Positions 1 through 64,000 of a stretch of DNA of 64,000 nt are shown piece after piece. The position numbers and the translations under genes were made by a program. The notes below the pieces were generated by a model, which had not been told where the DNA came from, did not search any database, and saw only the letters and a program-made list of their open reading frames with translations. The stretch is from Thiomicrorhabdus sediminis (GTDB lineage Bacteria > Pseudomonadota > Gammaproteobacteria > Thiomicrospirales > Thiomicrospiraceae), in assembly GCF_005885815.1 (NCBI RefSeq), contig NZ_CP040602.1, forward strand, positions 201,630 to 265,629, given 5' to 3'. Within the stretch, counting starts at the first letter, position 1; every line of letters starts with the position of its first letter.

Positions 1-276
1 GCCGTAGCGGGTAATGCCTTTCTTATCGCCAACCGCTTTGGCAATCGCTTGACCAAGAGTGATACCCACATCTTCGACTGTGTGGTGATCGTCAATATGC
101 AGGTCGCCGTTGGCTTTGATATCCAGATCAATCATGCCGTGACGGGCGATTTGATCGAGCATATGTTCAAAAAACGGTACACCTGTATCCAATTTAGCTT
201 CACCTTGGCCATCAAGATTGACGCTGATTTCGATTTGAGTCTCTAAAGTATCGCGTTTGACTGTCGCAGTGCGCAT
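1..276 (-). CDS. hisB: Imidazoleglycerol-phosphate dehydratase, 5' part
   Basis: HisB dehydrates imidazole-glycerol phosphate in histidine biosynthesis in the cytoplasm. The first 92 codons are in the window, starting at the ATG complementary to 274-276, and the rest lies beyond the left edge. The protein begins [10 protein letters not shown] and carries the HisB motifs [13 protein letters not shown] and [15 protein letters not shown], whose His and Glu residues bind the catalytic metal. An AGGA ribosome site lies just upstream on the minus strand. The gene diverges from ccoN and is unrelated to the oxidase cluster. The identification is secure; completeness cannot be judged. Confidence 0.95.
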
Positions 277-678
277 CGCTGAATTTCCTAAAGTTTTTAA
301 ATTGGCAATATGATAACTGAAAAAGCATTAATTGGATATGTTAAGGCTTTGAAACTGCAATTTTTAGATGGTCGAATAAAATAAATTGATATAGGGGTAT
401 AAATTATTTTTGGCTCCCATAAGTGGCTTGCAGATTCGCTTTCTGGGATAATTTGAAAGATTTTTTAAGCAAATCTTGACTTGTTATAAAGCCGTTTTAA
501 GCCTAATTTACTGAAATTCTTGATGTAAGTTAACTTTTAATGGTCTTTTGCTTTGCCTACAAATTTAGTAGGTATAATGCGCGTTGAGGGGCTCTACCTG
601 TCGGTAAACCGTTTAACGAAAATAAAAAAGCGGGCAGGTTGAGGTGAATTATTAAGACTATAAAGGGGAATCCGGCTG
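277..678. other. 402-bp divergent intergenic region hisB/ccoN
   Basis: AT-rich, with no coding sequence. It must hold the hisB promoter and the promoter of the cbb3 operon. A good -10 hexamer (TATAAT, 573-578) lies about 100 bp before ccoN. I looked for an FNR/ANR box (TTGAT-N4-ATCAA); the nearest match is TTGATGTAAGTTAA at 520-533, with only a partial right half-site. Short complementary pentamers ACCTG near 596 and CAGGT near 635 could form a leader hairpin. Confidence 0.6.
548..578 (+). promoter_or_regulatory. Probable sigma70 promoter of the cco operon
   Basis: A perfect -10 hexamer TATAAT at 573-578 is preceded by TTGCTT at 548-553, but the spacing is 19 bp. The leader to the ccoN start codon is about 95 nt. 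The -10 is clear and the -35 is weak, which would fit an activator-assisted promoter. Confidence 0.4.
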
Positions 679-2103
679 ATGGATACTACAGCAAAACCAC
701 AATATGATAATGGCGTGGTTAAGTATTTAACGGTAGGTGCGATTGTTTTCCTTGTGTTGGGTACTTTTTTCGGTACTTACGCAGCGGCAGAACTAGCGTG
801 GCCAGTGTTAAACTTTGATATTGCGGAAATCACTTTTGCTCGACTACGTGTTATTCATACGAATACTGTAATCTTCGCATTTGGTGGTATGACATTAATG
901 GCAACCGCTTTCTATACTGTTCAGAGAACGAACGGTGTCAGATTGTGGAGCAACAATATGGCTTGGTGGACAGCGATTTTGTTCACGATTGGTCTTCTAG
1001 CTACAGTGGTTTCTATCGGTTTAGGTATCACGACTGGTAAAGAATACCATGAGCAGGAATGGCCGCTAGCAATTGCGATCGCTGTTGTTTGGACAATGTA
1101 TACGTTCAACTTCATTATGACTATTGCATCACGTAATAAAGAAACACATCCAAGCGTTTACGTTTCGAACTGGTTCTTTATGGGGATGATGGTCATGATT
1201 ACATATCTATATGTAGTTAATGGTCTAGCAATTCCAGTATCTCTATTCCGTTCATACTCGCTATTCTCTGGTGTGCAAGATGCAATGATCCAGTGGTGGT
1301 GGGGGCATAATGCTGTAGGTTTCTTCCTAACAGCCGGTTTCCTTGCGATTATGTACTACTTTGTGCCTAAGCAGGCACAGCGTCCAATTTATTCTTACCG
1401 TCTATCTGTAATCCACTTCTGGGGTCTGATGTTCGGTTATGTATGGCTAGGTGCTCACCACCTTCAGTACACAGCTCTTCCAGACTGGACGGGTTCTTTG
1501 GGTGCGGTAATCTCACTAGCTATGATCATTCCTTCGTGGGGTGGTGCGCTTAACGGTATGTTGACCCTTTCGGGTGCTTGGGACCGTCTACGTACAGACT
1601 ATATCCTGCGTTTCTTGATTATCGCTTTGGCTTTCTACGCCATGTCGACTTTCGAAGGTCCGGTTATGGCGGCGAAAACTGTAAACGCGCTTTCACACTA
1701 TACTGACTGGACCGTCGGTCACGTTCACTCAGGTGCTCTTGGTTGGGTTGCGATGGTTTCTATCGGTGCGCTTTACCATATGGTAATGAAACTGTGGAAC
1801 ACAGAGATGTATTCAATGAAGTTGATCAATATTCACTTCTGGTTGGCGACGATCGGTGCGGTGTTCTATATTGTTGCGATGTGGGTGTCTGGGATTATGC
1901 AGGGTCTGATGTGGCGTGCTTATGATGAGTACGGTACTCTTGCGTATACTTTCGCGGAGTCTGTAGCAGCGATGCATCCTTATTATGTAATGCGTACATT
2001 CGGTGGTCTATTGTTCTTCACCGGTGCTGCGGTCATGCTATATAACGTGGTAATGACAATTCGTACAGCTAACGCTAAGGCTGCGCAAACAGCAACTGCA
2101 TAA
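679..2103 (+). CDS. ccoN: cbb3-type cytochrome c oxidase subunit I (catalytic)
   Basis: Catalytic subunit of the high-affinity cbb3 terminal oxidase in the inner membrane. It holds heme b, heme b3 and CuB, reduces O2 to water and pumps protons. The 474-residue length is normal. By alignment with the known family, His60 and His350 are the low-spin heme ligands, His348 binds heme b3, His210, His260 and His261 bind CuB, and Tyr254 in FGYVW is the cross-linked tyrosine. About 12 membrane helices are expected. The ribosome site AAGGGG precedes the ATG. It is first in ccoN-O-Q-P. Confidence 0.98.
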   Translation: MDTTAKPQYDNGVVKYLTVGAIVFLVLGTFFGTYAAAELAWPVLNFDIAEITFARLRVIHTNTVIFAFGGMTLMATAFYTVQRTNGVRLWSNNMAWWTAILFTIGLLATVVSIGLGITTGKEYHEQEWPLAIAIAVVWTMYTFNFIMTIASRNKETHPSVYVSNWFFMGMMVMITYLYVVNGLAIPVSLFRSYSLFSGVQDAMIQWWWGHNAVGFFLTAGFLAIMYYFVPKQAQRPIYSYRLSVIHFWGLMFGYVWLGAHHLQYTALPDWTGSLGAVISLAMIIPSWGGALNGMLTLSGAWDRLRTDYILRFLIIALAFYAMSTFEGPVMAAKTVNALSHYTDWTVGHVHSGALGWVAMVSIGALYHMVMKLWNTEMYSMKLINIHFWLATIGAVFYIVAMWVSGIMQGLMWRAYDEYGTLAYTFAESVAAMHPYYVMRTFGGLLFFTGAAVMLYNVVMTIRTANAKAAQTATA

Positions 2104-2184
2104 GTCGCTAAATTAGCAAGATAAGCCGCTAGGCTGAAAAGGGCGGCTTAAATTGGAATTTAATGAGTTCAGGAGTACAAACTC

Positions 2185-3015
2185 ATGTCAGATAATCAAG
2201 CACCAAAAAATTTGCAGGAAAAGCTAGAGCAAAATATCTTTGGCTTATTCCTAGCAACCGCATTGACAGTGTCAATTGCTGGTATTGTTGAAATCGTACC
2301 GTTGTTCTATCTCAAGTCTGCTGTGGATTACACAGAAGAAACAGATAAATACGGTAACGTTAAAAATGAAAAGTTCCCGGAGCTGGTTTGGGAACGTACT
2401 TTCACAGAAGATGAAAACGGCAATTTAGTTTCTGACAAGAAGCTATACAAGCAGGACAAAAACGGTAACTGGGTTCTAGGTGACTGGAAAGCCGGTGACG
2501 GAGTTCGTCCATACACTCCTCTGGAGTTGGCCGGTCGTGATCTGTATCTACGTGAAGGTTGTTATATTTGTCACTCTCAAATGATTCGTCCGTTCCGTGA
2601 TGAGCGTGAGCGTTATGGTCACTATTCTCTTGCGACAGAATCTATGTATGACCACCCAATGCAATGGGGGTCGAAGCGTACCGGTCCTGACCTAGCTCGT
2701 CTAGGCGGTAAATACTCTGATGAATGGCACGTGCTTCACTTGTTACGTCCACAGGATTTAGTGCCTGAGTCAGTAATGCCTGCTTACCCTTGGTTGGCAG
2801 AAACTCCAGTGTCTGAAGATTTCTTCGGTACCAAGCGTGATATGAAAGCGCGTTTGACTGCTATGCGTCAGTTAGGTGTTCCATACACTGATGAAGAAAT
2901 CGCCAACGCTGATGCCGCCATTGAAGGTAAAACCGAAATGGATGCGATGGTTGCATACCTGCAGGTACTAGGAACGATGGTTAAGCTGGATGACAGCAAA
3001 GTCTATCGTCAATAA
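2185..3015 (+). CDS. ccoO: cbb3-type cytochrome c oxidase subunit II, with unusual insert
   Basis: Membrane-anchored mono-heme c subunit passing electrons from CcoP to CcoN. It has one N-terminal helix (residues about 19-43) and a periplasmic cytochrome c domain with heme site CYICH (126-130) and an axial Met in [10 protein letters not shown]. The stretch [19 protein letters not shown] and the C-terminal [11 protein letters not shown] are typical. At 276 residues it is long: about 50 hydrophilic residues (about 50-105) separate the helix from the heme domain, where many homologues have a short linker. This insert carries three DxxGN motifs (Asp54, Asp76, Asp91). It follows ccoN by 81 bp. Confidence 0.97.
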
Positions 3016-3023
3016 GAGTAGTT

Positions 3024-3209
3024 GTGAGTAATCTAGAACGTTATTTTAGTACTGATTGGGCAGCAATGACTGCCCAAGACTGGGCTGGGTTGATCGTCAC
3101 GATTATTGTATTCCTCGGCATCGTCATTACGTTTTCCTTGGCATTGCGTCCAAGCAAACGTAAAGAGATGGAAGAGCAGAAATATAAGATTCTTGACGAC
3201 GAAGACTAG
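3024..3209 (+). CDS. ccoQ: cbb3 oxidase small subunit CcoQ/FixQ
   Basis: A 61-residue single-helix protein that stabilises the CcoNOP complex. The membrane segment is around residues 20-42 (GLIVTIIVFLGIVITFSLAL), followed by a charged tail, as in the CcoQ family. The start is GTG, eight bases after the ccoO stop, with TAAGAG as ribosome site. Position between ccoO and ccoP supports the call. Confidence 0.9.
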   Translation: MSNLERYFSTDWAAMTAQDWAGLIVTIIVFLGIVITFSLALRPSKRKEMEEQKYKILDDED

Positions 3210-3230
3210 TCATTTTGAGGAGAGTAAATT

Positions 3231-4139
3231 ATGGCACATCATAATCCATGGCCAGATGAAGGAAATACTGGTCATATTTGGGATGAAGATATTCGTGAGT
3301 TAGATAACCCGCCACCACTGTGGTGGATGCTGTCTTTCTATGCGGGGTTCATCATGATCGTTTTCTACGCGTTGTATTACCCAACCATTCCGTTAACGGA
3401 TGAGTTAGGCGGAAGCACCAAAGGTGTTGCCGGTTGGACACAGATCAACGAATATAATGACGACTTTAAAGTGTTGAATGATTGGCGTGATGCCAAGTTT
3501 GCTGATAAAGAAGAAAAGCTTGCTTCAATGTCAGTAGCGGAAATCATTAAAGATGAAGAGCTAAAGTCTTATGCGGTAGCAACTTCAAAAGTACTGTTCG
3601 GTGACTACTGTGCCGCTTGTCACGGTGCCGGTGGTGCAGGTAACCCTAACTTCCCAGTATTGGCTGATGATGATTGGCTATGGGGTGGTAATATCAACCA
3701 GATCAAAGCGTCTATCTCAAATGGTCGTATTGGTAATATGCCAGCTCGCGGTATGATGGGTAACCTAACCGATGAAGAAATCGATCAGGTAACCGATTAT
3801 GTTATCGCCTTATCTGAAGGTAAAGGTGGCGACGCTTCTGTTGCTGCTGGTAAAGCGGTTTATGCAAAAGGTATGTGTCTGGCTTGTCACGGTCCTGCCG
3901 GTAAGCCATTGGCTCCTGCTGGTGCGGCTAACTTGACTGACCAGGTATGGCGTTTTTCATCTGATCGCGCTGAGATTCGCAACGTTATCGCCAACGGTGT
4001 AAACGTTAAGAAAAACGGTCAGTATGTTGAAGGCACTCGTCAAGCTGTAATGCCTGCGTTTAAAGAACGTCTGCCTGATGCAGAGGTAAACATCAAGCGT
4101 CTAGCTGTCTATGTTCACGCTTTAGGTGGTGGTCAATAA
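3231..4139 (+). CDS. ccoP: cbb3-type cytochrome c oxidase subunit III (di-heme)
   Basis: Di-heme cytochrome c subunit, the electron entry point of the cbb3 oxidase. It has a cytoplasmic N-terminal stretch (GHIWDEDIRELDNPPPLWW, family typical), one helix at about 31-52, then two periplasmic cytochrome c domains with CAACH (127-131) and CLACH (216-220). The conserved GNMPARGMMGNLTDEEI and AVMPAFKERL supply the axial Met residues. At 302 residues it has normal length. A strong GAGGAGAG site precedes the ATG. Confidence 0.98.
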   Translation: MAHHNPWPDEGNTGHIWDEDIRELDNPPPLWWMLSFYAGFIMIVFYALYYPTIPLTDELGGSTKGVAGWTQINEYNDDFKVLNDWRDAKFADKEEKLASMSVAEIIKDEELKSYAVATSKVLFGDYCAACHGAGGAGNPNFPVLADDDWLWGGNINQIKASISNGRIGNMPARGMMGNLTDEEIDQVTDYVIALSEGKGGDASVAAGKAVYAKGMCLACHGPAGKPLAPAGAANLTDQVWRFSSDRAEIRNVIANGVNVKKNGQYVEGTRQAVMPAFKERLPDAEVNIKRLAVYVHALGGGQ

Positions 4140-4169
4140 TCAGCCATTAAGGGTCGGGTTATTGATATT

Positions 4170-4193
4170 AAAGGAGAGCCGCGGTTCTCCTTT
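4170..4193 (+). terminator. Hairpin after ccoP
   Basis: Nearly perfect 12+12 inverted repeat: AAAGGAGAGCCG at 4170-4181 and CGGTTCTCCTTT at 4182-4193, with one G-U pair in RNA, then only four T. It can act as a weak terminator or a 3'-end stabiliser between ccoP and the small ORF that follows. Confidence 0.55.
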
Positions 4194-4224
4194 TCAAACA
4201 TGATTTAAATAAATGGAGAAAGTC

Positions 4225-4365
4225 ATGAATGAATTAAACAGCGATTGGGTACTATGGGTTTCATTGGCATCTGTAGTAGTCAGTATCATTGCTTTTGCTG
4301 CATTTGGTATCAAAGCTTTCCGTGGTATGGAAGGTCTTGAAAAAGACGAGAACAAAGATAGCTAA
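4225..4365 (+). CDS. 46-residue single-helix membrane protein, candidate cbb3 accessory subunit
   Basis: A 46-codon ORF from ATG 4225 to TAA 4363-4365, with GGAGAA seven bases upstream. The protein starts MNELNSDWVLWVSL and ends in charged GLEKDENKDS, with one hydrophobic helix (about residues 8-32). It lies between ccoP and ccoG on the same strand, bracketed by a hairpin and a terminator. Function is unknown. Small single-helix subunits such as CcoM are known in other cbb3 oxidases, so an accessory role is plausible by position and topology only. I do not recognise the sequence family. Confidence 0.7.
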   Translation: MNELNSDWVLWVSLASVVVSIIAFAAFGIKAFRGMEGLEKDENKDS

Positions 4366-4380
4366 TACCCATTAGTTTTC

Positions 4381-4420
4381 ATAAACAAGAATAGGCCTTA
4401 ACCGGCCTATTTTTGTTTAT
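4381..4420 (+). terminator. Strong rho-independent terminator of the ccoNOQP unit
   Basis: A 17-bp stem with one G-U: ATAAACAAGAATAGGCC (4381-4397) and GGCCTATTTTTGTTTAT (4404-4420) around a 6-nt loop. It separates the structural genes from ccoG. Confidence 0.85.
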
Positions 4421-4509
4421 GGGTATTAATAAATTTATTTGGCTCGTAAGTCTCTATCAATCGGCTAGAATAGCGTGCAAACAGAGTTTTAATAGAGGAA
4501 TTGCAGTAA

Positions 4510-5985
4510 ATGTCTGAGAATCAGTCTGAGCATCATCAACATGGCCCGAATACCTCTGTATTCGAGGATAAGGATATGGATAACAAAACCCTGCAAAGCA
4601 TTGGGGTGGAGCTGTTACCTATTCATACCGAAGGAACCGTGCATGCCAAGCGCATTGGCGGTAAATTCCGTAACCTGAAATGGATTGCCGCCTCATTCTG
4701 GTTAATATTCTTTACCTTTTCGTATCTGCGCTGGGATGGTCATCAAGCCTTTTTGTTCGATATGGAAAACAGACAGTTTCATATTCTGAATCTGACAATC
4801 CTGCCACAGGATATCTGGGTGTTGGCAATGATATTGCTGTTTTTTGCATTGCTGCTTGCTGCCAGTACTGCAATTGCCGGGCGTATGTGGTGTGGTTATT
4901 TTTGTTTTCATACCGTATGGACGGATGTGTTTACCTGGCTAGAAGAGAAATTCGAAGGTCAGCCAAACAAACGCATGCAATTGGATAAGACAGGGTGGTC
5001 TTTCACTAAGTTGAGAACCAAGTTACCTAAATGGGGGGCCTGGCTGCTTATCGCCTTTCTAACAGGCTTTAGTTTTGTCGCCTATTTTGTCGATGTCTAT
5101 GACCTCTGGGGTCGCCTGTTTCGTTTTGAACTGGGTACTTATGAATCGACAATTATTATTACCTTGACGGTAACGACTTTTTTCTTTGCCGGAATATTGC
5201 GTGAACAGACTTGTATCGGTTTTTGCCCCTATGCGCGTATACAGGGCGCGATGATCGATACCCAAACCGTTGTGCCGACATACGATGTTGAACGTGGTGA
5301 GCCGCGAGGCCGTATCAAACGAGCCAAACCGGGAGAGCCAGTCGAAGAACTCGGCGATTGTATCGACTGTAATTTATGTGTTGCGGTATGTCCGACCGGG
5401 GTCGATATTCGACGCGGTCAACAGTTTGGTTGTATCACTTGCGGTTTATGTATCGATGCCTGTGATTCGGTTATGGATAAGATCAAAAAACCACGCGGTT
5501 TAATCCGTTATGCATCCTTGGCCGAGTTTGCTCATAAATCAATGCCTGCAATATATAAGCGTCCACGGGTGATTGTGTACAGTTCGATTATGCTGTTTGC
5601 CGCAGCGATGATTATCTACGGTTTAACCACCATGTCGCCGATTGATGTCAAAGCGTTACACGAGCGCTCCCCTTTATTCGTCAAGATGAGTGACGGCAGT
5701 ATCCAAAATAAATGGACTATCAAGGTGGTCAATAAATCGAATGAACCTATGCGTGCCGTATTGCATGTCGGCGGGGTTGATGGATTGGAATATCGTATAG
5801 ATCGAGCCGATGAAGTGATTGAAGTACAAGCCGGTAATGTCGCCTCAACCACCTTGTTCGTTAAAATCAAACAGAAACTGTTGCAGTCCAGCAGTACACC
5901 TTTAACTGTTTATGTACAGGATTTGGATAACCCACAGGTTAAGACTACGTACGATACAACGTTCTTTAGTCCGGAACCGCGTTAA
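4510..5985 (+). CDS. ccoG: cbb3 oxidase assembly ferredoxin CcoG (RdxA/FixG)
   Basis: Polytopic membrane iron-sulfur protein of cbb3 assembly; family members act as a cupric reductase supplying Cu(I). It has N-terminal helices (about 55-75, 95-125, 180-215, 225-245), a membrane Cys cluster (RMWCGYFCFHTVW and EQTCIGFCPYARIQG), then two ferredoxin motifs CIDCNLCVAVCP and CITCGLCIDACD, a further helix, and a C-terminal Ig-like FixG domain (about 390-491). Normal length. The ATG has GAGGAA upstream. A terminator before and after the gene suggests its own transcript. Confidence 0.97.
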   Translation: MSENQSEHHQHGPNTSVFEDKDMDNKTLQSIGVELLPIHTEGTVHAKRIGGKFRNLKWIAASFWLIFFTFSYLRWDGHQAFLFDMENRQFHILNLTILPQDIWVLAMILLFFALLLAASTAIAGRMWCGYFCFHTVWTDVFTWLEEKFEGQPNKRMQLDKTGWSFTKLRTKLPKWGAWLLIAFLTGFSFVAYFVDVYDLWGRLFRFELGTYESTIIITLTVTTFFFAGILREQTCIGFCPYARIQGAMIDTQTVVPTYDVERGEPRGRIKRAKPGEPVEELGDCIDCNLCVAVCPTGVDIRRGQQFGCITCGLCIDACDSVMDKIKKPRGLIRYASLAEFAHKSMPAIYKRPRVIVYSSIMLFAAAMIIYGLTTMSPIDVKALHERSPLFVKMSDGSIQNKWTIKVVNKSNEPMRAVLHVGGVDGLEYRIDRADEVIEVQAGNVASTTLFVKIKQKLLQSSSTPLTVYVQDLDNPQVKTTYDTTFFSPEPR

Positions 5986-6032
5986 GGTAGCGGTTATATT
6001 AGCTTGAAGTGATATTGACTATACTATTGAAG

Positions 6033-6078
6033 CTTGAGTTTGCAGGATTAACAATTTAGCCGCTAACGCAAACTCAGG
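6033..6078. repeat. Inverted repeat upstream of ccoH
   Basis: TGAGTTTGC (6035-6043) and GCAAACTCA (6068-6076) are perfectly complementary and extend to 11 pairs with one G-T. They lie just before a -10-like TATAAT at 6080-6085. The arrangement could be an operator or part of the ccoG 3' end. No -35 is evident. Confidence 0.45.
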
Positions 6079-6100
6079 CTATAATAGCGCTACTTAAATT

Positions 6101-6122
6101 AAAGCCCATTAAGGGCTTTTTT
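6101..6122 (+). terminator. Terminator between ccoG and ccoH
   Basis: AAAGCCC (6101-6107), loop ATTAA, GGGCTTT (6113-6119) and a run of T. It ends the ccoG transcript. It lies only 24 bases before ccoH, so ccoHIS expression would need read-through or a start very close to the gene. Confidence 0.8.
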
Positions 6123-6145
6123 ATTGATTAAATCAGGAGAAATGC

Positions 6146-6667
6146 ATGAGTCAGGACAAACCAGATCGCCGAGATTGGAGTGTGGCGTGGAAAAATCCGT
6201 TTGTCATTTTTTGGGTGGCGATTCTTGTCATCGTGCTAACGGTTAATTTTTTTATGGTTAGTATGGCGATTGTCACCAATCCTGGTTTGGTCATTGAAGA
6301 CTATTATGATCAAGGCAAGCGTATGGATGAAATTCTTGCCGAGCAAAAACGTATGGAACAGATCGGCTGGCAATTAGAAATAGACTTGCCGGTATTAAGT
6401 GAAGCCAAGCAAGACACTATCGCCTTGCAAGTGTTGGATAAGGAAGATAATGCGTTAGCAGTTGATAGTGCGATTCTATACTACTATCGACCATCGGATC
6501 GTAAATTGGATGGTCATGTCGAATTGCAGGCAATGGACGGTGTCGGTCAATACCAGCAGACCTTCGCCTTGCCTAAAAAAGGTAAGTGGGACCTGATTAT
6601 GGAAGTCACCAAAGGTGATATCCGTTTTAATGTCGGTCGATCAATTATGGTTCAAGATCCAGAATGA
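6146..6667 (+). CDS. ccoH: cbb3 oxidase assembly protein FixH/CcoH
   Basis: FixH-family inner-membrane protein needed for assembly and stability of cbb3 oxidase. It has 173 residues, one N-terminal helix (about 17-42), the family signature [18 protein letters not shown] after the helix, and a periplasmic beta domain. A good AGGAGA ribosome site precedes the ATG. The stop overlaps the ccoI start (ATGA), so the two are translationally coupled. Confidence 0.93.
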
Positions 6668-9156
6668 ATTCGCCGCTAAATTGTTATCATTGCGCTCAGG
6701 CGATTCCTGAAAAAGACCTGGTACTTCGGCCAATCCAGAATCAGCAACAATCGTTTTGTTGTCAGGGCTGTGCATCGGTTTGTGAAGTGATTCATGAGGC
6801 CGGATTGCAAAGTTTCTATAAACGCACCCCTGATGGCGAATTGCTGTCTCCGCCTCCGGCACCCAACAAGGACATCGAGTTTTTCGACTATGATGAAGTG
6901 CAGGAGCAGTATGTCAATGAGCTCAGCGATAAGCGTGAGATTACGCTTATGTCCGAAGCAATCCATTGTGCCGCCTGTGTTTGGTTGATCGAACATACTT
7001 TGGCGAAAATCGATGGCGTATTGCTGGGTCGAGTGAATTTCACCAATAAACAGATAAAGGTACGCTGGGATAACAGTCGTATCAAACTGTCGGAAATCAT
7101 CAAAAAGCTCAATGCAATCGGCTATGACGCCACACCTTATGACCCTTCAGCCTCGGAACAAGCTTATCGACAAGCGAATCGCGACCTGCTTTACCGGTTA
7201 GGGTTTGCCGGTTTTGCGATGATGAACGTTATGTGGTTCTCGGTGGCCCTTTACGCCGGTGCCGATCAAGATCCGGAATACCGTCACTACTTCCACTGGT
7301 TGGAATTGATTATCGCCACCATTACTCTTGGCTATTCAGGACAACCCTTCTTTAAAGGTGCCTGGACATCGATAAAATCAAAATCCGTCGGTATGGATAT
7401 CTCCATAAGCTTGGGGATGATGACCACCTATCTCTATTCCTGCTGGGTGACAATTAACCCGGAACACCCTGGTAATGTCTATTTCGATACCTTGATCGAT
7501 TTTATGTTCCTGTTGCTGATTGGCCGTTATCTTGAAGCGATATCTAAAAATAAAGCGATAGATTCATCGCGCCGTTTAATGCAGTTGCAGCCTAAGGTGG
7601 CGCGTAAACAAGTAGGCGATGAAGAGCAGGTCGTACCGGTAAGAACCTTGTTAAAAGGCGATGTGATTATCGTCAAGCCAGGTGAGAAAATGCCGGTCGA
7701 TGGTGTGGTGGTTCGCGGTGAAAGCCGGGTTGATGAATCCATGCTCAGCGGTGAGTCGCGTGAAGTAACCAAGGAAATCGATTCATTGGTTGCCGCCGGC
7801 ACCATCAATGTCGATGGGCATCTATTGGTTCGTGTCGAATCGATTCTGCAAGATACCCAGTTAGGTAAAATCGTTCATATGGTGGAAGAAGCACAAGGTT
7901 CGAAGGCACCTATTCAGTGCACCGCCGATAAAATCATGCCGTATTTCGTCACCGCGACTTTATCGTTGGCGGCAGGTAGCTTCGCCTACTGGTTAATGAA
8001 CGCCGATCTGGAGTTTGCCGTTATTACCGCGACTGCAGTGCTGATCATCACTTGTCCTTGTGCATTTGGGCTGGCAACGCCTATGGCGATAGCGGTGGCA
8101 TCTGGTGTGTCGGCAAGGCACGGTATTCTGGTGAAAAACGGTACGGTGCTTGAACTGCTGCACGCGGTGGACCACTTTGTTTTCGATAAGACGGGAACCT
8201 TGACCAAAGGGCAGATGCATATCGCGGATGAAGTTTATGCCGATAATATCGATAAACAGGCCCTGCTGAAAGCGATTGGCTCAATTGAACATTTGTCCGA
8301 GCATAGCCTGGGCAGAGCGATTGCTCAAGCCATTCAACAGCGTTTTGATTTGAAGAGTGGAGAGTGGCAAACAGTTGAGCAGTTTAAGATTGTTGCTGGT
8401 AAAGGGGTGCAGGGTGAAATCAATCAAGAGCTCTATCAAATCGGGACCGCCAATTGGTTAGCGGATCAAGGTATTAGCTTGAATCAGGCCTTTTTGACTC
8501 ATGCTCAAGTACAGGCGGAACAGGGGCGCACCGCGATTTGGATTGCCAAACAATCCGTTGTACTAGGTGTCTTGTTTTTAGAGGATGAGATCAGGCAGGA
8601 TGCGGTTGAACTGATTGCACGCCTCAAAGCGCAGGGCAAACAGGTCACCATGCTAAGCGGTGACTTGGCGGTGGTGGCACAGCGTGTGGCCGATCAGCTG
8701 GGTGGGATGGATGTGATTGCCGAAGTCCTGCCGGATGATAAAAACCAGGTCATTGCCCAGCTTCAGCAGAAAGGTTCTACTGTCGCCATGGTCGGTGACG
8801 GCGTTAACGACGCCCCGGCCTTGGTTCGTGCCGATGTCGGTATTGCACTTGGCTCAGGTACCGATGTATCGATGGAAAGCGCCGATATCGTTTTGATGAA
8901 TAACGAGATACTGTCGGTCGACACCGCGGTAGCCTTGTCGGCGAAAACATTGAAAACCATCAAGCAGAATATCGCCAGTTCGATTGCTTATAATATCATT
9001 ATGGTTCCGCTTGCGGTCACCGGTATGCTGACACCGCTGATTGCCGCAATTACCATGCCGTTAAGCAGCTTGGTGGTAATCGGCAACGCCGCGCGTATTC
9101 GTAGCTTTTTTAGTCCGACGGCGATTAAGGCACGCCAACAAACAATAAACCGCTAG
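6664..9156 (+). CDS. ccoI: Copper-translocating P1B-type ATPase CcoI/FixI
   Basis: Copper-exporting ATPase that delivers Cu to cbb3 oxidase. The 830-residue protein has an N-terminal Cys-rich metal-binding region (CYHC at 7-10; CCQGC at 32-36), an HMA domain with CAAC (102-105), eight predicted helices, an actuator motif MLSGES, the intramembrane CPC motif ([10 protein letters not shown], near residue 465), the phosphorylation motif DKTGT (near 508) and the hinge [10 protein letters not shown] (near 711). All catalytic motifs are intact. It overlaps ccoH by 4 bp and is followed by ccoS. Confidence 0.97.
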
Positions 9157-9203
9157 ATGGTGTTGGTTAGTAAAATAGACGGAAAACTACTCAGGGGCAC
9201 TTT

Positions 9204-9434
9204 ATGGACGTAATTTATGGCTTAATACCGATGGTTTTGATTGCTGGGCTATTGGTTGTGGTGGCATTTATCTGGATGGCAAAAAACGGTCATTTCGATG
9301 ATATGGATGGTCAGGCCAACCGTATCCTGATGGATGAGGAGTTTGAAGAGGACAAGCCTAGCCAGGATGTCGCTAAAGAGCAGGCAGATATTGAAGCGGA
9401 TACGCCAATAGAGAAGGACAAAACTAAATCCTGA
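9204..9434 (+). CDS. ccoS: cbb3 oxidase maturation protein CcoS
   Basis: Small inner-membrane protein needed for cofactor insertion into CcoN. One helix (about 5-27) is followed by the family signature WMAKNGHFDDMDGQANRILMDEE, then an acidic tail. At 76 residues it is somewhat long because of the tail. It comes 47 bp after ccoI and ends the cluster at a strong terminator. Confidence 0.93.
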   Translation: MDVIYGLIPMVLIAGLLVVVAFIWMAKNGHFDDMDGQANRILMDEEFEEDKPSQDVAKEQADIEADTPIEKDKTKS

Positions 9435-9456
9435 TGAGTGAAAAATTCATATAAAT

Positions 9457-9485
9457 AAAAAAGCCGGTTTAAAACCGGCTTTTTT
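9457..9485. terminator. Bidirectional terminator after ccoS
   Basis: AAGCCGGTTT and AAACCGGCTT (9461-9481), flanked by A and T runs on either side, form a strong hairpin between the convergent ccoS and the minus-strand unit ending at 9503. It can terminate both transcripts. Confidence 0.88.
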
Positions 9486-9502
9486 GTGTATGGCTGAAAA
9501 TT

Positions 9503-10153
9503 CTACGCCGGGCTCTGTACGTACTGCAGAGCTTCTGGGCCTTCAGGGTCGATAATCATCTCCAGTCCAAGTTTGTTGAAGAACCAATGTTCCAGACCAT
9601 CATCCTGTTTGATCTTGCGGTCAGGTTCACCAAAGCGTTTGCTGATGGAAACCTGATCGAGGTTTTTTCGCGGCACTAGAGTGACGCTGTGGATGGTGCT
9701 GTTAAGGAAGCTTTTGACCTCTTCACTGTAAAGTTCCACTTCACGCGCGCCAGAGCTGGTCAACTGGGTCTTTTTACCCTTGCTGTAGGCTTGTTCGATG
9801 TGTTCGACACTAGCGTTCAAACGCAATGCCAGCCCTGCCTTGATTGAACCGATATACATCACCGGAAAGAACGCCTCGACACTTTTGTTGCTTTCATCGG
9901 CTTCAGAAAACAGTTTGACCTCGACGTCCTTGCCATATAGGTCAACCGCATCCTGTAGAGTAGATTTACCGATTTGCAGACCTAGGGCATGCAATTGTCC
10001 ACTATCGTCATAATAGGCATTCCATGGCAATGTCTTTTGATCAAGTGGTGCTCTTTCAGGTTGAAGCCATAACATAAAGGCCAATATCGGCATGCTGCCG
10101 AGCAATAAAATCCAAAACATCGGCAGTGATTTACGTGTTTTGTTGGCAGTCAT
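9503..10153 (-). CDS. Membrane-anchored periplasmic protein of unknown function
   Basis: A 216-residue protein with one N-terminal helix (about 11-30) and a soluble, presumably periplasmic domain. I do not recognise the family. Two stretches, LGLQIGKSTLQDAVDLYG and ISKRFGEPDRK...EHWFF, loosely resemble the small BamE/SmpA fold in which a G-x-S/T helix is followed by GEPD and a Trp/Tyr strand; this is only an impression. Its ATG overlaps the stop of the upstream membrane protein (TAATG), so the two are coupled and probably act together. It is last in the minus-strand operon. Confidence 0.75.
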   Translation of the reverse strand: MTANKTRKSLPMFWILLLGSMPILAFMLWLQPERAPLDQKTLPWNAYYDDSGQLHALGLQIGKSTLQDAVDLYGKDVEVKLFSEADESNKSVEAFFPVMYIGSIKAGLALRLNASVEHIEQAYSKGKKTQLTSSGAREVELYSEEVKSFLNSTIHSVTLVPRKNLDQVSISKRFGEPDRKIKQDDGLEHWFFNKLGLEMIIDPEGPEALQYVQSPA

Positions 10154-10719
10154 TAAGATTCACCTGTTGGGTTTTCTGGCAGTTCGGCATTGGCGGAGTC
10201 ATCACGTGGGATGAACTTCGCCACATTCGGGTTGGAGATGCCGTTACCCGCATCATAGACGGCAATCCCGGTTTGCATAAAGGTAATCAGTACAGCGACA
10301 AAAATCACCACTGCGGCAAAACGCAAGGTGATGATCTCGCCTAGCGCTGTTTGGGTACCTTCGGTTGAGAAGTCATTCATGCTCAAACCGCCGGGGAAGA
10401 GGGTATTGAAAAGGAAATAGAGGCCTACCATCGCCAAAGCAACCGCATAACTGAACAGTAAGACGCGTCCGCGGCGCCAGGCCATAAACCAGTGGGACGC
10501 TACAAACCAGCTATCCTCCTTAACGGAACGCTGTTGGCGCTTGAACAAATAGAAAATAACGGTACTGGAAATAAGCGGAACCAACAGCAGTTGCCAGGTC
10601 TGCCCAATTTCCAGCACGATCATGGAAATAAACAGGTGAGTGATAATCACGTTGATATTGAATAGATGGTGAGGTATTTTCGCTTGACGCTTCTCGTCCT
10701 CAGTCACTTGGTATTGCAT
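10153..10719 (-). CDS. Four-helix membrane protein of unknown function
   Basis: A 188-residue protein with hydrophobic segments at about 21-40, 43-60, 88-110 and 132-152, and a charged C-terminal tail. I do not recognise the family. It follows the HPt gene by 8 bp and is coupled to the next gene by TAATG. The operon with HPt and EAL genes suggests a membrane component of a signalling pathway, but nothing in the sequence identifies a ligand or partner. Confidence 0.75.
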   Translation of the reverse strand: MQYQVTEDEKRQAKIPHHLFNINVIITHLFISMIVLEIGQTWQLLLVPLISSTVIFYLFKRQQRSVKEDSWFVASHWFMAWRRGRVLLFSYAVALAMVGLYFLFNTLFPGGLSMNDFSTEGTQTALGEIITLRFAAVVIFVAVLITFMQTGIAVYDAGNGISNPNVAKFIPRDDSANAELPENPTGES

Positions 10720-10727
10720 CGCGTTTC

Positions 10728-11072
10728 CTATTGGCTTGTTTTGCCTAAAAAGGCGTGAATCTCATGTTCGACCAGCACCGCTTCTTGTGCCAGTTTTTCA
10801 ATGGCGCTAGCTAAGGCGCAGCTTTGTTGATTTTTTGCCTGCTGTTCCAGTTGCTGGCAAAAATCGGCCAGATCCGCAGCGCCGATATTGCCTGCGCTCC
10901 CCTTTAGGGTATGGGCGGCATGCTGCAAATTGTCGAAATCCAGTGCATCCAGACTGTTTTGGATTTGTTGCAGATAAAGCGGTGTACTATCAAGATAGAT
11001 TTGCAGCAATTCGTTAATTTGCTCACCAATCACGGCTTGAAGAGCGTTTAAATTGTCGGTGTCTAAATGCAT
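10728..11072 (-). CDS. Stand-alone HPt (histidine phosphotransfer) protein
   Basis: A 114-residue four-helix HPt domain covering the whole protein. The phosphorylatable His54 lies in AAHTLKGSAGNIGA, the canonical HTLKGSS-like motif. Such proteins carry phosphoryl groups from a hybrid sensor kinase to a response regulator. No hybrid kinase is in this operon. The only receiver nearby is the degenerate one of the upstream EAL protein, so the partner is probably encoded elsewhere. Confidence 0.9.
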   Translation of the reverse strand: MHLDTDNLNALQAVIGEQINELLQIYLDSTPLYLQQIQNSLDALDFDNLQHAAHTLKGSAGNIGAADLADFCQQLEQQAKNQQSCALASAIEKLAQEAVLVEHEIHAFLGKTSQ

Positions 11073-11098
11073 GGTGCCAATCCCGGCAGGTGTCGTAC

Positions 11099-13204
11099 TT
11101 ATAAATCAATTTGCCTATTATAGTGGTTTAGCCAATCGGAAAAAGCCTCTTTTTGCATTGGTTTTCCATATTTGTAACCCTGCAGGATTTGGCAACCATG
11201 CTTTTGCAGAAAGGATTCTTGGGTCGTGTTTTCAATGCCTTCCGCAATCACCGTTAATTGTAGGCTTTGCGCCATAGCGAGAATGGTGCGTGCTAGGCTT
11301 TGCCCGGTTTCTAAATCAAGGTTTTGCACAAAGGCGCGGTCAATCTTGAGGTGATCAACCGGAAAACGATGCAGATAGGATAGCGAGGAATAACCCGTGC
11401 CGAAATCATCAATCGACAGTTTCACGCCAAGCGCCTTGAGGCCATTGAGAATGGCGATATTATGCTCGGCATCATTCATTGCCAGGGTTTCGGTAATCTC
11501 CAAATCGATATATTGGCTTGCCAAACCATTTTTTTCAATGGCATGCTGGATTTGACCGATCAGGGTATGCTGATTGAACTGCTTCGAGGAAAGGTTGATG
11601 CCGATAGTGATTTGATGGCCTTGTTTATGCCATTCGGCGGTTTGCTTGATGGCCTGATTCAAAGCATAGTCACCCAAGGCTTCGATTAATCCGGTGGCCT
11701 CGGCAAGCGGAATAAAAGAAGCGGGTGAGATCAAGCCTTGCGTCGCGTGGTTCCAGCGAATCAACGCTTCGGCCCCAACCGGTTTCAGGCTTAAGGCATC
11801 AACCTGTGGTTGATAGTAAAGCTCCAGCTCTTCTCGTTCCAAGGCGCGGCGTAAATCCATTTCCAGTTGCAGAATGTTTTCGGTATTCAGTTTCATGTCG
11901 GCATGATAAAACTCGTAGCGGTTGCCGCCTTGTTGTTTTGCCTGGCTACAAGCCAGGTTGGCATGGTTTAGGGCGTCTTCGGCATTATGTGCATCTTCAG
12001 GAACCAAAGAGACACCTAAACTGTAGCTAATCAGCTTCTCTTGTTTCTCAACAATAAACGGCGCATTGATATCGGCAAACAAGCGAGCCATAAACAGGCC
12101 GAGTTCATCGAGGTTATTGAAGTTGCCGGCAAGAATGGCGAATTCATTGCTGCCCAGACGCGCGGCTATATCACCTTCACGAATGATTTTGCCAAGGCGT
12201 TGAGCCAGCGTTTGCAGCAATTTGTCACTCTGTAGATTGCCTATTTCATTGTTGAACTGCTGGAAACGGTCGATATCGAGAACCACCACCGCCGTTGACA
12301 ACTTGGGCTGTTCCTGCAAATGCTGTTGCAGCAGTTCACTGAAATATTGTCTATTGGGGAGCTCGGTGAGGGTGTCGAAATGCGACTGGTAATCAACCAG
12401 TTCGTGGCTGATATGCAGGTTGCTGATATCTTGCAGTGTGCCGTTTAAACCGATCAATTTTTGCTGTTCATCGAAATTTGCTTTGGCCAGGCATTCGATA
12501 TGTAAAACTTTGTTGTGGTAATGTTTGACACGAAAGCTGAAATCAATCTGTTTTTTACCATGTTGGGCATCAACAATGGCCTGTTCAAGCAGGTTTTGAT
12601 CCTGCTGTTGGATATTGGCAAAAAAGGTGTTCTTATCACTGCTGCTTTGCGGCGGCAAATTCATTAACTCGAATGCCATGCTATCGGCTTGAATAATATC
12701 GTTGTTCGCCGACCATTGCCATGAACCGAGCCGTGCCAACTGTTGGCTGAAATCGGCTTGCTCGATTTGCTGACTTAAATCGGTGACTTGCGCGGCATGT
12801 TTCAAGATAAAGGCGAGGCGCTGTTGGAGCAGCTCCAAGGTGATCGGTGCCATAATCGCATCATTGATCGCCGGGTGTTGCATCGCCTGTCGGAGGTTGA
12901 TTCCTTCTATATCGGCGCAATCCGTTTCTGCAAACAGAACGATAATCGGTGTGATCAGATCGTATTCGTAGTGACTGATGGCATCGATTAATTGCAGTAG
13001 TTTTTTCGCCTCGGCGCGATGATTGATCAATACCGCATCGGGGCGATCATTGATAAACTCCGCAAACGCCGATTGCGCCGAGTGGCAGCTTTTAACCTGA
13101 TAGCCGCATTCGACAAGCTGCTGACCTATCAGTTGGCCAAGTTCGACTTCGGCATCACTCGCATGGTCTCGATTAAGATCGATAAAAAGTAGCTGATTAT
13201 TCAC
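11099..13204 (-). CDS. Pseudo-receiver / PAS / GGDEF / EAL protein, likely c-di-GMP phosphodiesterase
   Basis: A 701-residue cytoplasmic protein. Residues about 1-135 have a receiver-like fold, but the phospho-acceptor position in PDAVLINHRA is Asn61 rather than Asp. A PAS domain follows (about 150-265), then a GGDEF domain (about 275-430) whose motif is GSNEF (351-355), not expected to make c-di-GMP. The EAL domain (about 445-695) is intact: EALIRW (479-484), NLSSKQF, ITET, DDFGTGYSS, KIDRAFV, AEGIE. It should therefore hydrolyse c-di-GMP, with the other domains as regulators. It starts 12 bp after dtd and precedes HPt by 26 bp. Confidence 0.93.
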   Translation of the reverse strand: MNNQLLFIDLNRDHASDAEVELGQLIGQQLVECGYQVKSCHSAQSAFAEFINDRPDAVLINHRAEAKKLLQLIDAISHYEYDLITPIIVLFAETDCADIEGINLRQAMQHPAINDAIMAPITLELLQQRLAFILKHAAQVTDLSQQIEQADFSQQLARLGSWQWSANNDIIQADSMAFELMNLPPQSSSDKNTFFANIQQQDQNLLEQAIVDAQHGKKQIDFSFRVKHYHNKVLHIECLAKANFDEQQKLIGLNGTLQDISNLHISHELVDYQSHFDTLTELPNRQYFSELLQQHLQEQPKLSTAVVVLDIDRFQQFNNEIGNLQSDKLLQTLAQRLGKIIREGDIAARLGSNEFAILAGNFNNLDELGLFMARLFADINAPFIVEKQEKLISYSLGVSLVPEDAHNAEDALNHANLACSQAKQQGGNRYEFYHADMKLNTENILQLEMDLRRALEREELELYYQPQVDALSLKPVGAEALIRWNHATQGLISPASFIPLAEATGLIEALGDYALNQAIKQTAEWHKQGHQITIGINLSSKQFNQHTLIGQIQHAIEKNGLASQYIDLEITETLAMNDAEHNIAILNGLKALGVKLSIDDFGTGYSSLSYLHRFPVDHLKIDRAFVQNLDLETGQSLARTILAMAQSLQLTVIAEGIENTTQESFLQKHGCQILQGYKYGKPMQKEAFSDWLNHYNRQIDL

Positions 13205-13216
13205 AATTTGCCTAAT

Positions 13217-13654
13217 TTATATTTCTAACCAGAAAGTTACCGGGCCGTCATTAGTCAGGCTGACCTGCATATTGGCACCGAATTCACCGGTTGCGACCTT
13301 GTCATAGCTTTGTCTGCATAAGTTGACGAACTCATCAAACAATGGACTGGCCTGACTCGGTGGCGCCGAATCCGAAAAGCTTGGGCGTAGCCCGCTTTTA
13401 GTATTGGCCGCCAAGGTAAACTGCGGAACCAATAAGACGCCACCTTTCGCCTGTTGCACATTGAGGTTCATCCTATCGTTTTCATCGGCAAAGACACGGT
13501 AGTGGAGAAGTTTATGACGCATTTTTTCCAGAGTCCGGGAAGTGTCAGCGGGCTGAAAGCCGACTAAGACAACCAGACCGTGTTCGATCTCGCCGATAAT
13601 TTGGTTGTCGACCTTGACCTTACCATTTTTAGCTCGTTGGATTAAGCAAATCAT
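13217..13654 (-). CDS. dtd: D-aminoacyl-tRNA deacylase
   Basis: Dtd removes D-amino acids mischarged onto tRNAs. The 145-residue length is exact for the family. Both active-site motifs are present: VPQFTLAA (usual SQFTL; here Pro replaces the Ser) and the cross-subunit Gly-cisPro motif NDGPVTFWLE near the C terminus. Its ATG overlaps the pip stop (ATGA), giving translational coupling. Confidence 0.96.
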   Translation of the reverse strand: MICLIQRAKNGKVKVDNQIIGEIEHGLVVLVGFQPADTSRTLEKMRHKLLHYRVFADENDRMNLNVQQAKGGVLLVPQFTLAANTKSGLRPSFSDSAPPSQASPLFDEFVNLCRQSYDKVATGEFGANMQVSLTNDGPVTFWLEI

Positions 13655-14619
13655 GAGTTTTTTATGATCTCGATAAATTCATCGGTAGCGCTCACCAAAG
13701 CCAAGGTGATCTCGGCTTCAAAGGCCGAATGGCCGGAATGGTTGCAGATAACCATCTGCGCCTCAGGCAACTGCTCTTTGAGATCGAATGCCTGATTGAT
13801 CGGGCAGACCATATCGTAACGACCATGAATAATCGTGGTTGGAATATGTTTGATGGTATCGCAGTTGGCGAGAATCTGATTCTGCTCGATAAAGGATTCA
13901 TGGAAGAAGTAATGACATTCAATGCGTGCCATCGCCAAAGCGTGCGACGGGTCGCCAAAATGACTGACGATATCGTCATCGGTTCGCAGTGTCGAAGTCC
14001 GGCCCTCCCAAATCGACCAGGCTTCGGCGGCACGCATTCGCGCCACCTCGTTATCACTGGTCAATATCTCGTGATAGGCTTCAATCATATTGCCGCGTTT
14101 CTCTTCATCCACCGGTTCAATATAGTCTTGCCAGTATTCCGGATAAAAACGGTCGGCACCTTGCTGATAGAACCAGTCGACATCTTGTTGGCGGCACAGG
14201 AAAATACCACGCAACACCATGCCCAAAACCCGTTCCGGGTAGGCTTGTGCATAAAGTAGCGATAGGGTTGATCCCCAAGAGCCACCAAACAGTAGCCATT
14301 GATCGATTTGTAGATGACGGCGAATTTTTTCGATGTCTTCAATCAAATGCGCGGTGGTGTTATTGGTCAGGCAGGCGTGCGGATGTGATTTACCGCAACC
14401 GCGCTGGTCGAAGAGTACGATACGATAAGCTTCAGGGTTGAAAAATTGGCGATGTATCGGCGCATAGCCGCCACCAGGGCCACCATGAATAAATAGTACC
14501 GGAATGCCCTCGGGGTTGCCGCACTCTTCGATATGCAAGCTATGGATGCTGTCCACTTGCAAGCTGTGTTGTGCATAGGGCGTACATGCAGGATAAAGAC
14601 TGGAAGGTGGTATATTCAC
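13651..14619 (-). CDS. pip: Proline iminopeptidase (alpha/beta hydrolase, S33)
   Basis: Cytoplasmic peptidase releasing N-terminal proline. The 322-residue protein has the oxyanion-loop motif HGGPGGG, the nucleophile elbow GGSWGS, the late Asp in HGRYDMVCP and the His in NHSGHSAFE, so the catalytic triad is complete. The N terminus begins IPPSSLYPACTPYAQH, typical of bacterial Pip. It heads the apparent pip-dtd-EAL-HPt operon. Confidence 0.93.
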   Translation of the reverse strand: MNIPPSSLYPACTPYAQHSLQVDSIHSLHIEECGNPEGIPVLFIHGGPGGGYAPIHRQFFNPEAYRIVLFDQRGCGKSHPHACLTNNTTAHLIEDIEKIRRHLQIDQWLLFGGSWGSTLSLLYAQAYPERVLGMVLRGIFLCRQQDVDWFYQQGADRFYPEYWQDYIEPVDEEKRGNMIEAYHEILTSDNEVARMRAAEAWSIWEGRTSTLRTDDDIVSHFGDPSHALAMARIECHYFFHESFIEQNQILANCDTIKHIPTTIIHGRYDMVCPINQAFDLKEQLPEAQMVICNHSGHSAFEAEITLALVSATDEFIEIIKNS

Positions 14620-14691
14620 GTTATTATGCTCTTATTTGTAAATACGCGTAATCATTCGTACCAGTGTACTGCAAAGTTTTTTTAGGCACAA

Positions 14692-14728
14692 AAAAACCGA
14701 CCGAGAAATCACTTCAGGGTCGGTTTTT
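14692..14728 (-). terminator. Terminator of typA
   Basis: On the minus strand an 11-bp stem (AAAAACCGACC and GGTCGGTTTTT, 14718-14728 with 14692-14702) with a 15-nt loop ends in a run of T. It lies 18 bp after the typA stop. Confidence 0.85.
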
Positions 14729-14745
14729 ATCAGTTGCTGGCGAGA

Positions 14746-16575
14746 TTACTTGCCGGCACGACCGGCACGTTTACGCTCGTTTTCAGTAAGTAGTTTCTTA
14801 CGGATACGAATGCTTTGCGGCGTTACTTCAACCAACTCGTCATCATCAATGAATTCCAATGCCTGTTCCAGAGAGAAACGGATTGGTGGAGTCAGAATCA
14901 AAGCCTCATCAGTACCTGAGGCACGCATATTGGTCAGCTGCTTACCTTTAAGTGGGTTAACGCCCAAGTCGTTGGCACGGCTATGCAGACCGATAATCAT
15001 ACCTTCATAAACCTCTTCACCGTGGCCGATATATAGACGACCACGTTCCTGTAGGTTGAATAGAGCAAACGCCAATGCTTTACCTTGACCGATAGAGATC
15101 AATACACCGTTGTTACGCTCACCCAAAGTACCAGAGAACTTAGGACCGTAATGTGAGAAGCTTGAGAAGATCAGACCTTCACCCTGAGTTGCGGTCATGA
15201 ATTCAGTACGGAAGCCGATCAAACCACGAGACGGGATAATAAAGTCGATACGTACACGACCGTGCCCGTCTGGAACCATGTCCTGCATTTCCGCTTTACG
15301 CATGCCCAGTTTTTCCATAATACTACCCTGAGCATCTTCTGGCACATCAACCGTTAGGTTTTCGTAAGGCTCTTGAATTTCACCGTCAACTTCACGGAAG
15401 ATAACTTCCGGACGAGAGATACCCATTTCAAAACCTTCACGACGCATGGTTTCGATCAATACAGAAAGGTGAAGTTCACCACGACCCGATACACGGAAAC
15501 GGTTCGCGTCATCCGTGTCTTCAACACGAAGTGCGACGTTAGTTAGCAGTTCTTTATCCAAACGCTCACGAATCTGACGAGAAGTCAGTAGCTTACCGTC
15601 CTGACCAACGAATGGAGAGTCGTTAACCTGGAATGTCATGCTAACCGTCGGCTCGTCAACAGTTAGAACTGGTAGCGCTTCAGGATTGTTAACATCACAT
15701 AAAGTATCAGAGATGTTTAGTGGATCCAGACCAGAGAAAGCGATAATGTCACCGGCGTGAGCTTCTTCAACGTTGATACGCTCAAGCCCCATGTAACCGA
15801 AGATTTCACCGATCTTACCTTTACGCTCTTTACCTTGCGAATCAACAATCGTCACCTGCATACCGACTTTCGCTGTACCACGCTTGATACGCCCAGTCCC
15901 GATAACCCCTTTATAGTTATCGTAATCCAGAGAGATACACTGCAACTGGAAAGGACCTTCAAGATCGACGTCTGGCGCCGGTACTTTTTCTACGATCGTT
16001 TCGAATACCGGCTGCATGTCACCTTCACGGATATCTTCATCGTGACCGGCAAAACCGTTTAGACCTGAAGCGTAAAGTACGTCGAAATCCATCTGCTCGT
16101 CAGTCGCTCCCAGACGGTCGAATAGGTCGAAAGTCTGATCCAGTACCCAGTCAGGACGCGCGCCGGGACGGTCGATTTTGTTGATAACCACAATCGGCTT
16201 AAGACCTTGCTGAAGCGCCTTTTCTGTTACGAAACGCGTTTGCGGCATTGGTCCCTCAACCGAGTCAACCAATAGCAATACCGAGTCAACCATCGATAGG
16301 ATACGTTCTACTTCACCACCAAAGTCAGCGTGTCCCGGAGTATCCACGATATTGATACGGTAGTTGTTCCAGGTTACCGCGGTGTTTTTCGACAGGATGG
16401 TAATTCCACGTTCTTTTTCCAAGTCGTTGGAGTCCATGACACGGTCGCCAAGGTCTTTACGAACGTCGTCGAATGTACCTGATTGTTGTAGTAATTGGTC
16501 AACTAGGGTGGTTTTACCGTGGTCAACGTGGGCAATAATGGCGATATTGCGAATGTTATCCGTACTCATGGACAT
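14746..16575 (-). CDS. typA: Ribosome-associated GTPase TypA/BipA
   Basis: Translational GTPase of the EF-G family that binds ribosomes and supports 50S assembly and growth under stress. The 609-residue protein has G1 AHVDHGKT, G2 around RGITI, G3 DTPGHADF, G4 [10 protein letters not shown], then domain 2, an EF-G-like domain (about 395-480) and the TypA-specific C-terminal domain ending in a basic tail. The start with AGAGAG upstream is used; a second ATG two codons later is possible. Confidence 0.98.
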
Positions 16576-16880
16576 GACTCTCTATATAGTGTGCTGTGTC
16601 TTAGCGATGCGCCGAATACTAGGTATTAGCTGTGACGCTTGTGTTGTTTGAGGCAAGCTGACGTCTTTGGAATCCCGCTAAGAGGATGAAAAAAGAGGGT
16701 ATTATAATGAAATTTAAAGGAATTTATAGTTTTTATGACAATATAAATCGGTTGAGCCGATCAAGCAAGCGAATGTCGCAATGGCTTTTTTGTGCTTTGT
16801 CGACAATATCAAAAGTGTTTGTGCTTTGGAATCAACGGCTTGTCATTTAAGGATGACAAGCACATTGTCAACGGATTGGC
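16576..16880. other. 305-bp gap between the YeeE pair and typA
   Basis: No coding sequence. On the minus strand TATAAT (complement of 16701-16706) could be the -10 of typA, without a convincing -35. The left end holds a hairpin downstream of the YeeE/YedE genes (separate entry). Confidence 0.5.
16838..16861 (-). terminator. Hairpin after the YeeE/YedE pair
   Basis: GCTTGTCAT (16838-16846) and ATGACAAGC (16853-16861) form a perfect 9-bp stem with a 6-nt loop, 20 bp after the stop of the minus-strand gene. There is no T-run, so it is terminator-like rather than a typical intrinsic terminator. Confidence 0.5.
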
Positions 16881-17387
16881 TTAATCTTTAAAGGCGTTGT
16901 TGATGCAGCGGTCGTTGGCGATATAGGTTTGCAGTACGCCATAGGCCATGGTGCCGAGTAACAGGCCGATAAAGGTAAAGACCGCACTGATTTTACCTTC
17001 ACCAAGCATTGCCGGAACGGTTCCCGGGCAAGACGCCGTCATCGCCCAGCCGACACCAAATAAAAAGGCACCGGCAATCAAACCTTGCTGATAAGGTTTT
17101 TTAACGAAGTCGACCACGCTGCCAGTTGTTAAGGCGGTTACCTGAAAACGTCTCAACAGCATGACACCGGCCATCGCCACCACCACAGCGGTAAGAATCA
17201 CTTCCATTAATTGAAAATCAATAAACAGGAACATCTTGGCGTGATAATCAAAGGTGGTCGCGCCGGCTTTACTCATTAAAAAGCCAAAGGTGGCTCCCAA
17301 TAAAATCCCTAATACCGGCGTTTGGTAACGACCCAATAAAGGCTTTTTTGCGCTCTCAACAGAAATTTGGTTGTCGACTTTTTGCAT
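16881..17387 (-). CDS. YeeE/YedE family sulfur-compound transporter, C-terminal half protein (PmpB-like)
   Basis: A 168-residue membrane protein of the YeeE/YedE (TsuA-related) family, about four helices, with the conserved Cys motif GWAMTASCPGTVPAMLGEG. TsuA-type proteins take up thiosulfate; the split half-size form occurs as PmpA/PmpB pairs in sulfur-oxidising bacteria. The reading frame extends to a TTG at 17420, but the ATG at 17385-17387 follows AGGAAAAAGAGA, so I start there. It pairs with the upstream half (17427-17915). The exact substrate is not shown. Confidence 0.88.
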   Translation of the reverse strand: MQKVDNQISVESAKKPLLGRYQTPVLGILLGATFGFLMSKAGATTFDYHAKMFLFIDFQLMEVILTAVVVAMAGVMLLRRFQVTALTTGSVVDFVKKPYQQGLIAGAFLFGVGWAMTASCPGTVPAMLGEGKISAVFTFIGLLLGTMAYGVLQTYIANDRCINNAFKD

Positions 17388-17426
17388 TTTGTATTCTCTT
17401 TTTCCTGACGTTGAATCCAACGCGCT

Positions 17427-17915
17427 TTAGGTGCCAAATAGCAGGTGAGTGGTAATCATCGCGCTCATAAAGAACACCACGCCGGCAAGTAGGCTCGGCG
17501 GATTGAGCATGGCACCGCCAACCAAAGCATGACCGGTCGTGCAGGCGCCGGCAAGGCGCGCGCCGAAACCTAAAAGCATGCCGCCGAATGTCAGCCAGAT
17601 CGCTTTGGCGGCGGCCGATTGCGGCAAGATTTCATCGTACATGCCCATATCGAAACTCAGGTGCCAAGGCTGTTCCGAAGTCAGTCCGCTAATCAACCCA
17701 CCCAGCGGAATACCGATCAGGAACCACAGCTTGATGTTGTTCAGGTTTTTGTATTCGCCTTCTTTGAAGTAGCGCATATTCTTGCAAAGATAACCGCACA
17801 CATTGCCGTAACCGGTCGAACAGCCGGCAGGCTTACCGATTAGCCAAAAATGAAGGATGACGAAAAGCCCGATGGCGATGCCGCTCAACCATCCGGCCCA
17901 AACTGTGATTTCCAT
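17427..17915 (-). CDS. YeeE/YedE family sulfur-compound transporter, N-terminal half protein (PmpA-like)
   Basis: A 162-residue membrane protein with about four helices. Family motifs are GKPAGCSTGYGNVCGYLC near residue 30 and GARLAGACTTGHALVG near 118; conserved cysteines in this family relay sulfur compounds through the pore. It is first of the two-gene unit and lies about 40 bp before its partner. Together the two make the equivalent of one full-length YeeE. In a sulfur oxidiser this pair probably moves thiosulfate or a polysulfide. Confidence 0.88.
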   Translation of the reverse strand: MEITVWAGWLSGIAIGLFVILHFWLIGKPAGCSTGYGNVCGYLCKNMRYFKEGEYKNLNNIKLWFLIGIPLGGLISGLTSEQPWHLSFDMGMYDEILPQSAAAKAIWLTFGGMLLGFGARLAGACTTGHALVGGAMLNPPSLLAGVVFFMSAMITTHLLFGT

Positions 17916-18202
17916 AGATTATTTACCCTTAGATTTTCCGCGTATTGTCTAGTTAAGCGCGGATTAAGTCAAAAAGGCTTTTTTGCTGTCTCCATAAAAT
18001 AATTTTATCGCCATTAATAAGCATGTTCTGGGATACGTTAAATTAACCATAAGAAATTACTCGTAAAATTAGCGATAGCCAAATTAACTAAACTTATATT
18101 AATAAATGCTTATATATTTGATAAGTCTGTAAAATTATTTCAAGTTTTTAGAAAGTTGGTCGTTAAGCTATATCGAGACAATCCGAATCGAGGTAGTAAG
18201 AA

Positions 18203-18418
18203 ATGGATATTTCCGGTGTATCGGCAGCCGGTGCTGTCAGTGCGGCATTGGCGCAAAAACAGGTTTACGCAGAGGGTGATGCCAGTGTGGCAATGTTCAA
18301 AAAAGCGTTGGATACACAGGCACAGAATGCGATGATGTTAATCAATTCGTTACCGCAAACGCCAACAACCCAGGGGTTGCCGGCGAATTTGGGCAATCAT
18401 ATCAATACCACCGCCTAA
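18203..18418 (+). CDS. YjfB-type putative motility protein
   Basis: A 71-residue protein matching the YjfB putative-motility family in length and pattern: MDISGVSAAGAVSAALAQ at the start, an Ala/Gln-rich amphipathic helix with KKALDTQAQNAMMLINS, and a C terminus GNHINTTA that resembles the GxxIDxxA ending of the family. Role unknown; family members are often near flagellar genes. GAGGTAG precedes the ATG. A 10-bp palindrome CGGTTAACCG at 18421-18430 sits between it and the convergent gene. Confidence 0.75.
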   Translation: MDISGVSAAGAVSAALAQKQVYAEGDASVAMFKKALDTQAQNAMMLINSLPQTPTTQGLPANLGNHINTTA

Positions 18419-18437
18419 TTCGGTTAACCGTTAAGAT

Positions 18438-19502
18438 TTATTGGCGAGCGGTTTTTTTCAGTAAGGCGTGCTGGCTCAATACATGTAGGTCTCGCCAGGC
18501 GCGACCAAATTCAGAATCATTAAACACCACGAGCATGCCGACATGAGTTTTCAGCGTGTCTATCGCATGCAAGCAATTGTGGACCGCATCCAGACAAACC
18601 TGCTCAACCTCTTTAACTAATGCCTCATCCAAATTGCGATGCGTTACTAACGCCTGCCAGCTCTTATCGGCTGTGTGATAAAAGGCTTGCTGACTTTGTG
18701 AAAAACTTTGCATGGCTTGATGATAGGCTTGCTTGGTATCGGCTTGTGTGAAGGTCCCTTTCTGTTGGGAAAATTCAGCGAACAGTCTCAAGGCATTGCT
18801 AGCGATGCCCAAGGCCACGCTGGCAAAGGTCAAATGGGCAAGGCTCAGCAACGGGCAATAAAAGATCGGTTCATCAATTAGCGGTTCAGCAAATAAATTA
18901 AAGCTATAGCTTTTATCAATGCTTGTCGGTTCGATACTGAAATCATGGCTGCCGGTGGCTTGCATGCCCATTACCGACCAGGTGTCGTGGATGGTGACAT
19001 GCTCTTTGGCAACCGCGATGGAAATAATCTTGTCAGGCTCCTTATCGAGCTGGCAGTTCGCGGTAAACCAAGTGGCGTGATAAGCGCCACTGGCATAAGG
19101 CCAACGACCGGAAACGCGATATTGATCGGCAATGGTTTGAGCAGACCCTAACGGCGATCCTGAACCGGCAATGACGGCTTTTTCCGGGGTGAAGATCTGT
19201 GCTGCGGCGTCTTTTTCAATAAAACCGGAAAACAAACCGCCACCAGCACCAATCATCACCAGCCAGCCGGTGGCGCCATCCGCCGAGGCGATTTTTTCAA
19301 AGATTCTCAAGGCGCTCGGCAGATCGGCGCCTTGTCCATTATAGGCGCGGGCAATAAACAGGCGAAACAGCCGTAAATCGAATAAACCATCCAGCACTGC
19401 ATCGGTTAAATGGCCTTGTTGTGCGGCTATATGGGCATCTTGCCTGATTAGCGGCAAAAGGGAATCGACCTGATCCAACAGGTTGTCATTAGTGTTATTC
19501 AT
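18438..19502 (-). CDS. Acyl-CoA dehydrogenase-fold flavoprotein (possible flavin-dependent monooxygenase)
   Basis: A 354-residue protein with the acyl-CoA dehydrogenase fold: helical N domain (IASADGATGWLVMIG), beta domain (VSGRWPYASGAYHATWF, SVMGMQATGSHDF) and helical C domain. The pattern fits the subgroup that includes flavin monooxygenases such as DszC/HpaB-like enzymes, because the usual catalytic Glu region is not obvious and the GxWxYxSG signature is strong. Substrate unknown. It is followed by a small membrane protein gene 10 bp upstream on the same strand, possibly co-transcribed. Confidence 0.75.
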   Translation of the reverse strand: MNNTNDNLLDQVDSLLPLIRQDAHIAAQQGHLTDAVLDGLFDLRLFRLFIARAYNGQGADLPSALRIFEKIASADGATGWLVMIGAGGGLFSGFIEKDAAAQIFTPEKAVIAGSGSPLGSAQTIADQYRVSGRWPYASGAYHATWFTANCQLDKEPDKIISIAVAKEHVTIHDTWSVMGMQATGSHDFSIEPTSIDKSYSFNLFAEPLIDEPIFYCPLLSLAHLTFASVALGIASNALRLFAEFSQQKGTFTQADTKQAYHQAMQSFSQSQQAFYHTADKSWQALVTHRNLDEALVKEVEQVCLDAVHNCLHAIDTLKTHVGMLVVFNDSEFGRAWRDLHVLSQHALLKKTARQ

Positions 19503-19511
19503 GAAGCGTGA

Positions 19512-19793
19512 TTAGTTGCGGTTACGCCAGATTTTGGCCACGGCCTTGTCACTGCCTAAATAGGCGACACCTAAACAAATCAAACCGATACCACCGAATA
19601 GAACCATCGGGAAAAGACCGGCCATCTGGTCAATTTTGAGCGAAAAATATAAGGTCACGCCGGCAACAATCAAAAACAAGATCCCCATGATTTTCAGTAC
19701 GGTGCGATGGCTAGGTGCATATTGATAATCGCCCTCCGAGTTTTCCAGCGGGGTAAGAATAGGGGAAAACAGTTTTAATAGTAGGTTTTTCAT
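19512..19793 (-). CDS. Small two-helix membrane protein, unknown
   Basis: A 93-residue protein with two hydrophobic segments (about 34-53 and 59-80) and a basic C terminus. I do not recognise a family. The frame opens ten codons earlier (19823) but only the ATG at 19791-19793 has a ribosome site (AAGAG five bases upstream), so that start is chosen. It precedes the flavoprotein gene by 9 bp. Confidence 0.65.
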   Translation of the reverse strand: MKNLLLKLFSPILTPLENSEGDYQYAPSHRTVLKIMGILFLIVAGVTLYFSLKIDQMAGLFPMVLFGGIGLICLGVAYLGSDKAVAKIWRNRN

Positions 19794-19875
19794 GACGCTC
19801 TTAATAGTTAAGGTTGATACCATAAAGCATAGCGCAGAACAGGGGTTTATGGAATGGCTTGTTGCATAGATTAGC

Positions 19876-20772
19876 TTATTTACTGCTGCGCTGGCCGATG
19901 AGTCCAGCTGTCAGCATCACTCCGGTAAGAATCAGCAGTCCACCAAATAGCATATTGATATAAAAGCTTTCATCCAAAAACACATTGCCGAATAATACGC
20001 CGAAGATTGGCACCAGATAAGTCACCAGCATGGCGTGGCTGGGACGGGTTTGTTCGAGCAGACGGAAAAACAGGATAAAGGCAAAGCCGGTGCTCAAACC
20101 GCCTAAAGCCAAGACGCTCAGCCAGGCTCTAAGTGAAATGTCGTCATTGATGCCGAACCACAGCGCCACCGGCAGCATCATCAAACCACCCGTTAATAAG
20201 GTGCCCGATGCTACCAGCAGAGGTGGAATACCAATCAGGTGCTTTTTACTGTAATTGGTGAAAATGCCATAACATAAGGTGGCGCCGACGACAGCCAGTA
20301 TTGCAAGCAATTCAACGCTCATCCCGTCGATCAGTTGATGGCTGGTGACCACTATCACACCGATAAAACCGATCAATAAGCCGAACCAGGCAATGGCTGG
20401 TAGTCGGTGGGCAAATAATAAAGCGCCAATCGCCGCACCCCATAAAGGTGTGGTCGCATTTACAATCGACATCAGTCCGGCTTCGATATGCAACGCCGCA
20501 TAGGTAAATAAACTAAACGGAATCACCATATTGCCAAAGCCAACCAATGCCATGTTTTTCAATGTTTGGGTTTGTTGCGGGCGCGCTAAAGTCGCGAAGA
20601 ATTTGCGCCCCATCCAGACAAAAATCGGCAGTAACACCAAACCGCCGATAATAATGTGCAGGGAAGCCAGTTCAAAAGAGCCGAATTCCGGTGCGGCAAT
20701 ACGCATAAACAAAAACGAACCGCCCCACAGAGCCGATAAAATAAACAGTTCAAACAGGTGTTTAGGTGTCAT
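19876..20772 (-). CDS. EamA/DMT-superfamily metabolite exporter
   Basis: A 298-residue inner-membrane protein with ten predicted helices in two EamA repeats (about 5-140 and 155-290). Typical features are the N-terminal LSALWGGSFLFMRIAAPEFG and the second-repeat LEQTRPSHAMLVTYLVPIFGVLFG. Such proteins export amino acids, purines or other small metabolites; the substrate cannot be told. A GGAA site precedes the ATG. Confidence 0.9.
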   Translation of the reverse strand: MTPKHLFELFILSALWGGSFLFMRIAAPEFGSFELASLHIIIGGLVLLPIFVWMGRKFFATLARPQQTQTLKNMALVGFGNMVIPFSLFTYAALHIEAGLMSIVNATTPLWGAAIGALLFAHRLPAIAWFGLLIGFIGVIVVTSHQLIDGMSVELLAILAVVGATLCYGIFTNYSKKHLIGIPPLLVASGTLLTGGLMMLPVALWFGINDDISLRAWLSVLALGGLSTGFAFILFFRLLEQTRPSHAMLVTYLVPIFGVLFGNVFLDESFYINMLFGGLLILTGVMLTAGLIGQRSSK

Positions 20773-20847
20773 TTGGGTTCCGGTAAATGAGCAAAGAAAT
20801 GTTGCGCGTATTGTAATGGTTTGTTTGGGCGGTAAGTCGGTGAAATT

Positions 20848-21126
20848 TTATTTCAGTGAATAGGTCGCCTTGTTGTCTTTTTGCATGGCGATAACGACAA
20901 TATCGTCTACCTCTTGGTAATTGCTTTGAATGCCGTCTTCACTGGTGAAGGTTTCGGATTTATAGCCGATTCGGTGGCGCACTTCCTTAACGACAAAATC
21001 CTCCAAATCCACATTCACAATGTGACCCATTGTAGGCAACGACGAGGCGTTTCTGATTTTGATGGTTTTGATTCTGTGTGGTGGTTCTTGGTTATCGAAT
21101 GTTTGGAGGGTGTAATTTATTGTCAT
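20848..21126 (-). CDS. Hypothetical protein next to repeat copy A
   Basis: A 92-residue soluble, beta-rich looking protein with no recognised motif and no signal peptide. AAAGAG precedes the ATG at 21124-21126. It is an orphan immediately beside the repeat island, which suggests accessory DNA. It could be real or a weakly conserved gene; function unknown. Confidence 0.5.
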   Translation of the reverse strand: MTINYTLQTFDNQEPPHRIKTIKIRNASSLPTMGHIVNVDLEDFVVKEVRHRIGYKSETFTSEDGIQSNYQEVDDIVVIAMQKDNKATYSLK

Positions 21127-21255
21127 TAGATAGCTCTTTGTTTGAGTGGTTGTTTATCCCATTTTAATTGAGAAGCCTTTTTAATTATTGGTAAATCCTC
21201 AATTTTATCTATTAGGCTTCCCGTTACTATTTTTGCGTGCCCAAAAATAGTAACC

Positions 21256-21289
21256 ACAAACAAAGAACTTGGCTGAAGAGCCAAGAAAA
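21256..21289 (+). repeat. 34-bp module, first occurrence in copy A
   Basis: Begins ACAAACAAAGAACTT and contains the hairpin CTTGGCT-GAAG-AGCCAAG. It is absent from the same place in copies B and C, and matches 30 of 34 positions with 21692-21725. It lies just after the 13-bp hairpin. Confidence 0.8.
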
Positions 21290-21691
21290 AGGGCACCCTG
21301 CTGACGCAATCTATTTCACTAAACTTGTACGCTGAAAATCCTGAACTCGGCGAACAAGTACGCCTCAAACAGCAGGATTTCTTAAATGCGCCCTACGTTA
21401 AGTGAAATGAAGATTGCTTACAAAAGGGGACCAGTTCCGCGCACGTCATTTCCACGAAATGAAAAACAATCTATCGCGGGTTTTGAAAAAGATAAATCCA
21501 ATTGGGTTTAGGAAAAACGACTTTGACGCCAAAAATCCCTTTGGAATAAATAGTGCAGAGTTCTTAACGAAGTGAACGATTAAAAAATCTTGCTGTCCGA
21601 GCGTAGCGAGTTCAGGATTTTCAGTGAATGAGTTTTAGAACCTGCCTATTTATGGAGTAGGGTTCGTTTTTCGCTTACCTTTTGCCGAACA

Positions 21692-21725
21692 ACAAACAAA
21701 GAACTCGGCTGTAGAGACGAGAAAA
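21692..21725 (+). repeat. 34-bp module, second occurrence in copy A
   Basis: Direct repeat of 21256-21289, here placed in the loop of the right-hand hairpin. The outer stem changes from CTTG/CAAG to CTCG/CGAG, a compensated pair. Copies B and C have only a 6-nt loop at this place. Confidence 0.8.
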
Positions 21726-21834
21726 GGTAAGGTGAAGCCTATTAGATGAAGTTAAGGCAAATAAAGAAAATTAAAAAGGCTTCGCAATCAGGTTATTTAA
21801 TTTTACTCTGACCTCAATTGTTAGATTATTAGGG

Positions 21835-22420
21835 TTGAGAAGCCCTTTCTAGATTATCGTCATCCCTAATTTTCATATAGGGCTTCCCGTTACTTTATTT
21901 GCTTGCCCAAATAAAGTAACCAAACAAAAGGCACCCTGCTGACACTTTCTATTTCACTAAGCTTGTTTGCTGAAATTCCCGAACTCACTGCGCAAGCTTC
22001 GTTCGGACAGCGGGAATTTTTATACCCTCAAGGGGCACCTAGACCGCATCCTTCGCTAAGTGAAATAACGAAAGCTTACAAAAGGGGACCCGTTCCGCGC
22101 ACGCTATTTGGGTACAAAATAATGCAATTCATCGAGGGTTTAATTTTCCAACCAAATTTAATTGGATTTAAGAAAGAAGACTTTGACGCCAAAAGTCCCT
22201 TTGGAATAAATAGTGCAGAGTTCTTAACGAAATGAACGATGAAAAAATCCTGCTGTCCGAGCGTAGCGAGTTCAGGATTTTCAGTAAATGAGTTTTAGAA
22301 CCTGCCTATTTATGGAGCAGGGTGTCTTTTTTTGCCTACTTTGTTGGACAAGCAACAAAGTAGGGTGAAGCCTATTAGATGAAATTAAGGCAAAGAAAAG
22401 AAATTAAAAAGGCTTCGCAA
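21835..22420 (+). repeat. Structured palindromic repeat element, copy B (586 bp)
   Basis: Bounded by TTGAGAAGCC (21835-21844) and GGCTTCGCAA (22411-22420), 47 bp after copy A in the same orientation. The 13-bp hairpin is GTTACTTTATTTG / CAAATAAAGTAAC (21889-21901 with 21908-21920), with two base pairs changed relative to A and C and both compensated. Further stems: 21973-21981/22011-22019 (9 bp), 22245-22252/22273-22280, and CCTACTTTGTTG / CAACAAAGTAGG (22335-22346 with 22353-22364). GGCACCCTGCT (21930-21940) and AGCAGGGTGTC (22316-22326) face each other across the element. The right half is nearly identical to copies A and C. Confidence 0.92.
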
Positions 22421-22425
22421 TTAGA

Positions 22426-22988
22426 TTAGTTTTCCTCTGAAGCCATCTCTTCGTGTGTTTTTACATATTGAGCAGCTTGACCAAATGTTTCCATGAGATT
22501 GAATACTGTTTCTAAAGACATTAATTTCATATCTTTTAGTTCGTAGGGGTATCTCCAATCATTAAAAGGTTGGGCGTGCCCTGATTTGCCTGACAAAGCT
22601 AATTCGTTTAATTCACTTTCAAACACTTTACGTCTTTTAGTTAAGGCGTTTGTCAATGGTATCCCTGTGTTGTTATTGTGCATACCAATGATGATTTCTT
22701 GTAATTGAGGTGTTATCTTTTTCCATAGTAAATTGAGCTTATGTCCATGCATTTCTCGTTCCACATCTTCTCGGTTTTAGTCGATTTGAATACGAAAAAT
22801 TTGACTAATAATTCTAAAGAAAAAGAAGCGCAAGTCATTGCAGGAAATAAATAACGAGGGTCATTCATGTGTTCAATGTTATTTTGAATGATTTGTGCTG
22901 TATTGGCATAAGATACAGCGATACCGAAAATATCATTTGCTTCAAAATCGCCATCGGGAATTAAAAGTAAAGAAGAAGTATTTATCAT
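22426..22988 (-). pseudogene. Frameshifted HEPN-like protein gene
   Basis: Two overlapping minus-strand frames (22988 to 22713, then 22764 to 22426) look like one gene. The first frame carries SFSLELLVKFFVFKSTKTE and then loses sense; the second resumes as DVEREMHGHKLNLLWKKI. The joined product (about 185 residues) has the pattern of HEPN-type proteins: a helix with SLELLVKFF, then HGHKLNLLW, then a conserved NDWRYPYE stretch. Family assignment is moderate. The shift lies near 22760-22775 and no slippery heptamer is evident, so I call it a disrupted gene or a sequence error. It abuts copy B. Confidence 0.7.
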
Positions 22989-23050
22989 TCAAGTTTCTCT
23001 AGTCGTTGAATAAAGCACTTTTTGATGGTATCTGTACAATCATGCCAATA

Positions 23051-23095
23051 AAAAAGGCCAGAAAAAATTAATCTTAATTTAATTCTAGCCTTTTT
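23051..23095 (-). terminator. Terminator of metH
   Basis: On the minus strand a 13-bp stem (23083-23095 with 23051-23063, one G-U pair) with a 19-nt loop ends in a T-run. It lies 26 bp after the metH stop. Confidence 0.85.
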
Positions 23096-23120
23096 ATCAA
23101 AAGTCATCAGTATTCAAAGA

Positions 23121-26100
23121 TTACTGTGCAAAATCCTCAGGATCATAACCCAAATTCGGTGCCAACCATTTCTCAGCTTCTTCAACCGACCACCCCTTAC
23201 GTTTGGCATAGTCTTCCACCTGATCTCGACCCACCGAACCGATACCAAAATACTTGGATTCCGGATGTGAGAAATACACGCCGGAAACCGCAGCGGTTGG
23301 AGTCATGGCATAGCTTTCGGTCAAATCCAAACCAATCGCTTCAGAGGGCTTCAACAATTCCCAAATCGTACCTTTTTCCGAGTGTTCCGGGCAGGCCGGA
23401 TAACCCGGTGCAGGGCGGATACCTTGGTATTTCTCACGGATCAACGCTTCGTTATCCAGATCTTCATCCGGCGCATAACCCCATTCGTCCTTACGCACCA
23501 TCTCGTGTAAGGTTTCGGCAAAGGCTTCGGCAAAACGGTCGGCGAGGGCTTTTAGCATAATGGCTTCATAGTCGTTATGCTCGGCTTCGAATTCGGCGGC
23601 TTTTTCATCACAACCGATACCACCGGATACCGCAAATAGACCGACATAATCGGCAATGCCTGTGTCCTTAGGTGCGACGTAATCACTCAAGCACTGGTTA
23701 TAACCGCCGCGTTTTTTCTCCGCCTGCTGACGTAGATTGTGCAGAACGGTCAGCACTTCACTGCGCGACTCGTCGGTATAGACTTCGATATCGTCACCAA
23801 TCGCATTGGCCGGATAGAAGCCGTATACCGCTTTGGCGGTGAGCCATTTCTCTGAAATGATTTTTTCCAGCATCGCTTGCGCATCTTTATAGACCTTACG
23901 CGCTTCTTCACCGACTACCTTGTCGTCCAGAATGCGCGGGAACAGACCGTGCAGCTCCCACGATTGGAAGAACGGCGACCAGTCGAAACGCTCAAGCAGT
24001 TTTTCCAGCGGGAAGTCTTCAATGACGCGCTCGCCCAAGAAAGACGGTTTAACCGGTGTGTAGCCGTTCCAGTCGATGTCGATACGGTTTTCACGCGCCT
24101 TATTGATCGGCACACGTTTGACCTGTTTGGCGCGGGCTTTACGCTCTTCACGCACGGTTTCATATTCGGCGCGAATCTTGGCGGCAAAATCGGCTTTCAA
24201 ATCGTTTGAAATCAAGCTTTGTGCAACCCCCACGGCACGCGAGGCATCTTTTACATAAACCACCGGATGCTCGTATTGCGGCTCGATTTTCACCGCGGTA
24301 TGCGCTTTTGATGTGGTCGCGCCACCAATCAGCAACGGCAGATCCATGCCGCGCTCCTGCATCAATTTGGCGACATTGACCATCTCTTCCAGAGACGGGG
24401 TAATCAGACCGGAAAGCCCGATGACATTGGCACCTTCGGCAACGGCGGTATCGAGAATCTTCTCGGCAGGCACCATCACACCCAAATCAATCACCTCGAA
24501 GTTATTGCACTGCAATACCACGCCGACAATGTTCTTACCGATATCGTGTACGTCACCCTTAACGGTCGCCATAACGATCTTACCTTGCTGCTGACCTTCG
24601 GTTTTAGCCGCCAGCAAATAAGGGTCAAGATAGGCCACCGCGCGTTTCATCACTCGCGCCGATTTCACCACCTGTGGCAGGAACATCTTGCCGGAACCGA
24701 ACAGGTCACCGACCACGTTCATGCCGTCCATCAATGGCCCTTCGATAACCGCCAGACCTGAACCGAGTTTTTGATAGGCTTCTTCGGTATCGTCTTCGAT
24801 AAAGTCGGTAATTCCCTTCACCAAGGCATGTTCCAGACGTTTTTCCACAGAGGCTTCACGCCAAGCGGTGTCTTGCACCTTGCCTGCGGCGGAACCGTCG
24901 CCACGGAACTCTTCGGCGACTTCCAACAGGCGTTCACCGGCTTCCGGGTCTTTATTCAAAATCACGTCTTCAACGGCTAGGCGAAGTTTCTCCGGCAGGT
25001 CATCGTAAATCGCCATTTGACCGGCGTTAACGATACCCATGTCCATGCCTTCTTTAATGGCGTAGTACAAGAATACCGAATGAATCGCTTCACGCACCGG
25101 GTTATTACCACGGAACGAGAAGGAGACATTGGAAACCCCACCGGAAATCTTGGCGTGCGGCAGGTTGGCTTTAATCCAGGTCACCGCATTGATGAAATCC
25201 AGACCGTAGTTGTTGTGTTCTTCGATACCGGTCGCCACCGCAAAGATATTCGGGTCGAAAATAATGTCTTGCGGCAAAAAGCCGACTTTCTGGGTCAATA
25301 CCTCATAAGAGCGTTTACAGATTTCGATCTTGCGCTCAAGGGTATCGGCCTGTCCGGTTTCATCGAATGCCATCACAATCGCTGCGGCACCGTATTTTTT
25401 CACCAGCTTGGCGTGTTTGATAAAGGCTTCTTCCCCTTCTTTCAACGAGATTGAGTTGACCACGCCTTTACCCTGAATGCACTGCAGACCGGCTTCGATA
25501 ACGTCCCATTTTGAGGAGTCGATCATAATCGGCACACGCGAGGCTTCCGGTTCCGATGCCAATAGGTTCAGGAAGCGCACCATGCAGGCTTTGGCATCGA
25601 GCATCCCTTCGTCCATATTGACATCGATAATCTGCGCGCCGTCTTGCACTTGGCGCACCGCGATATCGATGGCTTCGTCGTAGTTCTCTTCGATAATCAG
25701 GCGCTTGAACAAAGCCGAACCGGTGACGTTGTTACGTTCACCGACATTGACGAACAGCGAATCTTCATCGATATTCAACGGTTCAAGGCCGGATAGACGA
25801 CAGGCCGGTTTGATTTGTGGCAATGGACGCGCCGGGCTAGCTAAAGCCGCTTCGGCCATGGCTTCGACATGGTCGGGGGTGGTTCCACAACAGCCACCGA
25901 TAATATTGATCCAGCCGTGTTCCGCCCAGTGTTTGATCTCGGCGGCCATCTGCTCCGGGGATTCGTCGTATTCACCAAACTCGTTCGGCAGACCGGCATT
26001 CGGGTGAATCGATACATAGGTTTCACAAACGCGGCTCAGTTCCTGTACATAAGGGCGTAACTCTTCCGGCCCAAGCGCACAGTTCAAACCGACCGACAAA

Positions 26101-26831
26101 GGTTCGGCATGAGCCACGGCGTTATAGAAGGCTTCGGTGGTTTGACCGGAAAGAGTTCTGCCACTTGCGTCAGTGATTGTTCCACTTAATTGGATAGGCA
26201 CTTCATAACCGACTTCGCCTTCGACTTCCTTAACCGCGAAAATAGCGGCCTTGGCGTTTAACGTATCGAAAACCGTCTCGATCAAAATGGTATCAACGCC
26301 ACCTTTCAATAAGGCATGGGTCGCCTGTTTATAGGCGGTGACCAGTTCATCGAACGAGGTGTTGCGGAAGCCCGGATCATTAACGTCCGGCGAGATTGAC
26401 GCGGTACGGTTGGTCGGCCCCAATACACCGGTGACAAAACGCGGTTTGCCGTCTTCGGCCTCGGCGATATCGCAGGCCTCGCGTGCTACCAGAGCCGCCT
26501 GAGTGTTGATCTCTTCAACATAGGCCTGCATATCGTAATCGGCCTGTGCGATGGTGGTGGCGTTGAACGAGTTGGTTTCGATGATATCGGCACCTTGACG
26601 CAAGAATTGCAAATGGATGTCACGAATCACATCCGGTTTGGTGATGACCAGAATATCGTTATTGCCCTTGATATCCATCGGGTAGTCGGCAAAACGCTCG
26701 CCACGAAAGTCCTCTTCGCTTAGATTCAAATTCTGAATCATGGTTCCCATAGCACCATCTAAAACAACAACACGTTGTTGAAGCAGTTGGCGAAGGGTTG
26801 CGATGCGTTGTGTGCGGTTTGCGTCAGTCAT
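23121..26831 (-). CDS. metH: Cobalamin-dependent methionine synthase
   Basis: MetH transfers a methyl group from methyltetrahydrofolate to homocysteine through cobalamin. The order of modules is complete: homocysteine-binding domain (DGAMGTMIQ, Zn ligands in GLNCALG and GGCCGTTP), pterin-binding domain (about 350-620, [13 protein letters not shown]), B12 cap and B12-binding domain ([11 protein letters not shown] supplies the axial His), and the AdoMet reactivation domain ([14 protein letters not shown]). The open frame runs to 26945, but the ATG at 26829-26831 gives [10 protein letters not shown] and 1236 residues, the usual length. The cell must obtain cobalamin. No B12 or SAM riboswitch was recognised upstream. 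Confidence 0.98.
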
Positions 26832-27464
26832 GGTTTTGCCGTTTCTGTTGGTTTTTAAAATCTTTAACACTCGGTTTCGGGTGTTCGGGGTCAATAAAAG
26901 CGAGTATTTTAACTCAAAACCGATTGAAAACCTAAGAGTAAGCAAAAGCTTCTAATTCTTTAAATTTCGTTGTACCGCTTTGGTTTAAAGCAGGGGCAGA
27001 ATAACTCTGATGTGAATTGCAATGGATATGATCGGTGCTTTATTGATTGTCTGAAAATGGTTTAAAAAAAGAAATTAAAAGGCTTTTCGCTTGATTATAT
27101 TAAAACGTGTGGTTTGGCAAGTGGTAAGGGGCTTATTAACTCCTAGTTATTAAATCGTGTCTGATAGTTATTTTTGCCTAAATTTTCCTAGCGCAGAAAT
27201 CGAATTTGTTTAGTATTAGTTTTTTCAAAACGGGTTTTTTTAGATAAAAAATGACTGGTGTCATTGTCTTTCTATAAAGATGAATTTAATAAGCACGAAA
27301 TAGTTATTTGTGAATTTTTTTTAGAGTTGTCTGTATAAAAAAGTTTGCAAATAGTTGTTTTCAGTGAATAATCAAAAAAATAATAATAATAAAGTCACTT
27401 TGAGTGTCGGCGACAAAGTGTGGATTGAACCTGTTTGGCTCGATCCTTTAGAGGAGCGTAACCT
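26832..27464. other. 633-bp divergent intergenic region metH/chemoreceptor
   Basis: AT-rich and non-coding. It must hold the metH promoter, and a sigma28-like promoter for the chemoreceptor at 27390-27416. A short hairpin CACCCG-AAAC-CGAGTG (minus strand, near 26868-26883) lies in the metH leader but matches no riboswitch I know. The sequence AAATTAAAAGGCTTTTCGC near 27072 faintly resembles the end of the repeat family. Confidence 0.5.
27390..27416 (+). promoter_or_regulatory. Sigma28 (FliA)-like promoter of the chemoreceptor
   Basis: TAAA (27390-27393), 15 bp, then GGCGACAA (27409-27416), matching six of eight positions of the FliA consensus GCCGATAA. This is the expected class for a chemoreceptor gene. 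A 7-bp inverted repeat CACTTTG / CAAAGTG (27396-27402, 27414-27420) overlaps it. Confidence 0.5.
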
Positions 27465-30173
27465 ATGAAACTTAATCTGAAGCAGAAATTATTAACGGCC
27501 TTTTTGGTTGTCGGTTTGGTGCCGTTTATCGGTATCACCATCGAATCGGCAATGAGTACTCAATCGGCGATGGAAGCGCAGGTGATGAACCAGCTCGAAG
27601 CCATTCGAGATGTCAAGCAAACGACGATTCGTGCCTATTTCGATAATCTGGAAAAGCAATTAAAGACCATAGGTGACAGTGAAGGCACTTTGGATGCGTT
27701 AAAAGCCTTTTCCGCAAGTTTTGCTAGTTATGGCGATCAGGCCGGATTCAGTAACAGTTTTGCCGCGCGTAAGGCAGCGGTAAAAGACTACTGGCAGAAT
27801 GAGTTCGGTAGCAAGTATCAAGCAGAAAATGAAGGTGCAGGCTTTGATATGGCAGCCTTTGATGCCTTAAGCGATAATGCCATAGATCTGCAGTACAGCT
27901 TTATTGTCGCTAATTCGGCTCCATTGGGCGAAAAAAATAATCTGACAGAGCTGAAAAACAGCACTGACTATGCCAAGGCCCACAGTGAGTTTCATGATTG
28001 GAATAACAACTTCGTAAAAGAGTTTGCATACTATGACCTGTTTATCGTTAATAACAACGGGCAAGTGGTCTATTCGGTATTTAAAGAGCTGGATTATGCA
28101 ACCTCGCTAAAAACAGGTCCTTGGAAAGAGTCGGGGCTGGCGCAAGCCTTTAATGCCAGTATCACGGCGGAGAATGCCGATGATGTGTTTTTCACTGATA
28201 TGGAACTGTATACGCCATCCTATGGAGCGCCGGCAGCGTTTGTTAGTACGCCCATCGATGAAGACGGTGAGCGTGTGGGTGTTTTGATTGTGCAGATGCC
28301 CCTCGATAAGATCACCGAAATCATGTCAGAAAGAACGGGGATGGGCGAAACCGGCGAGACTTATTTGGTTGGTTCGGACAAGCTGATGCGTTCCGATTCC
28401 TTCCTTGACCCGATAAATCATAGTGTCTCGAACTCTTTTAAACATCCGGAAAAAGGTGCCGTGGATACCGAAGCGGTGCGTGACGGTTTAAAAGGTAATA
28501 CCGATAGCAAAATTATTATGGACTATAACAATAACCCGGTCATCTCCGCCTATCGTCCGGTTGTATTAGGGGATAACACCTGGTTGTTGATTGCTGAAAT
28601 TGATGTTGCCGAAGCCTTTAGTGCGGTCGACAAGTTAACTAATCAAGCGATAATCATCGGTGTTATCGTGGCTGTTTTGGTGGCGGGCTTCGGTTTCTGG
28701 TTGGCGCGCTCGATTGCGAACCCGGTAGTCAATTTGGCCAATAAGATCAATCAGGTTGGTAAGGATTTTGATTTTGCCACGCAGGTCGATGTGGAAACCA
28801 ATGATGAAATCGGTCAAGCCAGTGAAGCCTTTAAGACGCTTTTGGCGAATACCAAAGAAGCGATGTCCGAGGTCAATAAAATCATGGATGCGATTGCCAA
28901 GGGTGATTTTAGTAGCCGAATCGAAGCCGATTTGGTGGGTGATCTGGCGGTTCTTAAAGAAGGCGTTAATGCCTCGGCACAAAGTGTCGATGTGACTATG
29001 GCGGCACTGGAAGACGTCATGAAAGCGATCAGTGCCGGCGACTTCAAAGCGCGTATGAGTGATGCGGTTGAAGGCGAGTTCAAACGTAATGTCGATAATG
29101 CGATGATCTCGATGGAGAATGCCTTGTCGGAAATCGGCATGGTGATGGAAAAACTGAATGTCGGTGAATTCGATGGTCGTGTTGAAGCCGAATTAAACGG
29201 TCAGTTCGATATCCTTAAGCAGCAAATCAACGGTTCTATGCAGCAGTTGGAGTCGGCGATTGCGGAAATCGCCAAGGTGGCTCAAGCACAGGCGAATGCC
29301 GATTTGACACTGAATGTTACCGGTGATTACAAAGGTCAGTTGGAGTTGTTGAAAGAGTCCATCAACCAGAGTGCTTATAATCTGAATGATGTCCTTAATC
29401 AGGTTGTGATGGTGGTCGGTTCGGTGACCAATTCGAGTGGGGAAGTCGCTCAAGGCAGTCAGAACCTGAACGAGCGTACGCAAAATCAGGCCGCGTCTTT
29501 GGAAGAAACCGCGGCGTCTATGGAAGAGTTGACCTCTACTATTCAGCAGAACTCGCAGAATGCGACGCAAGCCAACAAGTTGAGTACCGATGCGACAGCG
29601 CAAACCCGTCAAGGCATGGAGTTGATGGAGCAGTCGATCAATTCGGTCAACCAGATGCTTGAATCGAGTAAGAAAATCGAAGAGATTATCGGTCTGATTG
29701 ACAGTATCGCATTCCAGACCAATCTATTGGCATTGAACGCAGCGGTTGAAGCGGCGCGAGCCGGTGAACACGGTCGCGGTTTTGCGGTGGTTGCCGGTGA
29801 GGTGCGTAATCTGGCCGGTAAATCGGCGGATGCGGCACGCGATATCAAATCATTGATTGAAGCGTCGGTGAGTACTATCGAGGAAGGTACGGAGCAGATC
29901 AAGAATTCGGGTGAATCCTTGAAAACCATCAGTGAGTCGATTTCTCAGGTATCCAATATTATGGCCGAGATCTCAGCGGCTTCGCATGAGCAATATAAAG
30001 GGGTTGAACAGGTGAATGTGGCCATTACGAGCATTGACCAGATGACCCAGCAGAATGCGGCGCTGGTGGAAGAGACCACGGCGGCGGCGGAATCCTTACA
30101 GCAGGAAAGCGCAAATCTGCAAGAAAGCGTAGCGCGATTCAAATTGTCTGATGGGACAAAACGTATCGGCTGA
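27465..30173 (+). CDS. Methyl-accepting chemotaxis protein with poly-HAMP array
   Basis: A 902-residue chemoreceptor. There is an N-terminal helix (about 9-28), a large periplasmic dCache-like sensor (about 30-390), a second helix (about 393-412), a HAMP domain, then four further HAMP-like repeats, recognisable by GDF/GEF motifs near residues 475, 521, 564 and 610. The signalling domain ends the protein, with the hairpin tip [20 protein letters not shown] intact. It should signal to CheA/CheW. The ligand is unknown. No CheR-tethering pentapeptide is present. GAGGAG precedes the ATG. Confidence 0.96.
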
Positions 30174-30196
30174 TTAAGTCGATCAACCACCTATAG

Positions 30197-30221
30197 AAAA
30201 CCGGGCTTGCCCGGTTTTTTT
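30197..30221 (+). terminator. Terminator of the chemoreceptor gene
   Basis: AAAACCGGGC (30197-30206) and GCCCGGTTTT (30209-30218) followed by more T. Confidence 0.88.
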
Positions 30222-30301
30222 ACGTGAAAAACTTAGAGTTTGCATAGGGTTAATGCTAATTCTTGTTATAATGCGCGCTTTATTTAAACGCCTAAGTGGT
30301 C

Positions 30302-31411
30302 ATGCTGATGCTTTGCCAAACATTTCCTCAAGAGTATGAAAAACAGTTAAACGAGAAAGTCGCACGACTTCAGGAGTTGGTTCCGAATCTTAAGGAGTTA
30401 ACGGTTTTTGAATCGGATAAATCGCATTATCGCGCGCGCGCGGAATTTCGCGTTTGGCATGAAGACGATGCGACCGATTACATTATGTTTGATACGCAGA
30501 CCAAGGAAAAGGTCAAGATCAAGCAGTGTCCGATGGCTTTACAAAGCATTGATGAGTTAATGCCGCAATTGATGCAGGCGATTTGCCAACAAGCGGTTTT
30601 ACGCCAACGCTTGTTTCAGGTCGATTTTCTAGCCACCTTGAGCGGACAGATGCTGGTCACTTTAATCTATCGTAAATCGATTAAAGAAGACCAAGAATGG
30701 TTGGCCGCCGCCAATGCGTTGAAGCAACAGTTGCCGATTACTCATATTATCGGTCGAGCGCGTAAAGAAAAGATTGTGCTGGATAACGACTATGTCATTG
30801 AGCAGTTGAATGTTGATGGAAAGCAGTTTACCTATCAGCAGATAGAAAATAGCTTTACCCAACCGAATGCCCACATGGCGCAGAATATGTTGTCCTGGGC
30901 AAGAAAGGTGTCCGGCTTTGTGCAAACTGAGCAGGGTGGCGGTGATTTAATCGAGCTGTATTGCGGCAATGGCAACTTCTCAATCGCGTTGAGTGATTGT
31001 TTCAACAAGGTATTGGCTACCGAAATCTCCAAGACCTCGGTGGCTTCGGCGCATTTTAATATCGAAGCCAATCAGGTTGATAATGTCACCGTCGTGAAAA
31101 TGGCCGCTGAAGAGATCAGCCGAGCATTACAGGGTGAAAGCTTTAATCGCATGAAAGACGTCGATCTGGCGTCTTATGATTTCTCGACCATCTTTGTTGA
31201 TCCGCCGCGTGCCGGTTTGGATGACCTGACCCGCAAGATGGTTTGTGAGTTCGATAATATTATCTATGTGTCCTGCAACCCGGAAACGCTGGCTTTCGAT
31301 CTAGAGCATATTTTGCACAGCCATGAAATTGTCAGCTCAGCGCTGTTCGATCAATTCCCTTATACTCATCATATTGAGTCCGGCGTATTTTTGAAAAGAA
31401 AGGATAGTTAA
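30302..31411 (+). CDS. trmA: tRNA (uracil-5-)-methyltransferase TrmA
   Basis: TrmA makes ribothymidine at position 54 of tRNAs. Visible motifs are the SAM-binding [21 protein letters not shown], and the nucleophile Cys in YVSCNPETL; the catalytic Glu lies in HHIESGVF. There is no N-terminal TRAM domain or FeS cluster, as in TrmA rather than RlmD. Three starts are possible (GTG 30296, ATG 30302, ATG 30308), none with a strong ribosome site; I use 30302. A -10-like TATAAT is at 30267-30272. The next gene begins directly after the stop. Confidence 0.95.
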
Positions 31412-32179
31412 ATGGTTTTTGCCCTGATTGGCGCTTTATTTATCGGTTTGACATTGGGATTGTTGGGTTCTGGCGGCTCGATTTTGACAGTACCGGTGTT
31501 GACCTATGTGGTCGGTCAGGAAACCAAGGTGGCGATCGCCGGTTCTTTGATGATTGTTGCTGTCATCAGTCTGTTCTCGGTAATTCCTTATGCACGCCAG
31601 AAATTGGTCAAATGGCGTACCGTTATTTTATTCGGTGTGCCGGGAATGGCCGGTGCGGCGGTCGGTGCATGGTTGGCGCACTTTGTCAGCGATGCCGTGC
31701 AGATGCTGGTTTTCTCCTTGCTATTATTAACCGCCGCGTTTTTGATGTTTAAGCCGATTAAACTGGTGGATGCCGAAAACGAGCATGCCGAACGTGCCAT
31801 GTATAAAATTGCTATGGACGGTTTTATTGTCGGTGCGGTTACCGGGCTTGTCGGTGTTGGTGGCGGCTTCTTGATTATCCCGGCGCTGGTTTTACTCGGC
31901 GGTCTGTCGATGCGTTTGGCGGTTGGCACCAGTCTGGTGATTATCGCCATTAAATCCTTTGCCGGTTTTATCGCTTATTTGCCGGTGCTGGAAGCTTTGC
32001 ATTTACAGATCGATTGGCAAATCATCGCGCTTTTCTCCATTATCGGTATTGTCGGTGGTTGGTTCGGTCACAAAATCAGTTCAAAGGTCAATCAGCAGCA
32101 GCTTAAGCAAGGTTTTGCCGTGTTTTTGGTGTTGATGGGTGTGTTTATCCTTTATCAGAATTTGACGGTGTTTATCTAG
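31412..32179 (+). CDS. TauE/SafE-family anion (sulfite) exporter
   Basis: A 255-residue membrane protein with about eight helices in two repeats, each starting with the family glycine motif (GLTLGLLGSGGSILTVPVL near 12-31 and GAVTGLVGVGGGFLIIPAL near 137-156). Family members export sulfite, sulfonates or related anions; the substrate is not shown. It begins immediately after the trmA stop, so it is probably co-transcribed. Confidence 0.92.
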   Translation: MVFALIGALFIGLTLGLLGSGGSILTVPVLTYVVGQETKVAIAGSLMIVAVISLFSVIPYARQKLVKWRTVILFGVPGMAGAAVGAWLAHFVSDAVQMLVFSLLLLTAAFLMFKPIKLVDAENEHAERAMYKIAMDGFIVGAVTGLVGVGGGFLIIPALVLLGGLSMRLAVGTSLVIIAIKSFAGFIAYLPVLEALHLQIDWQIIALFSIIGIVGGWFGHKISSKVNQQQLKQGFAVFLVLMGVFILYQNLTVFI

Positions 32180-32190
32180 GGTTCTTTCCC

Positions 32191-33707
32191 TTATTCCCTG
32201 TCAAAGGGAATTTCAATAGTAAAGGTTGTGCCTTCATTCGGAGCGGTCTTAATATCGATTTGTCCCTTGAGTTTTTGTACAACCAGATTATAGACCAGAT
32301 TCATGCCTAAACCGCTGCCCCCTTTGCCTCGCTTGGTGGTAAAAAACGGTTCATAGATTTTCTTCACAACATCTTCGGGCATACCAATACCATTATCTGT
32401 ATATTCGACAATAAGCTTCTTGTAGACCGATTCTGCTCTGATATGGATTTGCTTATCTTCACTATCGTTTTCAAAAGCATGGCTTGCGGAATTGGTAAGC
32501 AGGTTGGTGATGATCTGGCTTAAAATTCCGGAATTTCCAAACATCTTAAGAGAATGTGAACACTCAATATGGGTGTGAATGCCCTGTTTTTTAAGGATAT
32601 GATTCAAGCTTACCTTAGTCGCTTGCAAGCTGTCGTAGACATTAAAGGTATAGCTCTGGTCTGAAGATTGGTCTACCGCGAGCTGTTTGAAGTTGGTGAT
32701 CAAGTCGGCCGCTTTGAATAAGTTGTTTTCCAAAATTTGACAGGTTTGGTTGGCTTCGTCAATAAAGCTGTTGAGTCCAGTCTGCGTGAGTTGTTTGTTG
32801 TCCACTTGGTTTTTCAAATGATCGACTTTTTCTCTTAAAAGTGAGCTGCTGGTCAGTCCAATGCCTAAAGGAGTATTCACCTCATGGGCAATACCGGCAA
32901 CTAAGCCACCGAGCGAAGCGAGCTTTTCGGATTCGATCAATTGGGTTTGTGCTTTTTCAAGATTGGAAATGGTGCTGGTCAATTTGTCATTGGTTTTTTG
33001 TAAATCCTGAGTTCGCTCGGAAACCCGTTGTTCCAATTCATTGTTGATACGAGACAGTTGTTTTTCGCTACGGGTGATTTTACTAAAGACATATAGGCGA
33101 GAATAGAGCCGAATATAAAAGCAAAAAACGACCAAGTGAATACAAGGCTGACACTTTCCTGATGTTTTTGTTCAATTTCTTCAAGTGTTTGTTTAGAGCT
33201 TTGGCGTTGTAAATCTACCAGTTGTTCTAACGTATTCAAATTATCGTTTTGCGCCTCGATGCCTTTTTTATTTAATAATGCGATGGCGCTTTCACGATCA
33301 CCTTGTTGGATGAATTCAACCACCTCGCGTTGTATCGGTACCGAAAAATTCGATTTTTTACCCTGTTCATCGATTAACTGTTGTTCTTTTTTAGTTAAAG
33401 GCAGTTGTTTGAGCTTTTGGCGCGCCTCGGTAAATACAGAGCCCTGTCGGTTGAAGTCCATAAAAACTTCGTCCTGTATAAAAGGGTCATCGATATTTGC
33501 CATCACCAGCATATTCAGTAGGCGGTTTTTAGCCGCGATATGCATGGTATTGATCAGGTCGATTTTAGTATTGTTGGTTTCGACGATGCTGGCGCTTTTA
33601 ATGCGTACTTCGTTGAACTGATTTAAGGTGTAGGTCATCAGACCGGCGAAGATACTTAAGGTGAGTATAAAACTGATAAGTAAGAACAGTGGCGTCTTAT
33701 TTTTCAT
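32191..33707 (-). pseudogene. Sensor histidine kinase gene interrupted by a frameshift
   Basis: The N-terminal frame (from ATG 33707) has two helices (about 8-28 and 190-210) around a helical periplasmic sensor. It loses sense near 33085, after FIFGSILAYMS. The other frame resumes with FSKITRSEKQLSRINNELEQRV, a coiled coil, then the kinase: H-box IAHEVNTPLG, N-box NLLTNSASHAF, G1 DNGIG, G2 GKGGSGLGM. Adding one T to the TTT run near 33085-33088 restores a single protein of about 505 residues. It is thus either a recent pseudogene or an assembly error. Its likely partner is the HD-GYP regulator 32 bp upstream. Confidence 0.85.
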
Positions 33708-33739
33708 AAAGTTTTGGTCTCGGCATACCCGATTATGAG

Positions 33740-35302
33740 TTAATGAGTGTCTGGCATTCGTTCGCGAACACTGGCGATTTCATCGAGGTTTTCTAACAAT
33801 AGGTCGACCAGCTTAGGTTCGAACTGCTTGCCTTTTTGTTGTTGGATAAATTCGATAATTTCATTAAGTGGCCAGCAGTCCTTATAACAGCGTTTACTAC
33901 CTAGTGCATCGAAGACATCTGCAAGACCGGTAATGCGAGCCATAATATTGATGTCCTCGCCTGATTTTCGATTAGGGTAGCCGGAACCATCCCAGCATTC
34001 ATGATGTTCTAGAGCGATAATCGCAGCCTTCTGTAATGAGACGCATTGTGATTGCTTTAGCATGTTATATCCGGCCTCGGAGTGGGTGCGCATAATCTCA
34101 CGTTCTTCATAGGTATGTTTGCCCGGTTTATTGAGGATGGAATCGGGAATGCTGACTTTGCCTACATCGTGCAACGGTGCAGCGAGTTTGATGAGTTCAC
34201 AGGTTGTGGTATCCAGTCCATAGGCCTTGGCAAGAATATAGCTGATTTCACCAACACGTTTGACGTGGCTACCGGTTTCTTTAGAACGCACTTCTACCGC
34301 TTCCCCGAGAATATAGATTAGTTCGCGTTGGCTGCGTTCAATTTCGTCTTTTAAGGCTAGAGCGGTATAGGATTTTGAAAAGTTATCGATAAAGATGTCC
34401 AGCAAGTGCAAGTCCAGTTCACTGAAGCATGGCGTTTTGCGAACATATAGAAGATTTGCCTTGCCCATGTCATCGCCAATATAGGAGACATAATCTTCAA
34501 TGGTTCTTACCGAACGTTTTTCATTCCAGGCACGTAAAAACAGGTGTTTCAATTCATCTGGAAGGTTGCATTTCTCACCGATCGCCAAATCACCAAATAA
34601 ACCACCGGCTTTGGCTAGCACCTTAAACTCGACCGAAGCTTCATCTGTGCTATGCGGTTCCGATAAAACCGTGCAGTACATGGCATCCTCCTCCAAATCG
34701 AGTACATTTGCGATTTGGCCGAGAATTTGTGAGGTCAGGCCTTTCAAACTGCTTTCGGCACTGGTGTTGGCGATTTCAATCAGTACTTTATTCAATCCCA
34801 TACGTTGGCGCTCAATCATCATAATGTCGCGGAAAGAGCGGATCGAAGAATAAAGTGTGGTTTTGAGTTTGCTGGCAGTCAGTTCGGTTTTGGATTTATA
34901 GTCGTTGATATCATAATCACGGATTACTGACTCTTCAGGTGCTTGCCCGGGTTGTCCGGTACGTAAAATAATGCGTGTTGTGTGGTTGTCCAGCTGATGA
35001 CGAATATATTTGACCAGATCCAGACCGGCTGTATCGGTTTCCATTACTACATCAATAAAGGCAACTGCAATCGGAGCACCTATAGGTTGCTGTTTTAGAA
35101 GGGCTATAGCTTCTTCCGCCGAATAGGCGTGCAGCATTTCCAGTTTGCGAGCTTCAAATTCAAAGTTTTCCAATACCAGTTTGGTTATTTTGTGGACTTC
35201 GTCTTCATCATCGACAATGAGTACCTTCCAGGGTTTTTTGTGATTGATATATTGGTCAGGTGTATTTTCCGGTTCTTCTGAGAATACAAATAAATCGTCC
35301 AT
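33740..35302 (-). CDS. Response regulator REC-DUF3369-HD-GYP, c-di-GMP phosphodiesterase
   Basis: A 520-residue cytoplasmic regulator. The receiver domain (about 26-155) has the acidic pair DDED and phospho-acceptor Asp84. A DUF3369 (GAF-like) domain follows (about 160-320). The HD-GYP domain (about 325-510) keeps H378-D379 of HDVGK, HHECWDGSGYP and the following K, so it should hydrolyse c-di-GMP. The gene is just upstream of the broken kinase and would be its target. With the kinase frame interrupted, it may act without its own sensor. Confidence 0.94.
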   Translation of the reverse strand: MDDLFVFSEEPENTPDQYINHKKPWKVLIVDDEDEVHKITKLVLENFEFEARKLEMLHAYSAEEAIALLKQQPIGAPIAVAFIDVVMETDTAGLDLVKYIRHQLDNHTTRIILRTGQPGQAPEESVIRDYDINDYKSKTELTASKLKTTLYSSIRSFRDIMMIERQRMGLNKVLIEIANTSAESSLKGLTSQILGQIANVLDLEEDAMYCTVLSEPHSTDEASVEFKVLAKAGGLFGDLAIGEKCNLPDELKHLFLRAWNEKRSVRTIEDYVSYIGDDMGKANLLYVRKTPCFSELDLHLLDIFIDNFSKSYTALALKDEIERSQRELIYILGEAVEVRSKETGSHVKRVGEISYILAKAYGLDTTTCELIKLAAPLHDVGKVSIPDSILNKPGKHTYEEREIMRTHSEAGYNMLKQSQCVSLQKAAIIALEHHECWDGSGYPNRKSGEDINIMARITGLADVFDALGSKRCYKDCWPLNEIIEFIQQQKGKQFEPKLVDLLLENLDEIASVRERMPDTH

Positions 35303-35539
35303 AGGTCATCCACGAGTTGTCTGGTTATTAAGGCATCTAGTTATGGTTAATAAGTTCCATATTAATGCTTTTGTTGAGTTTTTACACATTAAAAATTAAC
35401 CGTTTCTGGACAGGAATTTTTATGGCGACCTTTATGGCAATAATCATGAATGCAAGTTTTGTTAGTGATATGACAATGCGATTTCAGCTTGGCGGCAAGC
35501 AAGTGTAAAATAGCCAGCAATTGAGAAAGGGTAAAAATT

Positions 35540-36364
35540 ATGACCGAGCAAGTAGAGATCAAATTAACCAAAAAAGAACGTACCAAAGATTGGATCATAC
35601 CGCCTAAGGCAATTATGAAACTGGTGGGACGTGCAATGGCGCAATATAAAATGCTCAAAGACGGTGATCGTGTTCTATTGGGCTTGTCCGGTGGTAAAGA
35701 TTCGTTAAGCCTGTTGGTGATCTTGAAACACTTGCAACGCCATGCTCCAATCAAGTTCGAGCTGGCCGCCTGTACCATCGACCCGGAAATCCCAGGGTTT
35801 GACCCATCGCCACTGAAAGAGTGGTGTGCCAAAATGGACGTACCGTATTTCTATGAAAGCGAAGATATGGTTGGGCTTGCCAATGAACGTATGAAGGGCG
35901 ATTCTTTTTGTAGTTTCTGTGCACGTCAAAAGCGCGGTATTTTGTATACCGTCTGTCGCCGCGAAGGCTATAACGTGCTCGCCTTGGCACAACATCTTGA
36001 TGACTTGGCGGAAAGTTTCATTATGTCGGCCTTCAATGCCGGTCAGCTGCGTACCATGAAGGCGCACTATCTAAATGACGATGGCGATATCCGTATTATC
36101 CGTCCATTGGTACGTGTGCGTGAAAATCAAACCCGTGATTTTGCCGAAGCAGCCGAATTACCGGTTATTCCCGATAACTGCCCGGCTTGTTATGCCAAGC
36201 CGCAAGCACGAGCCGAAACCAAGCAATTGTTGCTTGAACAGGAAAAGAAAAACAAACATCTATACGCCAATCTATGGACGGCAATGCAGCCTTTGATTGC
36301 CGACGATAATCATCAAGGTAATGCGGATTTGGATGCAGCAGTGGATAATTCTGCGAGTGATTGA
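35540..36364 (+). CDS. ttcA: tRNA 2-thiocytidine(32) synthetase TtcA
   Basis: TtcA thiolates cytidine 32 of certain tRNAs using an FeS cluster. The 274-residue protein has the PP-loop LSGGKDS and the two CxxC motifs, CSFC (FCSFCARQKRG) and CPAC (NCPACYAKP), which hold the cluster. AAAGGG precedes the ATG. Confidence 0.96.
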   Translation: MTEQVEIKLTKKERTKDWIIPPKAIMKLVGRAMAQYKMLKDGDRVLLGLSGGKDSLSLLVILKHLQRHAPIKFELAACTIDPEIPGFDPSPLKEWCAKMDVPYFYESEDMVGLANERMKGDSFCSFCARQKRGILYTVCRREGYNVLALAQHLDDLAESFIMSAFNAGQLRTMKAHYLNDDGDIRIIRPLVRVRENQTRDFAEAAELPVIPDNCPACYAKPQARAETKQLLLEQEKKNKHLYANLWTAMQPLIADDNHQGNADLDAAVDNSASD

Positions 36365-36415
36365 TTGTAACTGTCCATTTTTTAAATCAGGACCGAGTAC
36401 CCTTTGTGTATTCTG

Positions 36416-36446
36416 TTGAATTTAGCTAATATAAATTACGTATAAT
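36416..36446 (+). promoter_or_regulatory. Probable sigma70 promoter of the GGDEF gene
   Basis: TTGAAT (36416-36421), 19 bp, TATAAT (36441-36446), about 40 bp before the start codon at 36486. Confidence 0.4.
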
Positions 36447-36485
36447 TAAGAATGTTAGCCGTTATTTGAAAGCAAGCCTATTTTT

Positions 36486-37484
36486 ATGCCTGAAGCCAAT
36501 ATTTATGATCCCGATCTATTAACAAATAGAGTCTTGCGCGGTCTTGCCATCGCACTCACCGTTTTGGCAATTGTTTTATCGGCACTAAATATCTATTTGG
36601 AACAATACTCTCTTGCAGTGTTTGAATGGGGGTTGGCGCTTGCGTGTATTTTTGTCTACTTCCAAATAGAAAGGCATAAGCTGACGTTTCTCCAATCGTT
36701 AATCGTGCCTTATTTTTTGGCAATCGTGGTCATTTTCGGAACCGTTGGCGCACCGGTGCAGAACGGTTTATATCTTTGGACATTAATACTACCGACGATA
36801 TTTTATCTTCTGTATGGCAGGGATCATGGGTTCTGGGCGACATTGATTATTGGAGTTATCCAACTTATTAATATTTTAAGTAAAGACAGTTCGGCTTTTT
36901 ACGAGGTTGAGCGCATTGCCACCAATTTTGCTTTGGCCTATTTAACGTTATGGGTCGTCAGTCGTGCCTATGAAATCAACCGTAAGAAAGCACAACTGGC
37001 GTTACAGCAATTGGCCTTAAAAGACTCGCTGACGCAAGCCTACAATCGTTTGGGCTTGAAGCAATATTTCCGTGATGCGGTTAAGTCATCCAATTTGTCT
37101 TTAGTGATGCTCGACATCGATTTTTTTAAAAAAATTAATGATGATTACGGGCATGAAGCCGGTGATCAAATTTTGCAGCAAGTCACTCAGCTGATGCAAA
37201 AGATAGCCGGAGAACAGAGCGTTTTTCGCCTGGGCGGAGAAGAGTTTTGTTTATTGTTGCAAATGCCTAAGGCGGAAGCTGCCAACATTGCAGAGGAATG
37301 CAGAGTTTTGGTGGAGTCTTCCGTATTTCACTATAAAAACGATACGCTTAAATGTACCTTTAGTGGTGGTGTTGCCGGTATTGGAGGCAAAGCTGACAAA
37401 GATTTATCGCAATTGCTCGCTGAGGCGGATAAAAAGCTTTATCAAGCTAAACATAATGGGCGTAATCAAATTGTGGTTGACTAG
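36486..37484 (+). CDS. Membrane diguanylate cyclase (GGDEF)
   Basis: A 332-residue protein with six predicted helices in the first 170 residues (a 7TM/MASE-like sensor without recognised ligand) and a C-terminal GGDEF domain (about 178-332). The active-site motif is GGEEF, with DIDFFKKIND upstream, so it should make c-di-GMP. No clear RxxD inhibitory site is seen. It ends 41 bp before repeat copy C. Confidence 0.93.
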   Translation: MPEANIYDPDLLTNRVLRGLAIALTVLAIVLSALNIYLEQYSLAVFEWGLALACIFVYFQIERHKLTFLQSLIVPYFLAIVVIFGTVGAPVQNGLYLWTLILPTIFYLLYGRDHGFWATLIIGVIQLINILSKDSSAFYEVERIATNFALAYLTLWVVSRAYEINRKKAQLALQQLALKDSLTQAYNRLGLKQYFRDAVKSSNLSLVMLDIDFFKKINDDYGHEAGDQILQQVTQLMQKIAGEQSVFRLGGEEFCLLLQMPKAEAANIAEECRVLVESSVFHYKNDTLKCTFSGGVAGIGGKADKDLSQLLAEADKKLYQAKHNGRNQIVVD

Positions 37485-37525
37485 TTAGGGTTGCCATTTT
37501 CTGCTCACTTTTCTTTTTAGCTGAG

Positions 37526-38080
37526 TTGCGAAGCCCTTATAAATATCGTTATTCCTTTGATTCCTATATTGGGCTTCACGTTACTATTTTTGCTTGCCCA
37601 AAAATAGTAACCACAAAAAGGGCACCCTGCTGACACTCTTTATTTCACTAAGCTTGTCTGCTGACATTCCTGAACTCGCTACGCTCGAACAGCAGGAATG
37701 CTTAAACGCATCCTTCGCTAAGTGAAATCACAAGAGCTTACAAAAGGGGACCCGTTCCGCGCACGTCATTTTGGTTCAACCACTTTCTTTTTATCGTAGG
37801 TTTTGAAATACCTAGAGATATTTTCCCATCTAAGAAAAAAGACTTTTACGACCTCGTCCCTTTGGAATAAATAGTGCAGAGTTCTTAACGCAGTGAACGA
37901 TTAAAAAATCCTGCTGTCCGAGCGTAGCGAGTTCAGGATTTTCAGTGAATGAGTTTTAGAACCTGCCTATTTATGGAGCAGGGTGTCTTTTTTTGCTTAC
38001 TTTGTTGGACAAGCAACAAAGTAAGGGGAAGCCTGATAGATGGGAATTAGGGTTTATCATGAATCAAATAGGCTTCTCAA
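37526..38080 (+). repeat. Structured palindromic repeat element, copy C (555 bp)
   Basis: Bounded by TTGCGAAGCC (37526-37535) and GGCTTCTCAA (38071-38080). Stems: GTTACTATTTTTG / CAAAAATAGTAAC (37580-37592 with 37599-37611), CATTCCTG / CAGGAATG (37665-37672 with 37693-37700), AAATCCTG / CAGGATTT (37906-37913 with 37934-37941) and CTTACTTTGTTG / CAACAAAGTAAG (37996-38007 with 38014-38025). GGCACCCTGCT (37621-37631) faces AGCAGGGTGTC (37977-37987). The left-half stem-loop with CTCGCTACGCTCG is the near reverse complement of the right-half one with CGAGCGTAGCGAG. It lies between convergent genes ending at 37484 and 38098. Confidence 0.92.
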
Positions 38081-38097
38081 TTTCGATAACTGGGTTA

Positions 38098-38499
38098 TTA
38101 GATTAATTGAATTGCGCAATAGGTTAGTCCAACGTAACCTGAAATGAACGTGATAAGACCGCATAATGCTAATACCCAAATGAAAAAATCGATTACAGAG
38201 GTATTTTTGTTCGCATTATCAATTAATCCACTTAATTCTTTTCTCCAACGTTCACCAAACAAATAATCTCTAGCGATCACTAGAAATAACATGATTGTTA
38301 AGCTGATTATTGCTGTAGTTAATGACCACCATGAATAACCTAGGATGCTGGTAATATTTTGCGGAATTTCTTGATTGTTTATAAATAACCCTATGGATAT
38401 GGAAAGTGCTCCACCCGATAGAATAAATATAGCTTTTGTTAAAGAGTCCGCTCTATTTCGAACATCTTGTTGATGTGCGTTAAATTGCTCTAAGCTCAT
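38098..38499 (-). CDS. Small membrane protein of unknown function next to repeat copy C
   Basis: A 133-residue protein with hydrophobic segments at about 22-42, 57-78 and 105-130, and a basic stretch in between. No family recognised. It is an orphan abutting the repeat element, like the hypothetical genes next to copies A and B, which suggests an accessory gene. Confidence 0.65.
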   Translation of the reverse strand: MSLEQFNAHQQDVRNRADSLTKAIFILSGGALSISIGLFINNQEIPQNITSILGYSWWSLTTAIISLTIMLFLVIARDYLFGERWRKELSGLIDNANKNTSVIDFFIWVLALCGLITFISGYVGLTYCAIQLI

Positions 38500-38572
38500 G
38501 TATTTTCCGGTCGTTAAAATTTTGTATGATTATCCTACGAATATATGGTTACGCATGTCAACGTACTGAAAA

Positions 38573-39472
38573 TCAATTATTTTTTCGATACCCCAAAAGC
38601 CCCACACCAAAAATAACCATCAAAACCCCAATGCCATGCCATAAACCAAACGGTTCATTAAGAATCCAAACCGCTAGTCCAAGCGTGATTATTGGCCCTA
38701 GTGTTCCGATAATACCGGTTTGCGCTGGGCCGATTTTGTGGATCGCCTCACTGATCATAAAACTTGGAATCACGGTGCTGACAATCGCCAGTAAAGCCAG
38801 CCATAGCCATGCTCTGGCCGTGATATGCAAATCGGCAAAGTCGTTTAAGGCGATAAAATGCACCAGCATAAACAAGCTGGAAATGGTCATTGCCGCGGCG
38901 GTAAACCAGACGCTGCCGTGTTTTTGGATTTGCTGTTTGCCGATTAATACATAAAACGAAAAGGATAGTGCCGCTAAGGCGACCAGTAGGGTGCCTAGTA
39001 CGACATTGTCACCACTTAGGTTGAGCTCTTGATAAAACACCAGCCAAAGCCCGGCGTAGCTGATAATCAGCGCGATAATGACCTTGCGTGTTAATGGATT
39101 GTCGAAAAACAGCGCGCCTAATAAGGCCACCATCAATGGGTAGGTAAACAGGGTTAAACGTTCGAGCTGGGCGCTGATGTATTCTAAGCCTTTGAAATCG
39201 AGCCAAGAGGATAGGTAGTAGCCGATAAAGCCTAAAAAGGTTATCAGGAGCCATTTAGGAGGGCTGACTTGCTGAGAGCGGTTGTTCTGTAACCAGAGCA
39301 GAATAAACAGATAGATCGGAAAGGCTATCGCCATGCGCATCATCAATACGGCGTCGCTGTTTAAGCCTTCGGCATAAGCGAGTTTGATAAAAATCGATTT
39401 GACCGAGAAAAGCGCGGTGCCCACTATGGCGAGTATAAAGCCGATAGTGTGGCCATGATGTGCTGTTGTCAT
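38573..39472 (-). CDS. EamA/DMT-superfamily transporter
   Basis: A 299-residue protein with ten predicted helices in two EamA repeats. The first repeat starts GFILAIVGTALFSVKSIFIKLAY and the second has MISEAIHKIGPAQTGIIGTLGP. It is distinct from the DMT protein at 19876-20772. Its ATG overlaps the stop of the methyltransferase gene (ATGA). Substrate unknown. Confidence 0.9.
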   Translation of the reverse strand: MTTAHHGHTIGFILAIVGTALFSVKSIFIKLAYAEGLNSDAVLMMRMAIAFPIYLFILLWLQNNRSQQVSPPKWLLITFLGFIGYYLSSWLDFKGLEYISAQLERLTLFTYPLMVALLGALFFDNPLTRKVIIALIISYAGLWLVFYQELNLSGDNVVLGTLLVALAALSFSFYVLIGKQQIQKHGSVWFTAAAMTISSLFMLVHFIALNDFADLHITARAWLWLALLAIVSTVIPSFMISEAIHKIGPAQTGIIGTLGPIITLGLAVWILNEPFGLWHGIGVLMVIFGVGLLGYRKNN

Positions 39473-40056
39473 GCCGTTTTGCGGCCGACAAACCAGGCAT
39501 AGCGCGCTTTTTGCCCTGCATCGGTCTCGTTTGCCAACCAGCCTTCACCATATACCAGAGTTTGCAGTTTATTGAAGGCTTTCGGCAGTTCGCCGCTTTT
39601 TAAGTAAAAATCGGCATTGTTCGGCGCATTATCCTGCACGGGGTCAAGAAAAGTTTGATAAAACAGTAAGCCATTTGGCTTTAACGCATCTTCAAGTGCT
39701 TTGAATTGGTTTCGATCCAGATAGCGGCAGACAACAATGACATCGAATTGCTGATAAGGCAGTAGCATCTGCTCAAGGTCGGTGATTAACGGCGTAATCG
39801 GCAGATGGTTCAAACTGGCATAGTTATTCACCAAGGTCAGTGCATTATCGGAAATATCCCAGGCATCGGTTTTCAGGCCGCAGCGTGCCAGAAAACGCGC
39901 GTTGCCGCCTAAACCGCAGGCGTAGTCTAGGGCGCGCCCATTAAAGGGCAGCAATCCACTGTGTTGTTGAAGGACATAGCAGGGTTCTGCCGCGGTGTTT
40001 AAATCACTCTCGGCGTATTTTAGATCCCATTTTTCGGCTGAAGATAATACAGACAT
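39469..40056 (-). CDS. Class I SAM-dependent methyltransferase
   Basis: A 195-residue methyltransferase with SAM-binding motif I DYACGLGGNARFLA, the acidic motif II WDIS, and motif IV FDVIVVCRYLDR. The pattern resembles the TehB-like small methyltransferases; the substrate is unknown. The frame opens one codon earlier with TTG, so the ATG at 40054-40056 is used. It follows trkH by 15 bp and overlaps the transporter by 4 bp. Confidence 0.85.
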   Translation of the reverse strand: MSVLSSAEKWDLKYAESDLNTAAEPCYVLQQHSGLLPFNGRALDYACGLGGNARFLARCGLKTDAWDISDNALTLVNNYASLNHLPITPLITDLEQMLLPYQQFDVIVVCRYLDRNQFKALEDALKPNGLLFYQTFLDPVQDNAPNNADFYLKSGELPKAFNKLQTLVYGEGWLANETDAGQKARYAWFVGRKTA

Positions 40057-40071
40057 CAATTTATACAGTTG

Positions 40072-41523
40072 TTATTTACGCCAGAAGGCAGCAGTGAAAA
40101 GTACCAGCAAAGTGAAGATTTCCAGACGCCCAAGCAGCATGGCAAAGGTCAAAACCCATTTGACCGGATCACTGAGGGCCTGATAGTTGGCGGCGACTTC
40201 ACCCAGTCCCGGGCCCAGATTGTTCATGGTAGCGGCCATCGCCGAAAACGCGGTGACCTGATCGACACCGAGCGCCATAATTACCAGCATTAGCAATGCA
40301 AAGGTAAAGACGTAGACCGCCAAAAAGCCCCACACCGCCATCATGACTTTTTCCGGGATGGTCTTGCCGCTGAGTTTGACCGGCATAATCGCATTTGGAT
40401 GTAACAGACCGTTGACCTCACGCATTCCTTGTTTGAAGAGCAGGACAAAACGAATGACTTTCATGCCGCCGGCGGTTGAACCGGCGCTACCGCCGATAAA
40501 GCTCATGAAAATCAGCATAATCGGCAAGAAGCCCGGCCAGATGGAGAAATCGGCATTGGCAAAACCGGTGGTTGTCGCTAGGGATACAGTTTGGAACAGG
40601 CCATAACGCACCGCGTCATACCAGCTATCGTAGACTTCCTGAAAATACAGATAAGCCACCGCAACCAGCGATGCGCCAAATAACAGGGCGGCATAAGCTT
40701 TGAATTCCGGGTCGCGGAAATAGGCATAACCGCTCAGACTGCGAAACGCGGTGAAGTGCAAAGCGAAGTTAATACCCGACAGCAACATGAACACAATGGC
40801 GACGATTTCGACTTCAATGCTGTCGAAATAAGCGATGCTGGCGTCATGGGTGGAAAAGCCGCCGATGGCGACGGTGGAAAAACTGTGCGAGAAGGCATCG
40901 AACCAGTTCATGCCGGCGAGCCAATAACCGATAGCACAGGCCAAAGTTAAACCGAGGTAGATGTACCAGAGGGCTTTGGCGGTTTCGGAAATACGCGGTG
41001 CGATTTTGGAGTCTTTGATGGGCCCCGGAGTTTCCGCGCGGTAGAGCTGCATACCCCCGATACCTAGCATTGGCAAAATGGCGACCGCCAATACGATGAT
41101 CCCCATACCGCCTAGCCATTGCAGTTGCTGGCGATACCACAAAAAGGCGTGTGGCAAGTTATCAAGACCGGTAATGACGGTGGCACCGGTGGTGGTCAGG
41201 CCGGAAAAGGATTCAAAAATCGAGTCGGTAAGCGATAGGGGAACATCCTCATCCAAAAAGAACGGAATGGCCCCGGCGAGTCCCAGTACCACCCAGAACA
41301 TCACCACAATAATAAAACCGTCGCGGATTTTCAGGTCGCGACTGTGGTTGCGTACCGGATACCAGATAAACAGGCCGGTCAATAACACACCGATCATAAC
41401 GCTGGTAAATGAATTAAGGCCGCCGTCTTGGTAATAAAGTCCGACCATAATCGGTGGCAACAGGCTGATGCTGTAGACCATCAGCAGCAAGCCAAAGACT
41501 TTTAGAATGACCCGTGAATGCAT
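40072..41523 (-). CDS. trkH: Potassium uptake protein TrkH
   Basis: Membrane-pore subunit of the Trk potassium uptake system. The 483-residue protein has the four P-loop repeats around selectivity glycines (for example TTTGATVITGL, STVAIGGFSTHD, TTTGFANADF and AMAATMNNLGPGLG). It works with TrkA, encoded 17 bp upstream. Confidence 0.97.
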   Translation of the reverse strand: MHSRVILKVFGLLLMVYSISLLPPIMVGLYYQDGGLNSFTSVMIGVLLTGLFIWYPVRNHSRDLKIRDGFIIVVMFWVVLGLAGAIPFFLDEDVPLSLTDSIFESFSGLTTTGATVITGLDNLPHAFLWYRQQLQWLGGMGIIVLAVAILPMLGIGGMQLYRAETPGPIKDSKIAPRISETAKALWYIYLGLTLACAIGYWLAGMNWFDAFSHSFSTVAIGGFSTHDASIAYFDSIEVEIVAIVFMLLSGINFALHFTAFRSLSGYAYFRDPEFKAYAALLFGASLVAVAYLYFQEVYDSWYDAVRYGLFQTVSLATTTGFANADFSIWPGFLPIMLIFMSFIGGSAGSTAGGMKVIRFVLLFKQGMREVNGLLHPNAIMPVKLSGKTIPEKVMMAVWGFLAVYVFTFALLMLVIMALGVDQVTAFSAMAATMNNLGPGLGEVAANYQALSDPVKWVLTFAMLLGRLEIFTLLVLFTAAFWRK

Positions 41524-41540
41524 CGCGTTCGACCCTTGCC

Positions 41541-42944
41541 TTAAAAATTAAACCAGCTGGATTTTTCTTCCGGTGAGAACAGTCTGGCGATTTGCTCGGC
41601 ACTTTCAGGATTGGTAAGGAAGATAATCGCATGGTCTTCGGCTTCGATTTCCAAGCTGTGATGGGCGATAATGACCTTGCCGCCACGGATGATACAACCG
41701 ACGGTGATGTCACTCGGCCATTTGACCTCGCCAATCGTTTTACCAATGATTTCCGAACTGTTCTCACTACCATGTGCGACCACTTCCATTGCCTCGGCCG
41801 CACCGCGTCGCAAGGTGGCGACCTTGATGGTGTCGCCCTTGCGGGTATGGCTCAATAGGTGGCTGGTGGTGATGCTGTCCGCCGATAGGGCGATATCGAT
41901 ACTGTTACGTTGGATCAGTTCGACATAGGATTGGTTGTTGACCAGTGAGATAACGCGATGGACGCCGAGTTTTTTCGCCATCATTCCGGAAATAATATTC
42001 GCTTCATCGTTATTGGTAACCGAAACGAACAGGTCGATTTCTTCGATATTCTCTTCAACAAGTAGGTCTTTATCGGAAATGTCGCCGTGGATAATCACCG
42101 TGTTATCGAGCGATTCGGCAACCTCTCGAGCTTGTTGCATATTGTGGTCGATCAGTTTGACCTGATGGTGTTTTTCCAATGCCTGGGCCAGGCTGAAACC
42201 GATATTGCCGCCACCACCGATCATAATGCGGCGTGATGGGCGCTCTTTAAAGCGGCGCAGTTCATTAACGATAATCGGAATATGGTCGGCCTCGGCAAGG
42301 AAGAACACCTCATCCCCGGCCTTAATGACGGTATCACCGGTTGGGATAACCGCCTTATTGCGGCGATAAATGGCGACAATACGGGTTTTGATGTTTTCCG
42401 GCAGGTGATAACTTAAGGCGCGGATCTGTTTATTAACCAGGAAACCTTCAGCATAGGCACGCATCGCCACCAGACGGACCTTACCACCGGCAAAGTCGAT
42501 GACCTGAAGTGAACCTGGATAGGCGATCAACTGCAAAATATATTCGGTTACCAGTGTTTCCGGGCTGATCAACACATCGATTGGAATCGCCATGGTGTTT
42601 TGTGTGCGATCAAACAGTTCCGGATGGTCGAGATAGGAGCGACTGCGCACGCGAGCAATTTTCTTTTGCGTCTTGAACATGCTGTGTGCCAAGTGACAGG
42701 CGAGGATATTGGTTTCATCGTTCTGGGTCGCGGCAATCAGCATGTCGGCTTCTTCGCATCCTGCTTGGGCAAGGATGTCAGGGTGAGAAGCGTGGCCGGC
42801 AACGGTGCGGATATCGAGTCTATCCTGTAAACGCTGCAGGTTCAAACGGTTCAAATCAACAACGGTGACGTCATTGTTTTCTTGTGCGAGCAGTTCCGCT
42901 AACGATGATCCGACTTGTCCGGCGCCTAAAATGACAATATTCAT
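41541..42944 (-). CDS. trkA: Trk potassium uptake regulatory protein TrkA
   Basis: Cytoplasmic NAD/NADH- and nucleotide-binding regulator that gates TrkH. The 467-residue protein has two RCK modules, each with a Rossmann motif (MNIVILGAGQVGSSLAE; RIMIGGGGNIGFSLAQ) and a TrkA-C domain. Length is slightly above the usual 458. It lies between ntrX and trkH, the usual gammaproteobacterial order. Confidence 0.97.
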   Translation of the reverse strand: MNIVILGAGQVGSSLAELLAQENNDVTVVDLNRLNLQRLQDRLDIRTVAGHASHPDILAQAGCEEADMLIAATQNDETNILACHLAHSMFKTQKKIARVRSRSYLDHPELFDRTQNTMAIPIDVLISPETLVTEYILQLIAYPGSLQVIDFAGGKVRLVAMRAYAEGFLVNKQIRALSYHLPENIKTRIVAIYRRNKAVIPTGDTVIKAGDEVFFLAEADHIPIIVNELRRFKERPSRRIMIGGGGNIGFSLAQALEKHHQVKLIDHNMQQAREVAESLDNTVIIHGDISDKDLLVEENIEEIDLFVSVTNNDEANIISGMMAKKLGVHRVISLVNNQSYVELIQRNSIDIALSADSITTSHLLSHTRKGDTIKVATLRRGAAEAMEVVAHGSENSSEIIGKTIGEVKWPSDITVGCIIRGGKVIIAHHSLEIEAEDHAIIFLTNPESAEQIARLFSPEEKSSWFNF

Positions 42945-42999
42945 TGATGTCTATCTATCTCACAGTTGAAGTCTGGCATTAACGCTATTGTACACCCGA

Positions 43000-44340
43000 T
43001 TATTGGGGGTTTTTCGGGTCAATGCCGAGGTTTTTCAATTTTCGGTAAAGGTTGGTTCTGTCCACGCCGGAACGTTTCGCGGTTTCTGAGACATTGCCTC
43101 CCGTCTCACGCAATAGCTGGCTGATATAGCGGCCTTCAAACTGCTCTTTGGCGGTTTTCAGCGGGACACTGGTATCAACCACTTCGCCGGCGGAATCCTT
43201 GCTGCGAATCTGGTTGATAATCTCTTTGACTTCCTCGTCATCGACTTCGTCATTACCCAAAATAAGCAGGCGTTGAATCAGGTTTTGCAGCTCTTTGAGA
43301 TTACCCGGCCAGTTATGCTGGCGCAGGATATTTTGTGCCGGTACGCTGAAATGGCGATATTCAAGACCTTCCAAGGTAACGAAGTGATTAACGAAATAAT
43401 CGATCAGTTCAGGAATGTCTTCGGTATGTTGACGTAATGCCGGAATATGGATTTGCATGACCTTCAGGCGCTGGTACAGGTCTTCACGGAACTTGCGTTG
43501 ATTGACCGCGTCTTCGATATCGCCCCGACTCAATGCAATCAGCCTGATATCGGTGCTCATCGGCTCTTCTTGACCTTCAAGCTGATAGGATTGATTCAGG
43601 ACAATGCCCGCCAATAGGGCTTGAGCGCTTTCACTAAGCTGTTCGATATGTCCGATAAGCAAAGTGCCTTGGCGCAGTTCGCGCAAGGCCTTTTTCAGGT
43701 TGCCTTGATTGTCCGGCTGACAGAGGATATTGAAATCCTGGGCATGGAACTCACGCAGCATGTTCTGCGCGCGCTGCGAGGTCTTATGAATCGCCTGACC
43801 AAAATGGTGTTTGCCGGTACCGGGCTCACCTGTGACCAGAATCGGCATGGTGAATTTTGATAAACGATCGAGCGTTTCACGCAATTGAATGACCGCCTTG
43901 CTTTTACCGATAGGTAGGTATTGTTCCGGCTGCTTCTGTTTAAGCTGACGGTTTTCCTGATGCAGTTGGCTGTGTTCTAGAGCGCGTTCCGCGGTGACAA
44001 TCAGTTTTGCCAGCGAGAGCGGTTTCTCGAGAAAGTCATAGGCCCCGAGACGGGTCGCTTCGATAGCGGTTTCGATGGTACCGTGGCCGGACATCATAAT
44101 GACTTTGCTGTGTTCGAGAACACCTTCTTCATGCATCTGCTTAAGCAGGGAGATGCCGTCAATATCCGGCATCCAGACATCGAGGAAGATAATATCGGGC
44201 ATAAACTTACGCCACGCGGCTTGTGCTTGCACGCCATTGGCGGCGGTCTCCACTTGGTAGCCCTCTTCCGCGAAGATCTCTTCCATTAGGCTACGGATAT
44301 CTTTTTCATCATCGACGATTAACAGTTTGCCGGGTTTCAT
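43000..44340 (-). CDS. ntrX: NtrX-family response regulator with degenerate AAA+ domain
   Basis: A 446-residue NtrC-type regulator. The receiver domain is intact (DDEK, phospho-acceptor Asp54). The AAA+ domain has a Walker A GEPGTGK (171-177), but the Walker B position reads GTLLIGHIEQL (225-235) instead of GTLFLDEI, and the GAFTGA loop that contacts sigma54 is missing; the spacing is about 20 residues short. The arginine finger region QRKFREDLYQRL and the C-terminal Fis-type helix-turn-helix (NVSETAKRSGVDRTNLYRKL) are kept. It probably binds DNA without activating sigma54. It overlaps ntrY (TAATG). Confidence 0.93.
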   Translation of the reverse strand: MKPGKLLIVDDEKDIRSLMEEIFAEEGYQVETAANGVQAQAAWRKFMPDIIFLDVWMPDIDGISLLKQMHEEGVLEHSKVIMMSGHGTIETAIEATRLGAYDFLEKPLSLAKLIVTAERALEHSQLHQENRQLKQKQPEQYLPIGKSKAVIQLRETLDRLSKFTMPILVTGEPGTGKHHFGQAIHKTSQRAQNMLREFHAQDFNILCQPDNQGNLKKALRELRQGTLLIGHIEQLSESAQALLAGIVLNQSYQLEGQEEPMSTDIRLIALSRGDIEDAVNQRKFREDLYQRLKVMQIHIPALRQHTEDIPELIDYFVNHFVTLEGLEYRHFSVPAQNILRQHNWPGNLKELQNLIQRLLILGNDEVDDEEVKEIINQIRSKDSAGEVVDTSVPLKTAKEQFEGRYISQLLRETGGNVSETAKRSGVDRTNLYRKLKNLGIDPKNPQ

Positions 44341-46523
44341 TAACGCTCTCTAGCTATAGTCGGTAAGGTGATTATAAAGCACGAACCCTTGTCAGGTGAA
44401 GATTCCAGGGAAATTTGCCCATGATGTTCTTCAACAATCTTACGTACTACAGCCAATCCTAACCCAGTACCCTTAGGTTTGTCAGTAGCATAAGGTTCAA
44501 AAATCCAGTTTTGTGACGATTCAGGAATGCCCGGGCCGTTATCACAGACCCGAAGTTGCAGTTGTTCGCCATCCTCGCAAGCAGTGCTAACGACAATTTG
44601 TGCCGATTCCACCGTGGCGCAGGCCTCGATCGCATTCTTGATCAAGTTATGTAATAGCTGGCGCAAGCGCGAGCTGTCAACGATCGCTTTAGGGCAGTTT
44701 TCATCAAGTTCCGCATTGACTTGCCAATTGGCTTCGGGGTCTTGATACATATCGGTGATATTGCCGATCAGTTTATTGATCTGCGTCGGCTTCAATTCGA
44801 CTTCCGGCGTATTGGCGTAGTCACTGAATGCCTGTACCAGCTTCTGCATGGTGGAAACCTGTTCGGTAATGGTCTCGACCATGCGGGTTAGCAGTTTACG
44901 GTCGCTTTCATCGAGCTTATTGAATAGTTTGAATTTGAGACGTTCGGCAGACAGTTGAATCGGAGTCAGCGGGTTTTTGATCTCATGCGCAAGACGGCGC
45001 GCGACATCGCTCCAGGCCGCATGGAGCTGGGCTTGAACCAGTTCGGTGATGTCGTCGATAACAATGACATAACCGCCGATTTTGCTGTCGATACTCGGCA
45101 ATGTTGAGCCGTGTATGGAAAGAATCTTCTGCCCGCGTTTACAGGCAAATTCGAGTTGCATCGCCCAGGGTTTATCGGATTTTTCAAACATCTCTTCGAT
45201 CTGCGAGAGCATGTCTTCGAGATGCATGCTGTCTTCGCGCTCGCTGACTTCGGAAAGTTTTTTGCCGATATGACGACTCAGGTCGGTATTGAGGATGGCA
45301 AAGGCGGCATCGTTAATGGTGCGCAGACGATGGTTCATGTCCATCGTCATGACCCCACTGGAAAGGTTCTTGATGACCGTTTGCAGATAGAGTTTTTGCA
45401 CTTCCGTCTGTTGATGTCCGATTTTGATGTCGTTTCGCGCCCGTGAAATACGCTGGATCATGTCGTTAAAGGAGTGGATCAACTCGCCGAACTCATCATT
45501 GTCATCGACCTTCATGGTCACGCTATAGTCTCCCTTGGAGACCGCTTTGGTGCCTTTGGCGAGGGTGCGGATCGGACGGGTGAAGTTTTGCACCGCGCGA
45601 ATGGTGAAAAGAATCGCGGTGACCAACGATAGCAATAGCACCATCGATAGGACGAGAATGAAACTGGCGGTCAATGGACCTTTTAGATAGGACAGCTCTT
45701 TATACTGACCGGAAGCGACCGCAACCGATTCGGACAGACTGATCATCTCCGCCGGAATCGAGAAAATAATCTGCAAGGCGTTTTGGGTGCCCAAAGTTTT
45801 GTCGCTGATCGGGATAAAGACGCGAATAAAACTCTCTTCATTGATTGCTCCCGGTTGGGTTTCGATCGCAGCGTAGGTCTTATTGTTGCGAATTTGTTGG
45901 AATAGGTTGTCCCCGGGAGTGATCGGCAGGATATTGACGCCAAATTCACTACTGAATGCGACTAGCTGTTGGTTAAGCTGAAATAGGGCGACTTCCTGCG
46001 CATTGAGTTGTTGACGAATGCGGTTGACTCCGAGAATGGGCGATATGGTCAGTAGGTCCTGATTCGATTCGGCGATCGATTGGCTGTAGTTCAAGCTGTC
46101 TCGGGTTTTGTTATCCAGTGTCATGCGCACCAAAGAGGTGGCGTTATTCAGCGCGACTTCGGTTTTGACATCAAACCACTGGTTGATACCCTGCTGAATG
46201 AAACTTAATGAAAAATAGAAAATAATCGCGGTCGGAATTCCGAGCAGTAGGGTTGAGGTAATGGTTAAACGCAAGGTGACCTTGCTTCCCGGAACCCTGC
46301 GGCGTAATTGGCCATACAGGTGCCAGGCGGTTTTCGCCAGAATAAAGAGCAATAGGCTCACGCCACCAAAGGTGAAAAACAAGAGGGTCGAGTAGGTGTC
46401 GGCGAAGCTTGATGCGTTTTGCAGAGTTTGGCTCATGATCACCAAAGCCATCAGCAATAGGCTTGATAGCAGGGTTAACCAGCCATAATGTTTTAAAAAG
46501 CGTAAAACTCGATTCATTGCCAA
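44340..46523 (-). CDS. ntrY: NtrY-family sensor histidine kinase
   Basis: A 727-residue membrane kinase with four predicted helices (about 14-32, 40-65, 87-110 and 280-305), a periplasmic region, a HAMP domain (about 307-360), a PAS domain (about 375-480), the H-box ARRLAHEIKNPLTPIQ, and a HATPase domain with N-box NLIKNAIEA, G1 DNGPGIP and G2 PKGTGLGLAVV. All motifs are intact. NtrYX pairs respond to nitrogen or redox/oxygen conditions in other bacteria; the signal here is unknown. Confidence 0.96.
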   Translation of the reverse strand: MAMNRVLRFLKHYGWLTLLSSLLLMALVIMSQTLQNASSFADTYSTLLFFTFGGVSLLLFILAKTAWHLYGQLRRRVPGSKVTLRLTITSTLLLGIPTAIIFYFSLSFIQQGINQWFDVKTEVALNNATSLVRMTLDNKTRDSLNYSQSIAESNQDLLTISPILGVNRIRQQLNAQEVALFQLNQQLVAFSSEFGVNILPITPGDNLFQQIRNNKTYAAIETQPGAINEESFIRVFIPISDKTLGTQNALQIIFSIPAEMISLSESVAVASGQYKELSYLKGPLTASFILVLSMVLLLSLVTAILFTIRAVQNFTRPIRTLAKGTKAVSKGDYSVTMKVDDNDEFGELIHSFNDMIQRISRARNDIKIGHQQTEVQKLYLQTVIKNLSSGVMTMDMNHRLRTINDAAFAILNTDLSRHIGKKLSEVSEREDSMHLEDMLSQIEEMFEKSDKPWAMQLEFACKRGQKILSIHGSTLPSIDSKIGGYVIVIDDITELVQAQLHAAWSDVARRLAHEIKNPLTPIQLSAERLKFKLFNKLDESDRKLLTRMVETITEQVSTMQKLVQAFSDYANTPEVELKPTQINKLIGNITDMYQDPEANWQVNAELDENCPKAIVDSSRLRQLLHNLIKNAIEACATVESAQIVVSTACEDGEQLQLRVCDNGPGIPESSQNWIFEPYATDKPKGTGLGLAVVRKIVEEHHGQISLESSPDKGSCFIITLPTIARER

Positions 46524-47185
46524 CTCAACGGGGTTTTAAGAGTGGTTTCAAACCACTGACTGTCCAAGTGCCATTCATCATTAAACAAGGCTTCCAAAAT
46601 TAACGGCGTTGGCAGTTTCCAATAATCCAGAGAGATACGCATACGCAAAGTATAGCGTTGTTCCGGGTGCAGTTCAGATAAGGATGCTACTGGAAACGCC
46701 TGCAGGGTCGCAAGTGTTTTTAAAGCTTCATCGATGGTACGGAAAGATTGCGACTTGTTATTACGGCTATTGTAAAGAGTGTATTGGCGACTCACACCAT
46801 AAGCATAAAGTTGGGTGTGAAAGATCACGTTTTTACGGGTGCGCTGATATTTAAAGCCTAAAAATCGGCTCGCTTCGGTCAGCTGGATTTCGATTTTGAA
46901 ATTCAGCGCAATCTCATGATGCACCGCATCTATAACCCTTTCGGGAATATTAAAATGACTGGTTGAATCGATCAGCAGCTGTTTGTCTTGCTGGTAATCG
47001 GTGACATTGAGAATGTCGATTTTGGGTTCATCGGCCGCGTGGCTGGCGATTGGTAACAGCACAAAGCAGGCAAATAAGCCAGGCGTTAATGCCTTGGCCA
47101 GATGTTTTTTGATCCGTGTCCAATTAAACAGGCGGTAATAATTTGCGGCAAGATGTCCGAAGCTGACTGATTGAACCGCAGCCAT
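46514..47185 (-). CDS. DUF4390 protein
   Basis: A 223-residue exported protein with an N-terminal hydrophobic segment (about 33-50, ending SHAADE) that fits a signal peptide, then a beta-rich DUF4390 domain with QLTEASRFLGFKYQRTRKNV and YTLRMRISLDYWKLPTPL. It sits between rsmB and ntrY, the standard place for this family, and overlaps ntrY by 10 bp. Function unknown; linkage suggests a role in NtrY signalling. Confidence 0.88.
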   Translation of the reverse strand: MAAVQSVSFGHLAANYYRLFNWTRIKKHLAKALTPGLFACFVLLPIASHAADEPKIDILNVTDYQQDKQLLIDSTSHFNIPERVIDAVHHEIALNFKIEIQLTEASRFLGFKYQRTRKNVIFHTQLYAYGVSRQYTLYNSRNNKSQSFRTIDEALKTLATLQAFPVASLSELHPEQRYTLRMRISLDYWKLPTPLILEALFNDEWHLDSQWFETTLKTPLSWQ

Positions 47186-47188
47186 TGC

Positions 47189-48523
47189 TTACTGCACCTG
47201 TTTCTTTTGTAGTAGACAGTAGTAAAAACCGTCCATGCCGTGAGTGCCCGGTAGAAATTGCGAACCAGGTGTTGGCAGTTTGATGGCGCTGCTTAAATCG
47301 AGCTTAATCTCTTCGGCATCCTCGGTTTGTTGCAGAAACTGCTGTATTTGTAGGGTGTTTTCCTGAGGCAGCACCGAACAGGTCGCATAAAGCAATTTCC
47401 CGCCGGGTTTCAGGGTCGGCCATAGAGCCTGCAGAATAGACGCCTGGGTTTCTACCAAGGCTTCGATGTCTTCAGCGGTTCGATGCCATTTGATATCCGG
47501 GTGACGGCGGATAATACCGGTTGCCGAGCAGGGGGCATCAAGCAGGATTTTATCGAATGGTTGCTTGTCCCACCACTGATCGGGCTGGCTGGCATCGCCT
47601 ACCTGATAATCGGCCTCAAGATCAAGGCGGTATAGGTTTTCCGCCAGTCGTTCAAGGCGTTCTTCGGCGACTTCCAGGGCCAATACCTTGGCTTGATTGT
47701 CGCTGACTTCCAGTAAGTGGGTGGTCTTGCCTCCCGGTGCCGCACAAGCATCGAGAATGCGTTCATCCGCCTGCGGTTGCAGAATCAATGCGGCCTGCTG
47801 GGCGGCACCGTCCTGTACACTGAAGCCGCCTTCCTCATAAGTCGGGAATTGGCTGATATCGGCACTTTGATTAAGAATGATGCCGTGTTCGCTGTCCGGG
47901 TGGGCGCTGGCCTCAATGCCCTGCTTGCTGAGTTTGGCAAGGAATTCGTCGCGGCTTTGTTGATGGCGGTTGACTCGCAAGGTGAGTGGGGCAATCTCGT
48001 TGTTGGCCTGCATAATTTCTGCCCACTGGTCCGGGTAGGCTTTGCGTAACGCTTTAAATAACCATTGCGGGTGTGAGTATCTTTGTGCCGGTTTCAGGTC
48101 GACCTCATCACAAATGCTTTGCTTATCGCGTAAAAAATTACGCAATACGCCATTGACCAAGCCCTTTGCCCAAGGTTTTTTAAGTTTGTTCACCACCGCT
48201 ACTGTTTCACCAACCGCAGCATGCTCAGGTGTATCCATATAGAGGATCTGATAAAGACCAAGCAGGATTAACTGATTGACATCTTCATCCTTGGCTTTCA
48301 GCGGTTTTTTTAACAGTTGCGCGCGAATTGCTTCCAAACGAGCCTGCCAACGGATGGTGCCCAGTACCAGATTCTGTGTGAAGTTGCGCTCACGACGGTC
48401 ACTGAATTGCGCCAGACCTTCCGGCAGGCTCTGGCTTAAAGAACGTCCGTTTTCGACAACGGTTAAACAGATTTTCAGCGCAATAAAGCGGCTGTTTAGC
48501 GCATTGTTGGCTTGCTGATCCAT
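47189..48523 (-). CDS. rsmB: 16S rRNA (cytosine(967)-C(5))-methyltransferase RsmB
   Basis: Methylates C967 of 16S rRNA. The 444-residue protein has an N-terminal NusB-like RNA-binding domain (about 10-140), and the methyltransferase with motif I DACAAPGGKTTHLLE, motif IV LDAPCSATG (Cys) and motif VI YATCSVLPQEN (catalytic Cys). Its ATG overlaps the fmt stop (TAATG). Confidence 0.97.
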   Translation of the reverse strand: MDQQANNALNSRFIALKICLTVVENGRSLSQSLPEGLAQFSDRRERNFTQNLVLGTIRWQARLEAIRAQLLKKPLKAKDEDVNQLILLGLYQILYMDTPEHAAVGETVAVVNKLKKPWAKGLVNGVLRNFLRDKQSICDEVDLKPAQRYSHPQWLFKALRKAYPDQWAEIMQANNEIAPLTLRVNRHQQSRDEFLAKLSKQGIEASAHPDSEHGIILNQSADISQFPTYEEGGFSVQDGAAQQAALILQPQADERILDACAAPGGKTTHLLEVSDNQAKVLALEVAEERLERLAENLYRLDLEADYQVGDASQPDQWWDKQPFDKILLDAPCSATGIIRRHPDIKWHRTAEDIEALVETQASILQALWPTLKPGGKLLYATCSVLPQENTLQIQQFLQQTEDAEEIKLDLSSAIKLPTPGSQFLPGTHGMDGFYYCLLQKKQVQ

Positions 48524-49464
48524 TAGAACTGATATCCGCTTAATTGACGAGCTTGAGCGAAGTCATAGGCGGACATCGCTTTTTTAACTGCCGGTTGAAC
48601 TAGGCTGACACAAAGCGGTTCATCGGCAGTGCCGATAATCATGCCTTGTTTGCTGAGGGCAATCACCTTGCCGGCTTGGTTCTGGTATTGCGATTTTTCA
48701 TCGTCATTCAGTAATCTGGCCTGCCAAATGCGTAACGGCTTGTCTTCAAAATGGGTAAAGGCGACAGGGTATGGATTGAACGCCTGAATCTTGCGGACAA
48801 TCATCTGTGCCGGTTGTTGCCAGTTGATTTCGGCCTCGGCCTTATTCAGTTTTTCAGCATAGGTGACCAGGCTTTCATCCTGTTTTTCAGGCGATAAGCT
48901 GTTGGTTTCGAGCTGCCGTAAAGTCGCCAGCAATGCCTCGCATCCTAAAGTGCTTAAACGGTCATGTAAGGTTTGAGCACTGTCATCGGCGTTGATATTT
49001 GTATGCAGTTTATAGAGCATGTCGCCGGTATCGAGTCCGGCGTCCATCTGCATAATGGTAATACCGGTTTCTTTATCGCCGCTTTCAATGGCGCGCTGAA
49101 TCGGTGCGGCGCCACGCCAGCGAGGTAACAGTGAGGCATGAATATTCAAGCAGCCAAATTTAGGCATATCCAAAACCCGCTGTGGAAGAATCAATCCATA
49201 GGCGACAACAATCATAATGTCGGCATCAAGCGCTTTGAGTTCGGATTGGGCGTCCGGGTCTTTAAGCGATAGCGGTTGATAGACTGCAATGTTTTGCTCT
49301 AAAGCCACCTGTTTGACGGGGCTTGCCGTCAATTTGCGGCCTCGTCCGGCGGGGCGGTCTGGTTGGGTATAGACCGCCACCACGTCATGTTCGGATTCTA
49401 TAAGGGCTTTTAGAGGTGCAACGGAAAAATCAGGGGTTCCGGCAAAAACAATGCGCAGGCTCAT
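48523..49464 (-). CDS. fmt: Methionyl-tRNA formyltransferase
   Basis: Formylates initiator Met-tRNA. Family motifs are RIVFAGTPDFSV at the start, NIHASLLPRWRGAAPIQ with the catalytic Asn-His, and MDAGLDTGDM. The frame opens at 49515, but the ATG at 49462-49464 gives MSLRIVFAG and 313 residues, the family standard, so it is used. Located between def and rsmB. Confidence 0.97.
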   Translation of the reverse strand: MSLRIVFAGTPDFSVAPLKALIESEHDVVAVYTQPDRPAGRGRKLTASPVKQVALEQNIAVYQPLSLKDPDAQSELKALDADIMIVVAYGLILPQRVLDMPKFGCLNIHASLLPRWRGAAPIQRAIESGDKETGITIMQMDAGLDTGDMLYKLHTNINADDSAQTLHDRLSTLGCEALLATLRQLETNSLSPEKQDESLVTYAEKLNKAEAEINWQQPAQMIVRKIQAFNPYPVAFTHFEDKPLRIWQARLLNDDEKSQYQNQAGKVIALSKQGMIIGTADEPLCVSLVQPAVKKAMSAYDFAQARQLSGYQF

Positions 49465-49530
49465 AAAAATAGGATTCTTTTCATTGTGGTGGATTAGCTT
49501 ATGCAAAGCGGGCATGAAGGCAAATAGCGG

Positions 49531-50040
49531 TTATTCAGCCTGCTGAGCTTCCATATGTTTTTTAAATTTCTGCAGCGCGCGAGTACGCTTCAAACCTGAA
49601 AGGTGGTCGACAAACAGTTTACCGTTGAGGTGATCAATTTCATGCTGCAGACATACCGCCAATAATTCATTGGCTTCAAATTCGATGTTGTTGCCGTCGC
49701 GATCCATGCCGCGCACGATAATGTCGCTGGGGCGAGTCACTTTGGCGTAGACGCCAGGAATCGACAGGCAGCCTTCTTCCCAAGTGATTTCACCGGCGGA
49801 ACGGACTATTTCAGGGTTGATCAATGCGATCGGTTGGTCTTTGCTTTCCGATACATCGACGACAATGACGCGTTCTTGCACGGCAATCTGCGGTGCGGCC
49901 AGACCGATGCCGGGAGCATCGTACATGGTGTAAAACATGTCATCAATGAGTTTATCCATATCATCGGACATTTCAGCGACCGGCTTGCACATTTCACGTA
50001 AGCCTTGATCGGGATAAAGAACGATATCGAGTTTTTCCAT
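49531..50040 (-). CDS. def: Peptide deformylase
   Basis: Removes the formyl group from nascent proteins. The three metal and catalytic motifs are present: GIGLAAPQI, EEGCLSIPG and QHEIDHLNGKLF. 169 residues, normal length. First gene of the def-fmt-rsmB-DUF4390-ntrYX-trkAH block. Confidence 0.98.
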   Translation of the reverse strand: MEKLDIVLYPDQGLREMCKPVAEMSDDMDKLIDDMFYTMYDAPGIGLAAPQIAVQERVIVVDVSESKDQPIALINPEIVRSAGEITWEEGCLSIPGVYAKVTRPSDIIVRGMDRDGNNIEFEANELLAVCLQHEIDHLNGKLFVDHLSGLKRTRALQKFKKHMEAQQAE

Positions 50041-50076
50041 AGTGTCGTTTATACTTAAATTCCTTAATTGAACACT

Positions 50077-50108
50077 ATTATAGCTAACTCTGTCTGCGAC
50101 TATGTCAA
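50077..50108 (-). promoter_or_regulatory. Probable promoter of def
   Basis: On the minus strand TTGACA (complement of 50103-50108), 20 bp, TATAAT (complement of 50077-50082). Both hexamers are perfect but the spacing is long. The -35 lies inside the first codons of dprA. Confidence 0.4.
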
Positions 50109-51226
50109 CTTTTACCGATTTGCCCTCATTATTGGCCTACCAACAAGCCTTTGTCACGGTCTCTCAGGCCGAGTCGGTACAGGCCTATTTCGGCAGTCTG
50201 CAAAACGGTTTGGATGCCAGTCTGTCACAATGGCAAAACAGTCAGATCCTAACTGATGCACAACTGGAAAAACTGTTTGCCGAAGACATTGCCAGTAAGG
50301 TCGATTTGTCTTTGGATTGGGCGCAAGGCGATTCGCAGAATTGGTTGATTTACGGCGCGAAAGACTACCCCAAACAGCTTATGCAAATTGATGATGCGCC
50401 GCTGCTCTTGGGGGTGCGCGGTCAGGCTGAGCTGTTGAATGATCCGCAATTGGCGATAGTCGGTAGTCGCCATGCCTCTAAGCAGGGTATCAATATCGCC
50501 GAAGATTTTGCCCGGTTTTTATCGGATCGAGGTTTGATTGTTACCAGCGGACTGGCACGAGGCATTGATACCGCAGCCCACCAGGGGGCCTTGCAAGGTT
50601 TGGCGAAAACCGTTGCGGTGGTTGCTACCGGTCTGGATCGGATTTATCCGGCGGCCAATAAAAACCTCGGTCTGCAAATTGTCGAGCAGGGGGTGATGGT
50701 TTCCGAGTTTCCATTAGGTACTCAGCCGTTAAGTCATCATTTCCCGCGGCGCAATCGCATTATCAGTGGCTTGAGTCTGGGGACGCTGGTGGTCGAGGCG
50801 GCATTGCAGAGCGGTTCTTTAATTACCGCCAGACTGGCTTCCGAACAAGGTCGGGAAGTGTTTGCCGTACCCGGTTCAATTCATAACCCGCAAGCGAAAG
50901 GCTGTCATCAGTTGATCAAGCAGGGGGCTAAGTTGGTGGAAAGCGGCGAGGATATTCTGCAGGAAATCAGCGACTCTTTGAAGCCTTTGACCGCGACGGT
51001 TGATCATCGAGAAACAGATGCCCAAACCGCGCCGCAATGGGCAAAAAAGTTAACGCCCTCAGCTCAAAAACTGCTGGCCTTGATGGATTATGACGAAACC
51101 TCTTTAGATGAACTCGCGGTGCTTTCTAAAATGCCGGTTTCCAGTTTGCAAGCCGAATTGCTGATGCTCGAGTTGGACGGTGTTATTGAATCCTTGTCGG
51201 CGGGGCGTTGGCGTAAAATCCGCTAG
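50102..51226 (+). CDS. dprA: DNA-processing protein DprA
   Basis: Loads RecA onto incoming single-stranded DNA in natural transformation. The 374-residue protein has an N-terminal SAM-like region, the Rossmann domain (VGSRHASKQG, TSGLARGIDTAAHQGAL, FPRRNRIISGLS, GSLITARLASEQGREVFAVPG) and a C-terminal winged-helix domain. With comM (59459) it indicates some competence capacity. Divergent from def with a 61-bp gap. Confidence 0.96.
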   Translation: MSTFTDLPSLLAYQQAFVTVSQAESVQAYFGSLQNGLDASLSQWQNSQILTDAQLEKLFAEDIASKVDLSLDWAQGDSQNWLIYGAKDYPKQLMQIDDAPLLLGVRGQAELLNDPQLAIVGSRHASKQGINIAEDFARFLSDRGLIVTSGLARGIDTAAHQGALQGLAKTVAVVATGLDRIYPAANKNLGLQIVEQGVMVSEFPLGTQPLSHHFPRRNRIISGLSLGTLVVEAALQSGSLITARLASEQGREVFAVPGSIHNPQAKGCHQLIKQGAKLVESGEDILQEISDSLKPLTATVDHRETDAQTAPQWAKKLTPSAQKLLALMDYDETSLDELAVLSKMPVSSLQAELLMLELDGVIESLSAGRWRKIR

Positions 51227-51234
51227 TGTTTATG

Positions 51235-52170
51235 TTATCGGTTTAAATAAATCACCGCGGTGACACAGCTGCCGTTCTCACTGTAGTGCAGTTCATCAAA
51301 ACTGAATTGGTTGGCAATCATAATGCCGCGGCCGTGGTTGTCCATGGCGCGCATTTGGTTGAAATCAAGATAAGGCTCGGCATCAAAACCGCTGCCGTCG
51401 TCTTTAATGGTAAAGACCAAGCTGTCCTCGGTTCTATTCAAAATGATACTTACCTTACGCTCTTTGTATTTATCGTCGAATAAACGCTGATTGATTTCCT
51501 CTTTTAAACGGCCTTCGGAGATGAATTTGGTTTTATTCAAATAGCCGATCTCCAAATTGCCATGTTCAATGGCATTGAGCATTAGTTCAAACAATCCGAT
51601 AGTCGATTTTTTAGGGTCCGGTGTCATATAGGATAATACCGAGGCTAAATCATGTGCTTGTTCCACGGTTTTCACACTAAATTCGGCATATTGTAAAAGC
51701 GGCTGAGATGCCGAGAATTGGCGGATTTTAGGTGATAGCTGTTGGTAATGATTAAAGCCGTGATTGGCGGCGTTCAAAACACTTTTCAATAGCTCCAGCG
51801 AATAGGGAGCGATCAGGTAGAAGAATACCTCAATCGCCAGTCCTTGTTGAATGATTTCAGGTTGATTGCTTTGCAGTTGCAGTACAACCGGAATGTGTTG
51901 ATAGATAGGCTGGTTGCGTAAGCTTTGAAAAGCTTGAAAATGTTCGTCGGAAAAACAATTTTCGGCAATCAGATAACAGCAAAAGTCACTCGGAGAGAAG
52001 CTTTCGATGGTTTTTTGTGCGTGTTCTATGTCGCCAACAAATTCAGCGCTATAAGCCAGTTCGCCAAGGTTTTGCTGTAACGCCTTTTTTTCGTCACCGT
52101 GAAAGCCTATCGCTAAGACTCTATTCGGCGCTTGGCTGAAGGGTTTTGATGGCTTGATTCGAGTGGACAT
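51235..52170 (-). CDS. RsbW-like ATPase / receiver-like protein
   Basis: A 311-residue protein. The N-terminal half (about 15-130) looks like a receiver-type alpha/beta domain without the usual acidic pocket. The C-terminal half (about 175-311) is a HATPase of the RsbW/SpoIIAB type: N-box ELMLNAIEHGN, G1 DDGSGFD, G2 HGRGIM. Such proteins bind partner proteins as anti-sigma factors or kinases. The open frame starts at 52221, but the ATG at 52168-52170 (MSTRIKP) with GGAAG upstream is preferred. Convergent with dprA. Confidence 0.8.
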   Translation of the reverse strand: MSTRIKPSKPFSQAPNRVLAIGFHGDEKKALQQNLGELAYSAEFVGDIEHAQKTIESFSPSDFCCYLIAENCFSDEHFQAFQSLRNQPIYQHIPVVLQLQSNQPEIIQQGLAIEVFFYLIAPYSLELLKSVLNAANHGFNHYQQLSPKIRQFSASQPLLQYAEFSVKTVEQAHDLASVLSYMTPDPKKSTIGLFELMLNAIEHGNLEIGYLNKTKFISEGRLKEEINQRLFDDKYKERKVSIILNRTEDSLVFTIKDDGSGFDAEPYLDFNQMRAMDNHGRGIMIANQFSFDELHYSENGSCVTAVIYLNR

Positions 52171-52561
52171 AATGTTTTCACTTCCTATGCTCGCTTGAGC
52201 ATGAAATAAAGTATTGCACAATTTTGAACTGCCTTAATGGCATTAAAGCCTATTTATATTCAATTGTCGAATGACGTCACCAAAACATAGTAAAAAAATT
52301 TTGCTATGCCGAGTGGCTCTAGATAAGGCTTTGGTGTCGCTTGATTCTGGGTCGAGGCAAAAGAAAGATAAAAATCTGTTTGCAAATAACAAAAAAATTA
52401 TGCATCGTAAAAAAAAGGCAAAGCATATAAGAATTCTATAATATATGCGCCTATTATTTATATCGCCCATATTTGGGTTACATATATATAAGGTATCTTC
52501 AAACGTAAAGTATGGTCTCTTAAGGCCGTATTAGTGAACATTGGGTTAGAGTTTTTAAATT
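52171..52561. other. 391-bp intergenic region upstream of topA
   Basis: AT-rich and non-coding. A -10-like TATAAT at 52437-52442 and several AT tracts suggest promoters for topA and for the divergent RsbW-like gene; no convincing -35 was found. topA promoters often respond to supercoiling, which the sequence cannot show. Confidence 0.45.
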
Positions 52562-55057
52562 ATGACGAATTTGGTAATAGTGGAGTCTCCCGCTAAAGCA
52601 AAGACAATTGAAAAGTACCTGGGCAAAGACTTTACCGTGCGTTCAAGTTATGGGCATATTCGCGATATCCAGAAAAAGGGTATGGGGATTGATATTGCCA
52701 ACGGTTTCGAACCGAGCTACGAAATTTCGTCTGATAAAAAGAAAAACGTTGCTGAACTGAGAAAGCTCGCCAAAACGGCAGATGCCATCTGGCTCGCAAC
52801 CGATGAGGACCGCGAAGGGGAAGCCATTGCATGGCACCTGGCGGAAACCCTAAAGCTGAATGTAAACGAAACCAAGCGTATTGTTTTCCATGAAATCACC
52901 AAGCCGGCGATTCAGGCGGCGATTGCCTCGCCGCGTACCGTTGATTTGGATTTGGTGAACGCCCAGCAAGCGCGTCGTATCCTAGACCGAATTGTCGGTT
53001 TTGAACTGTCGCCGATTCTATGGAAAAAGATTCGTACCGGTTTGTCGGCCGGTCGTGTTCAGTCGGTGGCGGTACGTTTGATTGTGGAACGCGAAAAAGA
53101 GATTGAGGCCTTCGCTTCAAGTTTTGTCTTCCGTGTTCAAGGCGTATTGCAGCTACTTGATGATAACGGCAAGGTTGTTGGCGATTTGGAAGTCAAACGC
53201 AGTGCAACCTTTGATAATGAAGAACAAGCAAAAGAATTCTTAGCCGCGGTACAAAAAGCCAATCTGTCGGTGATCTCATTGGAAGAAAAACCGGCTAAGC
53301 GAGCTCCCAAAGCGCCGTTTACCACCTCGACACTGCAGCAGGAAGCGGCTTCAAAACTGGGCTTCTCGGTTAAGCAAACCATGATGATTGCGCAGCGCCT
53401 ATATGAGTCTGGGAAAATCACTTATATGCGTACCGACTCATTGAACCTGTCAGAAGTGGCGATTGAACAGGCCAAGCAGGTAATCAGCGAAAACTATGGT
53501 GGACAATACAGCGCACCGCGCCGTTATAAAACCAAAAATGCCGAAGCGCAGGAAGCTCACGAAGCGATTCGTCCGACCGATTTCAATGTTGAATCGGTCG
53601 CCGGCGAGCGCAATGAACAACGTCTTTATCAGCTGATCTGGCGTCGAGCGATTGCCTCGCAAATGGCCGAGGCACAATTAAAACGTACCACTGCGGAAGT
53701 CGGTATTGATCTATTGCCGGCCGATAAATTGACGGCCAAAGGTGAAGTGGTCACTTTTGACGGTTTCTTGAAGGTCTATAACTTCGAAGGTAAAGAAGAG
53801 CAGGGGCTATTGCCACCGATGACTATCGGTCAGAAGTTGCAACTAGGCGAGTTACAGGCTCGTCAGAGCTTTGCTCGACCACCGGCGCGCTATAATGAAG
53901 CCAGTTTGGTTCGCACCTTGGAAGAGATGGGGATTGGACGTCCGTCAACCTATGCACCAACCATCGATACGGTTCAGCAGCGTGGTTATGTGGTCAAGGA
54001 AGATCGCGAGGGAACACCTCGTGATTACCGTCAATTGATTTTGACGGCGGATGGTATTGAGGCGCAGACCTTGAGCGAGATGGCCGGTAGCGAAAAGAAC
54101 AAGCTGTTCCCGACCGATATCGCCGGCATTGTCACCAATTTCCTGAGTAAGCATTTTGAAGAGATTTTGGATTATCAATTCACTGCCAAGGTGGAAGACA
54201 AGTTTGATGTGATCGCCAAGGGTAAACTGGAATGGCAGCAGATGCTGCAAGAGTTCTATAACCAGTTCCATCCTCAAGTTTTGGCGGCTGAAGACGTTTC
54301 CCGTGAAGAAGCCGGGCAAGCGCGTTTATTGGGGCCACACCCGGAAAACGGTAAGCCGATGTTTGTTAAGATCGGCCGTTTTGGTCCTTATGTGCAATTG
54401 GGTGATGGCGAAAATGAAGAAAAACCACAGTTTGCCAGCCTGATGCCGGGACAGAAAATGGATCTGCTCACATTGGAACAAGCGCTTGATCTGTTCAAAT
54501 TGCCGCGTGAAGTCGGGCAGATGCCGCATGATTTCAAAGCGGAGGCAGTTGACGGTTCGGAGTTCTCGGTCGAAAAAGGTCAGACCTTGATCGCCAAGCA
54601 AGGACCTTTCGGGCCTTATCTGGAATATGGTACTAAGCTCTATGCGCCGATCAAAGGTTTCGACCCGCTTTCAATCACTTTGGAAGAAGCGGTCGCGCTG
54701 GTGGAAAATAAGATTCAGACTGAAGCCGAAAAGATTGTTAAGACATTCCCGGGTACCGATGTCAAAATTCTTAAGGGGCGTTGGGGGCCTTATATCACCG
54801 ATTTGGTGACCAAGAAAAATGCCAAAATCGCCAAGGATGAAGACGCTTTGCAATTGACGCTGGAAGAGTGTCAGAAGCGACTCGATGAAGCGCCTGAACC
54901 GAAAAAACGTGGTCGTGGAGCAGCGAAGAAGGCGCCGGCCAAGAAAGCCGCTGCGAAAAAAACTACCACTAAAAAAGCGGCAAGCAAAAAACCGGCGGCG
55001 AAAAAGACAGCAGCCAAGAAAACTACCGCTAAGAAAACTACGGCAACGAAAAAGTAG
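52562..55057 (+). CDS. topA: DNA topoisomerase I
   Basis: Relaxes negative supercoils. The 831-residue protein has the TOPRIM domain (IVESPAKAKTIEKYLG, ATDEDREGEAIAWHL), the catalytic Tyr in SGKITYMRTDSLNLS, and a C-terminal part with Topo-C repeats (for example QGPFGPYLEYG and KGRWGPYITD) instead of Cys4 zinc fingers. It ends in a long Lys/Ala/Thr tail (about 778-831) with KKA/KKT repeats, a DNA-binding extension known from other proteobacterial enzymes. Confidence 0.98.
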   Translation: MTNLVIVESPAKAKTIEKYLGKDFTVRSSYGHIRDIQKKGMGIDIANGFEPSYEISSDKKKNVAELRKLAKTADAIWLATDEDREGEAIAWHLAETLKLNVNETKRIVFHEITKPAIQAAIASPRTVDLDLVNAQQARRILDRIVGFELSPILWKKIRTGLSAGRVQSVAVRLIVEREKEIEAFASSFVFRVQGVLQLLDDNGKVVGDLEVKRSATFDNEEQAKEFLAAVQKANLSVISLEEKPAKRAPKAPFTTSTLQQEAASKLGFSVKQTMMIAQRLYESGKITYMRTDSLNLSEVAIEQAKQVISENYGGQYSAPRRYKTKNAEAQEAHEAIRPTDFNVESVAGERNEQRLYQLIWRRAIASQMAEAQLKRTTAEVGIDLLPADKLTAKGEVVTFDGFLKVYNFEGKEEQGLLPPMTIGQKLQLGELQARQSFARPPARYNEASLVRTLEEMGIGRPSTYAPTIDTVQQRGYVVKEDREGTPRDYRQLILTADGIEAQTLSEMAGSEKNKLFPTDIAGIVTNFLSKHFEEILDYQFTAKVEDKFDVIAKGKLEWQQMLQEFYNQFHPQVLAAEDVSREEAGQARLLGPHPENGKPMFVKIGRFGPYVQLGDGENEEKPQFASLMPGQKMDLLTLEQALDLFKLPREVGQMPHDFKAEAVDGSEFSVEKGQTLIAKQGPFGPYLEYGTKLYAPIKGFDPLSITLEEAVALVENKIQTEAEKIVKTFPGTDVKILKGRWGPYITDLVTKKNAKIAKDEDALQLTLEECQKRLDEAPEPKKRGRGAAKKAPAKKAAAKKTTTKKAASKKPAAKKTAAKKTTAKKTTATKK

Positions 55058-55142
55058 CCGCTTTCCTTAAAGCGGTGATTTACACTCTTCAATCTGCGCA
55101 TTGTTTTATCAAAGTTTAGCCTCGCTTTTAAAAGAGGCTAAA
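55058..55142 (+). terminator. Two hairpins after topA
   Basis: CCGCTTT / AAAGCGG (55058-55064 with 55069-55075) right after the stop, and a 9-bp stem TTTAGCCTC / GAGGCTAAA (55115-55123 with 55134-55142). Neither has a proper T-run. They probably mark the 3' end of topA. Nothing else is seen up to argS at 55351. Confidence 0.5.
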
Positions 55143-55350
55143 TAGGCTTGGATAGCGGAATGCGCTTTTATTTTTAAAATAACTGCGAGTTCGTGGCGTT
55201 ATTTTAGTAAAATACCCTGTTTTATAAATTCCAATGAATTGCTAAATTTCTTCGGTAAGAAACCGGTTTTGACTAAATAGTCGGCTCGTTTTTTCACCTT
55301 TTTAGTGTCATAAGACTCAACCACCCGCTTGCAACAAAAGAGATATTCGC

Positions 55351-57114
55351 ATGAAGCAGCAAATTGCGCAGATTTTGACCGACGTTGTTGAACAATTAAA
55401 ACAGCAGGATGTGATTCCTGCCGATGCCAGCCCGCGTATTAATGTCGAAAACACCCGAGATAAAGCCCATGGTGATTTTGCCACCAATCTGGCGATGATG
55501 TTGACCAAGCAGGCCGCTATGCCGCCGCGTGATCTAGCGCAGAAAATTATCGATTGCTTGGCCGATGTCGAGATTATCGACAAGGTGGAAATCGCCGGTC
55601 CAGGTTTCATCAACTTCTTTGTCAACGATTCGGCAAAATTCGATATTGTTGCTACGGTGTTGCAGCAGAAAGAGCAGTTCGGTAAATGCGATGTCGGTCA
55701 AGGCAAGTCGGTTTTGGTTGAATTCGTTTCGGCCAATCCGACAGGGCCTTTGCATGTCGGTCACGGACGTGGTGCCGCCTATGGCGCCAGTGTTGCCGAC
55801 CTTATGGAAACCGCGGGTTTCAATGTTTCACGTGAATATTACGTGAATGACGCCGGACGTCAGATGGATATCTTGGCGACTTCGGTATGGTTGCGCTATC
55901 TGCAGCAATGCGGCGAAGAACTGACTTTCCCGAGCAACGGCTATAAGGGCGAGTATATTTTCGATATTGTCAGCGCTTTGCAAAATGAAGTAGGCAATAG
56001 CCTGCAAAAACCGGCTATCGAAGTCTTTGCCGGGGTGACGGCTGACGAAGGTCAAGCCGGCGGCGATAAAGAAAAACACATCGATGACCTGATTATCAAA
56101 GCGAAAAATCTATTGGGTGCGCACCATTACGAACAGGTCTTCCAAGCGGCAGTGAATTCGATTCTGGGTGATATTAAAGACGATTTACGCGGTTTTAATG
56201 TCAACTTCGATAACTGGTTCTCGGAGCGCTCGTTAATGGAATCCGGTGTTATCGATGCCGCTATCGACAAGTTGCAGCAAGCCGATAAGATTTATGAGAA
56301 AAACGGTGCCTTATGGTTCCGTTCAACCGATTATGGTGATGAAAAAGACCGTGTTGTGGTGCGCGATAACGGTATCAAGACTTATTTTGCCTCGGACATC
56401 GCTTACCACTTCAATAAATTGGAGCGTGGTTTTGATATTCTGATTGATGTTTGGGGTTCCGATCATCACGGTTATGTACCGCGTGTTAAGGCGGCAATGC
56501 AAGCGATGGAAACCAATCCGCAAGCCTTACAGGTGTTATTGGTTCAGTTTGCGGTGCTTTATCGTGGCGGTGAAAAAGTACAGATGTCGACGCGTAGCGG
56601 ACAGTTTGTCACCTTGCGTGAATTGCGCGAAGAAGTCGGCAGTGATGCGGCGCGTTTTTTCTACGTGCAGCGTAAATCCGAGCAGCACATGGACTTTGAT
56701 TTGGATTTGGCGAAATCAAAATCAAATGAAAACCCGGTTTACTATATTCAATATGCTCATGCGCGTATTTGTCGTGTATTTTCTCAGGCCGTCGAGAAGG
56801 GTTATCAGTTCGATATCAATGCCGGTCTGGAGAAGCTGGCCATGTTGGATAGCGAACATGAAACAGCGCTGGCAATCGAGTTGGCGAAGTACCCTGAAAT
56901 TATCGCTCGCGCCGCTTTGGCCTATGAGCCGCACCAGATTGCTTACTATCTGAAGGATTTGGCTAATGGTCTGCATTCTTACTACAACGCCAGCCAGTTT
57001 ATTGTTGAGGATGACGATTTGCGTAATGCACGTTTAACTTTGATTTCGGCAGTACAGCAGGTGTTGAAAAACGGTCTGACATTGATTGGCGTTTCTGCTC
57101 CAGAGCAGATGTAA
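55351..57114 (+). CDS. argS: Arginyl-tRNA synthetase
   Basis: Class I synthetase charging tRNA-Arg. The 587-residue protein has the N-terminal Add-1 domain, the HIGH-like motif NPTGPLHVGHGRGAAYG, the degenerate KMSKS-like MSTRSG typical of ArgRS, and the DALR anticodon-binding domain at the C terminus. AAGAGA precedes the ATG. Confidence 0.98.
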   Translation: MKQQIAQILTDVVEQLKQQDVIPADASPRINVENTRDKAHGDFATNLAMMLTKQAAMPPRDLAQKIIDCLADVEIIDKVEIAGPGFINFFVNDSAKFDIVATVLQQKEQFGKCDVGQGKSVLVEFVSANPTGPLHVGHGRGAAYGASVADLMETAGFNVSREYYVNDAGRQMDILATSVWLRYLQQCGEELTFPSNGYKGEYIFDIVSALQNEVGNSLQKPAIEVFAGVTADEGQAGGDKEKHIDDLIIKAKNLLGAHHYEQVFQAAVNSILGDIKDDLRGFNVNFDNWFSERSLMESGVIDAAIDKLQQADKIYEKNGALWFRSTDYGDEKDRVVVRDNGIKTYFASDIAYHFNKLERGFDILIDVWGSDHHGYVPRVKAAMQAMETNPQALQVLLVQFAVLYRGGEKVQMSTRSGQFVTLRELREEVGSDAARFFYVQRKSEQHMDFDLDLAKSKSNENPVYYIQYAHARICRVFSQAVEKGYQFDINAGLEKLAMLDSEHETALAIELAKYPEIIARAALAYEPHQIAYYLKDLANGLHSYYNASQFIVEDDDLRNARLTLISAVQQVLKNGLTLIGVSAPEQM

Positions 57115-57135
57115 ACAAGACTAAGGGAAGGGTTT

Positions 57136-57915
57136 ATGCCGCGAGATTATCGCCATAAACAAACAGCGGCGGGCAAACAGACCTACCAACGCAAGTCTCA
57201 AGCAAAAAGCGCCGCTATGTACACCGGGCGTCCATTATTACCGATGTTTATGGCCGGTGTGTTTCTGGTTGGATTGGTACTTGCGATCGGCCTGTTTATC
57301 AGCCAGCAATTCGCTGCAGATTCGGCAAATCAAGCATCGGTTGCAGAAGTTAAACCCGCCGAACCGGTTAGACAAACAGTCCCGGTAGCCCCAGCAAAAG
57401 ATGATTCAGTCGCAGAAAATAATAGTGACACGGTTGTCGAGACCAGTGAAGCTGACGTTTCGCAAGAAAGCTCGGCATTAAAAGCGGCGCAGGATTTTCT
57501 GGGTTCTTTAGGCCGCTCCACAGAGCAGACTGAAGCTGATGAAGCGGTTATGGTCAGTGCGCTGGATACGCAAGCTCAAGCCGCCAAACCTGCTGCTCCC
57601 GAACCGGTATATAGCTTTTATCAAGGTCTTGGTGAGGTCGAAGTCCTGGTGGATGCTGAACCTTTGCCTGTACAGCTTGAAAAGGTGCACTATATTCAAG
57701 CCGGTTCGTTTGGTTCCAAAGAGATTGCCATCAAAGAACAGCAGCGTCTTGCCAAACATGGCGTAATGGTTAAATTGAATGAGTATCAAGGCACTAAGCG
57801 TATCTATTATCGTTTGGTAAGCGGGCCTTACCATAATCGTCTTGAACTCAATAAACAGCGCAATATTCTACGTCGTTTAGGTGCCAGCACCCTAGTGTTT
57901 AAACAGTCGAATTGA
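57136..57915 (+). CDS. SPOR-domain protein, FtsN-like
   Basis: A 259-residue inner-membrane protein with a basic cytoplasmic N terminus (PRDYRHKQTAAGKQTYQRKS), one helix (about 34-57), a long Ala/Pro/Glu-rich periplasmic linker and a C-terminal SPOR domain (about 185-258, YIQAGSFGSKEIAIKEQQRL) that binds denuded peptidoglycan at the septum. Position after argS and architecture match gammaproteobacterial FtsN-type proteins. It follows argS by 21 bp. Confidence 0.85.
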   Translation: MPRDYRHKQTAAGKQTYQRKSQAKSAAMYTGRPLLPMFMAGVFLVGLVLAIGLFISQQFAADSANQASVAEVKPAEPVRQTVPVAPAKDDSVAENNSDTVVETSEADVSQESSALKAAQDFLGSLGRSTEQTEADEAVMVSALDTQAQAAKPAAPEPVYSFYQGLGEVEVLVDAEPLPVQLEKVHYIQAGSFGSKEIAIKEQQRLAKHGVMVKLNEYQGTKRIYYRLVSGPYHNRLELNKQRNILRRLGASTLVFKQSN

Positions 57916-57975
57916 TTTCACAAACCTTTTTCAGGTCTGTGGAATGGCCTTGTAATATGGATTTATTGCTCGCGG

Positions 57976-59013
57976 TTAAGATTTCTCTTCTGCTGAGATA
58001 ACCCGGTTACGTCCCTGTTGTTTCGCCTTATAGAGTGCTTCATCGGCACGCGCGATAAAGCTTTCCGCATCATCATCGGCTTGCATGCAAGTGACACCGA
58101 AAGAAGCGGTGATGGTGCCGATCGATTTGGTCTCATTTTTACGCTTTAACTGTGCGGACTCTATCGCTTTACGAATGCTCTCGGCTCTTTCCGTAGCTTG
58201 GGCAAGCGATGATTCCGCAATTAAGATTGCAAACTCCTCGCCACCGTAACGACTGATGGTTTCATTGTCTCGTTTGCTTTTTTTGATAATACTGGCGTAA
58301 TAACGCAAGACACTGTCACCAACCAAGTGACCGAAAGTATCGTTGAACTTCTTGAAGTAATCGATGTCACTCAAAATCAAACATAGGCTTTGCGGGTCAT
58401 CTTCGGCACTCATCATCAATGCGGCCAGCGATTCATTAAATGCCTTACGGTTGCCGATTTCGGTCAGTTCATCTTGCATTGCTTCGGCACGGGCTTCAAT
58501 AAGTTGTTGGCGCAGGTGTCTGATCTCCTCATTACCGGAGAGCATCTCCGCTTGAAACAGGCGACTGCTTTCTTGCATTGATGAAGCGGTATTTAAAACG
58601 CTATCGGTAATCGCTTTGACTTGCTCGGCATTCAAATCAGGATTACTCAGTTGAGATTTGCAGTTATCCAGATCACGGGTTTGCGCTTCGAGTTTTTCAC
58701 TCCAAGCGTTCATCTTTTTGATCACCGATTCGATCAGGCGGCGGAAAGCACGGTCAAATTCATTGGCAGGATTATCGTCTTCGGCTAGATACTCGTCATA
58801 TAAACGTCTGCCGACACGGTCGTTATAGCCAAATTCATCATCCAGAATGGCGTCCATTTCCTGGCGGAATTGAGGCTTGTCACCTTTGAAGTACTGATAC
58901 CAGACATAATAATTCAAAGGAGTCGGATTAATCTCCTGCTCATCAAACGCTTCAATCAGCATTGAAAAAATGCGTTTGGCCTTATCTGGCGCATCTTGAA
59001 TATTGAGAACCAC
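57976..59013 (-). CDS. Diguanylate cyclase (GGDEF) with helical N-terminal domain
   Basis: A 345-residue soluble protein. The N-terminal half (about 1-170) is helical, with a coiled coil before the GGDEF domain (about 180-340). The active motif is GGEEF, with DIDYFKKFND upstream, so it should make c-di-GMP. The start is GTG with a good AAGGGA site seven bases upstream. It is divergent from ubiK. Confidence 0.93.
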   Translation of the reverse strand: MVLNIQDAPDKAKRIFSMLIEAFDEQEINPTPLNYYVWYQYFKGDKPQFRQEMDAILDDEFGYNDRVGRRLYDEYLAEDDNPANEFDRAFRRLIESVIKKMNAWSEKLEAQTRDLDNCKSQLSNPDLNAEQVKAITDSVLNTASSMQESSRLFQAEMLSGNEEIRHLRQQLIEARAEAMQDELTEIGNRKAFNESLAALMMSAEDDPQSLCLILSDIDYFKKFNDTFGHLVGDSVLRYYASIIKKSKRDNETISRYGGEEFAILIAESSLAQATERAESIRKAIESAQLKRKNETKSIGTITASFGVTCMQADDDAESFIARADEALYKAKQQGRNRVISAEEKS

Positions 59014-59194
59014 TTTGTTATCCCTTATTGGCTAAGCTGTTACTGATTTTAGCATGAAATTTTTGGCATTTTGAATAACTCGCTGGTACGCTTTTAGATT
59101 AGTGACGAGTGGCGATATTGCTATGAAACGAGTATAGTTAGTACGAATTATTGATTATTAAGTCTATTCAGACAGAGAGATTATCGGGTGATTT

Positions 59195-59452
59195 ATGTTT
59201 AATCCTTCACAATTGGAATCATTGGCTAAAAGAGTCGCTGAAATGGTGCCGCCGCAGTTCGGTGAAATGCCGCATGAGGTTGAAGCCAAAATCAAAACAA
59301 CCCTGGCCAAAGGTTTGCAGAAAATGGACTTGGTCAGTCGTGAGGAGTTTGATATTCAAACTGCCGTTTTGGCAAAAACGCGTGCCAAGCTGGAAGCCTT
59401 GGAAAAGAAGGTGGCAGAACTGGAACGCTTGCTGCCCAATCAACAAGAGTAA
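59195..59452 (+). CDS. ubiK: Ubiquinone biosynthesis accessory factor UbiK (BMFP family)
   Basis: An 85-residue coiled-coil protein of the BMFP/YqiC family that helps assemble the ubiquinone biosynthesis complex with UbiJ. An N-terminal amphipathic helix (QLESLAKRVAEMVPP) and a C-terminal leucine-rich coiled coil (RTKLEALEKKVAELERLL-like) match the family. It precedes comM by 6 bp. Confidence 0.88.
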   Translation: MFNPSQLESLAKRVAEMVPPQFGEMPHEVEAKIKTTLAKGLQKMDLVSREEFDIQTAVLAKTRAKLEALEKKVAELERLLPNQQE

Positions 59453-59458
59453 AATCCC

Positions 59459-60991
59459 ATGGCATTTGCGCAACTTCAATGCAGAGCTTTGGTGGGTATG
59501 GGCTCGCCTGAAGTTGCGGTAGAGGTGCATGCCAGTAACGGTCTGCCAAGCTTTAGTATTGTCGGCTTGCCGGAAACCTCGGTTAAAGAGAGTAAAGAGC
59601 GTGTCCGTAGCGCTTTATTAAATGTTGGTTTGCAAATTCCTCCGAAACGTATCACGGTCAATTTGGCGCCGGCTGATTTGCCCAAAAGTGGCGGGCGCTT
59701 TGATTTAGTGATTGCGCTGGCTCTATTGCTGGCGACAGAACAGGTTAATGTCTCTAACGCAGCGTGCTGTTATGAGTGTTATGGCGAGCTGGCTTTAAAT
59801 GGTGAAATCCGTCCTATTCAAGGGCTGCTACCAAGTTTGTTGGCGGCAAAGTCGTCAAGCAGCTTGCTCATCGTCCCGAAAGCCAATAGCGATGAAGTCG
59901 AGCTCTTTATACACAGTTATCCACAGCTCAAAGATAGAGTCTTTGTGGTAGAAAACCTGTTACAGGCCTGTCAGGTATTAAGTGGCGATCTAGAGCCTTT
60001 GGCAAAGCTTTCTGTGCAAGCCAAGCAACCAAGCGAACCTCCCGGAACTAAAGATTTCGCCGATATTTTTGGTCAATTACAGGCCAAACGCGCGCTTGAG
60101 GTTTGTGCCTCAGGCCATCATTCACTGTTAATGGTGGGGCCGCCTGGAGCAGGCAAGAGCTTGCTCGCTTCCGCCTTGATTTCAATTCTACCGGCATTGC
60201 AGCAGGATGAAGCGATTGAATTGGCGTCGATTAAGTCGCTGCTCGGCCAGCAAATTGATATGAACGGTTTTTATCAACGGCCTTTTGTGCAACCCCATCA
60301 CACCGCTTCGGCGGCGTCCTTGGTCGGCGGTGGCACGGTGCCTAAACCGGGGGCTCTGTCCTTAGCCCATAAAGGCGTTTTGTTTCTTGATGAGTTACCG
60401 GAGTTTAACCGACAGGTACTCGAGGCGTTAAGAGAACCATTGGAAACCAAGCAGGTGAATATTTCACGGGTCAACCAACATGTCAGCTATCCGGCGGACA
60501 ATTTATTGGTTTGTGCGATGAATCCTTCTCCAAGCGGGTTTTTCCCTGATGATGCGCTAGGGCGCTGTAAAGATACACCCGAGCAGATTATTCGTTATCA
60601 GAAAAGGGTATCAGGACCGCTTTTGGATCGTATTGATCTGCATCTGCAAGTACCGGCAATGGAAATCAAAACCTTGCACCAGAAAGCAGACCAATCCAAT
60701 GAGTCATCACGTCAAATTCGTCATAGGGTGACTCAAGCCCGACAACGTCAGCTCGCACGACAAGGCTGCTATAATTCGCAGCTGGATATTAAACAGTTGG
60801 CCGAATATGCGGAGATCAATCAACCAAGCAAGCATTTGCTGGAAAAAGCCGGTCTTGAATTGGGATTGTCGGCGCGCGGGTATCATCGGATTATCCGCAT
60901 TGCACGCACCTTGGCGGATATGCAAGAGCAAGCGGATATCGATATTGTCCATATTGCCGAAGCTTTAAGCTTTCGTTCACAAATGAGTTAA
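59459..60991 (+). CDS. comM: Mg-chelatase-family AAA+ helicase ComM/YifB
   Basis: ComM is a branch-migration helicase that aids integration of DNA in natural transformation. The 510-residue protein has an N-terminal ChlI-like domain (SIVGLPETSVKESKERVRSA), Walker A GPPGAGKS, Walker B VLFLDELPEF and a C-terminal ComM domain (DRIDLHLQVPA, LSARGYHRIIRIARTLAD). Typical length. The linkage ubiK-comM is common in gammaproteobacteria. Confidence 0.95.
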   Translation: MAFAQLQCRALVGMGSPEVAVEVHASNGLPSFSIVGLPETSVKESKERVRSALLNVGLQIPPKRITVNLAPADLPKSGGRFDLVIALALLLATEQVNVSNAACCYECYGELALNGEIRPIQGLLPSLLAAKSSSSLLIVPKANSDEVELFIHSYPQLKDRVFVVENLLQACQVLSGDLEPLAKLSVQAKQPSEPPGTKDFADIFGQLQAKRALEVCASGHHSLLMVGPPGAGKSLLASALISILPALQQDEAIELASIKSLLGQQIDMNGFYQRPFVQPHHTASAASLVGGGTVPKPGALSLAHKGVLFLDELPEFNRQVLEALREPLETKQVNISRVNQHVSYPADNLLVCAMNPSPSGFFPDDALGRCKDTPEQIIRYQKRVSGPLLDRIDLHLQVPAMEIKTLHQKADQSNESSRQIRHRVTQARQRQLARQGCYNSQLDIKQLAEYAEINQPSKHLLEKAGLELGLSARGYHRIIRIARTLADMQEQADIDIVHIAEALSFRSQMS

Positions 60992-60997
60992 GTTTTT

Positions 60998-61684
60998 ATG
61001 GAATCAATTTATATCACCGCGCTGTTGGTCGGTTTATTAGGTGGGGTGCACTGTTTGGGGATGTGCGGCGGCATTGTCGGCGGTTTAACCTTTAGTGTTG
61101 ATGCCAAGGTGCAATTAAGCTGGTGGCGCATGTTCAGTTACCAGCTGTTCTATAACTTAGGCAGAATCAGCAGTTATATGGTGGTAGGCGCTATTTTTGG
61201 TGCTTTGGGTATGGTGTTGGTTTCAATTCAGTCAGTCGTGCCGTTTCAGCAGATTTTACAGCTGATCGCTGGATTGTTTATGATCGCTTTGGGCTTATAT
61301 CTGGGCGGCTGGTGGTTTTTAATCAATCGTGTCGAAGCTGTCGGGCAACTTATCTGGCAGCGTTTAGCGCCTTTTGCCGAACGTTTTGCACAAGTGCGAA
61401 ATTACCGTCAGGCATGGTTATATGGATTGTTATGGGGCTGGTTGCCTTGTGGTCTGGTTTACAGTATGTTGATTATGGCAATGACTGCGGGCGGAGCGAT
61501 TGAAGGAGCGGCATTAATGCTCGCTTTCGGTCTTGGAACCCTGCCGAACTTATTGTTAATGGGTAGTTTCGCCTTTTACTTCACGCGCTGGTCGCGTAAT
61601 CCTAAAGTAAAATCGGTTGCCGGTAGTTCGGTGGTGATATTGGGTTGTTGGCAAATCTATTTGGCAGTGAATCTGACAGCCTGA
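60998..61684 (+). CDS. TauE/SafE-like membrane protein of the cbb3-linked COG2836 type
   Basis: A 228-residue membrane protein with six helices. The motif GLLGGVHCLGMCGGIVGGL near the start and GLLWGWLPCGLVYSML later, each with a conserved Cys, are typical of this family (related to DsbD and UreH). Such genes often sit beside ccoS; here it is over 50 kb away and follows comM by 6 bp. It may act in copper or redox delivery for cbb3 maturation, or export sulfite; the sequence does not decide. Confidence 0.88.
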   Translation: MESIYITALLVGLLGGVHCLGMCGGIVGGLTFSVDAKVQLSWWRMFSYQLFYNLGRISSYMVVGAIFGALGMVLVSIQSVVPFQQILQLIAGLFMIALGLYLGGWWFLINRVEAVGQLIWQRLAPFAERFAQVRNYRQAWLYGLLWGWLPCGLVYSMLIMAMTAGGAIEGAALMLAFGLGTLPNLLLMGSFAFYFTRWSRNPKVKSVAGSSVVILGCWQIYLAVNLTA

Positions 61685-61718
61685 TAATGTTTTATGAGCG
61701 GTTATCAAATTAAGCTAT

Positions 61719-61747
61719 AAAAAAGCCCGGCAATGCCGGGCTTCTTT
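61719..61747. terminator. Bidirectional terminator between the exporter and tolC
   Basis: AAGCCCGGC (61723-61731), AAT loop, GCCGGGCTT (61735-61743). There is an A-run on the left and T-rich sequence on the right, so it can serve both convergent genes. Confidence 0.85.
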
Positions 61748-61754
61748 ATGGCGA

Positions 61755-63098
61755 TTACTGATTGGAGTAATCGGTTTCCACTTCGGCATAGTTGACATTC
61801 AGCTGCAGCGCTTGGAGCAGGGTGCCCATACCGTTAAGGATTCTGAACTGGGCAATCAGATAGTCCGCCTCATTACTAACCAAAGTTCGTAATGCAGTAT
61901 TGTATTCGTCTTCGGTGTTTAATAGGTCGAGTAACGAGCGACGTCCCAAACTGAACTGTTTACGATACCCTTCAAGAGTTTCATAAGTCAGTTTGATGTG
62001 TTCCTGACTGTAGGTCATCTGTTCGCCCAAGAACTGTTTGGCGTTCCAGGCAAAACGCAGATTTTCAATAGTTTGACGACGCGCATTATTGCGCACCTCA
62101 GCCGCTTCCTGTACCGCCGCCGCCGTACGTTCACGTTCGGCCATATCCTTACCACCGTTATAAAGGTTGTAATCCATTCTTAGCATGGCTTGGAAGTTTT
62201 CATTAATGCCGGCAACACCATTGATATTGTCGTCAATGGTTTTCTGTATCTCTAAGTCCACGCGTGGATAAAAAGCGCTTCTCGCGGTTTTGTGCTGAGC
62301 GAAAGCCTCTGAGATATCGGCATTTGAAGAGCGAAGTTGCGGGTGATTCAATAAAGCGATATTGGTCGCTTCATCAAGTGTTTCTGGAAAACTGAAATTA
62401 GCTTCATACTTAATCAGATCGTTGTCTGGCATGCGTCCAAGGATGCGTTGGAATTTCGCCAGGGAGTCTTCGTAGTTGTTGCGTGCCGACATAAGGTTGG
62501 AATTTGCCAATGCCAAGCGGGCTTTGGCTTGATCGACTTCAACCTGGTTGCCGATACCTGCATCACTGCGCTGCATAATCTGATCAAGAATGCGCTGATG
62601 GGTCTTCTGGTTTTGTTCTTCCAGACGCATGAGCTCCTGTTCTTTCAACAGATTGACATAAGCTTCGGCCATGCTCAAAGCGATTTGATTGGCAGTGGCT
62701 TCGACAATATAGGCCGATGCATCCAGTCTGGCCTGCTGGCGTTCTATCTCCGACTCGGTTCTGAAGCCTTCAAAAAGGTTTTCAGTCAAAGCGATGGAAG
62801 CTTCTCGTCTGGTCATGCTGGTGCTGTCCTGTCCTGGACGTTGCGTCTCTTCCAGACCAATCCCTGCAGCTAAATCGATGGTTGGGTACCAAGAACCCTG
62901 TGCACCGCGTTTATCGGCTTCAATACCTTGGTATATCTTAACCTGTTCACGATATTCTGGGTTGTGGAGAATGGCGTCTTCAATCGTCGGTACCAGTTCC
63001 ATCGCCGAAGCGGTGTTGATAGTTAGGCCGGGTAGTGCAAGAGTTATTCCAATTAACCATGCCAATGAAGTGTTACGCTTTTTCATCTTAGTATCCAT
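61755..63098 (-). CDS. TolC-family outer membrane efflux/secretion protein
   Basis: A 447-residue outer-membrane channel subunit. A signal peptide (MKKRNTSLAWLIGITLALPG...TASA) precedes two OEP repeats of long helices (EDAILHNPEYREQ, ERQQARLDASAYIVEATANQIALSMAEAYVNLL; ADISEAFAQHKTARSAFYPRVDLE). The open frame starts with TTG at 63131; the ATG at 63098 is used, although the ATG at 63086 has GGA upstream and is equally likely. The nearby hlyD gene suggests this is the outer channel of a type I secretion system. Confidence 0.9.
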   Translation of the reverse strand: MDTKMKKRNTSLAWLIGITLALPGLTINTASAMELVPTIEDAILHNPEYREQVKIYQGIEADKRGAQGSWYPTIDLAAGIGLEETQRPGQDSTSMTRREASIALTENLFEGFRTESEIERQQARLDASAYIVEATANQIALSMAEAYVNLLKEQELMRLEEQNQKTHQRILDQIMQRSDAGIGNQVEVDQAKARLALANSNLMSARNNYEDSLAKFQRILGRMPDNDLIKYEANFSFPETLDEATNIALLNHPQLRSSNADISEAFAQHKTARSAFYPRVDLEIQKTIDDNINGVAGINENFQAMLRMDYNLYNGGKDMAERERTAAAVQEAAEVRNNARRQTIENLRFAWNAKQFLGEQMTYSQEHIKLTYETLEGYRKQFSLGRRSLLDLLNTEDEYNTALRTLVSNEADYLIAQFRILNGMGTLLQALQLNVNYAEVETDYSNQ

Positions 63099-63121
63099 GT
63101 AAAAGTTAAATTCGTTAAAAA

Positions 63122-63724
63122 TTAAGCCCAATTATTTATTTTTAGTACCAGAGCCAGTCGGTCGGAAACATCAAGCTTCTCAAATACATTGTGAAGGTGA
63201 GCCTTCACCGTTCTTTCCGTAATGCTTAATGATTCGGCAATCTCTTTATTGGTTTTGCTTTGCAGAACCAGTTCGGTGGCTTCCAGTTCACGTTCGGTCA
63301 GTTTTTCCTTCCAGGAGTGATTGGCCATATTAGGTTGTCCTTGCAACAGAGAGCTTATCATCGCCTGCATAACTGATTGACCGAGCCAGACATTGCCGGA
63401 TTGTACGGTCTCAATCGCTTGCTGAATGCGTTCCGGTGTGGCGAAAGCATTCAGATACCCTTTGACACCCTGCTGAAAAAGTTGCAAACCTTCAAAATCG
63501 TTAGTGGTGTTGGAAAAAGCGATAATGTCGTATTGTTTTGCCAGTTCGACAATGGTTTCGGTTTTTGATGCCTCTGAAATCTGGATAAGCAGGATATGGT
63601 TTTGTGGTGCATAGCGTGATTGCAAATCCATTAGATCAAACAATACCTTCGCGCTATCACCGGCAGCTTTAAGCCAGTTTTTTAACGCATTCGGGTCTTG
63701 TACAAATATTAAGGGCCTTTTCAT
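63122..63724 (-). CDS. LuxR-type transcriptional regulator with pseudo-receiver
   Basis: A 200-residue regulator. The C terminus (about 137-200) is a LuxR helix-turn-helix: LTERELEATELVL, SITERTVKAHLHNVFEKL. The N-terminal domain resembles a receiver, but the expected phospho-acceptor position (HILLIQISEA) has no Asp and the acidic pocket is absent (FVQDPNAL), as in CsgD/VpsT-like regulators. The frame opens with TTG; the ATG at 63722-63724, with AGAAGAA upstream, is chosen. It sits between hlyD and tolC, so it probably controls secretion or adhesion. Confidence 0.9.
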   Translation of the reverse strand: MKRPLIFVQDPNALKNWLKAAGDSAKVLFDLMDLQSRYAPQNHILLIQISEASKTETIVELAKQYDIIAFSNTTNDFEGLQLFQQGVKGYLNAFATPERIQQAIETVQSGNVWLGQSVMQAMISSLLQGQPNMANHSWKEKLTERELEATELVLQSKTNKEIAESLSITERTVKAHLHNVFEKLDVSDRLALVLKINNWA

Positions 63725-63752
63725 CAATTGTTCTTCTTTATTCTCTACCGTC

Positions 63753-64000
63753 TTAGGATTCTCTCAAGGCGGTGTCCTTGGCTTTAATAATAGGTTTAAG
63801 TAAATAATCCAGAACCGTATGCTTGCCGACGATGACATCTACGGTTGCGGTCATACCCGGGAGCAGATAAAGCGGGTCTTTGACGCTGCCGAGGTGGTTT
63901 CTGTCGGTTTTAATGCGGGCTATGTAATAACTGTTGCCTTCTTCATCTGTAATGGTATCGGCGGTGATACGTTCAACTGTTCCGTCAAGACCGCCATAGA
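63753..64000 (-). CDS. HlyD-family type I secretion adaptor, C-terminal part
   Basis: Only the last 82 codons are in the window; the gene continues beyond the right edge. The visible end contains YYIARIKTDRNHLG, YLLPGMTATVDVIVG and the terminal hydrophobic stretch TVLDYLLKPI, typical of HlyD/LapC-type periplasmic adaptors. It links an inner-membrane ABC exporter to TolC. Stop at 63753-63755. Confidence 0.88.
   Translation of the reverse strand, partial: YGGLDGTVERITADTITDEEGNSYYIARIKTDRNHLGSVKDPLYLLPGMTATVDVIVGKHTVLDYLLKPIIKAKDTALRES

Follow-up and report, generated by a model that had tools for sequence, protein, structure and literature searches.

Repeats in Thiomicrorhabdus sediminis as probable gene-free copies of widely distributed, non-autonomous, hairpin-ended gene cassettes

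In mobile insertion cassettes (MICs) the ends of an insertion sequence (IS) enclose passenger genes but no transposase, and the integron cassette consists of an accessory gene beside a folded site, attC, which is conserved in structure and variable in sequence. Close to the repeats reported here stand also the REPIN/REP doublets with the RAYT transposases (Bertels and Rainey, 2011; PMC3116915), the TIRtrons and TIR repeat families, whose terminal inverted repeats (TIRs) flank a transposase (Di Nocera, 2013; PMC3733652), and the MITEs (reviewed in PMC10969869). The inner-end structure of our repeats is not described in the available portions of these three papers, and the literature searched (open-licence full text, without figures) gave no description of a hairpin-ended cassette family, which apparently is undescribed. 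Mobile, non-autonomous and widely distributed gene cassettes with structured termini probably make up such a family, with the repeats of T. sediminis as its gene-free members.

The window, i.e., the whole analysed stretch of 64,000 nucleotides, spans bases 201630-265629 of a single 2,373,486-base contig. It contains three elements, copies A, B and C (Table 1), whose positions, common orientation, ends and order of parts were confirmed in the sequence as given in the initial annotation, together with the lack of a convincing gene within any of them; the alternative that the copies are one segmental duplication proved wrong. Aligned in register, head to tail, copies A and B are 92% identical over 178 nt and 88% over 75 nt. 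Each copy is an imperfect palindrome made of two inverted arms and a short variable middle; in copy C the left half (1-223) matches the right half (332-555) in inverted orientation at about 73%, and each copy holds one half-unit twice, in inverted orientation and diverged in sequence. The order of this half-unit from the outside in is: outer hairpin (GAAGCC..GGCTTC), inner hairpin (GTTACTATTTTTG-CTTGCC-CAAAAATAGTAAC in copy C), A-rich linker, GGCACCCTGCT or its counterpart, nested stem-loop and core. Folded as single-stranded DNA, copy C reached -98 kcal/mol against -57.3 ± 4.9 in 100 dinucleotide shuffles (z -8.4), none of which folded as low. The inner ends were located with R1, a covariance model built from 24 ends of many taxa. 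The right inner end of copy A, which an extra hairpin module interrupts, gave no R1 call at E ≤ 0.05, and the repeat search placed an extra small hairpin inside both end hairpins of this copy. Small hairpin modules of this kind (AACAAAGAACTCGGCT..GAG) lie at window positions 21252-21289 and 21688-21725 and also in loci L056, L057 and L078 (L numbers denote loci and G numbers genomes), occupying the same place in the end hairpins of several copies, sometimes in both arms. Next to copy B the small orphan ORF overlaps a second minus-strand ORF (22713-22988), and the two are perhaps one gene split by a frameshift.

Table 1. Positions of the elements, their parts and associated features in the window and in related loci.
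Feature	Record	Position	Strand	Basis
Copy A, full element, 620 bp	window	21168..21787	+	sequence, BLASTN, repeat search
Copy A, left inner-end motif	window	21223..21276	+	R1 match, 33.7 bits
Copy A, left core GTTCCGCGCACG	window	21434..21445	+	sequence
Copy A, variable middle between left and right cores; putative counterpart of the cargo site in relatives	window			comparison with relatives
Copy A, right core CTTTGGAATAAATAGTGCAGAG	window	21539..21560	+	sequence
Copy B, full element, 586 bp; 47 bp separate it from A	window	21835..22420	+	sequence, BLASTN, repeat search
Copy B, left inner-end motif	window	21889..21941	+	R1 match, 59 bits
Copy B, cores (22092-22103 and 22199-22220) with variable middle between	window	22092..22220	+	sequence
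Copy B, right inner-end motif, inverted	window	22315..22364	-	R1 match, 46.8 bits
Small orphan ORF, 3' end 6 bp from copy B	window	22426..22764	-	no Pfam family at E ≤ 0.1
Copy C, full element, 555 bp	window	37526..38080	+	sequence, BLASTN, folding
Copy C, left inner-end motif	window	37580..37632	+	R1 match, 49.9 bits
Copy C, left core GTTCCGCGCACG	window	37754..37765	+	sequence
Copy C, variable middle; putative counterpart of the gene position in relatives	window	37766..37859	+	sequence
Copy C, right core CTTTGGAATAAATAGTGCAGAG	window	37860..37881	+	sequence
Copy C, right inner-end motif, inverted	window	37976..38025	-	R1 match, 50 bits
133-aa orphan ORF, 3' end 18 bp from copy C	window	38098..38499	-	no Pfam family above cut-off
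RF02421 (Bp1_684)	L381	2250-2353	-	Rfam match
RF02421 (Bp1_684)	L381	5496-5607	+	Rfam match
RAYT with own near-identical inverted repeats, GTTCCCACGCTCCGCGTGGGAAC type	L457 (G677)	2866-3644		
RAYT with own near-identical inverted repeats, GTTCCCACGCTCCGCGTGGGAAC type	L456 (G364)	2301-3081		
Palindrome ACCAGGCCTGGT	L078	about 3028-3041, 3391-3405, 5991-6005		
Palindrome ACCAGGCCTGGT	L289	around 1545 and 1905		

The BLASTN search with copy C, proposed in the initial annotation, detected nine full copies, C included, in the 2.37-Mb own genome (E ≤ 5.2e-81), the other eight being 72-84% identical to C over the aligned part; a collapsed copy adjoining the one at 1407 kb retained little beyond the end hairpins. 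The relatives thought possible in other proteobacteria were present as well: C matched 19 of the 31 congeners (some over short pieces alone) and two of the five other genera of the family Thiomicrospiraceae, in all 22 of 58 genomes with the own genome counted and some matched only in short pieces. It was not found in the plasmid and phage collections. The inner end hairpin is not confined to the genus and reaches further phyla. At least 116 stretches from named genomes contained its exact pattern, GTTACTTT..GCTTGNCCAAA..AAAGTAACCAAA, the matches listed belonging to Gamma- and Betaproteobacteria, Desulfobulbaceae, Bacteroidota (including the isolate Xanthocytophaga flavus), Nitrospirae, Spirochaetes, Selenomonadaceae and Phycisphaerales, of which the last four are represented by metagenome-assembled genomes (MAGs), in which a contig could be misbinned. 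Of 274 genomes sampled evenly across the class, four had the exact pattern; the control pattern read backward had none among the matches listed for that sample, and zero also in 12 genomes chosen for having a match. The exact pattern was also found in one viral contig. R1 found matches at E ≤ 1e-4 in 50 of the 398 Pseudomonadota genomes scanned, which belong to 37 of the 213 genera, and among the matches listed many ends formed convergent pairs, i.e., complete elements, such as the six of 238-262 bp in G552 and the six of 574-621 bp in G694. Most convergent pairs inspected were shorter than 0.7 kb and gene-free. Thioalkalivibrio sulfidiphilus had four dispersed copies, 91-97% identical, and several of its contigs terminate within an element.

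Several further observations concern the distribution and form of the elements. The Paraburkholderia megaplasmids NZ_CP012748.1 and NZ_AP023181.1 gave 44 and 43 end matches, respectively, at E ≤ 0.001, a very high copy number. The copies in Selenomonadaceae MAGs (L153, L154, L162, L166, L239, L251, L259 and L266) appear single-ended, one end motif being followed mostly by about 150-200 bp of hairpins, and these Firmicute copies may be a different form of the hairpin-ended family. The short palindrome ACCAGGCCTGGT recurs at inner arm ends and near elements in congeners G021 and G030.

The inner hairpin has a stem of 12-16 bp and a 6-nt loop across the family. In alignment A2, which comprises 24 ends with 14-bp stems, 99.1% of the stem was paired and four pairs showed changes on both sides. 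A second helix was formed there by loop positions 17-20 with downstream positions 45-48, making a pseudoknot, whose third pair was C-G in 11 ends, T-A in 11 and G-C in two, with zero exceptions. Overall, 98.6% of the A2 cells were paired; the covariation score and the number of paired cells were equalled by none of 500 shuffles, and the number of both-sided pairs, like that of pair types, by two of 500. A covariance model, as asked for in the initial annotation, was built as R1, and stem and pseudoknot covaried in the 24 A2 ends relative to shuffles. A second set came from Methylomonas sp. LW13, where five loop forms (TGTC, TGGC, TCGC, CCGC and CGGC) occur over 36 ends and the downstream segment tracks each of them: 99.3% of the pseudoknot cells were paired, with both-sided changes in three of the four pairs. 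Since R1 contains no pseudoknot, this count is not circular. The covariation score of the LW13 ends was equalled by none of 500 shuffles, and the number of pair types was no higher than in shuffles (470 of 500 equalled it). The pseudoknot figures to be trusted are these A2 (24 ends) and LW13 (36 ends) counts: the loop complement counted in 178 of 184 ends is partly a product of selection, the filter having required either the complement or the word GnCA[CT]C, and in a looser search a 4-bp loop complement was absent in 28 of 103 ends.

The 3' arm of each stem is mirrored by the linker that lies between that hairpin and the loop-complementary segment. In 184 distinct ends the mirror identity was 438 of 479 positions, against 267 ± 10 with linkers shuffled among ends and 299 in the best of 2000 such shuffles; as sequences within one lineage are not independent, these counts are not probabilities. 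The base rule in the same set was G with C-G (153/156), A with T-A (283/289) and C with A-T (13/13), and with a stem G-C pair the linker base varied (A 9, G 6, C 1). The A-T to C sites came from the own genus, from the other gammaproteobacterial loci L116 and L157, from L207 and from the diverged G552 family (L369, L385). With a smaller set, comprising 103 ends, mirror identity came to 627 of 703 positions, compared with 524 ± 7 on shuffling; reading the linker as a direct repeat, which was rejected, accounted for 420 of the 703 positions. In one Thioalkalivibrio element the left and right ends are out of register, and each linker, by reading, matches its own stem. The base patterns suggest that the end may fold as a hairpin with a pseudoknot and a third strand; the mirror and pseudoknot rules alone do not discriminate DNA from RNA.

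Gene-bearing versions were found in five genomes. In L381 (G629) the inverted arms were 97.5% identical over 282 bp and enclosed five ORFs, among them PAAR (1.3e-9), Tae4 (4.2e-25) and DUF6402 (2.1e-34), the remaining two being without a Pfam match; part of this arm was matched by 24 plasmid records, mostly Burkholderiales megaplasmids. L193, from a Desulfobulbaceae MAG, carried four ORFs including GNAT and Cas3_HD-like genes and may be composite because it encloses a third arm fragment. The arms of L078 (congener G021) were 78% identical over 367 bp and enclosed a PLA1 phospholipase and an LRR-kinase gene; those of L351 (G669), 78% identical over 220 bp, enclosed two orphan ORFs without a Pfam match. 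The fifth genome, Methylomonas sp. LW13 (NZ_CP033381.1, which contains locus L142), contained 52 R1 ends at E ≤ 0.001. When listed ends facing each other at a distance of at most 4 kb were paired, 36 of them made up 18 pairs of 593-3767 bp and 16 stayed unpaired; each of the 18 loci had exactly two strong ends (36 R1 matches at E ≤ 1e-6). The arms matched in inverted orientation in all 18 pairs (74-93% over 119-346 bp; in L421 only the inner part), and outer repeats sit at the outer edges of the elements. The middle contained an ORF of at least 115 aa in 15 of the 18 pairs and no ORF of 75 aa in L410, L413 and L417. The Pfam scan took 21 of the 26 cargo ORFs of at least 75 aa and assigned 11 families with one protein each, including TrmO_N, DUF1152, PIN, MqsA, cupins and HTH; a shared recombinase or transposase family was not present among the 21 proteins, and comparison of the LW13 cargo with PADLOC gave five weak models. 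At 616 and 593 bp, the two smallest elements of LW13 are gene-free like the window copies and have arms of the same type. As gene-bearing and gene-free elements of LW13 share their arms, the unit is arm - middle - arm, with genes sitting in the middle.

Whether the elements are mobile palindromic DNA or a structured RNA had been left open in the initial annotation; a non-autonomous mobile palindromic element fits best, and the RNA reading was weakened. That the element is transcribed and works as a long hairpin RNA or other RNA element is very improbable, even if the very stable fold of copy C and the pseudoknot plus A-rich linker would suit it. RF02421, a predicted Burkholderia sRNA, points the same way in overlapping the outer hairpin of the L381 version at both ends, but its match covers only the outermost hairpin and adjoining flank and shares about 11 bases only with the inner hairpin. 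Among five loci outside the window only L381 had this Rfam match; the window was without any Rfam match at gathering scores, and the region around copy C at E ≤ 1. Identity to a catalogued family, a refutation foreseen in the initial annotation, came into question for one family, RF02421, at the outer end of L381, where what is listed as an sRNA candidate may be the end of a mobile element. The name Bp1_684 did not occur, by term search, in the main text of PMC3521395, a paper on such sRNA predictions. Against RNA stands the composition of the arm mismatches, counted on half-to-half alignments blind to pairing: G-T and A-C mismatches numbered 87 and 88 among the nine copies of the own genome, 95 and 79 among eight elements from other taxa (a count without the six Methylophilus elements, whose right ends the pattern missed) and 148 and 145 in 16 of the 18 LW13 elements (L410 and L421 omitted). 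Wobble pairs were scarce in the end stem and pseudoknot as well, with one GU cell of 628 in LW13 and one UG and two GU of 432 in A2. Selection for RNA on one strand would retain G-U over A-C, so the lack of an excess argues for a DNA-level structure, or for both strands being alike. Moreover, the motif is inverted between the two ends and a one-strand transcript would therefore carry it in the sense orientation once. Template-switch correction of quasi-palindromes could keep long arms complementary without selection.

Flanks were counted for 41 congener elements of at least 250 bp, shorter ones being dropped: 54 flanks faced the 3' end of a gene (median distance 84 bp) and 28 the 5' end (median 228 bp). 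Flanking orthologues were shared in 56 of 1455 inter-genome locus pairs, against about 1% expected from a window-size estimate rather than a shuffled control. The sites common to congeners were htpX, gltD, metH (copies A and B), recB, trkH (copy C) and lspA. Between genomes, elements at the same site were no more alike than those at other sites (right half 0.784 against 0.783, left half 0.767 against 0.770), and copies inside one genome were more alike (0.838 and 0.793): either the sites were struck repeatedly or the copies were homogenised within genomes. Accessory-gene hotspots, with a different small gene in many species, follow htpX and gltD on their downstream side (22 and 24 genomes, respectively), the small gene being often located between the conserved gene and the element. 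The 30 hand-picked genes at or near congener elements represented 23 Pfam families, one each, including Cass2, HEPN, PDDEXK_5, HSDR_N, Schlafen and NYN. An obligate pair of gene and element at htpX and gltD is not claimed for the host genus, as accessory genes occur there also without elements. The occurrence of these genes in element-free congeners, the sharing of sites across species without site-specific similarity and the preponderance of 3' gene ends would all agree with passive palindromic repeats of old spread, kept at insertion-tolerant hotspots, where genes arrive independently or through recombination between the inverted repeats. We regard this as unlikely in view of LW13, where the arm - gene - arm order recurs 15 times with two strong ends in each case and outer repeats at the outer edges, and in view of the near-identity of the L381 arms and of the covariation in the end structure; the same features fit mobile gene cassettes.

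Direct traces of transposition of such cassettes were sought at the element borders. Inspection of 4 Thioalkalivibrio, 6 G552 and 9 LW13 sites showed no target duplication, and queries of joined flanks gave no junction-spanning empty site; of the outcome foreseen in the initial annotation for a mobile element, the multiple copies were thus found and the empty sites were not. Homologues of a gene flanking one LW13 element were present in relatives, at eight loci where R1 called no end within some 1.5 kb; the other flank of the element was unmatched at these loci. Since neither a target duplication nor a clean empty site was observed, we infer mobility indirectly. In its favour are the dispersed Thioalkalivibrio copies, the cargo units, the patchy distribution and that LW13 flank gene at element-free loci; the divergence of the own-genome copies from C speaks against mobility, and the chromosomal sites shared among congeners also fit long residence.

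Two candidate enzymes were considered. The own genome had no match to PF01797 (Y1 transposase) at E ≤ 0.001, a threshold that a degenerate RAYT like the one of L422 (E 0.004) could escape. RAYT-like genes lay within or beside elements in LW13 (two), G364 (one) and G677 (one), and these were the only genomes with HUH-like ORFs near ends among 382 loci screened by motif pattern; NCBIfam identified the two LW13 genes as REP-associated transposases, one above and one below the cut-off. In G364 and in G677, whose left element end is weak (20.9 bits), the RAYT gene is bounded by inverted repeats of its own, 53-54 bp long and unlike the element ends, and therefore appears passenger-like. RAYT genes with such GTTCCCACGCTCCGCGTGGGAAC-type repeats resemble a TIRtron-like unit beside or within the cassette family. 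Repeats similar to GTTCCCACGCTCCGCGTGGGAAC were noticed also in flanks of LW13 elements. A giant REPIN or TIRtron family moved by a RAYT (HUH) transposase would account for the pairing of structured ends as inverted doublets, a principle common to both, and for the RAYT-like genes just mentioned, yet the own genome without a PF01797 match, the rarity of such genes near ends, the private repeats of the G364 and G677 genes and the inconsistent GTAG tag make RAYT an improbable cognate mobiliser. The integron integrase is unlikely in this role as well: the best own-genome match reached 85.7 bits against a cut-off of 265, and in the genus it exceeded the cut-off in 12 of 32 genomes, both with and without elements.

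The observations on the copies, their architecture, the end covariation, the taxonomic spread and the gene-bearing versions are established; our confidence in mobile gene cassettes is higher for the architecture than for the statement as a whole, and lower for the mechanism. A cassette would consist of two inverted arms of about 200-350 bp each, composed inward of outer hairpin, inner hairpin (12-16 bp, 6-nt loop), A-rich linker, loop-complementary segment and nested hairpins, and the site between them would be empty or hold one to several accessory genes. The ends would act folded, as single-stranded or extruded DNA and not RNA, and a putative trans-acting DNA nuclease or recombinase would recognise them and move the whole unit without target duplication. 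Genes would enter the middle and travel as passengers, and the window copies of 0.55-0.62 kb would represent empty cassettes at insertion-tolerant sites downstream of genes. A bolder proposal, which we advance as tentative and rather doubtful, is a hitherto unrecognised cross-phylum class of mobile cassettes with ends read as folded DNA, in which the hairpin and loop pseudoknot are joined by an antiparallel third strand (T-A to A, C-G to G, A-T to C), served by a putative host-encoded recombinase and stocked with interchangeable accessory, defence or interbacterial-competition genes, i.e., a second integron-like stocking route. If mobile cassettes are the right explanation, a family present in about one in eight of the sampled Pseudomonadota genomes, and in other phyla, has no published name that we found; orphan, defence and T6SS-effector genes would have a second, integrase-independent cassette route; and an element behaving like DNA would show clear evolutionary traces of a pseudoknot that obeys a third-strand rule. 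R1 would then allow hotspots and cargo to be delimited automatically, with the warning that predicted sRNAs such as RF02421 and spurious ORFs may sit in such arms. Hairpin-ended cassettes may thus be an overlooked means of shuttling spare genes among bacteria.

Compared with the known systems, the family shows partial likeness to each. As far as the available part of PMC3116915 goes, it resembles REPIN/REP sequences in the non-coding intergenic inverted hairpin doublets, the compensatory changes, the proposed mobilisation in trans and some tandem arrays, but is much longer (0.55-0.62 kb against a palindrome of about 20-40 bp), has the pseudoknot and mirror linker and encloses genes in some genomes. 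The feet of its hairpins vary (among them GTAAC, GTATC, GTACC and GTAGG) and do not consistently bear a GTAG tag, a cognate RAYT was not found, and no RAYT gene flanked by the repeat was detected in the own genome at E ≤ 0.001. The affiliation suggested in the initial annotation, a large relative of REP or MITE units, therefore holds for the inverted ends without a transposase and fails in the lack of a Y1 transposase match at E ≤ 0.001 in the own genome, the absence of target duplications at the sites inspected, the covarying pseudoknot and the genes in relatives. MITEs, as covered by the accessible part of PMC10969869, are similar in the missing transposase, inverted ends and intergenic sites; the cassettes differ in their structured ends, passenger genes in some genomes and occurrence in several phyla, no direct repeats were seen, and no parent IS was recognised, the 21 LW13 cargo proteins having no transposase family in common. 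To TIRtrons, in the part of PMC3733652 at hand, the likeness lies in long inverted repeats, moderately abundant families, some dimers and nearness to tyrosine transposases, whereas the cassette ends flank unrelated genes or nothing and nearby RAYTs bear other TIRs; because the distinction was made by description and not on TIR sequences, overlap with some TIR families of that paper is possible. In architecture the relatives, though not the window copies, resemble the MICs, since genes lie between their inverted and presumably mobile ends and a transposase is missing; the family has folded ends, and a related IS and target duplication were not seen. The integron attC offers what may be an analogous folded site next to an accessory gene, but attC is single, follows one ORF and is arrayed, and neither an IntI in the own genome nor a single arrayed attC was found; the cassette family has two inverted arms and is dispersed.
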